Shown here piece by piece: positions 1-64,000 of a stretch of 64,000 bases of DNA. The stretch is from Hydrogenovibrio crunogenus (GTDB taxonomy: Bacteria > Pseudomonadota > Gammaproteobacteria > Thiomicrospirales > Thiomicrospiraceae). Location: positions 434,001-498,000 of the forward strand of contig NZ_CP032096.1 in assembly GCF_004786015.1 (NCBI RefSeq). Reading direction: 5' to 3'. A model generated the notes under the pieces. It searched no databases and was not told the DNA's origin. It worked only from the letters and a program-made list of their open reading frames with translations. The position numbers and the translations under genes were made by a program. Numbering within the stretch: position 1 is the stretch's first letter; each line of letters opens with the position of its first letter.

Positions 1-776
1 TTGTCGATTTCAGAAATGCGGATGCCGTAAATGCGTTCCATCGTCATCACGTTATCGTTGGTGTGAGACCAGTAAATGTCGGGCACATACAATAAATCGG
101 AATGTTCAAAATTACGACGCAATTGCGAGGCATTGGAGGCTTCGCGCATCATGTCGAGTTCATCGAGAATGGTTTTTTCAAACTCTTCCACCACTTCAGT
201 CGGATGCAGGCGTTTCGATTCTTTCACCGCCGCTTCCAATAACTGTGCCAGAGATTTCATAATGGCAACATCTTGCTCGATCACCGGTTTGATGTCAGGA
301 CGAACCACTTTGACCACCACTTCAGAACCGTCATATAAGGTGGCAGCATGCACTTGTGCAATGGACGCCGAGGCCATGGGTTTAGGGTCGAAGCTGGCAT
401 ACGCTTCTTCGATAGGGCGTTTCAAACCCTTTTCGATGATGCTGATGGAATGTTGTTCGTCAAACGGCGGACAATCGTCCTGTAATTTTCTTAATTCGAC
501 CGAGATGTCTTCCGGTAGTAAATCTTTTCGAGTGGAAAGTGCCTGACCCAGTTTGATGAAAATCGGGCCAAGCTCTTCCAAAGCCAACCGGATCCGTTCA
601 CCACGGTTGCCTCTGGATTGAAAGCGCCAGTTCCAAGGTAGCAGCAAGTTGGCGACAATCAACCACGCATATTTGGTTTCACTTAAGACCAGTTTGTCGA
701 TTTGATAATGGGTGAGGACGCGATTGATTTTAATAATGCGAGTCAGTTGTCGAAAAGATTTACTAATGATATTCAT
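1..776 (-). CDS. ubiB: UbiB, ubiquinone biosynthesis ABC1-family kinase-like ATPase (N-terminal part; runs off left edge)
   Basis: I translated the minus strand from an ATG at 776 and it stays open to the window edge, giving about 258 residues of a family that is usually near 550. The N-terminal half contains the family signature FIKLGQALSTR, a variant of the KxGQ motif, and the alanine-rich ASASIAQVH stretch that replaces the usual P-loop of protein kinases. UbiB is a membrane-associated atypical kinase/ATPase needed for ubiquinone synthesis; the C-terminal membrane anchor would lie outside the window. It follows ubiJ by 13 bp on the same strand, in the conserved gammaproteobacterial order ubiE-ubiJ-ubiB, so it is almost certainly the last of these three in one transcript. 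Confidence 0.95.
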   Translation of the reverse strand, partial: MNIISKSFRQLTRIIKINRVLTHYQIDKLVLSETKYAWLIVANLLLPWNWRFQSRGNRGERIRLALEELGPIFIKLGQALSTRKDLLPEDISVELRKLQDDCPPFDEQHSISIIEKGLKRPIEEAYASFDPKPMASASIAQVHAATLYDGSEVVVKVVRPDIKPVIEQDVAIMKSLAQLLEAAVKESKRLHPTEVVEEFEKTILDELDMMREASNASQLRRNFEHSDLLYVPDIYWSHTNDNVMTMERIYGIRISEID

Positions 777-789
777 GTGTTGTCGTCAA

Positions 790-1410
790 TTAAGTGGAAG
801 AAGTGTTTTGCAGGCGTTGAATACGTTCAGCTAATTGATCCACCGCTTGGGAAGTTTGCTGTACATTTTGCGCAAATCGATTGATTTGTGAGTGGGTCGG
901 CAGCACTTCTATTTCGAACTGCAAATACTCTTTGAGCGTTTCGCCGATTTTCTGTTTAGCATCACGAGAAGATTTTTGGCCTTGTCGAACCGTGGAGCCG
1001 ACTTTGAATGCGATTAAATCACCGGTCACCTTAGACAACTGTTCTTCCCAGTCGATTTCTAAGGTCTTGACCGCTTCAATAAACGCTTCCGCCACCGTTT
1101 CATCGCCCGAAGTTTGGTAAGCTGGCTGGTTTTGAATCCAGTCGTTAACGGAAAACTTGAGGTGACAATCGGGGCTGCCCATTAAGTGATTCTGCACACT
1201 GAATGTGCCTTGCCCATCCGGCTGGATTTGATAGATCAGAAAAAAGGTTTGTGCAAAATCCGTCAATGTCAGTTGAATGACTTTTTCATCACAAGGGGCA
1301 AAGGCTTGACCTTGTTGATCATCCAGTTGAATCGCCTGGTTAAGCAGTGTTTCAAACAGTTTGGATAATGATGTTTTGACCAGGCCTGGTGAATTTTCTG
1401 ACGTGTCCAT
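790..1410 (-). CDS. ubiJ: UbiJ, SCP2-domain ubiquinone biosynthesis accessory factor
   Basis: A 206-residue protein with an SCP2 sterol-carrier-like domain in the first two thirds and a predicted coiled-coil tail rich in Gln and Leu. UbiJ binds the lipid intermediates of ubiquinone synthesis and scaffolds the soluble Ubi complex with UbiK. I chose the ATG at 1410 because AAAAGGA lies 6-7 bases upstream; a TTG eight codons earlier (1434) would overlap ubiE and lacks a ribosome site. It sits 11 bp after ubiE and 13 bp before ubiB. A copy of the iterated palindrome CCAGGCCTGG (1380-1389) is embedded in codons for SPGLVK near the N-terminus. Identity rests on gene order and the SCP2-like sequence. 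Confidence 0.88.
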   Translation of the reverse strand: MDTSENSPGLVKTSLSKLFETLLNQAIQLDDQQGQAFAPCDEKVIQLTLTDFAQTFFLIYQIQPDGQGTFSVQNHLMGSPDCHLKFSVNDWIQNQPAYQTSGDETVAEAFIEAVKTLEIDWEEQLSKVTGDLIAFKVGSTVRQGQKSSRDAKQKIGETLKEYLQFEIEVLPTHSQINRFAQNVQQTSQAVDQLAERIQRLQNTSST

Positions 1411-1421
1411 ACCGATTCCTT

Positions 1422-2186
1422 TTAGTATTTCCAACCGCGATGCAATGCCACAATGCCTTCAGACATGTTGAGGTATTCGGCTTTATCAAAGCCAGCCTCC
1501 AGCATCATTTGCTTGAGTGTTTCCTGGTCGGGGTGCATGCGGATCGACTCGGCCAGGTATTGATAGCTGGCTTCATCATCGGCGATGAGTTTTCCCATTT
1601 TCGGCAAGATACTGAAAGAATAAAAATCGTAGGCTTTGGCCAGTAATGGTTGAGTCACTTTGGAAAACTCCAGAACCATCAGTTGTCCACCTGGTTTCAA
1701 AACACGATAGATTTCTTCAAGTGCCTTGTCCTTGTTGGTGACGTTACGAAGCCCGAACGAAATGGTCACCAAATCAAAGGTGTTGTCAGGATAGGTCAGT
1801 GCTTCGGCATTAGTGATGGTGTAATCCACATTGCCGATGACGCCTTCATTGGTGAGGCGGTCACGCCCGACACGTACCATACTTTCATTGATGTCGGCGA
1901 GTACCACACGCCCGGTTTTACCGACACGTTTGGCGAAGGCTTTGGTTAAATCTCCAGTACCACCCGCTAAATCCAACACGACATTACCCGGACGGATGCC
2001 ACTGAGTTCAATCGCATGACGTTTCCATAGACGATGAATACCGAATGACATCACATCGTTCATAATGTCGTAATTGCCAGCCACCGAGTCAAACACGCCT
2101 TTTACTTTTTTAACTTTCTCTTCTAGTGGCACTTCGCTAAAGCCGAAATCAATGGTTTTTTTGGAGTGTGAATGCTCTGTTGTCAT
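1422..2186 (-). CDS. ubiE: UbiE, ubiquinone/menaquinone C-methyltransferase
   Basis: A 254-residue class I SAM-dependent methyltransferase, close to the family's usual 251. It shows the UbiE hallmarks: [15 protein letters not shown] near the N-terminus, the SAM-binding loop [12 protein letters not shown], and [15 protein letters not shown]. It catalyses the C-methylation of the benzoquinol ring in ubiquinone synthesis. The start at the ATG at 2186 matches the family length and has AGGA upstream; a GTG nine codons earlier (2213) is less likely. It is the first of the ubiE-ubiJ-ubiB run and follows a DUF971 gene at 44 bp. Confidence 0.96.
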
Positions 2187-2230
2187 AAAAGGCGTCCTAA
2201 TTAATGGATTCACTCGATGTTCAAGCGAAA

Positions 2231-2623
2231 TTACAGTAGTTGGGTTAAGTCGGTTGGCTCAATGTCCGGGTGTTTATGTCCGGCAAGTTGCAAGCGTTTT
2301 AAATAGTCTTGCCAATAAGCCGCTTGATGTTTGCCCAGTTTATAGAGCCATTCCCAGGTATAGATGCCTGAATCATGCCCGTCATCAAAATGCAGCTTGA
2401 TGGCATAGTTGCCGACAGGGGTGATGGCCTCGATATTGACAGCACGTTTGCCCACTTGCAGCACTTCCTGCCCGGGCGCATGCCCGGTCACTTCGGCTGA
2501 TTGTGAGTAAACACGCAGATACTCACACGGCAAATCAAACGTTTCGCCGGTATCAAACGTCACCACTAGCTGACGTGATGCTTGTTTGAGCTTGATATCA
2601 GTCGGTTGTGGAGTTGGTGCCAT
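2231..2623 (-). CDS. DUF971 (gamma-butyrobetaine hydroxylase N-terminal-like) protein
   Basis: A 130-residue soluble protein matching DUF971: [13 protein letters not shown], then [20 protein letters not shown] and WEWLYKLG. The fold is that of the N-terminal domain of gamma-butyrobetaine hydroxylases, but the catalytic oxygenase domain is absent. In gammaproteobacteria such genes are commonly found between hslU and ubiE, as here (15 bp after hslU, 44 bp before ubiE). A role in iron-sulfur cluster handling has been suggested for relatives, but nothing in this sequence proves it; no Cys cluster is present. Confidence 0.9.
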
Positions 2624-2638
2624 AAAGTCCTCGATGTT

Positions 2639-3961
2639 TTACAGGATGTATTGTGAGAGATCTTGATCTTGCGATAGCTCTCCCAAACGATCATTCACAA
2701 ATGCTTCATCGATGATGACGGTTTCCTGACCGAAATCCGGTGCATTGAAAGACACTTCTTCCAGCAAATGCTCCATAACCGTATGTAGGCGTCGTGCACC
2801 GATGTTTTCGGTGGTCTCATTCACGTGGTAAGCAATTTCCGCCAAACGTTTGATGCCATCGCCGCTGAATTCGATTTTGACCCCTTCGGTTTTCAACAGC
2901 TCAATCGCTTGCGTGGTTAAAGCCGCTTTAGGTTCGGTCAAGATGCGGATAAAGTCTTCCACTTCCAACGATTTCAGCTCCACGCGAATCGGTAAACGCC
3001 CTTGTAATTCCGGAATCAAGTCCGATGGCTTCGCTAAATGGAAGGCACCGGATGCCACAAACAGAATGTGGTCGGTTTTGATCATGCCATATTTGGTCGA
3101 AACGGTCGACCCTTCAATCAAGGGTAACAAGTCCCGTTGAACGCCTTCACGAGAGACATCGCCGCCGCCCGACCCTTCTTGGCGTTTCGCGACCTTGTCG
3201 ATTTCATCAATGAAGACGATCCCATTCTGCTCAACGTTTTCAATCGCTTTGGTTTTCAAGTCTTCCTGATCAATGATGCGTTGTGCTTCCTCTTCGGTGA
3301 GCAATTTCATCGCCTGCTTGATGGGTAATTTACGCTTGTTCTTTTTGCCTTGGTTTAACCCTTGGAACATGTCTTGAAGTTGGTTGGTCATTTCTTCCAT
3401 ACCCGGCGCGCCCATGATTTCTACATGAGCGGGAGCCGCATTCAAATCGATTTCGATTTCTTTGTCGTCTAATTCCCCTTCGCGCAGGCGCTTGCGGAAT
3501 TTCTGGCGCGTTTCAGACATATGTTCATAGCTGTCTTCTTCCCGGCCACGAGCAGGCGGCAAAAGCACATCCAGGATTTTTTCTTCCGCTAGATCCTGAG
3601 CTTTGCTTTTGACGCCTTTCATCGCTTGTTCGCGTTGCATCTTAATGGCGTTTTCCACTAAGTCTTTAATGATTGAGTCCACTTCCCGGCCGACATAACC
3701 GACTTCGGTGTACTTGGTCGCTTCGACTTTAATGAAAGGAGCGTTCGCTAATTTAGCTAAACGGCGCGCAATTTCGGTTTTCCCAACCCCGGTCGGGCCA
3801 ATCATCAGAATATTTTTCGGGGTAACTTCTTGACGAAGCTCTTCAGGCAGTTGCATTCTGCGCCAACGGTTACGTAAAGCAATGGCAACGGATTTTTTCG
3901 CTTCTGCCTGACCAACGATATAGCTATCCAATTCGTGAACAATTTCCTTGGGTGTCATCAT
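2639..3961 (-). CDS. hslU: HslU, ATPase subunit of the HslUV (ClpYQ) protease
   Basis: A 441-residue AAA+ unfoldase; the E. coli protein has 443. The N-terminus [12 protein letters not shown] leads into [15 protein letters not shown]. The Walker A motif is GPTGVGKTE, the Walker [11 protein letters not shown], and the sensor/arginine-finger region [14 protein letters not shown]. The C-terminus DQDLSQYIL is the tail that docks into HslV. I placed the start at the ATG ATG pair (3961/3958); the open frame extends 36 codons further, but that stretch is not protein-like and crosses the dapF promoter region. hslV is not adjacent here: it lies at 8301 on the opposite strand, so the usual hslVU operon is split. 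hslU diverges from dapF across about 100 bp. Confidence 0.97.
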
Positions 3962-4062
3962 TTTGAGCGGGTTTCCTTCAATTCTGAGTTTTCGATTTTC
4001 GTGTAATTCGTTTATTATAAAGGAATTACTGTAATGAATGATATAAGGCACAGCAAAACACC

Positions 4063-4914
4063 ATGACAAACTTATTAAAATTTTCCAAAATGCAGGGTCT
4101 GGGCAATGACTTTATGGTGATTGACGCCACGCAAGAAACGATTACGCTCTCAACAGAAGAAATTCGTTTCTGGGCGAACCGCTATTTTGGCGTGGGGTTT
4201 GATCAGTTGCTCATGGTGGAAAATTCGGCACAGGTCGATGTGGATTTTCGTTATCGTATTTTCAATGCCGATGGTTCGGAGGTTCAACAGTGCGGCAACG
4301 GCGCGCGTTGTTTTGCCAAGTTTGTGTATGACCAAGGCTTAACCGATAAAACCGAGATACGAGTGGAAACGGCGTCAGGCATTATTGTGCTGTACATTAC
4401 CGAACAAGGTTGGGTGCGCGTAAATATGGGCGCGCCGAACTTTTTACCGCAAGCCTTGCCATTTGATATGCCGTTGGAATCGGAACAATATGAATTGGAT
4501 GTGGACGGAGAACGTTTTGAAATTGGTGCCGTGTCGATGGGGAACCCCCATGCGGTATTACGGGTGGCCGATTTAGGTGCCGCGCCTGTCGCCGAAGTGG
4601 GTGAAAAAATTGAATCGCACCGGTTGTTCCCGGAAAGAGTGAATGTGGGATTTGCTGAAACATCGGATCGTCAACATATCAAATTACGCGTTTATGAACG
4701 CGGTGCGGCAGAAACGTTAGCCTGCGGCACCGGAGCCTGTGCGGCCATGGTGGTGTTAAGAAACCTCGGAGAGGTGGACGATGTGGTGACGGTTTCGTTG
4801 CCTGGTGGTGATTTAGAGATTGAATGGAATGGTGATAAAAGTAGCCCGGTTTGGATGACTGGCCCCGCCGTCCATGTGTTTGATGGGGAAATTGCAAGAG
4901 GAGTACCTGCTTAG
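4063..4914 (+). CDS. dapF: DapF, diaminopimelate epimerase
   Basis: A 283-residue cofactor-independent epimerase that interconverts LL- and meso-diaminopimelate for lysine and peptidoglycan synthesis. N-terminus [15 protein letters not shown] is typical. The two catalytic cysteines are Cys77 (QQCGNGARC) and Cys221 (LACGTGACA), both intact. Its TAG stop overlaps by one base the GTG start of the DUF484 gene, and dapF-DUF484-xerC is a conserved gammaproteobacterial order, although two minus-strand genes separate xerC from the pair here. Confidence 0.97.
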
Positions 4915-5585
4915 TGTCTAGCTTGATTAATGATATTCATGCCGAAGATGTGGCGAACTATTTGAACCGAAACCGTGAATTCTTTCATGTGTTTCCGAAT
5001 TTGTTGAATGAGTTGAGTATTCCGCATCCGAAAAGTGGCCATGAGGTTTCTTTATTGGAACGTCAGGTGTTTCAGTTAAGAGAGCAGCGAGACAGCCTGC
5101 AAGTTGAAGTGGACACACTGAAAGACATTGCCGGTGAAAACGGTGCCTTGTTGCATAAGGTGTATGATCTATCGTATGCCTTACTGGCGGCAGAGTCAGA
5201 GCAGGACGCCGTCAACGTGGTTTATGATGTGATGCACGAAGTCTTTACTGTTGAAGAAGTGACTATTATTTCTTGGGATGTCCCGAAAACATCGGTTCAT
5301 GGCGTAAATCAGCTAGGGATTTCCCAGGCCTGGTCAAAAAGCTTAAAAGAAACCTTACAGCCGGGTAAACCGGTTTGTGGCTTGTTGGAAGACAGTTGGC
5401 AGAAAGGGTTATTTCATACGGATCAAGCCATGCAGTCCGTTTGCGTGATTCCCTTGGGGCAGCAACGAGTGTGGGGTGCTTTGGCGCTGGGGGCGACCAC
5501 GGATCGTTTTAGCCCAGAGTTAGGCACTTACTTTTTAAAAGTGATGGGGCAGATGATCACGGCGCGATTGCAACGCCTGTTTTAA
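4914..5585 (+). CDS. DUF484 family protein (GAF-like)
   Basis: A 223-residue protein of the DUF484 family: VANYLNRNREFFHVFPNLL, then SLLERQVFQLREQ, followed by a GAF-like C-terminal half with FSPELGTYFLKVMGQMI. The GTG start overlaps the dapF stop by one base, so translation is probably coupled. Members are commonly found between dapF and xerC; the biochemical role is unknown. A copy of CCAGGCCTGG (5324-5333) is encoded within it as SQAWS. Confidence 0.9.
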   Translation: MSSLINDIHAEDVANYLNRNREFFHVFPNLLNELSIPHPKSGHEVSLLERQVFQLREQRDSLQVEVDTLKDIAGENGALLHKVYDLSYALLAAESEQDAVNVVYDVMHEVFTVEEVTIISWDVPKTSVHGVNQLGISQAWSKSLKETLQPGKPVCGLLEDSWQKGLFHTDQAMQSVCVIPLGQQRVWGALALGATTDRFSPELGTYFLKVMGQMITARLQRLF

Positions 5586-5636
5586 AGCTTATAAAAAGAC
5601 GATCATCTGGTTTCCGGATTGATTGAGCCTAAGCCG

Positions 5637-6506
5637 TTAAGCGGTGCGACCTTTTCGACGCGTGACCAGCATTGCAAAAGCCGCGCCCGTGATGAACATC
5701 AATAAAGAATAAGTCACCGCGGGAATCATCATGGTGCTGTTGCCGATTAAAGTGCCGGCCACCACCAATGCCAAGGTTCCATTCTGAATCCCGACTTCAA
5801 AACCGATGGAGGTGGATTGCGCTTCCGACAATTTAGCCCACTTCGCAAGATAGACCCCTAATATCAAGACCGCAATATTCAAGACCAAAGTCGCTAACCC
5901 CGCTTGCATAAAAAAGTTCATCATATTGTCGGCATTTTTCAATACAATCAAAGCAATGATGAAGAATAAAAAGACCACCGAGAACCACTTTAAAACGTGT
6001 TCGATTTTAGCGGCGATCTGAGACCAACGCGCCAACACCAGCATGCCAAGTGCGACTGGAATCACGGTAATCACTAACAGTTGTATGATGGTTTTGACAA
6101 TCGGCAAACTGAACTCAGTGGCGTTGCCCATGAAATAAGTCATACTCAATGCTGTGATGATTGGAATGCTGAAAGGGGCAATGAGACTGACCACGGCGGT
6201 CAAACTGATTGAAAGTGATACATCGCCTTTCGATAAATAGGTGAACATGTTCGAAGTCGCGCCGCCGGGTGCCAAAGCGATGATCATTAACCCCACTGCA
6301 ATTTCCGGTGGCAGTTTGAATGCCAAGGCAATGAAGAAAGCCACCAATGGCAATAGCAGCATTTGCCCAATCAGACCAATTCCCATTGCTTTGGGGGAGG
6401 CCAATACATTTTTGAAATCAGCAGGTCGAAGAGATAAGCCCATTCCAAACATAATCAAGAAAAGGGCCAAAGGTAGAATCACTTGGGTCAGTAAGTCAGC
6501 AGTCAT
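5637..6506 (-). CDS. BASS-family (bile acid:Na+ symporter-like) membrane transporter
   Basis: A 289-residue integral membrane protein with about nine hydrophobic segments. It has the BASS-type motif IALAPGGATSNMFTYLSKGD followed by LSISLTAVVSLIAP, and FEVGIQNGTLALVV late in the protein. BASS proteins are sodium-coupled symporters for organic anions such as bile acids or pyruvate; the substrate here cannot be read from sequence. With the nitroreductase it forms a minus-strand pair inserted between DUF484 and xerC, and it runs convergent with DUF484. Confidence 0.88.
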   Translation of the reverse strand: MTADLLTQVILPLALFLIMFGMGLSLRPADFKNVLASPKAMGIGLIGQMLLLPLVAFFIALAFKLPPEIAVGLMIIALAPGGATSNMFTYLSKGDVSLSISLTAVVSLIAPFSIPIITALSMTYFMGNATEFSLPIVKTIIQLLVITVIPVALGMLVLARWSQIAAKIEHVLKWFSVVFLFFIIALIVLKNADNMMNFFMQAGLATLVLNIAVLILGVYLAKWAKLSEAQSTSIGFEVGIQNGTLALVVAGTLIGNSTMMIPAVTYSLLMFITGAAFAMLVTRRKGRTA

Positions 6507-6557
6507 TATTTTAAAATCTTAAAGTAGTTAAAAAGTGTTCGTATTTTACCGAATTTT

Positions 6558-7229
6558 TTAATCAAAGAACTGGGTAAAGCTCTCAACCGGCTCTCTTTCG
6601 GTTCGGTATTGATTGACGGGGTGGTTGTTGTCTTCATAACCAATGGCCATGCCGCCGACCAGAATTTTATCGTCAGGCACTTTCAGTGTTTGTCGAACGA
6701 TGTCTGGGTATTCGCCTAATGCGCCTTGTGGACAGGTGGCGAGTCCTTGTTCAGAAGCGAGCAACATAATGTTTTGCAAAAACATGCCATAGTCCAGATA
6801 AGAGCCGGTTTCAAGCACATTATCCATCCAGAAAAAGAGAGCCACTGGCGCATCAAATGCTCGGTAATTGGCAGCCCATTGTTTTTTCTGTTTATCTTTA
6901 TCTTCCCTGGCGATGTTCAGCGCGCCATAGAGCTGCTTCCCGGTCTCGACTCGGCGTTGTTTATAAGGCGGCACCCAAGTTTTCGGGTAGTATTGGTACT
7001 GCATCTCTCCGCGCTGACCAGCATTAAATTGTGCCAGCATTTTAGCTTCCAACATCTGCTTGGTCTGACCGGATACCACGGAAACCTGCCAAGGTTGCGT
7101 GTTGACACCGGAAGGTGCGCGGCGAGCTAACTCCAAAATTTGATAAATTTGTTTTTCATCGACGGCCTTGTCTAGAAAGGCACGGGCAGAATGTCGAGCT
7201 TTAATGGCTTCAGATACTGTTTGTGTCAT
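6558..7229 (-). CDS. Nitroreductase family FMN-dependent oxidoreductase
   Basis: A 223-residue nitroreductase-fold flavoprotein. The N-terminus carries RHSARAFLDKAVDEKQI and ARRAPSGVNTQPWQV, the FMN-phosphate-binding pattern, and the C-terminal half has LATCPQGALGEYPDIVR and GMAIGYEDN. Members reduce nitro groups, quinones or other substrates with NAD(P)H through a bound FMN; the true substrate is unknown. It lies 51 bp upstream of the BASS gene on the same strand, so the two could share a transcript, and it diverges from xerC. Confidence 0.92.
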   Translation of the reverse strand: MTQTVSEAIKARHSARAFLDKAVDEKQIYQILELARRAPSGVNTQPWQVSVVSGQTKQMLEAKMLAQFNAGQRGEMQYQYYPKTWVPPYKQRRVETGKQLYGALNIAREDKDKQKKQWAANYRAFDAPVALFFWMDNVLETGSYLDYGMFLQNIMLLASEQGLATCPQGALGEYPDIVRQTLKVPDDKILVGGMAIGYEDNNHPVNQYRTEREPVESFTQFFD

Positions 7230-7298
7230 AATTTTCTCGCATAAAGGGGCCCAATTTTATTTAAAATAAGGCCTTAACTCAGATCAGAGGTCATCATT

Positions 7299-8252
7299 TT
7301 GAGTGATTATCAACGCTTTATCAAGCAATTAAAGCTAGAAAACAAGTCCGAGCATACGATATCAAACTATCAGCGGGATTTGATGGGTTTACTGGTGTTT
7401 TATTTAGGGGAATTCCTTGAACGTCCATTAGACGAAAAAGCTCTTAAAAGTGACCAGGCCTGGGCGTTTTTAGATCAATTTGATGATTGGCAAGCGATTC
7501 AGCTGCCGGTGTTGCAAGCCTTTATTGCGTCTCGTATGCAACAGGGCATTGCCGCCCGTAGCATTGCTCGACAATTATCGGCTATTCGAGCCTTCTACGC
7601 TTTTTTGATTGAGCAAGGTAGAGCCTTACACAACCCGGCAAAAGGACTGAAAGCGCCTAAACAACCCAAAGCGCTGCCTAAAAGTTTGGATGTGGATTTG
7701 ACACGACAGCTCTTGGAACAACCATTGAAAACCTGGCAGGACGTGCGTGACCAAGCCATTTTTGAAATTTTGTATTCCGGTGGTTTGCGAGTCTCCGAAC
7801 TGGTGGAGTTGGACTTGTCTCCTGGATTGGATGGCTTGGCTTCAGGTTGGGTTCGGGTGCTCGGGAAAGGGCAGAAAGAACGAGATGCCCCTGTCGGACA
7901 ACCGGCACAAAAGGCACTGCATCGTTGGCTTGAGATTCGATCTGACTATGCCAAGCCAGGAGAACAAGCCGTTTTCGTTAACCGATTTGGGAAGCGGCTA
8001 GGGGTCAGGAGTATTCAAACACAGCTGGATAAAAGAACCTTGCAAGCAGGGCTGCCCACCAAAATGTCGCCTCATAGATTGCGGCACGCCTGTGCAACGC
8101 ATGTGTTAGAATCTAGCGGAGATTTAAGGGCGGTACAAGAGATGCTAGGCCATGCCAATCTGTCGACCACACAGATTTATACCAAGCTGGATCTGCAACA
8201 TTTAGCCACGGTGTATGACAAAGCGCATCCCAGAGCAAAGAAAAAGCCTTAG
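7299..8252 (+). CDS. xerC: XerC, tyrosine recombinase for chromosome dimer resolution
   Basis: A 317-residue tyrosine recombinase. The catalytic set is complete: Arg164 (GGLRVSEL), Lys190, His259 and Arg262 (HRLRHACATH), His285 (LGHANLST) and nucleophile Tyr294 (IYTKLD). The N-terminal SAM-like domain is slightly longer than usual (residues about 40-70). The start is a TTG at 7299 with AGAGG eight bases upstream; no ATG or GTG fits the conserved N-terminus. XerC acts with XerD at dif to resolve chromosome dimers. It precedes hslV by 48 bp. A CCAGGCCTGG copy (7454-7463) encodes DQAW at residues 52-55. Confidence 0.95.
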   Translation: MSDYQRFIKQLKLENKSEHTISNYQRDLMGLLVFYLGEFLERPLDEKALKSDQAWAFLDQFDDWQAIQLPVLQAFIASRMQQGIAARSIARQLSAIRAFYAFLIEQGRALHNPAKGLKAPKQPKALPKSLDVDLTRQLLEQPLKTWQDVRDQAIFEILYSGGLRVSELVELDLSPGLDGLASGWVRVLGKGQKERDAPVGQPAQKALHRWLEIRSDYAKPGEQAVFVNRFGKRLGVRSIQTQLDKRTLQAGLPTKMSPHRLRHACATHVLESSGDLRAVQEMLGHANLSTTQIYTKLDLQHLATVYDKAHPRAKKKP

Positions 8253-8300
8253 AAAATCTGAGTACACAGCAATCAATTAGCAAATGGAAAGAGATAACTC

Positions 8301-8852
8301 ATGAGCGAACAAACCTTTCACGGAACCACAATTTTATGCGCCAAACGAAATGGCGAAATGGTCATCGGCGGCGATGGTCAAGTCACGTTGGGACACGTTG
8401 TGATGAAAGGCAATGCCCGTAAAGTCCGCCGACTTTATAATGGTAAAATCCTTGCGGGCTTTGCCGGTGCAACTGCGGATGCCTTTACGTTGTTTGAACG
8501 TTTCGAAGGTAAGCTGCAAACGCACAATGGACAATTGATGCGTGCCGCAGTTGAAATGGCGAAAGACTGGCGTACCGATCGTGCTTTACGAAAGCTGGAA
8601 GCCATGATGCTGGTTGCTGATGCCGACAATATGTTATTGATTTCAGGGACGGGTGATGTCATTGAACCGGCACATGATTTTATTTCGATTGGTTCTGGTG
8701 GCAGCTATGCGCATTCAGCCGCGCAAGCCTTGATGGATAATACAGACTTATCGGCCAAAGACGTGGTGGAAAAAGCGTTGAATATTGCAGCTGATTTATG
8801 TATCTACACCAACCATAATTTAACCATTGAAAGCTTGAATAAAGAGGATTAA
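8301..8852 (+). CDS. hslV: HslV, peptidase subunit of the HslUV protease
   Basis: A 183-residue proteasome-like threonine peptidase. It begins [19 protein letters not shown]: an eight-residue propeptide, with Thr9 predicted to become the N-terminal nucleophile after processing. [19 protein letters not shown] and [15 protein letters not shown] are family hallmarks. It pairs with HslU encoded at 2639-3961, but lies about 4.3 kb away on the other strand, downstream of xerC. yqhA follows after 4 bp, so the two are probably cotranscribed. Confidence 0.96.
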
Positions 8853-8856
8853 ACGC

Positions 8857-9426
8857 ATGGAAAATCAAGCAAGCTCTCCAGCGCCGGATAAGCATCCAGA
8901 ACAACAAGGTTTGGCCGAAAAATACTTTGAGGGCGTTCTGTGGAACAGCCGTTTTGTGGTGTTGTTCGCCGTTGTTGCCAGTCTGATTATGGCGTTTGGC
9001 ATTTTTTATTTGACGGCGATTGATGTGTACTACACCATGGCGCATCTGATGCATTATCACGAATTGGGCGATGCAGAAAGAGCTGCGTTGAAATCGCAGA
9101 CCGTCGCCCATGTGGTCGGCTCGGTCGATGGGTTTCTGTTGGGCACCATTATGCTGATTTTCTCTTTAGGCTTATATGAATTGTTTATTTCTAAAATCGA
9201 TGCGGCCACTGGCAATAAAAGTTCCAGCAAGATTTTGATTATCAACTCTTTGGATGACTTGAAAGACAAGCTGGCAAAAGTCATTCTATTGATTTTAATC
9301 GTGATGTTCTTCGAGCAGGCATTGTTCTTAAAACCAACCGCACCGCTTGAGTTACTGTATTACTCATTAGCGATTATGTTGGTAGCACTCGCATTGTATT
9401 TATCACACAAAGCGTATCAGCACTAA
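8857..9426 (+). CDS. YqhA/UPF0114 family inner-membrane protein
   Basis: A 189-residue membrane protein of the UPF0114 (YqhA) family, recognised from the N-terminal WNSRFVVLFAVVASLIM, the second hydrophobic segment FLLGTIMLIFSLGLYELF, and SLDDLKDKLAKVILLILIV. Four hydrophobic helices are evident. An additional hydrophilic N-terminus of about 35 residues precedes the first helix. Function is unknown. It lies 4 bp after hslV and is followed at once by the perfect palindrome at 9442. Confidence 0.85.
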   Translation: MENQASSPAPDKHPEQQGLAEKYFEGVLWNSRFVVLFAVVASLIMAFGIFYLTAIDVYYTMAHLMHYHELGDAERAALKSQTVAHVVGSVDGFLLGTIMLIFSLGLYELFISKIDAATGNKSSSKILIINSLDDLKDKLAKVILLILIVMFFEQALFLKPTAPLELLYYSLAIMLVALALYLSHKAYQH

Positions 9427-9441
9427 AGCACTTTTCTGATC

Positions 9442-9469
9442 TAAAACTGACCAGGCCTGGTCAGTTTTA
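9442..9469. repeat. Perfect 28-bp palindrome containing CCAGGCCTGG, probable bidirectional terminator
   Basis: A perfect palindrome centred on 9455/9456, with core CCAGGCCTGG flanked by TGA/TCA and A/T runs. It lies 15 bp after the yqhA stop and a few bases beyond the 3' end of the convergent tracrRNA. As RNA it would fold into a GC-rich hairpin followed by U residues in either direction. It is one of at least 11 copies of the core in the window. Confidence 0.8.
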
Positions 9470-9475
9470 AGGCAC

Positions 9476-9500
9476 AAAAAAACCCCCGCTGGGAGGGTTT
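9476..9500 (-). terminator. Rho-independent terminator of the tracrRNA
   Basis: Read on the minus strand, AAACCCTC pairs with GGGGGTTT (one G-U pair) around a CCAGC loop and is followed by a run of seven T in all, the first three of which are in the stem. Confidence 0.85.
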
Positions 9501-9582
9501 GGGTCGCATAGAAGCGTTGCCTGCGAAATAGATATTTCTTGGTATGAAAAGCTAAATCTTAGACCTTAGTCGGTTACACTAT
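9476..9582 (-). ncRNA. tracrRNA of the type II-C CRISPR-Cas9 system
   Basis: On the minus strand, bases 9580 to 9558 reproduce exactly 23 nt of the CRISPR repeat in the orientation complementary to the inferred crRNA (AGTGTAACCGACTAAGG...). This is an anti-repeat. After an interruption, TCATACC (9547-9541) can pair with 6 of the first 7 bases of the crRNA repeat, GTTGTGA, forming the lower stem. The tail holds a short GAAATA/TATTTC hairpin, a CGCA...TGCG hairpin enclosing GGCAACGC that resembles known II-C tracrRNA tails, and an 8-bp terminator hairpin followed by U residues. Predicted length is about 105 nt. It is antisense-oriented to cas9 and convergent with yqhA. Ends are inferred, not mapped. 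Confidence 0.88.
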
Positions 9583-9588
9583 GTAGTA

Positions 9589-9594
9589 AATATA
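9589..9594 (-). promoter_or_regulatory. Possible -10 box for tracrRNA
   Basis: TATATT on the minus strand would place the start site near 9582, just at the edge of the anti-repeat. A clear -35 is not seen; TTGCTC lies 20 bp upstream, within the first codons of cas9, so spacing is poor. Confidence 0.4.
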
Positions 9595-9612
9595 CTAACA
9601 GGGTACGTGACT

Positions 9613-12600
9613 ATGAGCAAGAAAATTTTAGGCCTGGACTTAGGAACGAATTCAGTTGGCTGGGCATTGTTTGAATCGGATGAAGATTTAGCACCCCAAA
9701 AGCTAATAGACTTGGGTGTTCGGATTTTTCAGCGCGCAGTTGAAGATAAAACCCCCACACCAAAAAATCAGGCGCGCCGCAACGCAAGAATGGCTCGCCG
9801 TATTTTGCAACGTCGCGCACGCCGCAAACAAAGAATGCAAAACTTTTTAATTTCCCAACAGTTACTGCCCTCAAGTCTGTCAGAAACAACACAACCTGAA
9901 ATAATCTTAACCGGTACTCACGGTATTCCCGGTTTGGGTGACCCCTATGAGCTTAGAGCAAAAGCACTAGACTTTGAATTAAAACCCTATGAACTTGGAA
10001 GGGTGTTATTGCACCTTGTACAGCGACGTGGTTTTCAAAGTAATCGTAAAACTCTGTTAGGGGATATGGCCGATGATCCAGACGTAGTGAGTATCCTAAC
10101 TGAAGAAAAAGAAGATTTATCTTCTGAAGAAACCGCATTTAAAAAGGATATCGTTCAGTTAAGAGAGGAAATAAAAAAATCCGGCGCAAGAACGCTGGGT
10201 GAATATCTCTATAAACTCCCCGCCGGACAGGTAAAACGAAATCGTTCAAGAGAAGGTGGTAATTTAAGAACGGATAGAAGCATGTATAAGGATGAGTTTT
10301 GGCAAATTGTCGATGCGCAAAAAGCATTTCATCCTGTACTAGAAGAAATTGATCTAGCCCTGTTTGAAATTATTTTTTTTCAGCGCCCCTTAAAGCTAAA
10401 AAAAGATCGTGTCGGTAAATGCTCGCTCGAACCAACTAAACACCGTGCAAAAAAAGCCTGGCAAACCTATCAACGGTTTAGATATTTACAAGATATAAAT
10501 AGTTTAAAACTATTTAATAGTTATACCACGGAATGGCGACCATTAAACTCTGAAGATCGTGCCAAGCTAATTGAGCTTTTTGAAAAAGATAAAAAACCTA
10601 CGCTGGCAAAAATAAAAAAAGCCTTAGGGTTAAGTAAAAATGATCAGCTTAACTTTGAAAGTGGAAATAAGAATTTTAAGGGCAATACGACGGCTATCGC
10701 AATTCGAGAAGCTTATTCTGGATGGGATGATTTAGCATTGAAACAACAGAACAAACTCGAAGAAGACTTGGTTTCATTTGTCAGTAAAAAAGCCCTAAAA
10801 AAACGTCTAGAAACCCATTGGGGGTTAGATACAGAAACCGCCATTAATCTTTGTGTAACAGAACTAGAACCAGAACATTCAGACTTATCCTTAAAAGCGA
10901 TTAATAACCTTCTACCTTACCTTGAACAAGGTCAAATATATTCAGATGCAAGGGTAAGTGCCGGTTATGGTTATGAAATAGTCACGAATGAGCCGCAAGA
11001 CAAGCTTAGTGCACCGCCTGAAATTCCCAACCCAATCGTGATGAAAGGGTTACATGAAGTAAAACGGGTTGTGAATGCAATTATTAAGCAATACGGTAAA
11101 CCTGACGCGATACGGTTAGAAATGGCGCGTGATCTTGAAATGAATACAAAGCGATATAAAGCATTTGTAAGTCAGCAAAACAAAAATAAATCGGACAATC
11201 AAGAGGCGCAAGATCAATTTGAATCCATTGCGGCTGCAAACCGTCATTTAGGGTTGTCAAAGTATCCGTCACATACAGATAAGCTGAAATACCGTTTATG
11301 GAAAGAACAGCAAAAACTGTGTGCTTACAGCCATAAACCAATTAGTTTGACTGAGCTTTTTACAGGTGCGGTTGAAATTGATCATATCTTGCCTTATTCG
11401 CTCACGCTTGATGATTCCTATATGAATAAAGTAGTGTGTTTTGCGAGCGAAAATCAGTTTAAAGGTCAGCGTACACCAAAAGAAGCATTTGAAAGTAATA
11501 GCACTAAATGGGAGCAAATTGAGCAGGGCATTAGCCGTTGGTATGCTAAAGGCTTAATGACTAAGCGTGATGCCTTTTATAAAACCAGTGAAGACTTGGA
11601 TAAAGACTTTATTGGTAGCCAGTTAACGGATACCCGCTACATTAGCCGAGAAGCCCTGCATTATTTGCAAACATTAGGCGTTGAAGTTACAACGATAAAA
11701 GGGCAAGTCACCTCTTGGTTGCGTCATATATGGGGCATGAACAGCCTGTTAGATGACGCTAAAAATGAAAAAGACCGTAGTGATCATCGGCACCATGCCA
11801 TTGATGCGGCAGTGGTGGCGTGTGCAGACCGAAAACTTTACAACACCATTGTGCGCGTTGCTAAAGACTTAGAAAAACAACCGGGTACCTTGAATATAAA
11901 AGATATTCACATAGACCCAATGTTTGATCAGTTTCGTCAACAGGTTGGGAGTCGGTTGCAAGATATTATCATTGCGCATGCCCCTGTCAGAAAAATTACA
12001 GGCGCATTGCATGAAGATACAGGGTTAGGTTTTATTGAAGGTGTGGGAACTGTATATCGTAAAAACCTAGATGAAACCCTAACCGCTAAAAGTGCGGAAA
12101 ATATTTTAGATCCGGTAGTAAAAGCATTAGTAAAAGCCCATCTAGAAAAGCATGGTAATAAGCCAAAGGTCGCCTTTTCTAAAAATAATCCGGTTTTCCA
12201 CAAAGACGGCAAAACACCAATTAAGCGTGTACGTATTTTGCAGTCAAAAAACACGCTTAAAGATTTAGAGCATTCAAAGTTAGGCATCAAAAATCAAAAT
12301 GGCGAGGTGTTTAAATGGATGACGCTAGGCAATACCCATCATGTTGAAATTTTTCGTCATAAAGAAACCGGAAAATATAAAGCCGAATTTATTACCGCTT
12401 TAGAGGCGACCCAAAGAGTGGTGCAAAATAAGCAACCCATGATTAAAGGGTATTTAGATGATCAATATGAGTTTTGTTTTGCTTTACATAAAAATGATTT
12501 GGTAAGAGCTAAAAATAGTGATAAATATGAAATATATCGAATACAGAAGTTTGAAGCATCAGGTGCTAAGTTAAGTTTGAGGGGGCACACCGCATCAACC

Positions 12601-12720
12601 CTTGATAAAAAAGAACAGGAAATTCGCAAAGCGATACCTACGTTAATGAGGGAGTATGAAATGCAAAAAATTCAAGTGAATGCCATTGGGGTTATGGCAA
12701 ATGATCAAACGTACTCTTGA
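9613..12720 (+). CDS. cas9: Cas9, type II-C RNA-guided DNA endonuclease
   Basis: A 1035-residue Cas9, within the compact II-C size range (about 970-1100). RuvC-I is KKILGLDLGTNSVGWAL with catalytic Asp9. An arginine-rich bridge helix spans residues 51-77 (QARRNARMARRILQRRARRK). RuvC-II has Glu503 (IRLEMARDLE). The HNH domain has EIDHILPYS with catalytic His591, followed by NKVVCFASENQFKGQRTP. RuvC-III is SDHRHHAIDAAVVACADR with His728 and Asp731. All nuclease residues are intact, so it should cut both strands. The start is the ATG at 9613 with AGGG nine bases upstream; a GTG at 9607 is too close to that site. The last 20 bases overlap cas1. The gene is more AT-rich and Lys-rich than its neighbours, consistent with transfer. 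PAM specificity cannot be read from the sequence. Confidence 0.97.
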   Translation: MSKKILGLDLGTNSVGWALFESDEDLAPQKLIDLGVRIFQRAVEDKTPTPKNQARRNARMARRILQRRARRKQRMQNFLISQQLLPSSLSETTQPEIILTGTHGIPGLGDPYELRAKALDFELKPYELGRVLLHLVQRRGFQSNRKTLLGDMADDPDVVSILTEEKEDLSSEETAFKKDIVQLREEIKKSGARTLGEYLYKLPAGQVKRNRSREGGNLRTDRSMYKDEFWQIVDAQKAFHPVLEEIDLALFEIIFFQRPLKLKKDRVGKCSLEPTKHRAKKAWQTYQRFRYLQDINSLKLFNSYTTEWRPLNSEDRAKLIELFEKDKKPTLAKIKKALGLSKNDQLNFESGNKNFKGNTTAIAIREAYSGWDDLALKQQNKLEEDLVSFVSKKALKKRLETHWGLDTETAINLCVTELEPEHSDLSLKAINNLLPYLEQGQIYSDARVSAGYGYEIVTNEPQDKLSAPPEIPNPIVMKGLHEVKRVVNAIIKQYGKPDAIRLEMARDLEMNTKRYKAFVSQQNKNKSDNQEAQDQFESIAAANRHLGLSKYPSHTDKLKYRLWKEQQKLCAYSHKPISLTELFTGAVEIDHILPYSLTLDDSYMNKVVCFASENQFKGQRTPKEAFESNSTKWEQIEQGISRWYAKGLMTKRDAFYKTSEDLDKDFIGSQLTDTRYISREALHYLQTLGVEVTTIKGQVTSWLRHIWGMNSLLDDAKNEKDRSDHRHHAIDAAVVACADRKLYNTIVRVAKDLEKQPGTLNIKDIHIDPMFDQFRQQVGSRLQDIIIAHAPVRKITGALHEDTGLGFIEGVGTVYRKNLDETLTAKSAENILDPVVKALVKAHLEKHGNKPKVAFSKNNPVFHKDGKTPIKRVRILQSKNTLKDLEHSKLGIKNQNGEVFKWMTLGNTHHVEIFRHKETGKYKAEFITALEATQRVVQNKQPMIKGYLDDQYEFCFALHKNDLVRAKNSDKYEIYRIQKFEASGAKLSLRGHTASTLDKKEQEIRKAIPTLMREYEMQKIQVNAIGVMANDQTYS

Positions 12721-13573
12721 AATTAGTCACCCTAGTTATTTAAAAAGCCATCAGGGGCAATTGGTGATCGAGCAAAATCACCAAACTGTTGGGCAAGTGG
12801 CGTTTGAAGATTTGGGCGTTTTGATTCTGGCACATCCGCAAATCACGCTCACGCAATCTGTGCTGGCAGCCTGTGCACAAGTTAATTGCGCGATAATCCA
12901 TTGTGACCATCGACACATGCCAAGCAGTTTAACTTTGCCATTAGCCGCTCACACGTTACATAGCAAAATTATTCAGCAGCAAATTCAAATAACACCGGTG
13001 CGACGTAAACAAATTTGGCAGCAAATTGTGCGAGAAAAAATCGTTCAACAAGCACAAACCCTGCAAAATTTAAATAAAGACAGTCAAGCATTAACGCGCA
13101 TGGTCAGCTTAGTGCAGTCGGGCGATAAAACCAACCTTGAGGCGCAAGCAGCACAAAAATATTGGCCGTTATTGCTCGGTAAAGATTTTAGGCGCGACTC
13201 AGAGATGGAAGGCATAAACAGCCTGCTAAATTATGGTTACGCAGTTATCCGAGCGACCGTTGCCAGAGCACTTGTCGGTACGGGGTTTCATCCAGCAATC
13301 GGGTTAAACCATAGTAACCAATATAACGCTTACTGTTTGGCCGACGATGTGATGGAGCCATTTCGCCCCTGGATTGATCAACACGTTGTGGGTTTGGAGT
13401 CGGATCAAATAAATCAGCAAAACAAAGCAATTTTGCTCAGCCAATTAAATCAAACAGTGGTTTATCAACAAAAATCACAACCTTTTTTGGTTGCGCTGAG
13501 TTTGTTTGTGGCGCAATTAAAATCAGCCTATTCAGACAGCGAGGTGGTTTTAACGTTTCCACGGAGGGATTAG
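12701..13573 (+). CDS. cas1: Cas1 (type II / NMENI subtype), spacer integrase
   Basis: A 290-residue Cas1, starting at the ATG at 12701 inside the end of cas9 (20-bp overlap); an in-frame ATG at 12680 is possible but the N-terminus MIKRTLEISHPSYLKSHQGQ matches the family better. Metal-binding candidates are Glu147 (NLEAQAAQKYW), His204 (GLNHSNQYNAY) and Asp215/216 (LADDVMEPFRP), all present. With Cas2 it forms the integrase that inserts new spacers at the leader end of the array. Its TAG stop is followed directly by cas2. Confidence 0.96.
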   Translation: MIKRTLEISHPSYLKSHQGQLVIEQNHQTVGQVAFEDLGVLILAHPQITLTQSVLAACAQVNCAIIHCDHRHMPSSLTLPLAAHTLHSKIIQQQIQITPVRRKQIWQQIVREKIVQQAQTLQNLNKDSQALTRMVSLVQSGDKTNLEAQAAQKYWPLLLGKDFRRDSEMEGINSLLNYGYAVIRATVARALVGTGFHPAIGLNHSNQYNAYCLADDVMEPFRPWIDQHVVGLESDQINQQNKAILLSQLNQTVVYQQKSQPFLVALSLFVAQLKSAYSDSEVVLTFPRRD

Positions 13574-13575
13574 TG

Positions 13576-13905
13576 ATGATATTTGGGGGGCAACATACCA
13601 TGTGGATAATTGTCTTATTTGACTTACCAACCGACAGTGAAAAAGCGCGAAAAGATTACACGAATTTTAGAAAGCACCTATTAGAAAATGGCTTTACCAT
13701 GATGCAATACAGTGTTTATATGCGTCATTGTGCCAGTGACGAAAATGCACAAATGCATGTTCAGCGTGTACGTGCGATTCTGCCACCTGACGGTGAAGTC
13801 AGAATTGTCAAAATAACCGATAAACAGTTTGGAAAAATTGAAGTCTTTTATGGAAAAAAACGCATTGAAACAGAAAAAGCCCCAGAACAACTTATGTTTT
13901 TCTGA
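13576..13905 (+). CDS. cas2: Cas2, spacer-acquisition subunit
   Basis: A 109-residue ferredoxin-like Cas2. The core MWIIVLFDLPTDSEKARKDY, then MMQYSVYMRHCAS and KITDKQFGKIEVFYGKK, is typical of type II Cas2. GGAGG at 13563-13567 lies 8 bases before the ATG at 13576; a GTG at 13573 overlapping the cas1 stop and an internal ATG at 13600 are alternatives, and the last would match shorter family members. There is no csn2 or cas4, which fits subtype II-C. The array begins about 50 bp downstream. Confidence 0.95.
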   Translation: MIFGGQHTMWIIVLFDLPTDSEKARKDYTNFRKHLLENGFTMMQYSVYMRHCASDENAQMHVQRVRAILPPDGEVRIVKITDKQFGKIEVFYGKKRIETEKAPEQLMFF

Positions 13906-13954
13906 GGCTGTAATAGTAAAATTAATTGTAATATCAATTGGTTATAATTGGGCT
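13906..13954. promoter_or_regulatory. AT-rich leader-like segment between cas2 and the CRISPR array
   Basis: A 49-bp segment, strongly AT-rich, lies between the cas2 stop and the first repeat. The opposite flank is not AT-rich and adjoins the only mutated repeat. Both facts suggest that this is the spacer-acquisition end. This is inference from composition and repeat decay. Confidence 0.55.
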
Positions 13955-15376
13955 AGTGTAACCGACTAAGGTCTAAGCGCAAATCACAACTTGTATCTAT
14001 TCCATCATATGGATGCTCAAGTGTAACCGACTAAGGTCTAAGCGCAAATCACAACGTTAAAAGAAGTAAGCAATCATGAATTAAGAGTGTAACCGACTAA
14101 GGTCTAAGCGCAAATCACAACGATACACCTGCTGGGTATATTCGTACTGATAGTGTAACCGACTAAGGTCTAAGCGCAAATCACAACTTCATCGAGCTTC
14201 ATTCCAATCTGGATATAAGTGTAACCGACTAAGGTCTAAGCGCAAATCACAACCGGTAAGCTTTCGCTCCGACAAGCTTCTTAAAGTGTAACCGACTAAG
14301 GTCTAAGCGCAAATCACAACTACTAACTCAAAAGGGTTTACTGAGTTAATAGTGTAACCGACTAAGGTCTAAGCGCAAATCACAACTGAAGAGCTTCGGA
14401 TTATGACTGACACGCCAGTGTAACCGACTAAGGTCTAAGCGCAAATCACAACTGGTTGATGGCAATATCAACATGGCGCCCGAGTGTAACCGACTAAGGT
14501 CTAAGCGCAAATCACAACGATGAACTGTTAAGCCCAACACCTGATCCGAGTGTAACCGACTAAGGTCTAAGCGCAAATCACAACTACTGCCTCCTTACGC
14601 CGGAACGTCGTCGTAGTGTAACCGACTAAGGTCTAAGCGCAAATCACAACCGTGGCCGCAGTCACTATTCAGCGCATTTTAGTGTAACCGACTAAGGTCT
14701 AAGCGCAAATCACAACTCGCTGGGTGCGTTGAACTGATGTTGTTTGAGTGTAACCGACTAAGGTCTAAGCGCAAATCACAACTATTAAAACCAAATCTAA
14801 TTCATTTTTTTTAGTGTAACCGACTAAGGTCTAAGCGCAAATCACAACTAATTCATTACCCAGTGTTTTAAGAGATCTAGTGTAACCGACTAAGGTCTAA
14901 GCGCAAATCACAACCGCGAATCACTTGATGATGAACGAGGACAAAGTGTAACCGACTAAGGTCTAAGCGCAAATCACAACTATTCGTTCTTTATCAATTC
15001 GAGTTTTCTAGTGTAACCGACTAAGGTCTAAGCGCAAATCACAACTACGAAAGCGCATGCAATAAAGAAATCATTAGTGTAACCGACTAAGGTCTAAGCG
15101 CAAATCACAACTCCACTTGTGCATTAAGAGACGCAAATTGTAAGTGTAACCGACTAAGGTCTAAGCGCAAATCACAACTGAGGTCGAACAGCTAAAAACA
15201 CTATCATAAGTGTAACCGACTAAGGTCTAAGCGCAAATCACAACAAGATACCGCAGTTTCATTAACCGCCGGAAAGTGTAACCGACTAAGGTCTAAGCGC
15301 AAATCACAACCTTTGATCGTATCAGCAATCTTATTGACTTAGTGTAACCGACTAAGGTCTAAGCGCAAATCATAAC
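13955..15376 (-). CRISPR. Type II-C CRISPR array, 22 repeats and 21 spacers
   Basis: Twenty-two 36-bp repeats start at 13955 and recur every 65-67 bp, the last at 15341. Spacers are 29-31 bp. On the plus strand the repeat begins AGTGTAACCGAC and ends CAAATCACAAC. On the minus strand it begins GTTGTGATTTGC and ends GGTTACACT, the polarity of other II-C repeats, and the tracrRNA anti-repeat fits this orientation, so crRNAs should be made from the minus strand. All repeats are identical except the last, which has CATAAC in place of CACAAC. Such decay usually marks the old end, so the youngest spacers should be near cas2. In several II-C systems promoters are embedded in the repeats; TACACT at the repeat's 3' end could be such a -10 box. 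Confidence 0.99.
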
Positions 15377-15426
15377 GGAACCGAACCGGGTAAGGATTGA
15401 CGAATCAGAGCACACTTTCTCGATCC

Positions 15427-15452
15427 AAAACTGGCCAGGCCTGGTCAGTTTT
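15427..15452. repeat. Near-perfect palindrome with CCAGGCCTGG core downstream of the flavin reductase gene
   Basis: A 26-bp palindrome with 12 of 13 pairs matching, core at 15435-15444, AAAA and TTTT at the ends. It lies 2 bp beyond the stop of the minus-strand flavin reductase gene and 50 bp from the last CRISPR repeat, so it probably terminates that gene and may insulate the array. Confidence 0.75.
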
Positions 15453-15454
15453 GA

Positions 15455-16075
15455 TTACTTATCTGTTTCTAAAACCGGCCTGACCAGTTCAAAATCGGCC
15501 GAGGCATAGGTGTACTCATTACCTCCGAGTTTGCCAACTGCGTTCAACTTTTCAGATTGAATCATCCCTTCCTGAATCAATGTATCGTCGACATAAATAT
15601 GCAACACATCCAGCAAAATCAGTTTTCCTCCGCCGGGTTGGTCTGACAGGGCGATGACGTCTTTTAAACGACATTCGTAGCGAACTTTGGCTTGTGCCAC
15701 CCCTCTAGCGGTGACGCTCTGGCTGTCACAGGCGGCAATTTTAAGTGCTTCGAACTCACTTGTTTTTTGAGCATAGTTGGCACAAGAGGCATTCATCATT
15801 TCGGCCAGGTCGGCACTGACAATATTGATGACACATTCATGTGTTTCTTTAAGGTTACGCAAGGTGTCTTTATCCGATTCCGGTTGCGCATTAATTTGTG
15901 TCACCGTCAGAACCGGTGGGGTGCAGCTGGCGACACTGAAAAACGAATAAGGCGCTAAGTTATCGATGCCTTGTGAACTTTGTGTGCTGATCCAAGCGAT
16001 AGGGCGTGGAATAATGCCGCCAACCAGTAAGGGGTAGAGCTGAGAAATATTAAGATTCGGAGTGTGGTAATGCAT
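15455..16075 (-). CDS. Flavin reductase-like domain protein (DIM6/NTAB type)
   Basis: A 206-residue split-barrel flavoprotein. Typical motifs are LVGGIIPRPIAWIST followed by NLAPYSFFSVASCTPPVLTVT, then HIYVDDTLIQEG and VGKLGGNEYTYA. Relatives bind FMN and often act as flavin reductases or unknown flavoenzymes. The start is the ATG at 16075, with AAGG seven bases upstream; the frame stays open 33 more codons to a TTG inside the preceding gene, but those residues are not family-like. It follows the YdcF-like gene by 8 bp, suggesting an operon. Substrate unknown. Confidence 0.88.
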   Translation of the reverse strand: MHYHTPNLNISQLYPLLVGGIIPRPIAWISTQSSQGIDNLAPYSFFSVASCTPPVLTVTQINAQPESDKDTLRNLKETHECVINIVSADLAEMMNASCANYAQKTSEFEALKIAACDSQSVTARGVAQAKVRYECRLKDVIALSDQPGGGKLILLDVLHIYVDDTLIQEGMIQSEKLNAVGKLGGNEYTYASADFELVRPVLETDK

Positions 16076-16083
16076 ATCGGCCT

Positions 16084-16902
16084 TTATTGCGATGTTTGAA
16101 GTGTTGTTTCTGGAAGCCAGTCCGAAGTCTTGCCTGTCCAATAATAAACGGTCAAGCCAATCCATTCTTTCCATGCGGGTTCAAGAGATTTAAGGTGGTC
16201 AAAAAAATCAAAATCAATTTTTCGTAGTTTGTCACTGTTACCCCGGTAATCCACCGGGTAAGGAATGACGTGAATGGCTTGTTTGTTGGCAATGCCAACC
16301 GCGCGTGGCATGTGAAAGGCCGAGGTTACCAGCATGTAAGTGCCTTGTCGGGCTGGGAGCAGTTTCTTAGTATATTTAAAATTTTCATACGTGTTGCGAG
16401 AAAGTGATTCAATAATTAAGCGTTTATTGGCAATGCCCAGCGTGGTTAAGAGCTGGCGCGCAAGACTGCCTTCTCCTTTTGTATTTTGGAGTTGCATTGA
16501 ACCACTTCCGCCAGTAAAGATGACTGGAGCTTTTGGGTAATGGTTAGCGAGCTCTTTGGCACCAATGTAACGGTCTCCGCCAATTCCCAGTTCCGGGCGT
16601 CCCCAGCTCAGGCTGCGTTTAAGGTCTTCTCCGCCACCCAATACAATAATGCCATCTATGTCTTTGGGCAGTGTTTCTGGTGATTTAAACCGTTGTTCCA
16701 GCGGCTGGATTAACAGATCCCCTATTGGGAAAGCGAGCACAATGAACCCCGCTAAACTGGCTGGCAACAACAATGTTTTTGCGGTTTCGGTTCTATTAAA
16801 AAGCAAAAAAATCGATCCTAAAATCAGTAGGATTAAAATAATGTTACTGGGGCTCAAAAAAGCCCAAGCAATTTTCGACACTATAAAAAATAATGAATCC
16901 AT
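16084..16902 (-). CDS. YdcF/ElyC/SanA-type DUF218 membrane protein
   Basis: A 272-residue protein with two N-terminal membrane helices (residues about 10-35 and 40-62) and a DUF218 domain: GIIVLGGGEDLKR, then APVIFTGGSGSM, IIESLSRNTYENFKYTK, and YMLVTSAFHMPRAVGI. The topology resembles ElyC, which acts in envelope and peptidoglycan precursor homeostasis in E. coli. A substrate is unknown. It is the upstream gene of a likely two-gene minus-strand operon with the flavin reductase-like gene. The 349 bp between it and clpB hold the divergent promoters and no other gene that I can see. Confidence 0.85.
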   Translation of the reverse strand: MDSLFFIVSKIAWAFLSPSNIILILLILGSIFLLFNRTETAKTLLLPASLAGFIVLAFPIGDLLIQPLEQRFKSPETLPKDIDGIIVLGGGEDLKRSLSWGRPELGIGGDRYIGAKELANHYPKAPVIFTGGSGSMQLQNTKGEGSLARQLLTTLGIANKRLIIESLSRNTYENFKYTKKLLPARQGTYMLVTSAFHMPRAVGIANKQAIHVIPYPVDYRGNSDKLRKIDFDFFDHLKSLEPAWKEWIGLTVYYWTGKTSDWLPETTLQTSQ

Positions 16903-17155
16903 ATAGGAGAACCTAAGCTGCGTTGATTAAATCATTTTATGTGAGAAAGACCCCGTTTAGAAACGAAAGCAACGTTGTTGCGTATTAAGCCGGGTGTTTA
17001 AGTGTATTAAAACGTATTTAGAGTTTGTTATTAAGTTTTTTTATTATTGTTCTATCTTAGAGGATAAATTGACGAGATTCTATTTTTTTAGTAAAAATAA
17101 CTAGTTGGTTTTTAACTGTTATTTAATGTTTTATTTAATTTGTGAATGCGATTCG

Positions 17156-17181
17156 CTTGAAAAATCTTTTTTTATCCATAT
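17156..17181 (+). promoter_or_regulatory. Sigma-32 type heat-shock promoter of clpB
   Basis: CTTGAAA (17156-17162) and TCCATAT (17175-17181) are separated by 12 bp. This is close to the RpoH consensus (CTTGAAA, then CCCATNT). It lies about 70 bp before the clpB start, leaving an AT-rich leader. Confidence 0.75.
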
Positions 17182-17251
17182 GTTCTAAGTAACGAAATAT
17201 TACTTATATGTTAGTGAGTTACCTAGCATAACTTTAAGGAGTTTTTTAACA

Positions 17252-19816
17252 ATGATGGATAAGTTTACCTCTCAGTTCCAATCTGCTTTAGGCCAGGCGC
17301 AATCGATCGCACTTGGGCTAGGTAATCAATTTATTGAACCCTTGCATATTTTATCTGCATTACTGGCAGAGCAAACCTCTTTGCTACAACTGGCGAATGT
17401 GAATGTCGCACAGTTAAAGCAAAGTGTGGATGAGAAATTGCAGACCTTGCCGAAAGTTTCTGGCGCGGGTGGCGACGTGCAGCTTTCACAAAGTGGTGGG
17501 CGTGTATTGAATTTAATGGATCAGATCGCTCAGAAGAAAGGCGATGCATACATTGCCAGCGAGCTCTTTTATTTGGCGGCGCTACAATCAAATGATCCCG
17601 TTAAAGAGCTCTTAAAGAAAGCGGGAGCAACTGAACAAACAATTGAAGCAGCCATTGAACAGGTCAGAGGGGGCGAAAGCGTGCAAGATCAAAATGCAGA
17701 AGAAAACAGACAAGCGTTGGATAAATACACATTAGATTTAACGGAACGTGCTCGAAGCGGGAAGTTGGATCCGGTCATCGGACGAGATGATGAAATTCGT
17801 CGAGCGGTGCAAGTGTTACAGCGTCGAACCAAAAATAATCCGGTTTTAATCGGGGAACCTGGGGTTGGGAAAACTGCTATTGTTGAAGGGCTGGCGCAGC
17901 GTATCGTGAATGGTGAAGTGCCAGAGGGGTTGAAAAACAAACGCCTTTTATCATTGGATTTGGCCGGACTGTTGGCCGGAGCAAAATACCGTGGTGAATT
18001 TGAAGAGCGTTTGAAAGCCTTATTAAAAGATTTAGAAAAACAAGAAGGCTCGGTCATCTTGTTTATCGATGAAATTCACACCATGGTAGGGGCCGGAAAA
18101 ACCGAAGGTTCGATGGATGCTGGAAATATGCTGAAGCCGGCTTTGGCGCGTGGGGAGCTCCACTGTATTGGTGCGACGACGTTGGATGAATATCGTGAAA
18201 ACATTGAAAAAGACGCGGCTTTGGAACGTCGTTTCCAAAAAGTGATTGTGGATGAACCGTCTGAAGAAGACACGATTGCGATTTTACGTGGTTTGAAAGA
18301 GCGTTATGAAGTGCATCACGGGGTTGCGATTTCCGATCCTGCCATCATCGCTGCGGCGCATTTATCACAGCGTTATATTACGGATCGTCAGTTGCCGGAT
18401 AAGGCGATTGATTTAATTGATGAGGCGGCTTCCCGTATTCGTATGGAGATTGATTCCAAGCCGGAAGAAATGGACCGTTTGGATCGCCGTTTGATTCAGT
18501 TGAAAATCGAGCGTGAAGCTCTGAAGAAAGAAAAGGACGAGGCGTCGAAAAAACGTTTGGATGTGCTGCAGGAATCGATTGATGAAATGGAAAAAGAGTA
18601 CGCCGATTTAGAAGAGGTGTGGAAAAAAGATAAAGCCGCACTACAAGGCGCCAAACAATATAAGGAAGAACTGGATAAAGCCCGCATTGAAATGGAAGCC
18701 GCTCACCGTGAAGGGAACTTGGGCAAAATGTCCGAACTTCAGTATGGGGTGATTCCGGATTTAGAGGCCAAGATCAAAGCGGCGGAAGAAGCCGAAGGCG
18801 AAGAAGACGGTCAAATGCATTTGTTGCGTAACAAGGTTACGGAAGAAGAAATTGCTGAAGTAGTCGCTCGCTGGACTGGGATTCCTATTTCCAGAATGCT
18901 GGAAGGCGAGCGTGATAAATTGTTACGCATGGAAGAAGCGATTGGCGCGAAAGTGATCGGTCAAAGTGAAGCCGTTTCGGCGGTTTCCGATGCGATTCGC
19001 CGCTCGCGTGCCGGTTTGTCTGATCCGAATCGTCCGAATGGATCTTTCTTGTTCCTGGGGCCAACCGGGGTGGGGAAAACCGAGTTGACCAAAGCCTTGG
19101 CGGATTTCCTGTTCGACACGCAAGATGCCATTGTGCGCTTGGATATGTCTGAATTCATGGAAAAACACTCGGTGGCCCGTTTGATTGGTGCGCCTCCAGG
19201 GTATGTCGGTTATGAACAAGGTGGTTATTTGACTGAAGCCGTTCGCCGTAAACCTTATTCGGTGATTTTGTTGGATGAGGTGGAAAAAGCGCACCCGGAT
19301 GTCTTCAATATCCTGCTACAAGTGTTGGATGACGGGCGATTAACGGATGGCCAAGGGCGTACGGTCGACTTTAAAAATACGGTGATCGTGATGACGTCGA
19401 ACTTGGGGTCGCAAATCATTCAGGAAAAAACCGGTCAAGCCTCTTATGAGGAAATGAAGCGTGATGTAATGGATGTGGTCGGTAGTCATTTCCGTCCAGA
19501 ATTCATTAACCGAATTGACGATATTGTGGTGTTCCACCCATTGGATAAAGCTCAGATTCGTTCGATTGCAGACATTCAGTTAAATCATTTACGTCAACGT
19601 CTGGCGGACAATGAATTGAGCTTAGAGGTGTCGGATGCCGTATTGGATAAAATCGCCGAAGCTGGGTTTGACCCGGTCTATGGCGCACGTCCTTTAAAAC
19701 GCTCAGTGCAACAGATGGTGGAAAACCCACTGGCACAACGTTTGTTAAAAGGAGAGTTTGTTACTGGAGATACGGTTCATGTCGGCTTGACGGATGGAGA
19801 GATTGATTTCCACTAA
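17252..19816 (+). CDS. clpB: ClpB, heat-shock disaggregase
   Basis: An 854-residue Hsp100 AAA+ protein; E. coli ClpB has 857. The order is an N-domain (residues 1-145), NBD1 with Walker [19 protein letters not shown], a coiled-coil middle domain (about 405-530), and NBD2 with [15 protein letters not shown] and [13 protein letters not shown]. The Walker B motif of NBD1 is [16 protein letters not shown] and of NBD2 [13 protein letters not shown]. It lacks the ClpP-binding loop of ClpA. With DnaK it resolves aggregated proteins. The first of two adjacent ATG codons is 10 bp from AAGGAG. It is monocistronic, with a heat-shock promoter upstream and a strong terminator downstream. Confidence 0.98.
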
Positions 19817-19847
19817 CGTCATTAATCTTTAATAGTCGTTATTGATT

Positions 19848-19882
19848 AACCGCTCTGTTGATTGCAACAGCGCGGTTTTTTT
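19848..19882 (+). terminator. Rho-independent terminator of clpB
   Basis: AACCGC-T-CTGTTG pairs with CAACAG-C-GCGGTT around a four-base loop (one T/C mismatch) and is followed by seven T. Confidence 0.9.
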
Positions 19883-19892
19883 GTGTCTAATT

Positions 19893-20375
19893 TCAGCCAG
19901 GCCTGGCTGTTTTATAGGATGAAACTTTGGCTTGTAGGCTCTTTCGACCAGCTTTTCGGTGTGCCAGCAAAGCAAAGGGGATCAGTAGGCCAAGCCCCAC
20001 ATGTATGAGACTACTGAGTTGTGATAAATCCGGGTCGCCAAAGTAATAGATGCCTAAACTGCTGACAATGAGAAAGGCCCAGACGCTCGTAAAAACGACG
20101 CCGCTGAGACGATTTTCATGTCGTCGCCAATGAGAGCGCATATGGATGGTCCAGATGGCACCGATGAACCACACCATTAACCAGCCGGATATGGCATGCA
20201 ATGAGGTGGTTAGGTGTCTTAAGTCTCCACTGGAAAAAGGGAAGTCCATTAGCCAAGCGATATTGGATTCCATGCGGAAAAATAAAAAGGCAGGCACCAA
20301 TAGAACGCCACTGATGAGCAGTATCACCAGAATGGTGAAGACCAAAAGAAAAAAGAATTTAGGGTAACCGTTCAT
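19893..20375 (-). CDS. Four-helix membrane protein, possible cytochrome b-like electron carrier (last gene of flavin operon)
   Basis: A 160-residue protein with four hydrophobic helices (about residues 7-32, 56-80, 93-110, 121-140). Histidines sit in helix 2 (TTSLHAISGW and TIHMRSHW) and helix 4 (SLIHVGLGL and LLAHRKAG), the arrangement of small four-helix b-type cytochromes such as DUF4405-like proteins. I do not recognise a named family. It overlaps apbE by 4 bp and ends the Fur-boxed operon. Its context with an FMN-binding protein and ApbE suggests it passes electrons from quinol or cytoplasm to the flavin protein. The C-terminal residues TARPG and stop are encoded by the palindrome at 19894-19909. 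Confidence 0.6.
   Translation of the reverse strand: MNGYPKFFFLLVFTILVILLISGVLLVPAFLFFRMESNIAWLMDFPFSSGDLRHLTTSLHAISGWLMVWFIGAIWTIHMRSHWRRHENRLSGVVFTSVWAFLIVSSLGIYYFGDPDLSQLSSLIHVGLGLLIPFALLAHRKAGRKSLQAKVSSYKTARPG
19894..19909. repeat. CCAGGCCTGG palindrome at the gene's 3' end
   Basis: A perfect 16-bp palindrome with core at 19897-19906. It supplies the last codons and the stop of the minus-strand four-helix gene, where it converges with clpB. Confidence 0.75.
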
Positions 20376-21205
20376 AAAGCAGTCCTGTTGGTTAAGGGGG
20401 AAGAAGAAAGGTATGTCACATTAAAGCGCTTTGCCGTTGCATGACGATCGGATTCGGGTTGTAAGGCCAAGACTTTCGTTAAGCCGTCTGCCAGCCAAGC
20501 ATCTTCTGCTATGACGCTGATGACCCCTGGTTGTGGTTGTCGACCTGTGCTATCAATGATCTGACCGGGAAAACGTGGGGTGCTATGAAGGTGTATCTCT
20601 GAAGAGGCCAATGCCTGGTTGTTGAGGTGAGTAAGTGGTTGAATATTGGTTTCATTCTGGCGTTGGCTGATAGGGAGAGTCACGTCTCCAAAAACTTTGA
20701 GGTCTCCACCGGCATTCACCCAGCCCGCCACAATGTTATGTTGTTTCATAACGTTAATGGCTTGATCGACAGCATAACCTTTTGCAATTCCGTCCAGCGA
20801 GATTAAAACGGGTGCTGTGAGTCGAGCCTGATGAGTTTGTATCTCAATATCCGATGCTTTGCCGCTCGATTGAAAAGAGTGTGCAAAATGGTTTGGCAGG
20901 ACTCCTTTATCGACCAGGTAGCCTCCCAGCGTGCAATTGAAAAGATGATTGGAATCCAAGCTCAGCTGTTTGGCTTTGCGCATAACTGAGAGTGTTTCAT
21001 CTGGAAGATTAACCCATTTGTTAGGAGAATTATTCAGGGTTGAAAGAGCGCTGTTGGGGTTGTGAAAACTCATTTGGTCATGAATGGTTTCTATTTTATT
21101 AAATATATGGTTTAACACGCTTTCTTCTTGATGATTGATATATGCCCCCACCTCGACAAAGGTTCCGAGTAACGGTTTCATTCTTTTCACAAGTTTTGAC
21201 GTCAT
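20372..21205 (-). CDS. apbE: ApbE-family FAD:protein FMN transferase
   Basis: A 277-residue flavinyltransferase that attaches FMN from FAD to a Thr/Ser of a partner protein. Motifs: MKPLLGTFVEV near the N-terminus, ISLDGIAKGYAVDQAI, GWVNAGGDLKVFG, and the C-terminal ADGLTKVLAL, the family's ADAL-like metal-binding segment. No signal peptide or lipobox is visible at the N-terminus (MTSKLVKRMKPLL), although most ApbE proteins acting on exported targets are lipoproteins. It overlaps by 4 bp both the FMN-binding protein gene upstream, its obvious substrate, and the four-helix gene downstream. Confidence 0.9.
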   Translation of the reverse strand: MTSKLVKRMKPLLGTFVEVGAYINHQEESVLNHIFNKIETIHDQMSFHNPNSALSTLNNSPNKWVNLPDETLSVMRKAKQLSLDSNHLFNCTLGGYLVDKGVLPNHFAHSFQSSGKASDIEIQTHQARLTAPVLISLDGIAKGYAVDQAINVMKQHNIVAGWVNAGGDLKVFGDVTLPISQRQNETNIQPLTHLNNQALASSEIHLHSTPRFPGQIIDSTGRQPQPGVISVIAEDAWLADGLTKVLALQPESDRHATAKRFNVTYLSSSPLTNRTAL

Positions 21206-21741
21206 GGTTTAAGTGCCACTTCATACAATGCGAGTAAGCGTTTAACCCCATTTGTGACATTTCGGCAAGAGAGTGTGGCTCCACTGATATTGGGAATGTC
21301 TTCCGCCAACTCTAAAGGGCTGTTTTTATTCGTGCCAACAAAATGATTTCGCCAATCAGTCTGACGGACTTCTCCACCATAGGTTTCACGATAATCCATA
21401 ATTTCAATGCCTAATACCTCTCCTTTAGGGGAGATTGCTGTCGCATAGGTTATAAACTCGTGTTTTCCGATGACCTTGTCAATAATGACCCATCCGAGAA
21501 ACGCCTTGTCAGGACTGAAAGCTTGCCAGGCTTTTTGTGTTTTCCAACGTTGGCGGACATCACAGATGGCTTCGATTTTGTCTCTCTGACTTTCGTTCAG
21601 TTTGATCAGAGTAGGGGTGAACGAGGCGTGTTGTCCAAATAAAGCGACTTGAACCTGTTCTTCATTTAAATATTGCACTGCATAGGCTATTGGACTTGAG
21701 CAGAGAACAGGAAGCCCGAGTATGGGGATAATCTGTTTCAT
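21202..21741 (-). CDS. Exported FMN-binding domain protein (flavinylation target)
   Basis: A 179-residue protein with a signal peptide (MKQIIPILGLPVLCSSPIAYA) and an FMN_bind domain of the NqrC/RnfG type. The motif NISGATLSCRNV near residue 155 is the SGAT flavinylation site; the Thr is the expected FMN attachment point. YRETYGGEVRQTDWRNHFVG precedes it as in the family. It is probably a periplasmic one-flavin electron carrier. The downstream overlapping apbE would modify it. Redox partners are inferred from operon context only. Confidence 0.85.
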   Translation of the reverse strand: MKQIIPILGLPVLCSSPIAYAVQYLNEEQVQVALFGQHASFTPTLIKLNESQRDKIEAICDVRQRWKTQKAWQAFSPDKAFLGWVIIDKVIGKHEFITYATAISPKGEVLGIEIMDYRETYGGEVRQTDWRNHFVGTNKNSPLELAEDIPNISGATLSCRNVTNGVKRLLALYEVALKP

Positions 21742-21791
21742 TGACGAATTCCTTGAATGATTTAAGGCGTTATTAAAGCGCCATGAATATC

Positions 21792-22685
21792 TTAGAAGTT
21801 GTAGCCGAGTTTCAGCTTGGTTTCATATTTGGTCTTTTCAATCAAGTGCAGTCCACTTTCTTGACCGCTATAGCGTTCTCCTCCGCCTGAGACTTGAGGT
21901 AAATATGTTAGAGTCGCCCAAAAATGTTTATGACCATAGTGAATGGAAGGGCCTGCGAAGATAGACCATCTTTCCTGTCCCACTTCTGTTTCAAATTCAG
22001 TTTCATATAAGGCTTCCGCGCCGACCGACCAGTTTGATGCAAAGCGATAAGACAGCCCGGTTTTTGCGGCCAGTTCAATTTCCATTTCAGGTTGTGTTGG
22101 CCAAGTTTCTTCATTATTGATGCCGTCAATCTTAGCTCGCTTGGCATAAGTCGATTCAAGATTGGTGTTACCCAACCAAACCAGTTGTCCATCCATGAAG
22201 TATTTTTGAAGTTGCAGACCTAAATCGACGGATAGGGTGTCTTTCTTTTGTCCGGAATGTTTGTCTACGGTGTCGAAATCCAAGCCAACGGTTGTTGATA
22301 GTCCAATGTCATTGAGAGCAGGCGTTAAAAACGCATACTTTAGTTCGGTTTCAATTCCAGAAAATGTAAAACCGGTGTTTTTTTCCTGCGGTAGATAGCC
22401 ACCAATAATTAATCCTTTTGTTTCAATTTGATGACCGGTGATGGCGATTGCGCCGGAAAAACGATGGGTGAATCCGTGTTCAATTTCTGTTTTGCTGTCG
22501 AGCGCTTGGTAGGTTCCTTGGCCTTTATCGTGACGCTGTGTAAAAATTTGATAAAACTCTGAAGCGCCTTTAGGTAAGGGTTCCGCCCCTTTTGTGTAGC
22601 CAAGAAGCTGTTCGCCGGAATGGGCTGTCATGCTCCAAAGTAGCATGCTGAGTAGGGCTGCTGAAAGATGCCATTGTTTTTTCAT
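21792..22685 (-). CDS. Outer-membrane beta-barrel-like protein, first gene of the Fur-boxed flavin operon
   Basis: A 297-residue protein with a signal peptide cleaved near SMTAHSG, no internal membrane helix, many alternating amphipathic strands, and a C-terminal aromatic (KLGYNF) typical of outer-membrane barrels. It resembles proteins of the DUF6662 type by appearance, but I am not certain of the family. It begins 23 bp after a Fur-box-like sequence and is followed after 50 bp by the FMN-binding gene. Transport or a structural role in the electron-transfer or iron system are both possible. Confidence 0.6.
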   Translation of the reverse strand: MKKQWHLSAALLSMLLWSMTAHSGEQLLGYTKGAEPLPKGASEFYQIFTQRHDKGQGTYQALDSKTEIEHGFTHRFSGAIAITGHQIETKGLIIGGYLPQEKNTGFTFSGIETELKYAFLTPALNDIGLSTTVGLDFDTVDKHSGQKKDTLSVDLGLQLQKYFMDGQLVWLGNTNLESTYAKRAKIDGINNEETWPTQPEMEIELAAKTGLSYRFASNWSVGAEALYETEFETEVGQERWSIFAGPSIHYGHKHFWATLTYLPQVSGGGERYSGQESGLHLIEKTKYETKLKLGYNF

Positions 22686-22707
22686 ATTGGTTATCCATGT
22701 AGTTAAT

Positions 22708-22726
22708 GATTATGAGAATCGTTATT
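22708..22726. promoter_or_regulatory. Fur-box-like operator
   Basis: GATTATGAGAATCGTTATT matches the Fur consensus GATAATGATAATCATTATC at 15 of 19 positions and is dyad-symmetric. It is 23 bp before the start of the outer-membrane gene and 156 bp before the divergent Cys-rich protein gene, so it could control both. Confidence 0.65.
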
Positions 22727-22881
22727 AATAACTTCAGGTGTGAATGTTAAAGAAAAGATTTTTTAATATCAATGTAAATAAAAATAATTATTATTTGTGT
22801 GTTTGTTTTTATTTATTAAAGGTGAGAGAATGGAAATGTATTAAAAAAACATTCGGTTTTGAACTGAAAAAGGAGGGAGAG

Positions 22882-23127
22882 ATGGAACGGGTTTATATCG
22901 GTTTGGAGTTGGACAAATTAGTAGAATTAATGCAAAAGGGCGATATTTGTGGAGCGGATATTCATGTTTTAAGTGTTGAAGCAAAAGAATTGGTTCAGCA
23001 AGCTTGCTTGAAGAGTTGTGTCAAAAAAATGTGTTCAGGATGTGAAATGAGTGATGCATGTGGTCGCTTCCAGTGTGTTTCAGCGACGCCCATCGAGCAG
23101 ATAAAAACGTCACTGGAGCGGTATTAA
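22882..23127 (+). CDS. Small Cys-rich protein of unknown function
   Basis: An 81-residue protein. AGGAGG lies 5 bp before the ATG at 22882; the frame is open 46 codons further upstream, but that stretch is low-complexity and AT-rich. Seven cysteines occur: one in GDICGAD and six in QACLKSCVKKMCSGCEMSD and ACGRFQC, with spacing C-x3-C-x4-C-x2-C-x5-C-x4-C. This suggests binding of an iron-sulfur cluster or metal, or regulation by redox state. No family is recognised. It is divergent from the Fur-boxed flavin operon and its stop overlaps the stop of the convergent YeeE-type gene by 4 bp. Confidence 0.75.
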   Translation: MERVYIGLELDKLVELMQKGDICGADIHVLSVEAKELVQQACLKSCVKKMCSGCEMSDACGRFQCVSATPIEQIKTSLERY

Positions 23128-24281
23128 CGACTGACCAATCGGCTTTTCAAATAAATCCCAGCACTGTTACCCGCTAAAGCGGCAATGGCCCATAGCCAAC
23201 CATGCAGGCTTCCTGAACCGATGCCACTAAAGAAAGCGCCGATGTTACACCCAAAGGCAATTACCGAACCATACCCCATGATAAAGCCGCCGACTACCGC
23301 GAAAAGGTGAGGTTTAAGGGTAAACTGTGTGGCTTCCTGTTGGGTGTTTTTGGCCAGCAATGTGACGAGCAGTGCACCAAAGATCAACCCTAAAGTGGTT
23401 AAGCTCACCGTATCTTGCAAGACCGCGCTTTCCAAACGGTTTGCATGACTGATGCCATAAGACCAGAACTGCCAATCAACTGGAAAATGCAAGCCGTCAC
23501 TGATTTTTAATCCCCAGTAAGGAAAGACATTTGCGATTGACCAAGGTTGACCGCTTAACAGTAATAAAAGTGCATTGAGACCAGCCAATACCAGCCCGGC
23601 TTTTAACCAAGGGTGCCAATCTGATATCTTCCAAAAAGAGCTATGAGACAACTGGCTGACTTCCGTAAAGTTATTTTTTTCTTTGATGATCGCGAACCAA
23701 TACAATAGAGCGATAAACCCTAATTGAATGACCAGGCCTGAGGTAAGTCCGAACTGCTCCAGTACCGATACAGGGGCGAGAGCGGGAACAGAACGCCAAA
23801 ATTCATTATGGTAAGCGGCTAACGTTCCGCCGATGAGTAGAAAAATAAAGCTGCTGAGCGAAAGCGGTTGTAGTTGCCCCAGTTTGTTGAAGGTACCTGA
23901 CGTACAACCATTCGCCAACTGCATCCCGACCCCAAACATAAAGGCGCCCGCCACGACAGATAAACTAAGCGGTTGTACAAATCCCGTCATAGGTTGGCCA
24001 TTGATTGAGCCGATACTGAGTAATACGAAAAAGAGTACACTGCTTAGTGCAAGCATCCAAAGAACGGCTCGAATTCCCAATGTTCGGCCTTGTGTTAACA
24101 GCTGATGAGAGCAGGTTCTAAAACCAAATTGAAAATAATTTAGGCTGGCCCCCAGCAAGGCGCCGACTAAAAAAAGAGCCATATTGGTTTGCGCCAACAC
24201 AAGACTCAATGCCAGTAATGGCATGAGTAAAATCAGTGCAAATGATTTTTGAAATGGGTAAAAAAACAGTATGCGGTTCAT
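23124..24281 (-). CDS. YeeE/YedE-family permease, probable thiosulfate or sulfur-compound importer
   Basis: A 385-residue membrane protein with about 10 helices and two half-repeats. The conserved cysteine motifs are NGCTSGTFNKLGQ in the first half and AFGCNIGAFFSGIGSGSLHG in the second. In characterised relatives (TsuA) such cysteines line a thiosulfate pathway. In a sulfur oxidiser, uptake of thiosulfate or related compounds fits, but some YeeE proteins serve selenium or sulfur trafficking instead. It stands alone, convergent with the Cys-rich gene. Confidence 0.85.
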   Translation of the reverse strand: MNRILFFYPFQKSFALILLMPLLALSLVLAQTNMALFLVGALLGASLNYFQFGFRTCSHQLLTQGRTLGIRAVLWMLALSSVLFFVLLSIGSINGQPMTGFVQPLSLSVVAGAFMFGVGMQLANGCTSGTFNKLGQLQPLSLSSFIFLLIGGTLAAYHNEFWRSVPALAPVSVLEQFGLTSGLVIQLGFIALLYWFAIIKEKNNFTEVSQLSHSSFWKISDWHPWLKAGLVLAGLNALLLLLSGQPWSIANVFPYWGLKISDGLHFPVDWQFWSYGISHANRLESAVLQDTVSLTTLGLIFGALLVTLLAKNTQQEATQFTLKPHLFAVVGGFIMGYGSVIAFGCNIGAFFSGIGSGSLHGWLWAIAALAGNSAGIYLKSRLVSR

Positions 24282-24427
24282 AGGGTAAAATTCCTTGTTT
24301 GAACGGCATTATAGAGGGTTAATCTTAGATCAAAAAATCATTCTGTTTATGTTGCTATTGCCTTTTATTATGCCAATAATCGCTAATATTTTTATATGCT
24401 AATATTTGGCTTAAATTAAAAGCGGGT

Positions 24428-24436
24428 TGCTATAAT
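24428..24436 (+). promoter_or_regulatory. Extended -10 promoter element before the 135-residue protein gene
   Basis: TGCTATAAT is a consensus extended -10 lying 46 bp before the start of the next gene; TTGGCT is 19 bp upstream as a weak -35. Confidence 0.55.
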
Positions 24437-24481
24437 AATGCCCTTGTATTTATTTGATCTGAAAGCCGTTGAGGATGTATT

Positions 24482-24889
24482 TTGAAAAACAGTATTGTTG
24501 CTAAAATTCCATTTCATTTTAAAGGTCAAGCCTTTGAGCCGAGCAGTCGAATTGATTTAGATGATTGGGCAAGAAGAGGGGATGAAGCATTACCTGATTT
24601 GGTCAAGATCATTGCCCAGGAAAATCAAATAGGCTCTTATTCTTATGAACTGGAAGTGATGGAAGTATCAGAAGTTGTTTTTGAATCACCGACAGGCAGC
24701 GCGGAAAATTTTTGGAGCCCAGAAATGGGCACGTTCGATTTTAATGGCTTTAAACAATACTGGTTGGCAGAACAAGCCTTTACACAACTCAATCAGATTT
24801 CAGAAAATATTCTTGGCGCTTCTTTGGAAGAAAACTCTAAGTTGCACCAAGCGCTCATGCAAGCTTTTCTGGCTGGAAAAGACAGTTAA
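24482..24889 (+). CDS. Conserved-looking hypothetical protein, unrecognised
   Basis: A 135-residue acidic soluble protein with no signal peptide or membrane helix. A TTG start at 24482 is supported by GAGG seven bases upstream and an extended -10 promoter; no in-frame ATG lies near. The C-terminal third (residues 88-130) is predicted helical. I recognise no domain. It lies convergent with the carbonic anhydrase gene with 3 bp between stops. Confidence 0.7.
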   Translation: MKNSIVAKIPFHFKGQAFEPSSRIDLDDWARRGDEALPDLVKIIAQENQIGSYSYELEVMEVSEVVFESPTGSAENFWSPEMGTFDFNGFKQYWLAEQAFTQLNQISENILGASLEENSKLHQALMQAFLAGKDS

Positions 24890-24892
24890 GTT

Positions 24893-25549
24893 TTAGCTAT
24901 CGGTCGCTCTTAAGACTGCTTTTTCAGCCGATTGTATGTCTTCAATGCTGACATTCAAATCTTTCAAACGGCCATCTTTAATATTGTAAATAAAACCGTG
25001 AATGGCTAGATGTTGTCCTTTTTTCCATGCGTTTCTGACCGCCGGTACGTGACAGATGTTGCGTACTTGCTCCACCACGTTGATTTCACACAAGCGATTG
25101 ACTCTTTCTTCATAAGGCAGGGCATCCAGTTCCGTTTGTTTGCGTTGGTAATATTTACGGATGGGACGTACCCAGTGATCAATCAGACTGGGATTGTGCT
25201 CTTCCATTGATGCGATGACACCACCACAGCCGTAATGTCCATTAATGATGATGTGTTTGACCTTCAAAATCTCCACCGCGTATTGAATAACAGAGAGGAC
25301 ATTCATATCGCTTGAATTGACAAGATTAGCGATGTTTCGGTGCACGAAAATCGTTCCAGGATCCATTTTAACCAGTTCGTTTGCCGGTACTCGGCTATCA
25401 GAACATCCTATCCAGAGATATTCCGGTTTTTGTTGATGGGATAAGGTTTCAAAAAAGTCGGGACGAATGGCGTTGATTTCATCCACCCAATCACGGTTAT
25501 TTTGTAACAGCTGCTCGATGGATGTATCGCAGTCACACTGATGGCACAT
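24893..25549 (-). CDS. Beta-class carbonic anhydrase
   Basis: A 218-residue beta-carbonic anhydrase, interconverting CO2 and bicarbonate. Zinc ligands are Cys49 (GCSDSRVP), His105 and Cys108 (GHYGCGG), with catalytic Asp51 and Arg53 present. No signal peptide, so cytoplasmic. An N-terminal Cys-rich start (MCHQCDCD) is unusual. It lies downstream of the form II RuBisCO operon on the same strand but separated from cbbO by a strong terminator. Its presence fits inorganic-carbon supply to RuBisCO. Confidence 0.95.
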   Translation of the reverse strand: MCHQCDCDTSIEQLLQNNRDWVDEINAIRPDFFETLSHQQKPEYLWIGCSDSRVPANELVKMDPGTIFVHRNIANLVNSSDMNVLSVIQYAVEILKVKHIIINGHYGCGGVIASMEEHNPSLIDHWVRPIRKYYQRKQTELDALPYEERVNRLCEINVVEQVRNICHVPAVRNAWKKGQHLAIHGFIYNIKDGRLKDLNVSIEDIQSAEKAVLRATDS

Positions 25550-25581
25550 AAGGATCCTTTTGGAGAAGTTGTTGAGGATAC

Positions 25582-25609
25582 AAAAATGCCCTTAATTGTA
25601 AGGGCATTT
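25582..25609 (-). terminator. Terminator of the cbbM-cbbQ-cbbO operon
   Basis: A perfect 11-bp stem (AAATGCCCTTA with its complement) and a four-base loop; on the minus strand it is followed by TT directly after the stem's T-rich end. It lies between cbbO and the carbonic anhydrase gene. Confidence 0.8.
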
Positions 25610-25647
25610 ACTTTAAAGCTTCTTCAAAACGGAAATTATACACGTTT

Positions 25648-27921
25648 TTATTGTGTGATTTTCATAAAGACTTGCGGTAATTTTTCCGGCAGCTTGTCGA
25701 CATGGTCAATGACGGTATAGTGATTGTCAAAAATGGTTTCGACGTATTCGTCGGCGTTCGGGTCTAAAGTAATGCAGTAAGAATAGATCCCTTTGCTTTT
25801 CAGTTCTTCGACCGCTTTATGCGTGTCTTGAATTAACACCTGTGGGTCTTTTGTGTCAATATCCGCCGGTTCGCCATCCGTTAGAATCAGCATCAGTTTT
25901 TTCTCAGCTTGTTGGGCTTCAAGATAATGTGCTGCATGACGCATGGCGGCTCCCATTCGGGTGGAATAAGAGGCTTCCATGGCAGCAATGCGAGACTTGA
26001 CCTCGTCGCCATAATGCTCTGAATAGCCTTTGATATGCTGATAGCGAACTTCATGACGCGTATCAGAGCAAAAACCGCCAATGGCAAATTTATCCCCTAG
26101 TTGTTCGATGGTCCAAGCAGTGATAGCAAGAGCTTCTTCGCTTAACTCCAGTAAGGTTTGACCCGTTTCCTGGTTGCGTTCATTCAGAGATTGTGATGTA
26201 TCCACCAGTAACATGACCGCAATGTTTCGGCTGTCGGTGGTGTGGCTGTAGTTGATTCGAGGGTCAGGTGCTTGTCCGCTTTTAAAATCAATGACCGAGC
26301 GGATCGCAACATCCAAATCCAGCTCTTCGCCTTCTTCCTGAAAACGAATGCGTTTTTTATTTTGCGGTTTGAGGGCTTCAATCATTTTTTTCAAACGTTT
26401 GGCCAAGCCATCATGTTTTTCCATCAAACGGTCAATTTTGTTTGAATCTCCAGAAGGGTGTAAACGTTCATAGACCGTCGCCCAGTCAGGACGATAGCTT
26501 TCGGAGATATAATCCCATTCGTCATAGTGGCGGGGAGGTAAGCTGTTGGCATCGTCAACGACTTTTTCATCGGAGTGATATTCATTGTTATGGAAATCTT
26601 CCGCTTCGTCATTTTCTTCGTGATGGAACCAGATAAAGCGATTGTCATCTCGATAACTGACTTCGGTGTCGTCAAAGAAAACGTTTGGCAGGCTGTCGGT
26701 TTTTTTGCGTGACTTCACATAGAAGTTCGTGCCCAGTTTGGCCATGTCTTGTGTAGTGGAGGTTTCGCCTTTTTCCGTTAAAATGGCATTGAATTGAGTA
26801 CGGAAATCTTCGATCAGCGGGTTTTGCGGATCAAATGTTTCATCCATCAAAGCACGGGACAAACGGGTGGAGCGGTATCTTAAACAGGCTTGTTGGGTTG
26901 GGTCGCAGGCACCTTTTTCCGGCACAGGGTGCAGTGCCAGAAACAAAGGCTTTAACCCAGGAAAACGTTGAATGGCCAGTCTTTCTACTCGGCAGTCTTC
27001 AAAAATGGAAATGAAAAGTTGCATGTGCGGGGCGAAATTATCTGCCATCAACTTGGTAGACCATTCTTTGTGCGCCATCATGTGAGCCAGCATGGCGCGA
27101 TAGCGATCTAATCCACTGATGCCGTTTTCCTCTTCATACACATCCGGCACAGCAATGAGTTCTTCATCCAGATAAGGAACGGGTTTTCGAAGTTGATCAA
27201 ATGCAGTGGAGAAAACCGAAAAAGGCCGGTCGCAATCCCACATACAATCTTTTAGCATATCCAAATGGCGTTCGACGTCTTTGAAGGTGGTGCCTTGACG
27301 TTCACGTTGGATGATGCTTTTGGCATCGTGCGATTCTAAGCTGAAATAGGCAATTTGCTGATCGGGTGCATCATTATAGTTGCGCGCGCCATAATCGATA
27401 AAATTACGGATTCCAGCCAGACTCAATTTGGAAATTAGTTGTGGCATGGATTCCAGCAAGGGAATCATTCCTGGGCTTTCATACAAAGAGTGGTGACCAT
27501 GAATGACGGTTTGCGTTTTATCGACATATTCATCAATAATGTCTAGATAGTGCTGAAGGTCTTCCAATGTGTCGATGCGTCGGCAGACACTGCTGAGTGA
27601 GGCCAAAAAAGGAATTAAGGCTTTTTTGTTAGGGCTACGCGCCAGTTTATAACCATAGTCGGCCACCATTTTCATGGTGCCCTTTCCTATATGAGAGGCG
27701 ATTTCCGGCATAATTTCGAGGTAAACCAGAACGGGTTCAACCCCCATGCCTATCTTACAAAGGAAGTTGGCACCATCAATATAGGCCGTCACCCCTTCGT
27801 CTGAAAGTTGCTGGGTCGCCTCTTCGATACACGCTGGAAAAACTTCCAGGGCTTTTGGGAAATTACAGGTGAATTTGTCTTGATACTCAGAAACGACTTC
27901 TGTTATGACGTCTGCATTCAT
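25648..27921 (-). CDS. cbbO: CbbO of the form II RuBisCO operon, von Willebrand factor A activase subunit
   Basis: A 757-residue protein with a long N-terminal helical region that in this family binds CbbQ and RuBisCO, an acidic central stretch around residues 430-470 (HHEENDEAEDFHN), and a C-terminal vWA domain. The MIDAS metal site is visible as MLLVDTSQSLNER and later STRMGAAMRH and LTDGEPADID. With CbbQ it forms a AAA+ machine that removes inhibitory sugar phosphates from RuBisCO. It is 86 bp downstream of cbbQ, with a CCAGGCCTGG palindrome between. It is the paralogue of the cbbO at 35711. Confidence 0.93.
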   Translation of the reverse strand: MNADVITEVVSEYQDKFTCNFPKALEVFPACIEEATQQLSDEGVTAYIDGANFLCKIGMGVEPVLVYLEIMPEIASHIGKGTMKMVADYGYKLARSPNKKALIPFLASLSSVCRRIDTLEDLQHYLDIIDEYVDKTQTVIHGHHSLYESPGMIPLLESMPQLISKLSLAGIRNFIDYGARNYNDAPDQQIAYFSLESHDAKSIIQRERQGTTFKDVERHLDMLKDCMWDCDRPFSVFSTAFDQLRKPVPYLDEELIAVPDVYEEENGISGLDRYRAMLAHMMAHKEWSTKLMADNFAPHMQLFISIFEDCRVERLAIQRFPGLKPLFLALHPVPEKGACDPTQQACLRYRSTRLSRALMDETFDPQNPLIEDFRTQFNAILTEKGETSTTQDMAKLGTNFYVKSRKKTDSLPNVFFDDTEVSYRDDNRFIWFHHEENDEAEDFHNNEYHSDEKVVDDANSLPPRHYDEWDYISESYRPDWATVYERLHPSGDSNKIDRLMEKHDGLAKRLKKMIEALKPQNKKRIRFQEEGEELDLDVAIRSVIDFKSGQAPDPRINYSHTTDSRNIAVMLLVDTSQSLNERNQETGQTLLELSEEALAITAWTIEQLGDKFAIGGFCSDTRHEVRYQHIKGYSEHYGDEVKSRIAAMEASYSTRMGAAMRHAAHYLEAQQAEKKLMLILTDGEPADIDTKDPQVLIQDTHKAVEELKSKGIYSYCITLDPNADEYVETIFDNHYTVIDHVDKLPEKLPQVFMKITQ

Positions 27922-27982
27922 AATCTAACTCATTTGATTGAATGATAAATCGTCACCGCTCATTTTTAGGCGGTGGTTCGGT

Positions 27983-28010
27983 TAAAAATGACCAGGCCTG
28001 GCCGTTTTTA
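27983..28010. repeat. CCAGGCCTGG palindrome between cbbQ and cbbO
   Basis: A 28-bp imperfect palindrome (12 of 14 pairs) with core 27992-28001. Its left-hand three bases on the minus-strand side form the cbbQ stop codon. It may limit readthrough into cbbO. Confidence 0.7.
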
Positions 28011-28808
28011 GCCAAAAATCATTTCAATGGCATTATCAAGGGTCTGACGGATATCAGCATCGTCGGTAATAGGGCGAACCAAAGCCATTTTGCAGGCTTC
28101 AATCGGTGCAATGCCTTGATTAATTAAGGTTGCCGCATACACCATTAGACGCGTTGAAATGCCTTCATCCAGCCCGTGGCCTTTCAGGTTACGAGCTGTT
28201 TCGCCAATTTTAACCAGTTTCTGAGCCGTTTCAGAATCAACGTTTCCTTCTTTTTGTAGGATATGCGCTTCCACTTCAGGTAGCGCATAATCAAAGTCCA
28301 ATGCGCAAAAACGTTGTTTGGTTGATTGCTTTAAATCTTTCATTAGCGATTGATAGCCAGGGTTGTATGAAATCACTAACTGGAAATCAGGGTGAGCTTT
28401 AATCAACTCTCCTTTTTTATCTAAAGACAGTTCGCGACGGTGATCCGTTAACGCATGAATGACAACCATAGTGTCTTGACGTGCTTCAACAATTTCATCT
28501 AAATAACAGATCGCACCATAACGTGCAGCAAGTGTTAAAGGACCGTCTACCCAACGGGTACCATTCGCATCCAGCAGGTATCGTCCAACCAAATCTGAGG
28601 CGGTGATATCTTCATTACACGAAACGGTGATAATCGGCTTACCTAATTTCCAGGCCATGTGTTCCACAAAGCGCGATTTACCACAGCCCGTTGGGCCTTT
28701 AACCATCACGGGTAAGCGAGCCGCATAAGCCGCTTCATAAAGTTCAACCTCATTGGATTGAGCATCATAGAATGGTTCGTTTTCAATTTTGTATTGTGTA
28801 ATGTCCAT
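28008..28808 (-). CDS. cbbQ: CbbQ of the form II RuBisCO operon, MoxR-type AAA+ activase
   Basis: A 266-residue AAA+ protein. Walker A is [11 protein letters not shown] (residues 37-47) and Walker B AICYLDEIVEARQD. STKQRFCALDFDYALPE gives the normal family sequence after the sensor region, for comparison with the altered segment of the second cbbQ. It drives ATP-dependent reactivation of RuBisCO with CbbO. It lies 244 bp after cbbM, from which it is separated by a terminator, so it is probably expressed at a lower level than cbbM. Confidence 0.94.
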   Translation of the reverse strand: MDITQYKIENEPFYDAQSNEVELYEAAYAARLPVMVKGPTGCGKSRFVEHMAWKLGKPIITVSCNEDITASDLVGRYLLDANGTRWVDGPLTLAARYGAICYLDEIVEARQDTMVVIHALTDHRRELSLDKKGELIKAHPDFQLVISYNPGYQSLMKDLKQSTKQRFCALDFDYALPEVEAHILQKEGNVDSETAQKLVKIGETARNLKGHGLDEGISTRLMVYAATLINQGIAPIEACKMALVRPITDDADIRQTLDNAIEMIFG

Positions 28809-28986
28809 ATCAGTTCCCCGTAACGTTTATGGTAGGTATTTCAAAAAATAGAACGTAATTTTTTGGTTATACCGATGAATAAATTAAAGCGATATTAAAG
28901 TCATTTAGGTTTCTGTTCTGCATTGCAAATGGGAAAAGAGAAAATTAAATAACCTTGTTTTTGGCTAGGTTTTTGGTGTGGATGTT

Positions 28987-29020
28987 AAAAAAACCCCTGC
29001 GCGAACGCAGAGGTTTTTTC
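28987..29020 (-). terminator. Terminator/attenuator between cbbM and cbbQ
   Basis: On the minus strand AACCTCTGCG pairs with CGCAGGGGTT (one G-U pair) around a short loop, followed by seven T. Readthrough would feed cbbQ and cbbO. Confidence 0.85.
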
Positions 29021-29052
29021 GGTGTTTAAATAAACATTCGTGAAAGAATGAC

Positions 29053-30432
29053 TTATTTGTGTACGCCCAGTTTCTCTCTCCAACCTGGATAGATTTTGTC
29101 TGCATCTGCAGGGAAAGATTCGAATGCGCGAGCGAACTCTTTGTGATCTTTTGCGAATTCGATTGGGTCTGCACCAGACTTCCAGCACTCGTAAGATTGA
29201 CGAAGTGACGTTGCACCTGCCGCTGGAGAATCGATGTGACCGTAAGAACCACCACCAGAAGTGTTGATAACGTTTCCGTGACCTAGGTTTTCGAAGAAAC
29301 CAGGTAGGCGTAGTGCGTTCATACCACCAGAAATGATAGGCGTTGTTGGCTTCATACCATTCCATTTTTGGTAGAAAGCAGGTCCTTGACACTCATCACG
29401 CTCGATCATGTATGCGATGTTCTTATCAGAAGCATCACCTTCCATTTTACCGTAACCCATTGTACCCACGTGGATACCAGAAGCACCCTGTAGACGAGAG
29501 ATTTTAGCCAAAACGAAAGCAGTGTAACCACGTTTCGCTGAAGGCGAAGTGATCGCACCATGACCTGCACGGTGATAATGTAAGTACTGTGAAGGATAGT
29601 TACGACGAGCCGTCGTAATCATACCAGGGCCACCAACATAACCATCAACCAGGAAAGCAACCTGAGGCGCGTCTGCACCGAAAGTTTCTAGGATGTAATC
29701 TGCACGGTAGCACATTTCATGGTGATCATCTGCAGTGATGTTTGCAGAGAATAACTTTGTTTCACCTGTTTCATCTTGTGCACGCTTCATTGCGTCAGCA
29801 ACTAGAGGAATTACTTTTTTCATTGGGCAGAACGTTTGGTTACCTTGTGGCTCATCGTTTTTGATGAAATCACCACCTAGCCAGAACTGGTATGCAGCAT
29901 CAGCAAATGGCTCAGGACGTAGGCCTAATTTAGGTTTGATGATTGTACCTGCGATGTAACCACCGTTGTCTTTATCACGACCAAGCATTTTCCACATGTT
30001 AGTGATGTCAACAGCAGGACCGTCGAATAGGTGAAGTTTTGTTTCTGGTACCCAGAAGTCAAACATTTGAAGGTTTTTAACGTCGCCCATACCTTGGTTG
30101 TTACCAATGGCAAGAGTCAAGAAAGAAACAATCATTGTTTTACCGTCAAGTCCGTTACGATCGAAAAGATCGAAAGGGTAGGCAACTTTCATGATTCCGT
30201 TTGCTTCGTCGATGTCATAAACAATCGCGTCAACGCCTTTAGTGAAGTCATCTGTTGTACAAACTTCAACGTTTGTTCCAGTTGAAGATTCCGCTGCGAT
30301 ATGTGCAGCCACTTCTAGGTAACCGTAACCAGCAGCAGGTTCCATTGTGTAAGCAACAAGAATGTGGTTCTGACCAGCAATCAGGTCTTCTTCTTTTAGG
30401 CTTAAATCAGCATAACGATTCGACTGATCCAT
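29053..30432 (-). CDS. cbbM: CbbM, form II RuBisCO
   Basis: A 459-residue form II ribulose-1,5-bisphosphate carboxylase/oxygenase. The catalytic residues fall exactly at R. rubrum numbering: Lys166 ([10 protein letters not shown]), and Lys191, Asp193 and Glu194 ([10 protein letters not shown]) which carry the carbamate and Mg2+. Lys329-region motif [11 protein letters not shown] forms loop 6. Form II enzymes work best at high CO2 and low O2. AGAGG lies 8-9 bp before the ATG. Codon use is strongly biased (frequent CTA for Leu, CGT for Arg), indicating very high expression, unlike its cbbQ/cbbO neighbours. It has its own sigma-70 promoter. Confidence 0.98.
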
Positions 30433-30533
30433 GTTTTATACCTCTATATATTGGGACAGCAACTCAGGTAAGCGTGTCCATAATTTTTGTTAAGCGATTG
30501 CGAAAATAGCTTAACCCCGAAATTTGAAAGGTC

Positions 30534-30561
30534 ATTATAGAGGGTGCTCAGATAACTTCAA
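30534..30561 (-). promoter_or_regulatory. Sigma-70 promoter of cbbM
   Basis: On the minus strand TTGAAG (30561-30556) and TATAAT (30539-30534) are 16 bp apart, about 100 bp before the cbbM start. The -35 adjoins the dyads at 30561-30600. Confidence 0.75.
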
Positions 30562-30600
30562 ATCAATAATTTTGATTAAATTGATAGATTATTATCTATA
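30561..30600. promoter_or_regulatory. Two adjacent dyads, candidate CbbR sites for cbbM
   Basis: AATCAA-N5-TTGATT (30561-30577) and TAGAT-N4-ATCTA (30585-30598) lie directly upstream of the cbbM -35 box. LysR-type regulators bind such AT-rich dyads in this position. Binding is inferred. Confidence 0.55.
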
Positions 30601-30647
30601 TTGGTATAAAGGGGTTTAAATAATGCGTAATAGCTCGTAAGAAAGGG

Positions 30648-31592
30648 TTAGCGAAATTGGTTAAACGCCTGTTCGCTGAGTTTTTCACCTTCCATTTTCA
30701 ACAGCTCGATGAGTTTTTCCGCTGCAATAGAAAGCACTTTGCCTTTTGGGTAAGCTAGATACCAATGACGGTTGATTGGAAACCCTTTCACATTGAGAAT
30801 GCTGATTTTACCTTGATTGATTTCTTCCATTAAGGTGGGAACAGAAGCAACCGTGATGCCTAAGTTTTGTAGTAGTCCAAGTCGAATAGGTTCATTGCCA
30901 CCCAGCACCATTTTAATATTGGGCTGAAACTCAAACTCTTCAAAGACTTTTTCAATTTGGGCACGAATACCTGAGCCCGTCTCACGCATTAAAAAAGGTT
31001 CATTGACTAAGTCTTGAATGGCAAGTTGTTTTCCGACCAGGGGGTGGTCGCTGTTGGCTAGAAAGGCCAACGGATTGACGGATAACTGAGAGGATTCAAC
31101 ATTTAAATCTTCCGGGGGTTGTCCGAGCAAATAAAAGTCATCTTTATTGTTGTTGATACGTTCGATCAAACTTTCTTTATTGCCAACCCGCATAATAATA
31201 GTGACATCGGGATAGGATTGCGCGAAATGTTGAATGACCTTAGGGACAAAGTATTGCGCCGTTGAGATGACGGTAAACTTGACGCTGCCTCCGGAAAATC
31301 CCTTGAGGTGGTTTATTTTCTGTTCTGCGATAGACAGTTGCTGCAAGATATTGTTGGCTGAGTCATAAAGAGCTTTGCCGGCCTCTGTTAAATGAGCTTT
31401 GCGACCGATCTGCTCAAACAATGGACTTTCCAAAATCTCAGCCAGTTTCTTAACCTGCATGGAAACCGTTGGTTGAGTGAGGTGAAGCTCCTCAGCTGCC
31501 TTGGAGAAACTGTTATGCCGGGCAATACTTTCAAATACTTGGAGTTGTCTTAACGTGGCGTTTCGAGCCAGGATAGAAATTTTTTCAGGCAT
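30648..31592 (-). CDS. cbbR: CbbR-type LysR regulator, proximal to cbbM
   Basis: A 314-residue LysR-family regulator: N-terminal winged helix (FSKAAEELHLTQPTVSMQVKK) and an effector domain with FLMRETGSGIRAQIE, the CbbR-typical segment that senses metabolites of the Calvin cycle. It is encoded 9 bp downstream of a second cbbR and just upstream of cbbM in the same direction, whereas most cbbR genes are divergent from their target. It likely acts on cbbM, and perhaps the form I operon as well. Confidence 0.9.
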   Translation of the reverse strand: MPEKISILARNATLRQLQVFESIARHNSFSKAAEELHLTQPTVSMQVKKLAEILESPLFEQIGRKAHLTEAGKALYDSANNILQQLSIAEQKINHLKGFSGGSVKFTVISTAQYFVPKVIQHFAQSYPDVTIIMRVGNKESLIERINNNKDDFYLLGQPPEDLNVESSQLSVNPLAFLANSDHPLVGKQLAIQDLVNEPFLMRETGSGIRAQIEKVFEEFEFQPNIKMVLGGNEPIRLGLLQNLGITVASVPTLMEEINQGKISILNVKGFPINRHWYLAYPKGKVLSIAAEKLIELLKMEGEKLSEQAFNQFR

Positions 31593-31601
31593 AATGAATC
31601 C

Positions 31602-32528
31602 TTAACGCGTATCCGACATGGCCAGCAATTTGTTAATGTCGACCGATTTTAGAAATTCTAAAAATGCGACAGCTGGTGGCATGAGTACTTTATCTTGCAT
31701 TTTAGCAATGTACCAGTCGCGGCTCAGAGGAAATCCTTGAACATCGAGAACGGTTAAGTGGCCGTATTTTGCTTCAATGCGAACAGCATGCCGGGCAATG
31801 ACAGAAATACCCAGGCCTGCCATAACTCCTTGCTTGATTGCTTCGGTACTGCCCAATTCCATGTAAGGTTGGATGGCATAGCCTTCTTCGGCAAAGCGCT
31901 CTTCTGTGGCAATACGAATGCCTGAGCCAGCTTCGCGCATTAAAAAGTTTTCATTCACCAGGTCGCTCAATGGAATTTGCTTATGCTTTGCCAGAGGGTG
32001 GTTAGGCGGCGCAGCTACAATCAATTCGTTCTTGAAAAATGGGAAGGCTTCCATTTTTAATTCGGGTGGTACTCTTCCCATAATAGAGAGGTGATATTGG
32101 TTTTGTTTAAGCTCATCTATGATGCGTCTTCTATTAACAACTGTTATGGAAGGAATGACATCCGGGTATTTATTTAAAAATGCCTTCAAAACATAAGGAA
32201 TAAAAAATTTGGCCGGGGTGACAACCGCCAATTTAAGTTCCCCTTCAATTTTATTTTGATCCGTCTTAATGTTGGTGTTAAGGGTCTTAAGCTCTTCTAG
32301 AATGGTGGTGCAGGTCTTAAACATGTGTTCACCTGCGGATGTTAAATAGAGTTTTTTTCCGATGACTTCAATCAATTTAATTTCATTATTTTCTTCCAGA
32401 CGCTTAACTTGAACGGAGACGGCAGGTTGAGAAAGATTAAGTTCTTCGGCTGCTTTTGTGTAACTTAAATGCCTTGAAACAGCCTCGAAAATCCTGATCT
32501 GTTGGGCTGTTATATGTAAGTTTTGCAT
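31602..32528 (-). CDS. cbbR: CbbR-type LysR regulator, divergent from cbbL
   Basis: A 308-residue LysR-family regulator with helix-turn-helix YTKAAEELNLSQPAVSVQVKR and effector domain FLMREAGSGIRIATEERF. It is divergent from cbbL across 221 bp, the classical arrangement for the CbbR activator of a cbb operon. It shares the same architecture as the neighbouring cbbR but differs clearly in sequence, so the pair is not a recent duplication. A near-match of the iterated palindrome (CCAGGCCTGC) is at 31811-31820. Confidence 0.92.
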   Translation of the reverse strand: MQNLHITAQQIRIFEAVSRHLSYTKAAEELNLSQPAVSVQVKRLEENNEIKLIEVIGKKLYLTSAGEHMFKTCTTILEELKTLNTNIKTDQNKIEGELKLAVVTPAKFFIPYVLKAFLNKYPDVIPSITVVNRRRIIDELKQNQYHLSIMGRVPPELKMEAFPFFKNELIVAAPPNHPLAKHKQIPLSDLVNENFLMREAGSGIRIATEERFAEEGYAIQPYMELGSTEAIKQGVMAGLGISVIARHAVRIEAKYGHLTVLDVQGFPLSRDWYIAKMQDKVLMPPAVAFLEFLKSVDINKLLAMSDTR

Positions 32529-32600
32529 TTGGTTTTCCTAATTGGTAAACTCGTAACTGGTTGATATATAAAGTAAATGAAACGAATCATATACATTTGT

Positions 32601-32615
32601 TTATGAATTGTATAA
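32601..32615. promoter_or_regulatory. Dyad TTAT-N7-ATAA, candidate CbbR site for cbbL
   Basis: A symmetric TTAT-N7-ATAA fits the T-N11-A rule of LysR regulators and lies in the cbbR-cbbL intergenic region. A second dyad, GCGTTTT-T-AAAACGC (32675-32689), lies nearer cbbL in the probable leader. Function inferred from position. Confidence 0.45.
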
Positions 32616-32749
32616 CAAATACTCAATATGTCGCCAGATTATTTTAGATAAGATACGAATCACTGAAAGCGGAAGCGTTTTTAAAACGCAATTTAAAAAT
32701 CGTTTTCTCTAACTCTTTTCATGATTAAACTAAAACGAAGAGGTAAACC

Positions 32750-34168
32750 ATGGCTAAGACTTATAACGCCGGTGTAAAAGAATACCGCGAAACGTATTGG
32801 ATGCCAGAATATGAGCCTAAAGACTCAGATTTTCTAGCATGTTTTAAAGTAATCCCACAGGATGGTGTTCCACGTGAAGAAATCGCAGCAGCTGTTGCGG
32901 CAGAATCTTCAACAGGTACATGGACAACTGTTTGGACTGACTTGTTAACAGATCTTGATTATTATAAAGGTCGTGCTTATAAAATTGAAGACGTTCCTGG
33001 TGACGATGCTGCATTTTATGCTTTCATCGCATACCCAATCGATCTATTCGAAGAAGGTTCTGTCGTTTCTGTAATGACATCTTTAGTTGGTAACGTATTC
33101 GGATTTAAAGCACTACGTGCTTGTCGTCTAGAAGATATCCGTTTCCCTCTAGCATATGTTATGACTTGTGGTGGACCTCCACACGGTATTCAAGTAGAGC
33201 GTGACAAAATGGACAAGTATGGTCGTCCAATGTTGGGTTGTACTATCAAGCCTAAACTAGGTCTATCTGCTAAAAACTACGGTCGTGCTGTATATGAGTG
33301 TCTACGTGGTGGTCTAGACTTCACGAAAGATGATGAAAACGTTACTTCTCAGCCGTTCATGCGTTGGAGAGATCGTTTCCTATTCTGTCAAGATGCTATC
33401 GAAAAAGCACAAGCAGAAACAGGTGAGCGTAAAGGTCACTATCTAAACTGTACAGCTGGTACGCCAGAAGAAATGTACGAGCGTGCTGAGTTCGCTAAAG
33501 AAATCGGTACTCCGATCATCATGCACGATTACCTAACAGGTGGTTTCACTGCTAACACTGGTCTTGCGAACTACTGTCGTAAGAATGGTCTGTTATTACA
33601 CATTCACCGCGCAATGCACGGTGTAATTGACCGTAACCCACACCACGGTATTCACTTCCGTGTTTTAACTAAAGCACTACGTCTATCTGGTGGTGATCAC
33701 TTACACTCAGGTACTGTTGTTGGTAAGCTTGAAGGTGACCGTGAAGCAACTCTAGGTTGGATCGATCTTATGCGTGATTCATTCATTCCTGAAGATCGTT
33801 CACGTGGGATCATGTTTGATCAAGACTTTGGTGCAATGCCTGGTGTTATGCCAGTTGCTTCTGGTGGTATCCATGTATGGCATATGCCAGCACTTGTTTC
33901 TATCTTCGGTGATGACTCTGTTCTTCAGTTCGGTGGTGGTACGCTAGGTCACCCTTGGGGTAACGCTGCGGGTGCGGCTGCGAACCGTGTTGCTTTGGAA
34001 GCGTGTGTACAAGCACGTAACGAAGGTAAAGAAGTCGAGAAAGAAGGTAAAGAAATCCTTACTAACGCTGCTAAAGATAGCCCAGAACTTAAGATCGCAA
34101 TGGAAACTTGGAAAGAAATCAAGTTCGAATTCGACACAGTTGACAAGCTAGATGTTAAGCATAAGTAA
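32750..34168 (+). CDS. cbbL: CbbL, form IA RuBisCO large subunit
   Basis: A 472-residue large subunit. The active site is Lys167 ([10 protein letters not shown]) and Lys193, Asp195, Glu196 (DFTKDDENV), with loop 6 [12 protein letters not shown]. The form IA subclass linked with cbbQ-cbbO, not carboxysome genes, applies here: no carboxysome shell genes are in the window. GAGG is well placed before the ATG. It shows the same strong codon bias as cbbM (abundant CTA and CGT), pointing to very high expression. cbbS follows by 24 bp. Confidence 0.98.
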
Positions 34169-34192
34169 TAGATAATTTAGGAGAATATAATT

Positions 34193-34543
34193 ATGAGTAT
34201 TCAAGATTACCCATCTCGTCTTTCAGATCCACAATCTCGTAAGGCAGAGACGTTCTCTTACCTTCCAAAAATGACGGCTGAGCAAATCAAAGCACAAGTT
34301 CAGTACATCATTGATAAAGGTTGGAACCCAGCAATCGAACATTCAGAGCCAGAGAATGCTTTCTCTTACTACTGGTATATGTGGAAGCTTCCAATGTTCG
34401 GTGAAACTGATGCTGATGCCGTATTGGCAGAAGTAGATGCATGTATCAAAGCTAATCCAAACAACCACGTTCGTTTGATTGGTTATGATAACTATGCACA
34501 GTCTCAAGGTGCGAACATGCTTGTTAAGCGTGGTGATATGTAA
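34193..34543 (+). CDS. cbbS: CbbS, form IA RuBisCO small subunit
   Basis: A 116-residue small subunit: [20 protein letters not shown], then [20 protein letters not shown] and [18 protein letters not shown]. The ribosome site AGGAG precedes the ATG by 9 bp. It assembles with CbbL in the L8S8 enzyme. It is followed by a strong terminator-like hairpin that separates the structural genes from cbbQ-cbbO. Confidence 0.98.
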
Positions 34544-34564
34544 TTTAAATATTACATAACCTTA

Positions 34565-34598
34565 CCCCTCAGGTTTTGCCTGAGGGGCCAAATTTTTT
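34565..34598 (+). terminator. Strong terminator or attenuator after cbbS
   Basis: CCCCTCAGG and CCTGAGGGG form a perfect 9-bp stem with a five-base loop; six T follow after CCAAA. It would set a large step-down in expression before cbbQ. Confidence 0.88.
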
Positions 34599-34678
34599 AG
34601 GGGAGATTAAACAGTGAGTTTAACGCTTCTCTACCCTGGTTTACTTGGGCAGCTTTATACCTCCTGTCTAAGTAACGG

Positions 34679-34706
34679 CCAGCTAGCCCCGAAACTAGCT
34701 GGTTTT
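34679..34706 (+). terminator. Second hairpin between cbbS and cbbQ
   Basis: CCAGCTAG and CTAGCTGG form an 8-bp stem with an eight-base loop, followed by only four T. It could be a weaker second terminator or a 5'-protecting structure for the cbbQ-cbbO message. Nothing else is seen in the 243-bp gap. Confidence 0.6.
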
Positions 34707-34786
34707 CAATCCATTTAGATTTGCTTATTTCAACAAAGTAACTAAATCTAAATATTTTGAATGCTACTTGCCAATGGAGAAAAAAC

Positions 34787-35605
34787 ATGTCGGAAATTAA
34801 CGCATTAGATCCTAGTCAATACCTTATTAAAGACGAGCCGTTTTATCGTCCAGTTGCAGATGAAGTTGAACTGTTTGAATCAGGTTACGCTTCAAGAATG
34901 CCTATCATGTTAAAAGGTCCTACAGGGTGTGGTAAGTCTCGTTTTGTAGAATACATGGCTCACAAACTTGGTAAGCCATTAATTACTGTGGCGTGTAACG
35001 AAGATATGACGGCTTCTGATTTGGTAGGTCGTTTCCTAATCGATATTAACGGTACGCGTTGGCAGGATGGTCCTCTAACCGTTGCTGCACGTATTGGTGC
35101 AATCTGTTATTTGGATGAGGTGGTCGAGGCCCGTCAAGATACGACGGTTGTTATTCACCCATTAACAGATCACCGTCGTGTTTTACCTTTAGACAAAAAA
35201 GGTGAGTTAGTCGAAGCGCACCCTGATTTCCAATTGGTTATTTCTTATAACCCGGGTTATCAGTCAATGATGAAAGATCTTAAGCAATCAACTAAACAGC
35301 GTTTCGGTGGGTTTAGATTTGATTATCCAGAAGAAGCTGTTGAAGCGGATATCGTTGCGAAAGAAGCAGAGATTGATAAAGAAACGGCTGAAAAATTGGT
35401 TCAAATCGCTCAGCGTTCACGTAACCTTAAAGGGCACGGTCTGGATGAAGGGATTTCAACCCGTCTATTGGTGTATGCAGCACAGCTAATCAATAAAGGT
35501 GTAGATCCTAAAAAAGCTTGTACTATGGCCTTGATTACACCGTTGACAGATGATGACGATATTCTAGATACCTTATTAACCACTGTTGATACTTTCTTCG
35601 AGTAA
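34787..35605 (+). CDS. cbbQ: CbbQ of the form I RuBisCO operon, MoxR-type AAA+ activase
   Basis: A 272-residue AAA+ protein, starting at the ATG at 34787 with GGAGA upstream. Walker A is [12 protein letters not shown] (42-53) and Walker [15 protein letters not shown]. It partners CbbO in RuBisCO reactivation. Residues 174-177 read GGFR where the paralogue has CALD and where the other frame of this same DNA gives VGLD. An extra G after TTCG and one T too few in the following T run would produce exactly this, so a compensated pair of frameshifts (biological or sequencing) is likely. The protein is otherwise full length. Confidence 0.94.
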
Positions 35606-35710
35606 TAAAAATCAGCTCAGTCAACCGGTTAAAATTTAGGTCGCTTTTGCGGCCTAATTTTTCACGGTGACTTGTAGATATTATTGATGATTTAAATAAG
35701 AGAAAGAGCT

Positions 35711-38044
35711 ATGAGTTTTGATATTGAAGAAGTCAAAGCATCCTTGATTGAAAGTGTGCCGCAACTGGAAGAAATGCTTGATTCATTGATTCATGAAGCT
35801 TCGCATTATATGAATGAAGCCTCTCGTGAAACATGGTTGCAGAACGCACAGGGAATTGCTTACTTAGGAAAAGGCCAACAGGTTGTCGTTAGCTATCTTG
35901 AAGCAGTGCCGCAAGTGATTGCCAAGATTGATGATGAGATTCTGGATGATATTCTTGAAACCGTCATGAAGTTATCTTCGGTGACGTCCGGAGAAGTGGT
36001 GTCTTTGGTATTGGATTCCTTGCCTGTTGTGGCTGAAAGAACCGGAGATATCGATCTTCTAAGACAATATTTAGCGCTGGTTTATCAAATTGGTTCCAAG
36101 ACTCCGCGCGGTATGCGTCCGATGTTGAACAATATTGACGAGTTGATGTCAAAACTGACGGTCTCTGGCTTAAGACGCTGGGCACAATGGGGGGCTCAAG
36201 CGCATGCTCGAAACTTCCAAGCTCAGATTGACTATTTCGGACTGGTATCTGAAGACTCTAAAGCCGTATTCCAGCAACAGCGTAAAGGGTCATTGTTCAT
36301 TGATTATCATAGACCCATCAATTTTTATTTGAGAGCTTTTTGGGCGCGTGACTTTTTTATTCGCCCTGCGGCAGCAGATTATGATGACTTTAAGCCTTAC
36401 TTTGAAAACATGGCGATGCATTTGCCGGATGCCTTGAATGATTTAGGTGAGATTAAAGGGGGCGAATTGTATCGTGCAATGGCAGCTCATATGGCATCGC
36501 ATTTAGCGTATACCAAAGAAGCCATTTCGATGGAGCAGCTAAACCCCCAGCAGATGTTCTTTATTGAGTTGATTGAAGATGCGCGTGTGGAGTATAACGC
36601 CATTAAAAATTTCCCAGGCCTGAAAGGGCTGTGGAAAAAAGTGATCAAAGCGAGTATGGAAGCATCCGAGCTGTCTGAAAAGTCGACGGCTTATCGTTTA
36701 GAGCAACTTGCTTTGAAATTGATGGATGAGAAACATGATTTGCAAGATGAGCAAATGATGGTGGTGGCAGAACGTTTCCATAATGAAATTGAAGAAAATT
36801 TGGATAACGAAAAGTGGTCCTGGGATTTAGGGATTCTGCTTTATAACGTCTTGAACAAAGCAACCACTCAGTGGGAATCGCTTACGGACATCAGTCAACA
36901 ACGTTTTGGTTATCGTGATGACAACCGTTTGGTTTGGGCATCTGATGAATGGGCTGATATGGAGGGCGGCGGTGCGCCGCACCAAGAAACGGTTCGTAAG
37001 CATGTTTCATTGATGGAGATGATTAATGAAATTGATTCAGAGTTGGTGGATGTCGATCATGAAGAAGTTTGGGTATTAGGATCTGAGCTTTATCCTTATG
37101 AAGATAATGGTCTGTCCTATAACGAAATGGAGGGGATTGAGCCGATTTCAGATCCTTTCCATTATCATGAATGGGATTATCGTGTTCAGCTGAATCGTCC
37201 AAACTGGGTGACTTTATACGAGCACCGCGCTAAAAAGGGCGACCCTCAGTTATATAACCGAATTCTAGATCAGAATAAAGGGATTGCACATCGTATTAAA
37301 CAAATCGTGGATAAACTACAAGCCGTTGGCTTACAACGTATTCGCCGCATTGAAGATGGAGATGAGTTGGATTTAAATGCGTGTGTTGAAGCGATTACGT
37401 CTATTCGTATGGGGCAAGAGCCTGATCCACGCATTACGATGAAAAATGTGATTCGCAGTCGTGAAGTCTCGGTGGTTGTGTTGCTTGATTTATCGGAATC
37501 AACTAATGAAATGGTTGATGGAGGGGATAAAACTGTCCTAGAAGTGACACAAGAAGCCGCGATCCTGGTTTCCCATGCCATTAATGGTATCGGTGATCAG
37601 TTTGCAGTACATGGTTTTTCATCGGATGGACGTCATGATCTGCAATATACTCGATTCAAACAGTTTGATGAGCCTTTTGATCAAGATGTCCACTCACGTC
37701 TTGCGGGGATGCAAGGTGGTTTATCAACTCGTATGGGTGGCGCTATGCGTCATGCAGGAAGCTATCTTGAAAAACAATCCAGTAAGCAGAAATTGCTGTT
37801 GGTGATTACCGATGGTGAACCAGCGGATATTGATGAAAAAGATGGCCAATACTTAAAACAAGATGCTAAAAAAGCGGTTGAGGAACTTCAGTCTAAAGGG
37901 GTTTATTCTTATTGCTTAACAATTGACCAATATGCCGATAAGTATGTGCATAATATTTTCGGTCAAAACCGTTATGCCATTGTAGATAATGTCTTGAAGC
38001 TGCCTGAAAAATTACCGCAATTATTTGCAAACTTAACCACTTAA
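35711..38044 (+). CDS. cbbO: CbbO of the form I RuBisCO operon, von Willebrand factor A activase subunit
   Basis: A 777-residue protein, paralogous to the cbbO at 25648. A long helical N-terminal part is followed by a C-terminal vWA domain with MIDAS motif VVLLDLSESTNEM, then STRMGGAMRHAG and ITDGEPADIDEK. It bridges the CbbQ ring to RuBisCO. It is 105 bp downstream of cbbQ and 18 bp upstream of an unknown gene. A near-match CCAGGCCTGA is at 36614-36623. Confidence 0.93.
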   Translation: MSFDIEEVKASLIESVPQLEEMLDSLIHEASHYMNEASRETWLQNAQGIAYLGKGQQVVVSYLEAVPQVIAKIDDEILDDILETVMKLSSVTSGEVVSLVLDSLPVVAERTGDIDLLRQYLALVYQIGSKTPRGMRPMLNNIDELMSKLTVSGLRRWAQWGAQAHARNFQAQIDYFGLVSEDSKAVFQQQRKGSLFIDYHRPINFYLRAFWARDFFIRPAAADYDDFKPYFENMAMHLPDALNDLGEIKGGELYRAMAAHMASHLAYTKEAISMEQLNPQQMFFIELIEDARVEYNAIKNFPGLKGLWKKVIKASMEASELSEKSTAYRLEQLALKLMDEKHDLQDEQMMVVAERFHNEIEENLDNEKWSWDLGILLYNVLNKATTQWESLTDISQQRFGYRDDNRLVWASDEWADMEGGGAPHQETVRKHVSLMEMINEIDSELVDVDHEEVWVLGSELYPYEDNGLSYNEMEGIEPISDPFHYHEWDYRVQLNRPNWVTLYEHRAKKGDPQLYNRILDQNKGIAHRIKQIVDKLQAVGLQRIRRIEDGDELDLNACVEAITSIRMGQEPDPRITMKNVIRSREVSVVVLLDLSESTNEMVDGGDKTVLEVTQEAAILVSHAINGIGDQFAVHGFSSDGRHDLQYTRFKQFDEPFDQDVHSRLAGMQGGLSTRMGGAMRHAGSYLEKQSSKQKLLLVITDGEPADIDEKDGQYLKQDAKKAVEELQSKGVYSYCLTIDQYADKYVHNIFGQNRYAIVDNVLKLPEKLPQLFANLTT

Positions 38045-38062
38045 TTTGGAAAGTAAAACAAG

Positions 38063-38596
38063 ATGAAAGCACAACCGTTTATCGAAGCCGTCAACCAATT
38101 AAGTGACGATGACTTTCAGCTTATTCTTGAAGGGAGTGCCATTATCATTGAACATGATGTGGCATTAACGACAGGAAGAGCCGACAGTGCTTATGTTATT
38201 TATGAGCTGGGAGAAGACCCTTTTACATCTTCTGATGAGATTAAGGCTTTTTTAATACAGAATGCCGAAGCGCTTTTAAAAGAGTATTACCAGTTCAATC
38301 CCGTTAGTCGTCAATATTTCGATCGCAGTTTGAACAAGTTGTTTGAAGAATATGGACCGGATGCTTTTTCGGCAACGCCTGATGGAGAGCCAGAGCGGGT
38401 TTTGTTTGTTGAAGATGGGGAGCTGATTTCTGAAGATGCATCCAGTCCTCGTTTCAAATACGGCATGTTCATGACCATTGAGGATCACATTAAACCGCTA
38501 GCAAGAGCCAATAAAGTTAAAAACTGGGTTCAATCCGGTACGGCCTACGGTGATTACATCAGTGTGAATGTCTGTCGATTCAGCGCTATGGAATAA
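38063..38596 (+). CDS. Unrecognised 177-residue protein, last gene of the form I RuBisCO operon
   Basis: A soluble acidic protein with no signal peptide or membrane helix; I recognise no domain. It lies 18 bp after cbbO and is followed by a terminator, so it belongs to the cbbL-S-Q-O transcript. The sequence SVNVCRFSAME ends it; RVLFVEDGELISEDA lies near the middle. The operon position suggests an accessory role in carbon fixation, but this is inference alone. Confidence 0.8.
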   Translation: MKAQPFIEAVNQLSDDDFQLILEGSAIIIEHDVALTTGRADSAYVIYELGEDPFTSSDEIKAFLIQNAEALLKEYYQFNPVSRQYFDRSLNKLFEEYGPDAFSATPDGEPERVLFVEDGELISEDASSPRFKYGMFMTIEDHIKPLARANKVKNWVQSGTAYGDYISVNVCRFSAME

Positions 38597-38621
38597 CTCT
38601 TTAAAGAATTTCATCCTTGCT

Positions 38622-38646
38622 AAGGCTGCCTTGTGCAGCCTTTTTT
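38622..38646 (+). terminator. Terminator of the form I cbb operon
   Basis: AAGGCTGC pairs with GCAGCCTT around a short loop, with a run of T at 38641-38646. Confidence 0.85.
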
Positions 38647-38656
38647 ATTGGAACGG

Positions 38657-39886
38657 TTAGAAGTAAAATCTCAAGCGGGCGGTCAAACTATTAGGGACAG
38701 CACCGAATTCAGACTGTATCTCTTCTGCAGAATTCATTGTAGCACCATTGGTCATTACCGCCGAAACCAGTAAATCCGATTCATTGCTGACAGAATAGGT
38801 TAAATTGAGCTGATGTAAGAAAGACATTGAATCGGTTAAAAAACTACCTAATAAGGTATACCCAGCTTGCCATAGAGGCGTTAACTCACGGGTAATGCCA
38901 ACTCCTGCCATATGTCGGCTTAGCTGGGGTTGAAGCCCATAGGTTACAAGTGGGTCTGTTCGCAGGGTCGTTAATTCTTTGTATGAAGTCGCACCATGAC
39001 TATTGTCATAGACTTCAAAAAGAAGGGTTGTTTTCTCGTTCAATTGGTAGTCAAAGCCTCCTACCCAAAATAAAGTGTCTTCATTTTGCTCTGTTAAGTG
39101 AGAATAAACCGCTTCAAGTCTCATTCCTATGCCTTGCCATGCAGTTTCTATCGCCCCTCCATATACTTGATTGCTAATGACTTGGCCGGCTAATAATAAT
39201 ACTTCCCATGAATCGCTTATTTGATTACGATAATGAATTGCAAAACTATTCTGCGTATCTATTTCTTTTTGGTCTTTGTTGGTTAAAACAAATGCGGCAG
39301 TCAGGTTTGAAAAAGCAGAGGGATACCAATCATAGGTTATGGCGTCAATACCTGGTTTAAAGTCGGTATCCAAGTCTGTCGGAGCAAAGGCTCCAAATAC
39401 ATTCATGGGTTGCCAAAGTCTTCCTACCCCCCAGTCAATAGGTTGGCGACCTGCTGAAACAACCGATTGCTTAAAATGATATTGATAGACAGCACGATCA
39501 ACTTCATAACCCGCTTCTAAAGAGGATGTACGGGTTTGTTGTGAGATCCAATTATCCGATAACGGTTGGTAGCGAAACAAATCTGTATAGTGTAAAACGG
39601 TATCCGGAAGTCCTGTCAGTTGTTGTCGTGTCATTCGAAGATGAACTGACCACTCAGCTTGTTCGGAATGCTCGTCTAGCATGAAACGTAACGACTGTTG
39701 GTCTGCACTGAGGATATTTTGGTCTTTATTGATATACCCTATTTGTCCTTCTGAGGCCTGTGCCATATTGGCTAGCATGGAAAAACGACCAGTGAGTTCC
39801 ATCGCAAAGCTTGTTGTTGAGCATAGCAGTAAACCCGTAAGCAGTGTTTCAGGGAGTAAGTTCAGCAGAAATCGAGTGTTATTCAT
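38657..39886 (-). CDS. Outer-membrane beta-barrel protein of an ABC/lipoprotein operon
   Basis: A 409-residue protein with signal peptide (cleaved after TTSFA), barrel-like alternation of polar and hydrophobic residues, and terminal ARLRFYF. SAGRQPIDWGVGRLWQP resembles DUF1302-like and porin-like barrels found with such ABC operons. It overlaps the ATPase gene by 8 bp, so it is the final gene of the five-gene unit. It may serve as the outer-membrane outlet or a target of the inner-membrane machine. Function unknown. Confidence 0.7.
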   Translation of the reverse strand: MNNTRFLLNLLPETLLTGLLLCSTTSFAMELTGRFSMLANMAQASEGQIGYINKDQNILSADQQSLRFMLDEHSEQAEWSVHLRMTRQQLTGLPDTVLHYTDLFRYQPLSDNWISQQTRTSSLEAGYEVDRAVYQYHFKQSVVSAGRQPIDWGVGRLWQPMNVFGAFAPTDLDTDFKPGIDAITYDWYPSAFSNLTAAFVLTNKDQKEIDTQNSFAIHYRNQISDSWEVLLLAGQVISNQVYGGAIETAWQGIGMRLEAVYSHLTEQNEDTLFWVGGFDYQLNEKTTLLFEVYDNSHGATSYKELTTLRTDPLVTYGLQPQLSRHMAGVGITRELTPLWQAGYTLLGSFLTDSMSFLHQLNLTYSVSNESDLLVSAVMTNGATMNSAEEIQSEFGAVPNSLTARLRFYF

Positions 39887-40580
39887 GGGGTGTGACGTTC
39901 ATTTTTTGATCATTTTCAATCGCTCCATCTTTTAATGTGATGATCCGTTCGGCTCGTTCCATGACCCGTTGATCGTGTGTAGAAAAGAGAAAAGTGGTTT
40001 TTTCTTCATGGGATAGGCGATGCATGATATCCAGTAAAGCGAAAGCATTTTCAGAATCTAAGTTAGCAGTTGGTTCATCAGCCAATACCAGGCGAGGTCC
40101 TGCTGCTAAAGCGCGAGCAACGGCAACGCGCTGCTGCTGTCCACCGCTTAAGGCAGCAGGGCGTCGGCTCATAACCTCTTTTAAGCCGACCAACTCCAAG
40201 TAATGTTCGGCTCTTTCACGACGTTCTGCTTTCGAACGTCCTTGGAGTACCATGACCAATTCTACGTTTTCAAAAGCATTTAAAACGGGTACAAGGTTAT
40301 AGGCTTGAAAAATGAATCCCAACTGAAAAAGGCGAAAATCCGAAAGATCTGATTCTGATAAGGTTCTTAAATCGGTTTCTTGTATATGAATTGATCCGGT
40401 AGAGGGTGCATCTAGCCCCCCAATGATGTTGAGCAATGTCGTCTTGCCTGATCCTGATGGGCCGACAAGTGCGGCAAATTCACCTTCTCGTATCGAAAGG
40501 TTGATGTCTTTAAGTGCAGTCACTTCTAACTCACCCTGACGGTAGGATTTCCCGATATTGTTTAAATTCAGTAGCACCAT
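39879..40580 (-). CDS. LolD-like ABC transporter ATP-binding protein
   Basis: A 233-residue ABC ATPase of the LolD/MacB family. Walker A GPSGSGKTTLLNIIGGLD, signature LSGGQQQRVAVARALA, Walker B LVLADEPTANLDS, and the H-loop STHDQRVME. The start is the ATG at 40580 with GGAG seven bases upstream. It energises the two FtsX-like permeases encoded just upstream. The family extracts lipoproteins or exports substrates through mechanotransmission, without moving solutes through the membrane. Confidence 0.93.
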   Translation of the reverse strand: MVLLNLNNIGKSYRQGELEVTALKDINLSIREGEFAALVGPSGSGKTTLLNIIGGLDAPSTGSIHIQETDLRTLSESDLSDFRLFQLGFIFQAYNLVPVLNAFENVELVMVLQGRSKAERRERAEHYLELVGLKEVMSRRPAALSGGQQQRVAVARALAAGPRLVLADEPTANLDSENAFALLDIMHRLSHEEKTTFLFSTHDQRVMERAERIITLKDGAIENDQKMNVTPHE

Positions 40581-40610
40581 TTTATGACTCCAGGCCGATT
40601 TCAATAGTTT

Positions 40611-41888
40611 CTAAGTTCGTAGCGCTTCTACAGGCGCTACTCTAGCCGCTTTAATGGCTGGGTAAACTCCGGTTGAAAGCGTCGTGGCAAATACAATGAT
40701 TGTTAATTGAAGAACGCGGTCCCAAGAAAGTTCTGTGTAAATTACGGGGTCCATAAACGTGCCCATTGCCGAGGTGCCTTCTGCCATTAACGCGGAAAAA
40801 TCGATGCCGTGATGGGCAAACCATAAGTGGGTACTCCCACCCACTAGCCATCCTATCGTGACCGATAAAAAACTTAATAAAACGGCTTCACAAAACACAA
40901 GCAATAGTAATTGTCGGCGACTAATACCCAAGGCTCGAAGTAGACCAAATTCTCTGGTACGTTCTAAAACACTCATGAGGACGGTGTTGACGATTCCAAA
41001 GATTACCATAATTAAAATGAGCACTAAAAAGACATAGTTTCCAGCATCATCTAAAATAATGAATTGCACTAATTGCGGCATCATTTCTTGCCAGTTTAAA
41101 ACAACACTGTTTTGGTCTATAAGTGTCTTTTCAATTGTTACCTCTGCACGACTCAAGTCATCTGGATTGTTTAGAAAGAGGGCAAGCCTTGTCACTGGCA
41201 TTAAAAGAGGGTTCGCTCCCTCACCAACAAGAAACTCTGTAGGTAGACTTAAGTTGCTAATAATAAGAAAGTCATCCATTTCATTGATATGGGCGTTAAA
41301 AATGCCCCTGACACGGGCTAATTGTGCTTGGGAATCGCCATCTTTCTTGCCTGCCATGATGACCACTTTGCTACCGACTTTTGCTTTGAGTTTTTGCGCC
41401 ATACCCTGCCCGATTAATATGCCTCTATGATCGTCTTCAGTTAACCAGTGTCCTTTGATTAAAAAGGGTTTGAGCATACTGGTGCGGGTATCCAATTGGG
41501 ATTGCATCCCTTCAAGCATTGCCCCTGTCGAATTACTGGCAGTACTGGCAAGAACCTGTAAAGAAATACGAGGAGCAATATTCGCATCAAGGGATAGACT
41601 TTTGAGTTGTTGATAAAGTACTTTGCCATTATGAATGTATTTATAGTTGGCTGGCGCTTCTTGATATCCTTTGGGTTGGATTGTTAAATGACCCTCTCCC
41701 AATTTAATGGCATTACGCACCATAGAGTTGTGACTTCCATCTCCAATTCCGATGAATAATACAGCCAAGCCAAATCCAATCCCAATTGTAGTCAAGGTGA
41801 TCAGGGTTCTTCGTCGGTGTCGCCATAAATTACGCCAGGCAAAATTCATCAATATTGAAAAGGGGAGGTGACCATGTTGAATTGACAT
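40611..41888 (-). CDS. FtsX-like ABC permease (second of pair)
   Basis: A 425-residue LolC/LolE/MacB-like permease: one N-terminal helix (residues about 28-50), a large periplasmic domain, and three C-terminal helices with VNTVLMSVLERTREFGLLRALG, the FtsX coupling motif. It ends with AARVAPVEALRT, typical of the family. It adjoins the other permease with no gap (starts at 41888, next gene ends at 41889). The pair probably forms a heterodimer. Confidence 0.9.
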   Translation of the reverse strand: MSIQHGHLPFSILMNFAWRNLWRHRRRTLITLTTIGIGFGLAVLFIGIGDGSHNSMVRNAIKLGEGHLTIQPKGYQEAPANYKYIHNGKVLYQQLKSLSLDANIAPRISLQVLASTASNSTGAMLEGMQSQLDTRTSMLKPFLIKGHWLTEDDHRGILIGQGMAQKLKAKVGSKVVIMAGKKDGDSQAQLARVRGIFNAHINEMDDFLIISNLSLPTEFLVGEGANPLLMPVTRLALFLNNPDDLSRAEVTIEKTLIDQNSVVLNWQEMMPQLVQFIILDDAGNYVFLVLILIMVIFGIVNTVLMSVLERTREFGLLRALGISRRQLLLLVFCEAVLLSFLSVTIGWLVGGSTHLWFAHHGIDFSALMAEGTSAMGTFMDPVIYTELSWDRVLQLTIIVFATTLSTGVYPAIKAARVAPVEALRT

Positions 41889-43184
41889 TTAAATGACCTC
41901 AGCTGGTTTTAAACGTACGATACGCCAGGATGGAATTAAGGCCGCTAGCATGGTTAATAGAATCATTAATAGACTGGCCTGAAAGACTTGTTCCGGTATA
42001 AGATAACCTTTCATCACAGGTTCAAAGACAACACCGGCCCAGTCATAACCATCTGGCATCATATGACTGAAGTCAATGCCTTTGTCTTCAAATTGTTTGG
42101 CAATGACACTCCCGATTATTGAACCAATAACCGCGGAGATTAAAGCTAAATAAAAAGACTCAATAACAACCATTAATAGTATCCAGCGCGCTTTCATCCC
42201 AATGGCCAATAGGGTGCCAAATTCATGTGTTCTTTCATGCACTGACATTAACATCGTATTAATCATCCCCAGTGAGGCGAGGCCAATGACGATTAATCCA
42301 ACAATCAGTAACATGGTGCCACTCAACTCCAACATGTCGGCAACCGGAGGGTTCAGTTCTTTCCAGTTTCGGATAATCACCTTACCTCCCAATTCGTCTA
42401 AGGGAGTTTGCTTTTGTAAGTGAGTAATTTGTGTCTGAAGTTGTTTTTGCAAAGTATTTAATTCGTCAATATTCTGCGCCTTGATTGCCAGTTCGTGGAA
42501 GCCATCTTCTTGGTACATAAGGCTTTGATACGCTTTGATCGACATTAAAACCCCCATGCGATCGAAGTTAGGTTCAAGCGGTTTTAAAACTCCTGTGACT
42601 TCAAAAATAGCGTTTCCTATACTGCCATCAATCGCTTGTGTGACCAGAACCAATTCACTTCCAGGAGAAAGTTGTAAGTTTCTTGCAAGCTGTGCTCCAA
42701 CCAAAACCGGGTAATGCGTTAATGCATTTTTTTGTTTAGGCTCAAACGAGGCTTCGCCAGATCGTAAGTGGCTAAGCAGTTTGGTGACATGGTGTTCTCG
42801 TTGTGGGTCAATTGCTTTGATCATTACCCCTGTTGAATTATCTTTTGAGCTCGCTAAAGCAGCAGCATAAAGTCTAGGAGCGATTTTCACGGGAAGTGAA
42901 GAGTCTTCAAATGCTGTTAAATATGACCATGGAAGAGTGGCGTAAATATCCTGGTTATCTATATAGGCTGAACGGTGCATTTGAAGATGTGAACTGGAGA
43001 TGTCTGTCGCATAGGTCACCATTTGGCGAGACATGCCTTCTAGCAGAGCTGCGTAAAGGATAAGCATAATTAATCCACCAGCCAACGCTGAAATCGTCAG
43101 GCCACTTCTGATTGGGTTTCGCCAAATATTTCGCCAAGCTATAAACTGCAATAAGATCAGGCGGTTGAAAACCGGATTATTCAT
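41889..43184 (-). CDS. FtsX-like ABC permease (first of pair)
   Basis: A 431-residue permease with the same four-helix plan: N-terminal WRNIWRNPIRSGLTISALAG, a periplasmic domain, and INTMLMSVHERTHEFGTLLA. Partner of the permease at 40611. It follows the LolA-like gene by 4 bp. Overall similarity to LolC/LolE suggests lipoprotein or lipid transport across the envelope, but the essential lolCDE system is normally encoded elsewhere, so this is an extra specialised unit. Confidence 0.9.
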   Translation of the reverse strand: MNNPVFNRLILLQFIAWRNIWRNPIRSGLTISALAGGLIMLILYAALLEGMSRQMVTYATDISSSHLQMHRSAYIDNQDIYATLPWSYLTAFEDSSLPVKIAPRLYAAALASSKDNSTGVMIKAIDPQREHHVTKLLSHLRSGEASFEPKQKNALTHYPVLVGAQLARNLQLSPGSELVLVTQAIDGSIGNAIFEVTGVLKPLEPNFDRMGVLMSIKAYQSLMYQEDGFHELAIKAQNIDELNTLQKQLQTQITHLQKQTPLDELGGKVIIRNWKELNPPVADMLELSGTMLLIVGLIVIGLASLGMINTMLMSVHERTHEFGTLLAIGMKARWILLMVVIESFYLALISAVIGSIIGSVIAKQFEDKGIDFSHMMPDGYDWAGVVFEPVMKGYLIPEQVFQASLLMILLTMLAALIPSWRIVRLKPAEVI

Positions 43185-43188
43185 GACG

Positions 43189-43974
43189 TTAATGCCGCTG
43201 TTTAAGATTTCTTAATGAAAAAAAGTTTTTAGTTAAAGGGATATCGAACTGAATGTCGTTGTAGAGAATGACGGTTGATTCTGATGGCTTGTCTATTGGC
43301 TGTAATGTCATTCGCATGGGGATGATCCGCTCACCGATTTTTTGAATTTGATCAAATGTTAGGGTGCGAATCAGATGGCCATCTTCATCATAGTAGAGCC
43401 CTTTGATAGGGGCCAAAGTTGATTGTGTGATCTGCATCACAACCTTCCCCCAAACGACAGCGGCATTCGGTTTTGGAATAGAGGTTAGTTCATAAATATT
43501 TTGATTATTTCGAAGCCCTTCAAATGTGATAGTCGAATCATAATCCTGTTCAAAGGTGCTTTCCTTTACGAGATCATCATTCGTGAAATGGCTTCCCATC
43601 CAAGAGCCGGACATCATGCTTGACGGCACTTTGGTGACGCGGTTGATTTTAGGCAAATAGTTCCAGATGTTTTGTTCCACCTTTAAAGTCGAAATACCTC
43701 GATCTTTAATGGGTTTCTGAATGACAACCAATGAATAGTCATTCCCCAGAGACCAGGCTTCCATTGTCATGTTTCTTTGATAACGTTGTGTTTTGACGCT
43801 CATGGTCATGAATGCATGAGATGTCGTTCCGCGCCATAAGCTATCAATATGACGAACCAGTTCGTCTGCTTGCATCGCCTTTACCGGCAAAGAAAAAATA
43901 AGGAAAAGTAGAGTTGATAAGCTTAGGGGGCTACTTACTGTTTTAATGGAGATCAAAATCTTAGAATGCTGCAT
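43189..43974 (-). CDS. Outer-membrane lipoprotein-sorting (LolA-like) periplasmic protein
   Basis: A 261-residue exported protein (signal peptide ending near LPVKAMQ) of the LolA-like outer-membrane lipoprotein-sorting family: MTMSVKTQRYQRNMTMEAW, WNYLPKINRVTKVPSSMMSG and SWMGSHFTNDDLVKES are typical of the subgroup found with MMPL or FtsX permeases. It is the first gene of the operon, and probably shuttles a lipid or lipoprotein from the permease to the outer membrane. The substrate is unknown. Confidence 0.85.
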   Translation of the reverse strand: MQHSKILISIKTVSSPLSLSTLLFLIFSLPVKAMQADELVRHIDSLWRGTTSHAFMTMSVKTQRYQRNMTMEAWSLGNDYSLVVIQKPIKDRGISTLKVEQNIWNYLPKINRVTKVPSSMMSGSWMGSHFTNDDLVKESTFEQDYDSTITFEGLRNNQNIYELTSIPKPNAAVVWGKVVMQITQSTLAPIKGLYYDEDGHLIRTLTFDQIQKIGERIIPMRMTLQPIDKPSESTVILYNDIQFDIPLTKNFFSLRNLKQRH

Positions 43975-44062
43975 CTCTGCTCCTAAATAAGAAGTGTGAT
44001 GTGAAGCAATGGAGGGGCATCTTTTTTTCAGAAAGAAGAGGCTTATAATTTAAAGCTTTAAA

Positions 44063-44338
44063 TTAGGCCTCTTCTAGCCCATCTAATTTTTTCACTTTTT
44101 TATAGGCTTTTTTAACGGCCTTTTGAATGCGTGCTTGTATTTCCTGGTATTCTTCGGAGGACATGTAAAAAGACATGTCGATATCATGACGAATATAGCG
44201 AGGTGCAATACGGTTGAGTGCGATACAGGCCATATCTGCCAGCTGGTTTTCAGTTAATCCGACATCGAGATAGTTTTCTTGTATATGATTAAAGACAGGT
44301 CTTTCATAGTAATTATGGACGGATTGAAGTTCAGACAT
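44063..44338 (-). CDS. ComFB-like late competence protein
   Basis: A 91-residue protein matching the ComFB family: NYYERPVFNHIQENYLD, then DMACIALNRIAPRYIRHDID. It has no signal peptide. Bacillus ComFB sits in a late competence operon; in some bacteria the family has been linked to nucleotide second-messenger signalling. The role here is unknown. The possible tie to competence is of interest because the window carries an iterated palindrome that could be an uptake signal. Confidence 0.8.
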   Translation of the reverse strand: MSELQSVHNYYERPVFNHIQENYLDVGLTENQLADMACIALNRIAPRYIRHDIDMSFYMSSEEYQEIQARIQKAVKKAYKKVKKLDGLEEA

Positions 44339-44393
44339 GAGTAAAATTCCTTAATGAATAACCATTATTTTACTATACCGAAAATATAGATAT

Positions 44394-44420
44394 AAAAAAA
44401 GCACTCGTTGAGTGCTTTTT
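44394..44420 (-). terminator. Terminator of purD, possibly bidirectional
   Basis: AAAGCACTC and GAGTGCTTT form a 9-bp stem with a three-base loop, with A and T runs on both sides. It lies 20 bp beyond the purD stop. Confidence 0.88.
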
Positions 44421-44440
44421 AAGTGAGAGGCGTTTTATCC

Positions 44441-45733
44441 TTAACTTAAGGATTCACGTTTAACGGCACGATGACCAATGTCAGTACGGTAATAAACCTC
44501 TTCCCAATGAATTTTTGAAACCCCTTCATAGGCACGTTTCTGAGCATCGGTAACATTTTCGCCTAGCGCGGTCACACAAAGAACGCGCCCTCCTGATGTA
44601 ACCAGTTGTCCTTGATCATTCAAACGGGTACCCGCATGGAAAACTTTAATATCCGTATTGTTGGCATCTTCAATGCCTTGGATGACATCTCCTTTACGGT
44701 ATTCATCAGGGTAGCCGCCAGCGGCTAAAACGACACCTAATGCAGGACGGGAATCCCATTTAGCGGTTACCGTGTCTAGTTTTTTATCCAATGCCGCTAA
44801 ACACAGTTCAGATAAGTCGGATTGTAAGCGCATCATGATAGGCTGAGTTTCAGGATCACCAAAGCGGCAGTTAAATTCAAGGACTTTCGGTGTCCCATCC
44901 GGTGCAATCATAATCCCGGCATATAAAAATCCAGTATAGGGTAGGCCGTCTTTAGCCATCCCATCAATGGTTGGACGAATGATCTCCTGCATAATGCGGT
45001 CATGGATTTTACGCGTCACCACTGGCGCAGGGGTATAAGCCCCCATACCGCCTGTATTTGGCCCGGTATCACCATTGTTTCGGGCTTTATGGTCTTGAGA
45101 AGTCGCCATAGGTAAGATGTTTTGACCATCTGCCATCACGATAAAACTGGCTTCTTCGCCGACTAGAAATTCTTCAATAACAACACGTGCACCAGCGTCC
45201 CCAAATTTATTACCTGCTAGCATATCTTCTACTGCGGCAATCGCTTCGGCATTGGTTTCAGCCAGGATAACGCCTTTACCTGCGGCTAAGCCATCGGCTT
45301 TAATGACAATTGGCGCGCCCATCTCTTTAATATAAGCCACTGCAGGCGGGATCTCTGTGAACACGGAGTAGGCGGCTGTTGGAATGTTGTGTTTCGCTAA
45401 AAAATCTTTAGAGAAAGCTTTAGATCCTTCCAGTTGCGCTGCTCCCTTGCTTGGACCAAAGCATTTTAGGCCTGCCGCTTCAAAAGCGTCAACCACACCA
45501 AGCACAAGAGGCACTTCCGGGCCAACAATGGTGAGTTCAATGGCATTGTTTTGAGCAAAATCTACCAGGCCTGGTAAGTCCTCAACGGCAATATCAACAT
45601 TTTCGATATTGTCTTCCAGTGCCGTTCCAGCGTTGCCAGGTGCAACAAATACTTTTGAAACCTTATCTGATTGAATGGTTTTCCACGCCAAAGCATGTTC
45701 GCGGCCACCGCTTCCAATAATGAGTACATTCAT
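44441..45733 (-). CDS. purD: PurD, phosphoribosylamine-glycine ligase (GAR synthetase)
   Basis: A 430-residue ATP-grasp enzyme of purine synthesis: N-terminus MNVLIIGSGGREHALAWK, VIKADGLAAGKGVILAE, and GPNTGGMGAYTPAPVV. Full length. It follows purH by 44 bp, the standard purH-purD order. A CCAGGCCTGG copy (45565-45574) encodes LPGLVD near residue 55. Confidence 0.98.
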   Translation of the reverse strand: MNVLIIGSGGREHALAWKTIQSDKVSKVFVAPGNAGTALEDNIENVDIAVEDLPGLVDFAQNNAIELTIVGPEVPLVLGVVDAFEAAGLKCFGPSKGAAQLEGSKAFSKDFLAKHNIPTAAYSVFTEIPPAVAYIKEMGAPIVIKADGLAAGKGVILAETNAEAIAAVEDMLAGNKFGDAGARVVIEEFLVGEEASFIVMADGQNILPMATSQDHKARNNGDTGPNTGGMGAYTPAPVVTRKIHDRIMQEIIRPTIDGMAKDGLPYTGFLYAGIMIAPDGTPKVLEFNCRFGDPETQPIMMRLQSDLSELCLAALDKKLDTVTAKWDSRPALGVVLAAGGYPDEYRKGDVIQGIEDANNTDIKVFHAGTRLNDQGQLVTSGGRVLCVTALGENVTDAQKRAYEGVSKIHWEEVYYRTDIGHRAVKRESLS

Positions 45734-45777
45734 GTGTTTTTCTCTCTTGTAAATCTATCGTATTTCAATCAGTGTAT

Positions 45778-47340
45778 TTAGTGTTTGAAGTGACGCATGC
45801 CAGTAAAGACCATCGCGATGCCGTGCTCATCCGCTGCATCAATCACTTCCTGATCTCGCATGGAGCCACCTGGATGTATTACAGCTGTGATGCCGGCTTC
45901 GGCTGCCGCATCAATGCCATCTCTGAAAGGGAAAAATGCATCGGAAGCCATCACTGAACCCGGCACTTCAAGACCTTCATCGGCTGCTTTAATGCCGGCA
46001 ATTTTCGCAGAATAAACGCGGCTCATTTGCCCCGCACCTACCCCAATGGTCATGCCGTCTTTTACATAAACAATGGCATTGGACTTAACGTATTTCGCTA
46101 CTTTCCAGGCAAATTGTAAATCCGCCATTTCTTTTTCACTCGGCGCACGCTTGGTTACCACCTTAAGCTCGTCTTCAGTAACCGAACCTAAGTCACGGTC
46201 TTGCACCAATAAACCGCCGGTAACCCGTTTGTAATCATAAGCCGGTTCTTGGATACCTAGATCTCCACACACCAGTAAACGGACATTTTGTTTGGCGGCA
46301 ATAACATTCTTTGCATCTTCTGATACATTCGGTGCGATGATGACTTCCACAAATTGACGATCAATAATGGCTTGAGCCGTTTCTTGATCCAATGCGCGGT
46401 TGAAAGCAATGATGCCTCCAAATGCTGACGTGGGATCGGTTTTGTACGCTCGATCATAAGCTTCAAAAACGTTTTGACCAACAGATACGCCACAAGGGTT
46501 AGCATGTTTAACAATGACACAAGCCGTTTCATCAAACGTTTTGACCAGCTCTAATGCTGCATCGGTGTCAGCAATGTTATTGAATGACAGAGCCTTACCT
46601 TGTAACTGTTTGGCGGTTGAAATAGACGCTTCCGTTGGGTTTCGCTCCGTATAGAAGGCCGCCGACTGGTGTGGATTTTCTCCATAACGCATTGATTGTT
46701 TTTTCACAAACTGAGTGTTGTATGTGCGCGGGAAAGTATCGTTTTTATCTTCGCTGAACATGGTTCCGAAGTAGTTTGAGATTGCCCCGTCATAGCGAGC
46801 CGTTTGCTCAAATGTCTTGATGGCTAAATCAAAACGGGTAGCATGAGACAGTTGGCCATTATTCGATTCCATTTCTTCTAGAATGCGAGCATAGTCTTGT
46901 GGATCTGTGACAACGGCAACATCTTTATGGTTTTTGGCCGCCGAGCGAAGCATTGTCGGCCCTCCAATATCAATGTTTTCAATGGCATCTTCTAATGAAC
47001 AATCCGGGTTGGCCACCGTGGCTTCGAAAGGATACAGATTAACCACCACCATATCGATAGGGTCAATACCATGTTCAGTCATAACGGCATCATCTGTACC
47101 ACGGCGACCCAGTAAACCGCCGTGGATTTTTGGATGAAGTGTTTTGACTCGACCATCCATCATTTCAGGGAAACCGGTGTATTCTGAAACCTCTGTGACA
47201 GGCAGACCTGCTTCAGAAAGAACCTTATAGGTTCCTCCTGTTGATAAGATGGCAACATCCATAGCGGTTAAAGATTTGGCAAACTCTAAAATGCCATTTT
47301 TATCTGAGACGCTAATCAGGGCGCGGCGAACAGGTTTCAT
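45778..47340 (-). CDS. purH: PurH, bifunctional AICAR transformylase/IMP cyclohydrolase
   Basis: A 520-residue bifunctional enzyme for the last two steps of IMP synthesis. The N-terminal cyclohydrolase (MGS-like) domain has [17 protein letters not shown] and [19 protein letters not shown]; the C-terminal transformylase has [11 protein letters not shown] and FPFRDGID...[14 protein letters not shown]. It follows fis by 61 bp and precedes purD. Confidence 0.98.
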
Positions 47341-47401
47341 AAGGGATTTCTCTCCAAAATTGGTTAGTCAGTAAAAAGGGTGCCTATTAAAGGCGAATTC
47401 G

Positions 47402-47665
47402 TTACGCAGGCGTTATTTTATAAAGCTGCATTTTTTTTCTTAAGGTATTTCGGTTAATACCTAATATTTCAGCTGATCGACTTTGATTGAACGCAGTTTC
47501 GTTTAAAACAAATTCGATGAGCGGACGCTCTACTTGGCTTATCACCATTTGATAAACATCACTCGGCACTTCACCTTCCAGTGTTTCAAAATAGTTTTTC
47601 AGCGTCATGGTGACATGGGTGCTGAGTGCTTGACTGGCTGGGTTATTATCAGATAGTAATGTCAT
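47402..47665 (-). CDS. fis: Fis, nucleoid-associated DNA-binding protein
   Basis: An 87-residue Fis: helical dimerisation region (LKNYFETLEGEVPSDVYQM) and C-terminal helix-turn-helix NQSRSAEILGINRNTLRKK. E. coli Fis has 98 residues; the shorter N-terminus is common outside enterics. The ATG overlaps the dusB stop by 4 bp (ATGA), the classical dusB-fis coupling. It controls chromosome structure and rRNA promoters. Confidence 0.96.
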   Translation of the reverse strand: MTLLSDNNPASQALSTHVTMTLKNYFETLEGEVPSDVYQMVISQVERPLIEFVLNETAFNQSRSAEILGINRNTLRKKMQLYKITPA

Positions 47666-48624
47666 AAAGTATCAAAGTAATGGTTGATTAAGTTGAGTTG
47701 TGCTTGAGTACTCTCAAGCCGATTAAATCTTTTTCTTAGCTCTGTACCGTTGGGAAGGTATTGGCTGTACCAGCCCAGATGCTTTCGAGCAATTTTATGG
47801 CCTAAATATTTACCATAAAGTGTTTCGAGTTCTGAAAAGTGTCGAGTCATCACTTGCTGAAATTCAGCCAAACTAGGAGGGGGCAAAAACTCCCCGGTTT
47901 CTAGAAAGTGTGCTATCTCTCTGAAAATCCAAGGATATCCTTGGGCGGCTCGACCAATCATAATGCCATCTGAACCTGTATATTTTAATACAAATTGAGC
48001 CTCTTTTGGGCTGCAAATATCACCGTTTGCAATAACTGGGATTTCAACCGCCTGTTTAACGGCTTTAATGGTGTCGTATTCGGCTTGGCCATTAAATTTA
48101 TCCACACGGGTGCGACCATGGATGGTAATGGCTTTTAAGCCGGAGTCTTGTGCCAGTTTGGCAATTTCAATGGCATTGATGTTATCCGCATCGGTTCCGG
48201 TTCGGATTTTAACCGTTACAGGAAGGTCAATTGCTTCGGTCAAACTTTTAAAAATATCGGCAACCAGTTCAGGTTGCCCCATTAAAGCAGAGCCAGCGGC
48301 CACATCACACACCTTTTTTGCTGGACACCCCATGTTGAGATCAATCATATCCGCTCCCTGGGATTGTTGCCATAATGCAGCGTCCACCAGCTCATCGGGT
48401 TGGGTGCCCAGCAATTGAACAATCCGGGGAGAAGTTTCTGTTTTATCCGCATGGCGCGTTGAAGATTTTGCCGATTCGCGTAATTGCTTTTTGGAAGCGA
48501 CCATTTCTGACACCGCATAACTGGCACCAGTCTCACGGCAGATATCTCGATAAATTCGGTCGGTAATACCTGCCATAGGCGCCAGTGCAATTGTGGGGGT
48601 GTCAGAATCAAATAAGGGCATCAT
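47662..48624 (-). CDS. dusB: DusB, tRNA-dihydrouridine synthase
   Basis: A 320-residue FMN-dependent TIM-barrel enzyme that reduces uridines in the tRNA D-loop. Motifs: LAPMAGITDRIYRDICR, IDLNMGCPAKKVC with the catalytic cysteine, TIHGRTRVDKFNG, and GSDGIMIGRAAQGYPWIF. It lies 11 bp after prmA and overlaps fis by 4 bp. Confidence 0.96.
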   Translation of the reverse strand: MMPLFDSDTPTIALAPMAGITDRIYRDICRETGASYAVSEMVASKKQLRESAKSSTRHADKTETSPRIVQLLGTQPDELVDAALWQQSQGADMIDLNMGCPAKKVCDVAAGSALMGQPELVADIFKSLTEAIDLPVTVKIRTGTDADNINAIEIAKLAQDSGLKAITIHGRTRVDKFNGQAEYDTIKAVKQAVEIPVIANGDICSPKEAQFVLKYTGSDGIMIGRAAQGYPWIFREIAHFLETGEFLPPPSLAEFQQVMTRHFSELETLYGKYLGHKIARKHLGWYSQYLPNGTELRKRFNRLESTQAQLNLINHYFDTL

Positions 48625-48635
48625 GTTGAAAGCAG

Positions 48636-49520
48636 TTAAGTCGCCGCTAGCTTTTTAAAGCTAAGTTGAGACCATTCATCCAAATCATTTTGAGCAATCA
48701 ATTCAAATCCTTGTTGCTGGTAAAAGCTAATCAAATCTGCTGCCTGGTTGCTTAATAAACCTGATAACACCAGCGTGGCATTTGGCTTCATCAAACGAAT
48801 AAATTCTGGTGCCAGTTCTTTGAGAGGCCCTGCAAGAATGTTAGCAATTAATAGGTCAACAGGATCGGAATGAAATTCTTTGACCAGTTTGAATTCAATA
48901 TCGGCCTCATTTCTATCCGCATTTTGTTGACTGGCGATAATCGCTTGTGGGTCAATATCGGTGCCTTTTACCTGTTTTGCGCCTAACTTTTCAGAGGCGA
49001 GTGCCAATACGCCTGAACCGCAACCATAGTCAATGACAGTTAAATCAGTAGGTGGGTTTTGGTCGAGCCAAGTAAGGCATAAAGCCGTGGTTGGGTGAGT
49101 CCCTGTCCCAAATGCCATCCCTGGGTCTAGCATGAGGTTAACTGCTTCGGGTTCAGGGATGTCACACCAACTGGGTATAATCCAGAGTCGTGAACCAAAC
49201 TGCATGGGTTGAAATTGATCCATCCAGGCTCGAATCCAGTCTTTGTCCTCAAGCGCTTCAATGCTATAGCACTCAGCTGGTATATCCGGTATTAAGGTTT
49301 CTAGTTGACTGATGATCGCTGGAATGTCGGTTTCGGCATCAAATAAACCGATGACTTTGGTTTGATTCCAAATAGGGGTTGTGCCAATTTCAGGTTCAAA
49401 AATGGGTTGGTCTTTTGCGTCTGCAAATGTGACGGATGCTGCATTTACTTCCATGAATGCATCTGATAGTGGTTCTGCAAGTGCTTCTGAAACCGTGGTG
49501 TTAATTTGAATCCAAGCCAT
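48636..49520 (-). CDS. prmA: PrmA, ribosomal protein L11 methyltransferase
   Basis: A 294-residue two-domain methyltransferase: an N-terminal L11-recognition domain and a class I SAM domain with LDPGMAFGTGTHPTTALCL, TVIDYGCGSGVLALASEKLG and LIANILAGPLKELAP. It trimethylates ribosomal protein L11. It follows accC by 95 bp, within the conserved accB-accC-prmA-dusB-fis series. Confidence 0.97.
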   Translation of the reverse strand: MAWIQINTTVSEALAEPLSDAFMEVNAASVTFADAKDQPIFEPEIGTTPIWNQTKVIGLFDAETDIPAIISQLETLIPDIPAECYSIEALEDKDWIRAWMDQFQPMQFGSRLWIIPSWCDIPEPEAVNLMLDPGMAFGTGTHPTTALCLTWLDQNPPTDLTVIDYGCGSGVLALASEKLGAKQVKGTDIDPQAIIASQQNADRNEADIEFKLVKEFHSDPVDLLIANILAGPLKELAPEFIRLMKPNATLVLSGLLSNQAADLISFYQQQGFELIAQNDLDEWSQLSFKKLAAT

Positions 49521-49615
49521 AAGGGTCCTTTAAACGTAAAAACCACGCGGCCGATAAATAGTTACATTATAGGCTCAACGTGGTTGATGTTAATGAGTTT
49601 GTGATGAACTAGAGT

Positions 49616-50965
49616 CTAAACGAGATGTTCCAATCGGTGTTCTAAATAATGGATATTTTGTTCACCTTCACAGAACCCAAAGTCATTCATGATTTCGCGT
49701 TGCATACGAATATTGGTTTCAATGCCTTGGATAATCAACTCATCCAAAGCAGTGTCCATACGTGCCACGGCTGAAGTACGGTCAGGGCCATAACAAATCA
49801 GTTTCCCTATCATTGAATCGTAGTGCGGCGGAACTGGGTAACCCGTATAAATATGAGAATCCCAACGAACGCCAATTCCACCGGCTAAGTGTAAACGTTC
49901 AATTTTACCTGGAGAAGGAATAAAGTTGTTCGATGGGTTTTCGGCATTGATACGACATTCAATGGCATGACCTCGAATGATGATATCTTCCTGCTTGATG
50001 CTTAGCGGTTTACCCATTGCAATTTCGATCTGAGCTTTTACTAAGTCCACGCCCGTGACTTGTTCCGTTACAGGGTGTTCTACTTGTAAACGGGTATTCA
50101 TTTCAATGAAATAAAACTCGCCGTTTTCATATAAAAATTCAAAGGTTCCCGCACCACGATAGCCGATTTCAATACAGGCGTTTACACAAGCTTGCCCGAT
50201 ACGGTTACGTTGTTCTTCTGTAATGCCCGGCGCAGGGGCTTCTTCAACCACCTTTTGATGACGACGCTGCATTGAGCAGTCACGCTCTCCTAGGTGAATG
50301 GCGTTGCCCAACCCATCGGCCAGTACTTGAATTTCAATGTGGCGCGGCGTTTCCAGAAATTTTTCCATATACACTTCTGGGTTACCAAAGAAGCTACCTG
50401 CTTCTGATTTAGTCAACTGAATTGACTTAATCAGGTTTGATTCGGTATGAACAACGCGCATACCGCGTCCACCACCACCACCGGAAGCTTTGATGATAAT
50501 TGGGTAGCCAATTTCTTTAGCCAGTTGTTTATTAGCTTCTTCATCGTCGCTTAATGGGCCGCCGGAGCCGGGAACGGTAGGAACACCTGCCGCCTTCATC
50601 GCACGGATAGCGGATACTTTGTCGCCCATAATGCGGATCGTTTCAGCCTTAGGCCCCATAAAAATAAATCCGCTTTCTTCAACGCGCTCGGCAAAGTCGG
50701 CATTTTCAGATAAGAAACCATACCCTGGGTGAATCGCTTCGGCATCCGTGATTTCAGCGGCTGAAATAATGGCTGGAATATTGAGGTAACTTTCAGAAGA
50801 CGGTGCAGGCCCAATACACACAGACTCATCTGCTAGCAAGACATGTTTTAGGTTAGCATCTGCTGTGGAGTGGACTGCGACCGTTTTGATGCCCATTTCT
50901 TTACAGGCTCTTAGCACGCGTAGTGCAATTTCTCCACGGTTGGCAATCAGAATTTTTTCAATCAT
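49616..50965 (-). CDS. accC: AccC, biotin carboxylase subunit of acetyl-CoA carboxylase
   Basis: A 449-residue ATP-grasp enzyme, the E. coli length. Motifs: [19 protein letters not shown], the glycine loop [14 protein letters not shown], and [20 protein letters not shown]. It carboxylates the biotin of AccB with bicarbonate and ATP. It follows accB by 12 bp. Confidence 0.98.
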
Positions 50966-50977
50966 GCAGGTATCCTA

Positions 50978-51442
50978 TTATTCGATGATGAATAAAGCTT
51001 GACCGAACTCAACAGGTTCAGCGTTTTGAACAAGAATTTTCTTCACGGTTCCAGAAACATCTGCTTCAATTGGATTCATGATTTTCATCGCTTCAATAAT
51101 ACAAAGGGTGTCACCGGCTGAGACTTGGTCTCCCACGCTGACAAATGGACCCGCATCCGGAGAAGGTGAGGCATAAAAAGTCCCGACCATTGGAGATGGA
51201 ACGGTATGTCCTGTTTCTGCAGGAGCCGCAGGTGATTCCGCAGGTGCGGCAGATTGTTGTGGTGCAGCCGCAGCGGGTGCAGCTTCATAAGCCATTTGTG
51301 CTGGCGCTGCAGGCGCAGACATCATGACAGGCTCTTTGCTACGAGTGATGCGAATGTTGTGCTCACCTTCTTTAATTTCAATTTCAGCAACGTCAGACTG
51401 TTCTACAATTTCAATCAATTTACGAATTGAACGAATATCCAT
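50978..51442 (-). CDS. accB: AccB, biotin carboxyl carrier protein
   Basis: A 154-residue carrier: an N-terminal helical part, an Ala/Pro linker (residues about 43-78), and a biotinyl domain with the conserved site IIEAMKIMN, biotinylated Lys120. Subunit of acetyl-CoA carboxylase. It follows aroQ by 41 bp; aroQ-accB-accC is a standard order. Confidence 0.97.
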
Positions 51443-51483
51443 GTTCTCTATTCCTCTTAAATAGTCGTTATTTAAATGTATTT

Positions 51484-51918
51484 TTATTTCAGTTTTTCAA
51501 CTGCGGCAGCCAGCGCGAGCTGATAGCCTATTGGACCCAGACCGGCAATCACGCCTTCAGCCAGGTCAGAAAAATATGAATGGGTTCGAAAAGCTTCTCT
51601 TTTGTGAATGTTAGATAAATGCACTTCAATAAAAGGAATCTTGACGGTCGATAAAGCATCCCGTATTGCAACACTGGTGTGTGTGAAAGCGGCAGGGTTG
51701 ATGATAATAAAATCAATATCTTCAATCGCGGTTTGGATGCGTTCCACTATTTCGTGCTCGGCATTACTCTGGAAGTTGTATAGACGTACTTCGTAATCAT
51801 CAGCAAGGGTTTCGAGTTCTTCAATAATGTCGCCTAAGGTTTGGCGGCCATAATGTTCAGGCTCTCTTTTGCCTAGCATATTGAGATTGGGACCATTGAT
51901 TACGAGAATGTTTGCCAT
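51484..51918 (-). CDS. aroQ: AroQ, type II 3-dehydroquinate dehydratase
   Basis: A 144-residue type II dehydroquinase: [18 protein letters not shown] at the N-terminus, [18 protein letters not shown], and [19 protein letters not shown]. The catalytic Tyr, His and Arg regions are present. It carries out the third step of the shikimate pathway. It begins the aroQ-accB-accC run; the 277 bp upstream hold its promoter and the dsbD terminator palindrome. Confidence 0.97.
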
Positions 51919-52144
51919 GAAAGTATCCTTGATGCATTTCAGCGGAGCTAATCATTAAATTGTTGAAAATTATACCTGAAAGTTAGCTTTAACGATATAG
52001 AAAGTTATAAAAAAGTCGTGAAAATTCGTGAAATGTTGCGAAGTTTAAATTAAATGAAAAAAACAGGGTTGAGTTCTTTAAAACGGCGTTTTTGTCATCA
52101 AGATGAGATAAAAAACGTATTGAAAGGTGGTGTTATCTAGAATG

Positions 52145-52168
52145 AAAACGGCCAGGCCTGGCCGTTTT
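52145..52168. repeat. Perfect 24-bp CCAGGCCTGG palindrome downstream of dsbD
   Basis: A perfect palindrome with core 52152-52161, A4 on one side and T4 on the other. It lies 28 bp beyond the dsbD stop and probably terminates it. No gene is seen in the rest of the 277-bp gap up to aroQ. Confidence 0.8.
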
Positions 52169-52195
52169 TCGTGACGTTTTTGATTAAAATAAATC

Positions 52196-54385
52196 TTATT
52201 GAAAAGCTTGATTGATATTCTGTGTAAAGTCAGCTGCTTTTTTGAAACCAACCACGCGTTGTGCTTTTTGTTCTTGTTGATGGTTAAAGAACAGAATAGC
52301 AGGGGGGCCGATGATGTTAAATGCTTTCATTAACTCTTTATCATTTGCATTATTGGCGGTCACATCGGCTTTTAAGAGGGTGACATTTGCCAATGCGCTC
52401 TGAACACCTGGATCGGAGAATGTGAATTTTTCCATTTCCTTACAACTGATGCACCAATCTGCATAGAAGTCGAGCATCACTGGATTCCCTTTGGCGACTT
52501 CTTGCTTCAGCTCCGCTAAGGTACGAATAGTCTTGAAGTTTAGATGTTCAGTCTGGCTGCTACTGCTGGTTCCGGATGACTGAAATACCGTTAACGGTTG
52601 CAAGACATTTTTGCTACCACCGGCCAAACCGATCAGTATTACCATACCGTAGATCAAAAAGATCACACCAATGGATTTTGCGAACTTATGCCAGCCGGAT
52701 TTGTCGCCAACCGGTTCCAGAGCTCCGAGATAAATAGCGGAACCGATCAGTAACGCCGCCCAGGCAAATAGAATTGTCCATTCGGGAAGGATTCTTTCGG
52801 CCATCCAAATGGCAACCCCGATCATCAGAACACCGAAGATGGCCTTAACGTTATCCATCCAGGCGCCAGCGCGAGGAAGGAGTTTCCCGGCGGACGTTCC
52901 TAATAACAATAGAGGCACGCCCATCCCCATGCTCATAGCAAATAAAGCGGTGCCGCCAAGAAGCGCATCGCCGGTTTGCCCGATGTAAATCAGGGCGCCG
53001 GCAAGAGGCGGTGCCACACAAGGGCCGACAATTAGAGCCGATAAGAACCCCATGATGGCGACACCCGTTAAGGTGCCGCCCTGTTGTTTATTAGATAAAT
53101 TCGTGATTTTGGATTGCAGGCCACTTGGTAGTTGTAGTTCATAGAAACCGAACATGGAGAAGGCCAAAGCAATGAAAATCAATGCAAAACTCCCAATAAT
53201 CCATGGATTTTGGAAAAGGACCTGGAGGTTTTCGCCAAAAATCCCTGCTAAAACCCCGGCAGCGGTATAGGTAACCGACATCGCCAGAACATAGACTAGA
53301 GACATGATGAAAGCTTTGCGCGTGGTGAGTTGATCTCCTTGTCCAACAATGATGCTGGAGAGGATTGGAATCATTGGAAAAACGCAAGGTGTTAAAGACA
53401 GTAATAGTCCAAACAAAAAGAAGGTGCCAATGACAATCCAAACCGAACTGTTTTGTAAGGTGCTGGTGATCTGGTCGGTTTCAGATAGATTTTCAGACGT
53501 CGTTGTTTGAGTCGGTAAGTTTGTGCTTGTTTGTTTGAAGTCACTGGCATTTACCGTCATCAGTTTTTTCGCGGGTGGGTAGCATACGCCAGATTCAGAT
53601 GAACAACCTTGATAGTGGATTTCTATTTCAGCAGCGCCGACAATATGATTCACTGGCAGAATGGCTTGGAAATCGCCATGATAAACTTGAACGTCACCAA
53701 ACACTGGATCATTTGTTTGTATGGCTTCAGGTAATTGAAGAGAACCGAGGGTGGCATTTCCTTGTTTAAGTAGGACTTTAATTTTATCCTTGTACAGGTG
53801 GTAGCCTTCAGCGACTCTAAAATCAAGCATTAGTTGATTGTTATCGTTGGGAGTCACCTGTAGCTGAAAAGCTTCATCTGCAGGCAGTAAGTCTGCTCCG
53901 GAACTGTCGATGATTAAGCTGTTTAAATCCGCAAGGGTATTGCCGTTGGTGTCTGCGGCGGCAGGCAGTTCAACCGTGACAGATTTCGTTTGCGGAGGAT
54001 AGCAAACGCCAAGTTTTTCAGCACACCCCTGGTATTTGATTGTTAAGTTTGCTTTCGTAACGCTTCCTGAATAGGGTTGTGTTACGGTTAGTTGGTGTTT
54101 AAACACATCGCTCTGGCCAAAGGCAGGATCATTTTTAGTAATGGCTTTAGGGTAATGTGGTGGACTGAGTTCTAAGTCTTCCGATTCGATTGAAATGCGT
54201 TTTTTGTATAAATAGTAATCGTCTGCAATTTTCCAGCTGATTTTGAATTGGCCATTCTCAACCTTAACCGGCTGTAAGGAAAAAGCTTGATCAACATCTA
54301 ATAACTCATCCGATGCGGCTACCGAATGGAATGTTAAAAATAACAATATCGTTAATAGATATTTAAAAAACGATGTGTTTCTCAT
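52196..54385 (-). CDS. dsbD: DsbD, thiol:disulfide interchange protein with a duplicated N-terminal domain
   Basis: A 729-residue protein, much longer than E. coli DsbD (565). A signal peptide (ending near TFHSVAA) is followed by two tandem DsbD-alpha-like domains: each has the catalytic loop, YQGCAEKLGVCYPP near residue 120 and YQGCSSESGVCYPP near residue 265, and each also has the preceding DDYYLYKKRI or EGYHLYKDKI strand. Then come eight membrane helices with the redox cysteines in LTPCVFPMIPILSS and IVGPCVAPPLAGAL, and a C-terminal thioredoxin domain with DWCISCKEME. It carries reducing power from cytoplasmic thioredoxin to the periplasm. The extra alpha domain may allow two partners to be served at once. 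Confidence 0.95.
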   Translation of the reverse strand: MRNTSFFKYLLTILLFLTFHSVAASDELLDVDQAFSLQPVKVENGQFKISWKIADDYYLYKKRISIESEDLELSPPHYPKAITKNDPAFGQSDVFKHQLTVTQPYSGSVTKANLTIKYQGCAEKLGVCYPPQTKSVTVELPAAADTNGNTLADLNSLIIDSSGADLLPADEAFQLQVTPNDNNQLMLDFRVAEGYHLYKDKIKVLLKQGNATLGSLQLPEAIQTNDPVFGDVQVYHGDFQAILPVNHIVGAAEIEIHYQGCSSESGVCYPPAKKLMTVNASDFKQTSTNLPTQTTTSENLSETDQITSTLQNSSVWIVIGTFFLFGLLLSLTPCVFPMIPILSSIIVGQGDQLTTRKAFIMSLVYVLAMSVTYTAAGVLAGIFGENLQVLFQNPWIIGSFALIFIALAFSMFGFYELQLPSGLQSKITNLSNKQQGGTLTGVAIMGFLSALIVGPCVAPPLAGALIYIGQTGDALLGGTALFAMSMGMGVPLLLLGTSAGKLLPRAGAWMDNVKAIFGVLMIGVAIWMAERILPEWTILFAWAALLIGSAIYLGALEPVGDKSGWHKFAKSIGVIFLIYGMVILIGLAGGSKNVLQPLTVFQSSGTSSSSQTEHLNFKTIRTLAELKQEVAKGNPVMLDFYADWCISCKEMEKFTFSDPGVQSALANVTLLKADVTANNANDKELMKAFNIIGPPAILFFNHQQEQKAQRVVGFKKAADFTQNINQAFQ

Positions 54386-54547
54386 TTATGTCCACCTTGA
54401 AAAAACAATTTAAAGACTTATGTAATAAGTTAATCACGATTTTAACGTAGAATCGCGTTAGGATGTTGTGCAAACTTTGTGTAAATGCTGACAATCAATT
54501 TTAAAGCAGAAACGCTTTATTTGAATTCAGTCTTAAAAGAGACCTTT

Positions 54548-55069
54548 ATGTTTAAAATTTTCTTCCTATTATTTTTATTTGTTCCTTTGGTGGAACTTTA
54601 TGTGTTGATTGAAGTTGGCAGTGAGATTGGGGCTTTACCTACTATTTTGTTAACCATTGTCACCGCGATTATCGGAGCCGCCTTAATGCGTCATCAAGGC
54701 GTTTCTACCATGCAAAAAGCACAGCTGAATATGGCGCAAGGGCAATTGCCGGCAGTAGAAATGATGGAAGGGGTGTTTATCTTTTTAGGTGGACTGATGC
54801 TTTTAATCCCGGGACTGATTACCGACGCAATCGGATTTTTATTGTTGATTCCACCAGTCAGACGTCTGTTCTCGAAAAAATTAATCGCTCAGCGTCAAAC
54901 GCAATACGCTCAATATAAAGGTCAGGTATATGAAACAGAGTGGACGGAACGTTCTTCAGATGGTCAGTCGATTCAGCATGTCAGGATTATTGAGTCGGGT
55001 GCGCCGGATAAAGAGTCGGATGTGATTGAAGGTGAGGTGCTGGACGATGATAAGAAGCCGAATCGCTGA
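54548..55069 (+). CDS. fxsA: FxsA family membrane protein
   Basis: A 173-residue protein with FxsA features: FKIFFLLFLFVPLVELYVLI at the N-terminus, a second helix LPTILLTIVTAIIGAALMR, and GLMLLIPGLITDAIGFLLLI with PPVRRLF. The hydrophilic C-terminus is longer than in E. coli. The ATG at 54548 fits the family; the frame is open 21 codons upstream, without support. In E. coli FxsA overproduction relieves phage T7 exclusion by F; the normal role is unknown. It ends 25 bp before a CCAGGCCTGG terminator palindrome. Confidence 0.9.
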   Translation: MFKIFFLLFLFVPLVELYVLIEVGSEIGALPTILLTIVTAIIGAALMRHQGVSTMQKAQLNMAQGQLPAVEMMEGVFIFLGGLMLLIPGLITDAIGFLLLIPPVRRLFSKKLIAQRQTQYAQYKGQVYETEWTERSSDGQSIQHVRIIESGAPDKESDVIEGEVLDDDKKPNR

Positions 55070-55093
55070 ATATAAGAATCAGTAATCTTGTAT

Positions 55094-55121
55094 TAAAAAC
55101 GACCAGGCCTGGTCGTTTTTA
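55094..55121. repeat. Perfect 28-bp CCAGGCCTGG palindrome between convergent genes
   Basis: A perfect palindrome with core 55103-55112 and A5/T5 arms, between the convergent fxsA and SDR genes. Its form is that of a bidirectional terminator. Confidence 0.82.
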
Positions 55122-55141
55122 GCATTATTGATAGATTGTTT

Positions 55142-55972
55142 TTACATCGATTCAAGCAATTCTAAATACCCTTCGCGATAACTTGGGTATTTGAATGTGT
55201 AGCCGGTTGCTTTGATTTTAGCGTTCGACAAGCGTTTATTGCTTCTTAATGCACGGCTGTTTTCTGTCGGCTCAAGGTGTTCAATATTCGAAACAGATAA
55301 TTGCTCAGCCAACCATTCATACACTTCACAAGTCAACGTCGGTTCATCGTCCACGCCAATATAAACCGGATCTAAATCGGGTTGCTCCATTAAGTGCTCC
55401 AACAGACCAACACAGTCTTCGGAGTGAATGCGATTGCTATACACATCTTCCATGCAATGCGCTTTACCTTGTAGGACCAAATCAATGAGGTACGTTCTTC
55501 CTGGTCCATAAATGCCACCAAATCGAATCACTGTGCCTGGAAAAGGAGCCGTTAAAGCAAGCTCTTCTCCTTCCAGTAAGCGACGACTAGAAAAGTTTTT
55601 GCCTTCTGCTGGACTTTCCTCTGTGACGCGTTCTCCCTCGGATTGAGAAAAAACCGATGAGCTTGAAATAAAGAAAAGGTGTTTGATAGGTTGATCTTTA
55701 AGCGCATCAATTAAGTGCTTTAAGCCCATAACATACGCTTTATAATAAGCGACATCATTGTAGCTTTTAGCCGAGACAATATAAAAAACATAATCAAGTT
55801 GATCCGGAAGCTCGGGTAATTGGCCAAATAAATCGGCTTCAATAGGCTGGATAGGGGAGGTGATTTTTGACGTATCTCGCCGAATACCAAAAACCTCATG
55901 CCCTTTTTTCGCTAAGTTTACACCTAGGCGACAACCAATATCGCCACATCCTGCAATCAAAACGCGCGCCAT
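55142..55972 (-). CDS. NAD-dependent epimerase/SDR family protein (YeeZ-like)
   Basis: A 276-residue Rossmann-fold protein: N-terminal ARVLIAGCGDIGCRLGVNLA, the nucleotide-binding glycine pattern, and HLFFISSSSVFSQSEGERV, VIRFGGIYGPGRTYL. It resembles YeeZ-like extended SDR proteins. The classic SDR YxxxK is not obvious (SSRRLLEGEE in its position), so catalytic activity is uncertain. It is convergent with fxsA. Confidence 0.85.
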   Translation of the reverse strand: MARVLIAGCGDIGCRLGVNLAKKGHEVFGIRRDTSKITSPIQPIEADLFGQLPELPDQLDYVFYIVSAKSYNDVAYYKAYVMGLKHLIDALKDQPIKHLFFISSSSVFSQSEGERVTEESPAEGKNFSSRRLLEGEELALTAPFPGTVIRFGGIYGPGRTYLIDLVLQGKAHCMEDVYSNRIHSEDCVGLLEHLMEQPDLDPVYIGVDDEPTLTCEVYEWLAEQLSVSNIEHLEPTENSRALRSNKRLSNAKIKATGYTFKYPSYREGYLELLESM

Positions 55973-56072
55973 ATATTTACCTTTTAGTTAGCTTGTTTTT
56001 CGCATAGTATCACAAAAAAAGAGAAAGGGAATATGACAAATGATTAAGAAGTCAAAAAGTTATTTTTAGGAC

Positions 56073-56097
56073 AAAAAAAAGCCCCTAAAAAGGGGCT
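56073..56097 (-). terminator. Terminator of the FadL-type gene
   Basis: On the minus strand AGCCCCT pairs with AGGGGCT around a short loop, followed by eight T. It lies about 30 bp beyond the stop. Confidence 0.88.
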
Positions 56098-56124
56098 CTT
56101 AGAAGTAACTCTTAATTTAGACAA

Positions 56125-57501
56125 TTAAAAGTTATATTTTACCTGCACTGTGTAGCCAATTTGAGAATGCTTTGTTGTGCTGGTACTTGCTGCTGCAGTT
56201 TGTGAACCTGCCATTCCTGTTGCAAATGCAGAAGAAACGCCTGTTGTATCAACAGAGTTTTTAACTTCTGGTGCATACACAACAGATCCTTCTAATGTTG
56301 TATTTTTAGTCATAGAATACCCACCACCAAAAGTGAAGTGACTTTCTGTGATTGCAGGGAAGAAGGTGTTGTTAAACATGTTCACAACGGCACCTTTATA
56401 GGTAGTACCATCTTGCTCCTTGATTGGGTTGCTGCCGTAGTTGTAACCCGCACCTAACCAGTAGTTGTTAGCAGCAAATTTTGCACCTACAGAAAATACA
56501 TCTTGGTCTTCCCAACCAAAGTCTTTATAACCTTTTGCTGATCCCCAGCCTACTTTTTTATAGTCGGCATTAACAGAGAAGCTTCCCATGACGTATTCTG
56601 CACCAACTTTGATTTCAGAAGGTTGTTCAAGGTTGTCGCCAAATGCAGTTTTGAAATCTGAATTCGGGTTAACAAATGCACCTGATGCAGTTGATAGTTG
56701 GCCTTTATACTTCATATCAACAGCAGACAAGTACGAAGCTGCAACTGTTAAGTCATTAGTGATATTAAAATAACCACCAATGTTAAAGCCCATTCCAAGG
56801 TCTGAAGCCATGCCATGACCTACCGTTTTTATTGCTGGCGTTGTTGTTTGGTTTGTGGTGATGGTTCCGCTAGACTGAACGTACATCGGTGCACCATTGT
56901 TATTTGTCATTTGCGTTTTGAAATTAATGTCTAGTGAACCATATTGAAGGATTGGCGATACACCAAAACCGAAGTTTGATGAATTATAAGCCAGGGTTGG
57001 CGCAAACTTCATGATTTGCATGTTTGTTTGTGCGTTAAATAACATGTCTTCATCTTGGTAATCAACCCCCATACCTGATGTTCCAAACATCCCGATACCG
57101 AAAGTTAATTTATCATTGATACGGCTTGATAAAGAAACCGCAGGAATGACATTGGTATCTGCATCACTTGTTGCACTTCCAATCGGTGCTCCATTGGCAG
57201 CTGCTTGTGCAGACGTAATACCATTGGCTGCAGCAACGGCACTGTTTTTAATGTTGTTAGTTGTTTCAACGGATGGCATGAATAAAGTGCCGCCGAAAGT
57301 CATTTCGGTTCCTGTTGTTTTACCGATCATTGCCGGGTTAGCGATAACTGTTTCAGCGCCGTAGCTTGCCGCGACCCCAGTACCACCCATTGCGTTTGAT
57401 TGTGCACCTAAGCCAATCATGTTAGTACCGTTCGTTGCTAGAACAGGCGTTGAAACCATTGCAGCTGTTGCAATTGCTAAAGCGATTCTTGTTTTTTTCA
57501 T
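56125..57501 (-). CDS. OmpP1/FadL-family outer-membrane hydrophobic-compound transporter
   Basis: A 458-residue outer-membrane protein. The signal peptide ends near STPVLATNG, then comes the plug typical of the family: GTNMIGLGAQSNAMGGTGVA and GAETVIANPAMIG. The barrel includes FGIGMFGTSGMGVDY and the protein ends QVKYNF. Relatives import long-chain fatty acids, toluene or other hydrophobic molecules; in an autotroph the substrate is unclear, with sulfur or lipids among the possibilities. The ATG at 57501 starts the signal peptide; the frame is open 14 more codons upstream. Confidence 0.9.
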   Translation of the reverse strand: MKKTRIALAIATAAMVSTPVLATNGTNMIGLGAQSNAMGGTGVAASYGAETVIANPAMIGKTTGTEMTFGGTLFMPSVETTNNIKNSAVAAANGITSAQAAANGAPIGSATSDADTNVIPAVSLSSRINDKLTFGIGMFGTSGMGVDYQDEDMLFNAQTNMQIMKFAPTLAYNSSNFGFGVSPILQYGSLDINFKTQMTNNNGAPMYVQSSGTITTNQTTTPAIKTVGHGMASDLGMGFNIGGYFNITNDLTVAASYLSAVDMKYKGQLSTASGAFVNPNSDFKTAFGDNLEQPSEIKVGAEYVMGSFSVNADYKKVGWGSAKGYKDFGWEDQDVFSVGAKFAANNYWLGAGYNYGSNPIKEQDGTTYKGAVVNMFNNTFFPAITESHFTFGGGYSMTKNTTLEGSVVYAPEVKNSVDTTGVSSAFATGMAGSQTAAASTSTTKHSQIGYTVQVKYNF

Positions 57502-57733
57502 CGAGTGTCTCTCTTTTTTATCTAATGAATACAATTTAAGCATGTTGGTGCCGTTTTATCACTTCGCTGCCAGCATGCTGTTTTTCGTCAGAAGCTACTA
57601 TGCCGAAGTTGCAAAGCTTTTAATAATTAAAAAAATTTTATGGTCGATTAGGGGGGTTAATCCGTATTTATAAGTACACAATTACCGGGTAGGATAATTA
57701 CTTATTTTTGTCATAACTTATTGAAAATAAAGA

Positions 57734-57753
57734 ATATTAGATTAATCTAATAT
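57734..57753. repeat. Perfect 20-bp AT-rich palindrome upstream of the FadL gene
   Basis: ATATTAGATT and its complement form a perfect dyad about 230 bp upstream of the FadL start. It may be an operator for a dimeric regulator; no regulator gene adjoins it. Confidence 0.5.
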
Positions 57754-57964
57754 AATTATTTTCTTATAGAGTGCTAAGCTTTTTGGCAAATGAAAATAAT
57801 TTTATGTGAGAGCTGATTTTTTTTATCATGACTTGCTAATATTATTAAAAAATAATTTAAAGCGTTGGTATGGAGGGCGGTTAGTATGAGGTGCTCAGTT
57901 GAAAGTGGTGTCTTCGCTTTAAGGAGTGTATTTCATTTATCTAACAGAAAAGTCGATAGGAATA

Positions 57965-57990
57965 AAAAAGCCTGCTAAAGAGCAGGCTTT
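57965..57990 (-). terminator. Terminator of the DUF302 gene
   Basis: AAAGCCTGCT pairs with AGCAGGCTTT around a short loop, followed on the minus strand by T residues. Confidence 0.88.
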
Positions 57991-58018
57991 ATTTAAAGGG
58001 TTTGGAACGCGTTAAGTT

Positions 58019-58588
58019 TTAGAACGCACCTTCTTTACCTTTTTGTAGCATTTCCCACATAGTATCACGTACTTTCATGGTTGCTTCTCTTAGTTCTGGC
58101 GGCATTTTTTTACCCATTTTGATTGCCATGTCCATGTTCATTGTATAAATGTGAAGACCATCTTCTTCTTCAATGATGTTGACACGACAAGGAAGGAACC
58201 CACCCATTGCAGGTGAGAAATCAACCATTTTACGAGCTGTTTCTGGGTTACAGAAAGACATAACGTGAATGACTTTTGATTCGATGCCACGTGCTTTCAG
58301 TTCTTCTGATAAAGGCAGTTCACCAACGTTTTTGATGTTACGGTTGATTCCGACATTGTTAATCGAGTCGATGACGTCTTGTAATTCAACGCCGTCTTCC
58401 ACTTTCACTTCCCACATGGTTGCATCGGCGATGTCACCTTCTGCTTCAACCCATTTATCCCAGATTTCCATAAATGTGCCACCAGCGCCATCAGCAAGGT
58501 TGTTGATGCCATTGATTGTTCCACAACCTGTTAATGTTGTAATAGAAGCGGCGATAAAGGCAGCTTTAAAAAAGTTAGCTATTTTCAT
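58019..58588 (-). CDS. DUF302 domain lipoprotein
   Basis: A 189-residue protein with a lipoprotein signal (lipobox TLTGC, Cys22) and a DUF302 domain in the C-terminal half, with VIHVMSFCNPETARKMVDFS and FLPCRVNIIEEEDGLHIYTMN. It is a membrane-anchored periplasmic protein. DUF302 proteins are common in sulfur-oxidising bacteria, and some relatives bind heme or affect stress tolerance; the role here is unknown. It is monocistronic with its own terminator. Confidence 0.85.
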   Translation of the reverse strand: MKIANFFKAAFIAASITTLTGCGTINGINNLADGAGGTFMEIWDKWVEAEGDIADATMWEVKVEDGVELQDVIDSINNVGINRNIKNVGELPLSEELKARGIESKVIHVMSFCNPETARKMVDFSPAMGGFLPCRVNIIEEEDGLHIYTMNMDMAIKMGKKMPPELREATMKVRDTMWEMLQKGKEGAF

Positions 58589-58804
58589 TGAGTCTTTCTC
58601 CGTTGCTTTTTTATAATCAAGAACGCACTTTATTTATAATCTAATGCATTTTTTAGGCTTGATTTGAATCAATTTTCAGCAAACAAGGTTACTCTTGTTA
58701 TTTATAAAATAAAAATTAATTTTTTTGTGACCTAATAACTTTCTTTTATACACATTATCACTTACTAATATAATTCTTTTATTAACTGTTTATTTGTCAT
58801 GGGC

Positions 58805-59932
58805 TCAAATGAGCTGAAATCCAAGAGAATACAGAAGGTTATTGAAGGTTGGGTCGGGCGTTTTAATGACCCTGTGTTGGTGCCACTCTCGATGAACAGG
58901 ATAGTGTCTTCGGTAGTATTCATATTTTTTATGGGTGACTACAATGTTATTAGCTCTAATGGCTGCATCGTCGTCTTCGGGGCGGTAACACTGTTGTAAT
59001 ACATTATGAATGTCTTGCTGAAGATCGCCTGTCAATGAAAGTGATATTGGCGGTGGTGGTGGCGGTAAGAACTTCCGCCAGTCGTCGTCAGGGAGGATTT
59101 GCCAATGTTGGCAAAGTGCTTGATAAACCATCTCGCTTCCTGCAATCTTGGCATCTAAGGCATGACCGGCGATATGCGGCGTTGCAATGTCTGCTGTATT
59201 GTAGAGATCTGAATTGATATTCGGTTCATTTTCCCAGCAGTCGATGATATTGCTTTCAGTCTGGGTATGAATCCAGGCTTGTTCGTCAATGATACCTCCG
59301 CGAGCCGCGTTAATAAGGATTTGATGGGGTTGAATTTTTTTGAGCTTGTCAGCAGATAGGAGGTGGTAAGTCGCATCCGGACCTGTTTGTGTCAAAGGTG
59401 TATGAACGGTAATAATGTCCGCTTTAAGAGCTGTATCTAAGTCAATGAACTCGTCAGACATCTCTTGTCGAGCTCTTGGTGGGTCATTGAGTAAAACCTT
59501 CATACCCAGTGCACTGGCCTTTTGTTCTACCAGTTTGCCCACGTGGCCGACGCCAATAATGGCCAGGCTTTTTTCTGACAGTTTGAACCCTTTTTCAATC
59601 GCCAGATTGACTATATTGGTCATGACATATTCAGACACGGAATTGGCATTGCACCCTTGGGCTGAATAAAATTCGATGGCGTTTGCTTTTAAATAGGATT
59701 GGTCGACATGGTCTAAACCCACGACAGTGCTGCCAACAAAGGAAACGTTCGTGTGTTTCAATAAAGCCGAATTGACTTGGGTTCGTGAACGGACAATCAA
59801 GGCATCTGCATTTTGAAGATGCTCTGTGTTGATTTCTTTTCCTGGTAGAGAGATAACATTTCCTAGGTGAGCAAACAGCTCTTTGGCATAAGGCACGGCA
59901 TCGTCTATTACTAAAGTTCGGCTTGGCGTCAT
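58805..59932 (-). CDS. pdxB: PdxB, erythronate-4-phosphate dehydrogenase
   Basis: A 375-residue D-isomer 2-hydroxyacid dehydrogenase of pyridoxal phosphate synthesis. Motifs: FVGSTVVGLDHVDQSYL, IIGVGHVGKLVEQKASALG (NAD-binding), INAARGGIIDEQA and DIATPHIAGHALDAKIAG, with the catalytic Arg, Glu and His. The PdxB-specific C-terminal domain follows. A run of six prolines (FLPPPPPPISL, bases 59048-59065) joins the two and would probably need EF-P for translation. Confidence 0.95.
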   Translation of the reverse strand: MTPSRTLVIDDAVPYAKELFAHLGNVISLPGKEINTEHLQNADALIVRSRTQVNSALLKHTNVSFVGSTVVGLDHVDQSYLKANAIEFYSAQGCNANSVSEYVMTNIVNLAIEKGFKLSEKSLAIIGVGHVGKLVEQKASALGMKVLLNDPPRARQEMSDEFIDLDTALKADIITVHTPLTQTGPDATYHLLSADKLKKIQPHQILINAARGGIIDEQAWIHTQTESNIIDCWENEPNINSDLYNTADIATPHIAGHALDAKIAGSEMVYQALCQHWQILPDDDWRKFLPPPPPPISLSLTGDLQQDIHNVLQQCYRPEDDDAAIRANNIVVTHKKYEYYRRHYPVHREWHQHRVIKTPDPTFNNLLYSLGFQLI

Positions 59933-60064
59933 GGAAACCCGTTTTAAATTAGAAAATTAAAGGATCATTTTGTCGATTAAATGATTTGAAGTCGTTAATG
60001 ACTTGATTACACTATATTGTATCAAGCCTTTTAATGAATCAGTAAATAGAATAGTTGAGTAAAC

Positions 60065-60718
60065 ATGACAGATGTAACATCCCTTACACCAGACTTTATT
60101 GTCGGCCAAGCTGGCCGCCTTGAAATCAGAATGACCAGGCCTGGTGAAAATTCAACGACAAGCTTAGCTTCTGACAGCCCTCAAAAGTGGGTGGTTCTGA
60201 GTCATCCTCATCCTCAATTTGGTGGCACAATGAATAATAAAGTCGTTACTACGATGGAAAAAACATTCCAAAGTTTGGGGTACGGCACTTTAGCTTACAA
60301 CTTCCGTGGTGTGGGAGAGTCTGAAGGGACTTATGATGGCGGTAGGGGTGAACAGCAAGATTTGTATGACGTCGTTCGCTGGTTAAGAGAGTCTGCCAAT
60401 TTATCCGAGCTTGTTTTAGCGGGGTTTTCTTTTGGAAGTTATATTGTGTTGAAGCAAGCCGACCAAATTCAACCCACCGCTATTTGTACGGTGGCTCCTC
60501 CAGTTTCTATGTATGACTTTTCAGATATCGAACCCACAATGCCGTGGTATTTAATACAAGGGGGGCAGGATGAGGTGATTGATGCCAGAGAAGTATTGGA
60601 CTGGGCGATGCAAATAAAAAAACAACCGGATGTTTTCTGGCGCGCTGAGGCAAGTCACTTTTTTCATCGACAGCTCATCTGGTTAAAAAAGATACTGATA
60701 ACGACATTTGAAAAGTGA
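60065..60718 (+). CDS. Alpha/beta hydrolase (COG2945-like)
   Basis: A 217-residue alpha/beta hydrolase. The oxyanion/structural motif is VVLSHPHPQFGGTMNNKVV, the nucleophile elbow GFSFGSYIV, an aspartate occurs in GGQDEVIDA, and a histidine in EASHFFHRQ, giving a full Ser-Asp-His triad. The family's substrates are mostly unknown. A CCAGGCCTGG copy (60135-60144) encodes TRPGE close to the N-terminus, in a segment that looks like an insertion relative to the family's usual start. Confidence 0.88.
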   Translation: MTDVTSLTPDFIVGQAGRLEIRMTRPGENSTTSLASDSPQKWVVLSHPHPQFGGTMNNKVVTTMEKTFQSLGYGTLAYNFRGVGESEGTYDGGRGEQQDLYDVVRWLRESANLSELVLAGFSFGSYIVLKQADQIQPTAICTVAPPVSMYDFSDIEPTMPWYLIQGGQDEVIDAREVLDWAMQIKKQPDVFWRAEASHFFHRQLIWLKKILITTFEK

Positions 60719-60908
60719 GAAAGAGAGTTTAGACGCTTTTAGTCAGTATTTTCCGGTAGGGCAGTGTTTTTTGTTGGGTAAAACATGGAATATAAGGAAA
60801 AACTTATATATAATTCGAGCCAATTATAAGTAAATGCTAATACTCTAATAAGTTTGAGTTATCGTGCGAAGGTCGGTAATGTTTGTTTTTATTGTCAAAC
60901 AGGCTTAT

Positions 60909-60948
60909 ACCGTTACTTCGATTGCTTTATAAAAGCAGTGATAACGGT
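60909..60948. repeat. Inverted repeat upstream of the RND efflux operon
   Basis: ACCGTTA (60909-60915) and TAACGGT (60942-60948) flank an inner dyad (GCTTT-ATA-AAAGC). It lies 72 bp before the TolC-type start codon, inside the 301-bp gap that otherwise shows no gene, and is a candidate operator for a dimeric repressor. The regulator is not visible in the window. Confidence 0.5.
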
Positions 60949-61019
60949 CGATAAAGCTATTTAGAATCACTTAGTGAAAACGTTTAATTTAATTGCTAAA
61001 AGCCTTGGGGAAACACTTT

Positions 61020-62432
61020 ATGAAAGCAACAAGTGCACCGTGCCATTTTAAAGCTCGCGCCTCTTTTTTACCCATAGCCATGTGGGTTGCGTTTTTCTCT
61101 TCAGCGGAGGCCGCATCACTTGATTTCAAAGCCTGTGTGGAAACAGCGTTAGGTCAAAACCCTGAAATGGAAGTGAGTGAATACCGATTGAAGCAAGCAG
61201 AATACGCACTGGCCGAATCCAATGCGAATCGGATGCCTCAAGTAACCGCTTCTTTTACCGGAACCAACTCGAATAATGCTATGAATGTTTTCGGAATGAA
61301 GCTCAGTCAAAGAGATGCCGCTTTTAGCGATTTTGGTTTTAATGCAACCTCTGCGGCCGAGTTCGGCGCTGGTAATTATGAGTACAAACCTGATGACTTA
61401 AATAACCCTGGTTCATACTCTGATTTTAATTCGCGCTTAGAGGTGATGATTCCCGTCTGGAATGGTGGCAAGGTATCCAGTTATCAGAATCAAGCCAAAG
61501 CGATGATTAAAGCGGCACAACATGGTGATAAAGCCGTGCAGCAATATCTAACTTACAATGTCTATCAGGCCTATGAAGGCGTGCATACCGCAAGAGCGTT
61601 TGTCTCGGTAGCACAGCAAGCAGTTAAGGCTTCAGAGGCCTATGTCAAAACCACGCAAAATTTAGTGGACCAAGGTGTGGTGGTTCGTTCAGAGTTATTG
61701 AGTGCGAATGTACACTTATCTGAAGCAAAAACTGCTTTGGAAAAAGCAAAAACGCAAGAGTTGATTGCAAAAGACAATTTAAAAATGCTGATGGCAGTCG
61801 ACCCCAACATGCCTTTGGAAATCGGTCCTCGAGTCGATGTGTCTTTGCCGGCTAATTCAATAGGCGAATTGACGACCATGGCAACGACAACCAACCCTAA
61901 GCTAGAAGCACAACGAGAAGAGGCTCGCTCAAGCCGTGCGGCAATCGATGCCAGCAAGGCTGACCAGTATCCAAGCTTTAATATTATGGCAAGAGGTGAG
62001 TTTAACGATGATACTGTTGGGTTTGATAGCTCTTCATATACAGTCGCCGGTATCGTATCCTGGAAAATCACTGACTTCGGAATTACCTCTAATCGAATTA
62101 ATAAAGCACGGGCGGCCGCTCGACAAAAACAAGCGGCGTTACGTTCACAAGAAAACCAAACCCGTTTGGCGGTTCTAAAATCCTGGCGCACATTGAAAGT
62201 GGCTGAAAAACAAGTATCTTCTAACCGTTTGGCGGTTGAACAAGCTGAAGAAGCACAACGCCTTATTATGAAACGATACAAGAACGGTGTGTCGACGATG
62301 ACAGAAGTCTTGGCCAGTCAAGCGCAATTGGATAAAGCCAGGGCAGATTTGGTTCAATCGATTTTTGAAAAGAACATTCATAAAGCGAAATTGCGTTTAG
62401 AAGCCGGTGTTATGAGCATTGACCAATTGTAA
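61020..62432 (+). CDS. TolC-family outer-membrane efflux channel
   Basis: A 470-residue outer-membrane factor with an N-terminal signal peptide (about 35 residues, ending near SSAEAA) and the two OEP repeats of long helices and strands: FKACVETALGQNPEMEVSEYRL and LEAQREEARSSRAAIDASKAD. The ATG at 61020 has GGGGA upstream; a TTG 9 codons earlier is less likely. It is the first gene of a three-gene RND efflux operon. Confidence 0.93.
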   Translation: MKATSAPCHFKARASFLPIAMWVAFFSSAEAASLDFKACVETALGQNPEMEVSEYRLKQAEYALAESNANRMPQVTASFTGTNSNNAMNVFGMKLSQRDAAFSDFGFNATSAAEFGAGNYEYKPDDLNNPGSYSDFNSRLEVMIPVWNGGKVSSYQNQAKAMIKAAQHGDKAVQQYLTYNVYQAYEGVHTARAFVSVAQQAVKASEAYVKTTQNLVDQGVVVRSELLSANVHLSEAKTALEKAKTQELIAKDNLKMLMAVDPNMPLEIGPRVDVSLPANSIGELTTMATTTNPKLEAQREEARSSRAAIDASKADQYPSFNIMARGEFNDDTVGFDSSSYTVAGIVSWKITDFGITSNRINKARAAARQKQAALRSQENQTRLAVLKSWRTLKVAEKQVSSNRLAVEQAEEAQRLIMKRYKNGVSTMTEVLASQAQLDKARADLVQSIFEKNIHKAKLRLEAGVMSIDQL

Positions 62433-62495
62433 AGACGAAGCTCAACGCCCGAAATGAATCCATATTTAAAGAATAATATTTAATAGGTGAACGAA

Positions 62496-63617
62496 ATGAA
62501 AACCATGTCAAAACTGATGCTAACAAGTAGTTTGATTGCAATGATTGGCTTGTCTGGTTGCAGCCAAGAGGCTTCACAGGAAACAAGCGAAACAAATGGC
62601 ATTCAGCAAACCATTAAAGCGCCGGTTGAAACGGTTAATTTGGGCACGATTCCTTTGAAAGCGGTAGTGCCAGGTGCAGTGGTGCCTGACCAGAAAGCGC
62701 AGATTGCTTCACGTTTAATGGGGTATATTAAGAATTTTAACGTTAAAGTCGGGCAGGAAGTAGAAAAAGGAGACTTGCTTTTTTCTATTGACTCCAGTGA
62801 CGTCAATAGCCAGATTTTAAAAGCAAAGTCCGCTTATCAACAAGCGCAGGCAGCTTTAAAAGATGCCAAACTGGACTATGATCGTTTTTCAAAACTTTAT
62901 AAAGACGATTCTGTTTCCAAGCAGCAGTTCGATAAGGTCAGTTTGCAATATAAAGTAGCACAAGAGAATCTGGTGGCTGCGAAGACCAATCTGAATCAAG
63001 CTAGATCTCAGTTAAATTATGCTAACGTTAAAGCACCTTTTGATGGGGTTGTCGTAGACAAAATGGCTGTTGCGGGGGGGCTGGCTGCACCAGGTAACCC
63101 TGTACTGGTTTTAGAAAACTTAACCTCCCTAAGCGTTAAAACTCAGGTCGCGGAAGATCTGTTCGCGGTGTTGCGCCTAGGGGACGAAGCTGAAGTGATG
63201 ATTGATGGTAGGCCAGAACCGATTAAAGGCACGATTTACACCTTAGTCAGTGCGGCCGATCCTAAGACGCGCACGCATACCGTTAAATTAAGTCTCCCGT
63301 CGATAGTCAACGTTAACAGTGGAACTTTTGCACGTGTTGGATTCAAACGCGGTGAAAGACAAACAATGATGGTTCCTAAAACAGCGGTATTGAATCGTTC
63401 AGGGATTGAAGGCGTTTTTGTTGTCGAAGACGGAAAAGCCTATTTTCATATGGTGCGGTTAGGTGAAGAAATCGGTAATAAAGTTGAAATTAAAGCCGGT
63501 TTGAACCTTGGGGATCATATCGTTGTTGATAACAATATGAGTTTGTTAAATGGTGACAAAGTCGAGGCGATTGATTCGGAACATTCTGAAAGTACGGTAC
63601 AGAAAGGGGCTGCCTAA
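62496..63617 (+). CDS. RND efflux periplasmic adaptor (membrane fusion) lipoprotein
   Basis: A 373-residue membrane fusion protein with a lipobox (LSGC, Cys about 22), a lipoyl-like half GQEVEKGDLLFSIDSSDVNS, a coiled-coil hairpin (residues about 100-170), and NYANVKAPFDGVVVDKMA. AGGTG precedes the ATG at 62496; a GTG three codons upstream is in frame. It links the pump to the TolC-type channel. Its stop overlaps the start of the permease by one base (TAATG). Confidence 0.94.
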   Translation: MKTMSKLMLTSSLIAMIGLSGCSQEASQETSETNGIQQTIKAPVETVNLGTIPLKAVVPGAVVPDQKAQIASRLMGYIKNFNVKVGQEVEKGDLLFSIDSSDVNSQILKAKSAYQQAQAALKDAKLDYDRFSKLYKDDSVSKQQFDKVSLQYKVAQENLVAAKTNLNQARSQLNYANVKAPFDGVVVDKMAVAGGLAAPGNPVLVLENLTSLSVKTQVAEDLFAVLRLGDEAEVMIDGRPEPIKGTIYTLVSAADPKTRTHTVKLSLPSIVNVNSGTFARVGFKRGERQTMMVPKTAVLNRSGIEGVFVVEDGKAYFHMVRLGEEIGNKVEIKAGLNLGDHIVVDNNMSLLNGDKVEAIDSEHSESTVQKGAA

Positions 63618-64000
63618 TGTCGAGTACAGATGAAAAGCAAACTTCAGATTTAAACATTGCAGGAAAGCTTGCAAAAGCGTTTATTCATTCAAAAATTACC
63701 ATGATGATTATGGTTGCGGTCACTTTGGCTGGTGCTTTGGCTTATATGGTGACGCCTCGGGAATATAACCCTCAAATCGTGGTGCCGGCAGCGAACATCA
63801 TTGTGCCAAAAGGGGGTGCGACGCCAAGTGAAGTACAAAACATGGTGGTCAAACCGCTTGAAACCATTATGGGAGCTTTACCGGGGGTAAAACATACCTT
63901 TGGTTATGCCTCGAATGATTTTGGTGTGGTGACGGTTCAGTTTGACGTGGGTGAAAATCAGGTGGACAGTTTGGTGAAACTGTATAACCAGCTCATGCAG
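63617..64000 (+). CDS. RND efflux permease (N-terminal part; runs off right edge)
   Basis: I translated 128 residues that remain open to the window end. An initial hydrophilic segment is followed by the first membrane helix (KITMMIMVAVTLAGALAYMV) and a periplasmic start with IIVPKGGATPSEVQNMVVKP and LPGVKHTFGYASNDFGVVTV, matching AcrB-type pumps. It should be about 1000 residues in total. The ATG overlaps the adaptor stop. Drug or metal specificity cannot be judged from this fragment. Confidence 0.9.
   Translation, partial: MSSTDEKQTSDLNIAGKLAKAFIHSKITMMIMVAVTLAGALAYMVTPREYNPQIVVPAANIIVPKGGATPSEVQNMVVKPLETIMGALPGVKHTFGYASNDFGVVTVQFDVGENQVDSLVKLYNQLMQ

Follow-up and report, generated by a model that had tools for sequence, protein, structure and literature searches.

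DNA uptake sequences are stated, in 2025, to be known in only two bacterial families, the Neisseriaceae and the Pasteurellaceae (PMC12616744). The uptake signal sequence (USS) of the Pasteurellaceae consists of a core, AAGTGCGGT or ACAAGCGGT, plus downstream A/T tracts at fixed spacing; it is present in hundreds of copies, both in genes and in terminators, and its dialects differ by subclade (PMC12616744; PMC1939737). The DNA uptake sequence (DUS) of the Neisseriaceae, which is recognized by the ComP receptor, is a continuous motif without a T tract and is not palindromic; its several dialects share a constant inner part and follow phylogeny, and inverted copies act as terminators (PMC12616744; PMC1852404). 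A different type of repeated word is HIP1 of cyanobacteria (GCGATCGC), a highly iterated palindrome that is also found in genes in all frames. Here we describe an iterated palindrome, CCAGGCCTGG, in the sulfur-oxidising bacterium Hydrogenovibrio crunogenus and its relatives, which works like an uptake sequence with good sequence-level support, although uptake itself, the receptor and the pore remain unproven, so its membership of that class is not decided.

We analysed a stretch of 64,000 nucleotides (hereafter, the window; contig NZ_CP032096.1, positions 434,001 to 498,000), which is part of a single chromosome of 2,453,259 bases (genome G000). The original prediction, that CCAGGCCTGG occurs 11 times in the window, is confirmed: 0.02 copies are expected in dinucleotide shuffles, and none of 100 shuffles reached 11. 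The three near-matches that it listed are real single-mismatch copies. Five of the exact copies are inside genes, in all three frames (the translations SPGLV, SQAWS, DQAW, LPGLV and TRPGE agree with the sequence), while the other six are intergenic or, in one case, within the last codons of an ORF. The chromosome holds 367 copies, against 0 for the reversed control word. In 464 kb sampled round the chromosome there are 71 copies against about 0.5 expected from an order-4 Markov model, and CCAGGCCTGG is by far the strongest over-represented 10-mer. In the same sample, a second set of over-represented 10-mers (ACCGACTAAG, GACCTTAGTC, GCGCTTAGAC and AGTGTAACCG, about 23 copies each) appears to belong to one longer repeat, possibly a CRISPR repeat.

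Features of the window, with a chromosomal island lacking the motif (positions are those of the window unless marked)
Position	Core	Feature	Context	A/T tracts	RNA hairpin
1372-1397	1380-1389	Motif copy	Inside a gene for an SCP2-domain protein (790-1434, minus strand)	T tract on right side only	
5316-5341	5324-5333	Motif copy	Inside the DUF484 gene (4914-5585, plus)	None at the scored positions	
7446-7471	7454-7463	Motif copy	Inside a tyrosine recombinase gene (7299-8252, plus)	Both sides	
9443-9468	9451-9460	Motif copy, perfect palindrome AAAACTGACCAGGCCTGGTCAGTTTT	Just after the UPF0114 gene		-16.1 kcal/mol, z -3.2
15427-15452	15435-15444	Motif copy	3' end of the minus-strand gene 15455-16174	Both sides	
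19889-19914	19897-19906	Motif copy	Over the last codons of the minus-strand ORF 19893-20375		
27984-28009	27992-28001	Motif copy	Intergenic	Both sides	-13.3 kcal/mol
45557-45582	45565-45574	Motif copy	Inside purD (44441-45733, minus)	One side	
52144-52169	52152-52161	Motif copy	Intergenic	Both sides	-14.5 kcal/mol
55095-55120	55103-55112	Motif copy, perfect palindrome AAAAACGACCAGGCCTGGTCGTTTTT	Between convergent genes		-15.5 kcal/mol, z -5.2
60127-60152	60135-60144	Motif copy	Inside an alpha/beta hydrolase gene (60065-60718, plus)	Weak	
23732-23741		One-mismatch copy CCAGGCCTGA	Inside a gene		
31811-31820		One-mismatch copy CCAGGCCTGC	Inside a gene		
36614-36623		One-mismatch copy CCAGGCCTGA	Inside a gene		
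9607-12720 (+)		Cas9, 1,037 residues (HNH_4, RuvC_III and Cas9_a domains)	Directly downstream of motif copy 9451		
12680-13905		Following ORFs, may be cas1 and cas2			
13.9-15.4 kb		No long ORF, may be the CRISPR array			
411-431 kb (contig positions)		Genomic island: integrase, Mutator transposase, two divergent C5-methyltransferases, Mrr-type endonuclease; no motif copy	Next to ychF		

The original prediction noted longer palindromes with A/T-rich arms at gene ends, but missed that these arms are part of the element also in genes, and that relatives without the 10-mer carry altered versions. Alignment of the 71 sampled copies reveals a larger element, AAAAAYNRCCAGGCCTGGYNRTTTTT, in which A-rich positions -8 to -4 (65-87% A) are followed by YNR, the 10-base core and then the mirror image. 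Of the in-gene copies, 74% have at least four of the five tract bases on one side, against 8% at random positions and 3-13% around other GC-rich words. Moreover, sites that lack the full core but end in AGGCCTGG also keep the T tract (55% with at least four T). The tract is therefore part of the element and not only a terminator tail.

Of the 71 copies, 31 (44%) are in genes (8, 10 and 13 in the three frames) and 40 (56%) are in the 10% of DNA that is intergenic, mostly just after stop codons or between convergent genes; of the latter 40, 16 lie between convergent genes and 1 between divergent genes. Intergenic copies in the window fold into strong hairpins, which suggests that they double as terminators, while two in-gene copies fold no better than shuffles. 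The copies are evenly spaced, since among the first 100 sites none of the 99 gaps is below 1 kb, where 13 are expected at random. The largest gap among these sites (39 kb) holds two very long adjacent ORFs followed by many short ones, which, judged by ORF size and not by family search, looks like the rpoBC and ribosomal protein cluster. Another gap, of 20 kb, corresponds to the island listed in the table. Similarly, the 96.8 kb conjugative plasmid (TraF, TraG, TraH) of a relative, G021, has 5 copies where the chromosomal density predicts about 34, and the 16 kb TrfA plasmid of another, G060, has none. Although this sample of one island and two plasmids is small, the element is depleted in mobile DNA.

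Among the 63 genomes of the family that we compared, counts of the palindrome are bimodal, being mostly 234-856 or near background; extending the search to the order added no genomes, since the order as sampled equals the family. In contrast, none of 365 other gammaproteobacteria sampled exceeds 46. Interestingly, congeners that lack the palindrome are not empty, but carry a directional dialect of the same element: CCCAACCTGGYAGATTTT in G007 and G013, and CCCAGCCTGGYAGATTTT in G006, with most flank positions conserved at 85-98% and with both strands used. In G006 and G007, blocks of 5.6 to 9.0 kb of internally repeated DNA (perhaps ribosomal genes or repeat arrays) were masked; strong k-mers seen before masking were repeats. 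A pattern covering the shared half, CCTGGYNRWTTTT, gives 222-377 copies in these genomes and in G014, against 2-6 for the reversed control. In another genus, G027 has 1,025 copies of ACCGGCCGGT, a dialect that does not share the CCTGG half exactly, and G024, G047 and G048 have a shorter CAGGCCTG core. Some relatives (G025, G029, G030, G031, G043 and G052) show no motif in samples of 20 to 80 kb.

Notably, the dialects replace one another in place. In codon alignments of reciprocal best matches, 5 of 13 in-gene sites of G000 coincide within four bases with a site of the other dialect in G007, where 0.009 to 0.036 are expected, as do 3 of 10 in G006 and 2 of 3 in G013. For example, CACCCAGGCCTGGTCGAAATTC in G000 corresponds to GCCCCCAACCTGGTAGATTTTC in G007 and to GACCCCAGCCTGGCAGATTTTC in G006, with the CCTGG half and the T tract staying on the same side. 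Thus, the different words are versions of one element, although this exchange rests on few sites per species pair. The dialects also follow phylogeny (support for the relevant clades 84-100%): in a tree of ComEC plus DprA, the directional dialects lie in one clade (98% support) nested among palindromic ones, so the palindrome is probably older.

The machinery for such a system is less clear. ComEC passes its cut-off in 53 of the 63 genomes and DprA in 61 of 63, but these proteins are nearly universal and do not track the motif. Only G023 (split ComEC) and G051 (no strong ComEC match) would fit a loss of competence genes as the reason for lacking the motif, while the six relatives without the motif in our samples keep both. 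No genome in the family passes the curated PilQ cut-off. Instead, G000 has an MSHA-type operon, with the secretin MshL over its cut-off, a Tad-type pilus and a type II secretion cluster; if uptake occurs, the outer-membrane step may not be the textbook PilQ one. No receptor was identified among the candidates examined. Of three PF12019 (GspH/FimT) hits, the one in G052 lies in a pseudopilin cluster next to a GspD-like secretin, so they are probably type II secretion genes, and the MSHA pilin cluster is present with and without the motif and encodes mostly acidic pilins.

We consider it likely, though not established, that the motif is the self-recognition tag of a sequence-selective DNA uptake system of natural transformation in the family that contains Hydrogenovibrio, Thiomicrospira and probably Thiomicrorhabdus. 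This interpretation, already put forward in the original prediction, is supported, as it passed every sequence-level test of the motif that could be run. In this scenario, a surface DNA receptor would bind a core ending in CCTGG plus a T tract a few bases further on, so that kin DNA is taken up preferentially; repeated uptake and recombination would then drive hundreds of copies into the chromosome, evenly spaced, wherever coding constraint allows, and a shift of receptor specificity in a lineage would convert the copies in place to a new dialect. Receptor binding, preferential uptake, uptake drive and termination activity are all inferred here. Compared with the USS, the element shows no sequence similarity in the core, has a lower copy number, and its core is palindromic in many species, so a single copy can make a hairpin; compared with the DUS, it has a T tract and no ComP-type receptor was identified. 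We could also speculate, more tentatively, that this is a third, independently evolved system whose palindromic tags can be read from both strands and are themselves terminator hairpins, working through an MSHA-type rather than a PilQ type IV pilus, and that it preserves, site by site, a natural series of dialect switches, including a change from a palindromic to a directional tag. We found no earlier description of the motif, of its palindromic dialects or of competence in this group, in a literature search that lacked most subscription journals and hence does not exclude one.

Other origins for the element can be envisaged, but they appear unlikely. The core holds GGCC, AGGCCT and two CCWGG sites, and the palindromic dialects of several relatives (ACCAGGCCTGGT, CAGGCCTG and ACCGGCCGGT) have little A/T tract and all contain GGCC, as would suit a HIP1-like word maintained by DNA methylation, mismatch repair or restriction avoidance; the original prediction also drew the analogy to HIP1. 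This analogy fits worse. C5-cytosine methyltransferase genes, the only methyltransferase class searched for, are absent from most motif-rich genomes (including G005, G008, G009, G012, G022, G026, G027, G050, G062 and all nine of a genus, g6), which argues against a Dcm- or HIP1-like cause; in G000, the two C5-methyltransferases sit in the island that has no motif copy. In addition, sister species carry a directional motif without GGCC at the same positions, which also argues against HaeIII-like methylation.

The palindromic core, the even spacing and the depletion on a plasmid and an island could point to a binding site for a nucleoid-organising, segregation or division-control protein, in the manner of SlmA, Noc or MatP sites. 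However, no strong regional clustering is seen in the stretches sampled round the chromosome (1-5 copies per 20 kb), the element changes from palindromic to directional between sister clades while keeping its place and polarity, both strands are used in most stretches, and a large share of copies lies at gene ends as hairpins, so we regard this possibility as unlikely. Less likely still is that the element is a plain terminator hairpin of favoured sequence or a REP/MITE-like mobile hairpin. The intergenic copies would suit that reading, but it is already disfavoured by the in-gene copies; moreover, the directional dialects seldom form inverted pairs (16 of 103 sites), and there is no conserved flank beyond about 8 bases, as insertion of a longer element would leave.

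Because only two families have been available, how uptake sequences arise and change is argued from two cases. A third, unrelated case with at least four dialects and visible in-place conversion would give an independent test of the drive and self-recognition hypotheses, as well as a comparative route to the receptor, which would be a surface protein that changes where the dialect changes. Finally, our results suggest that these chemosynthetic sulfur bacteria may be naturally transformable, with a tag that could be added to DNA to make laboratory genetics possible.
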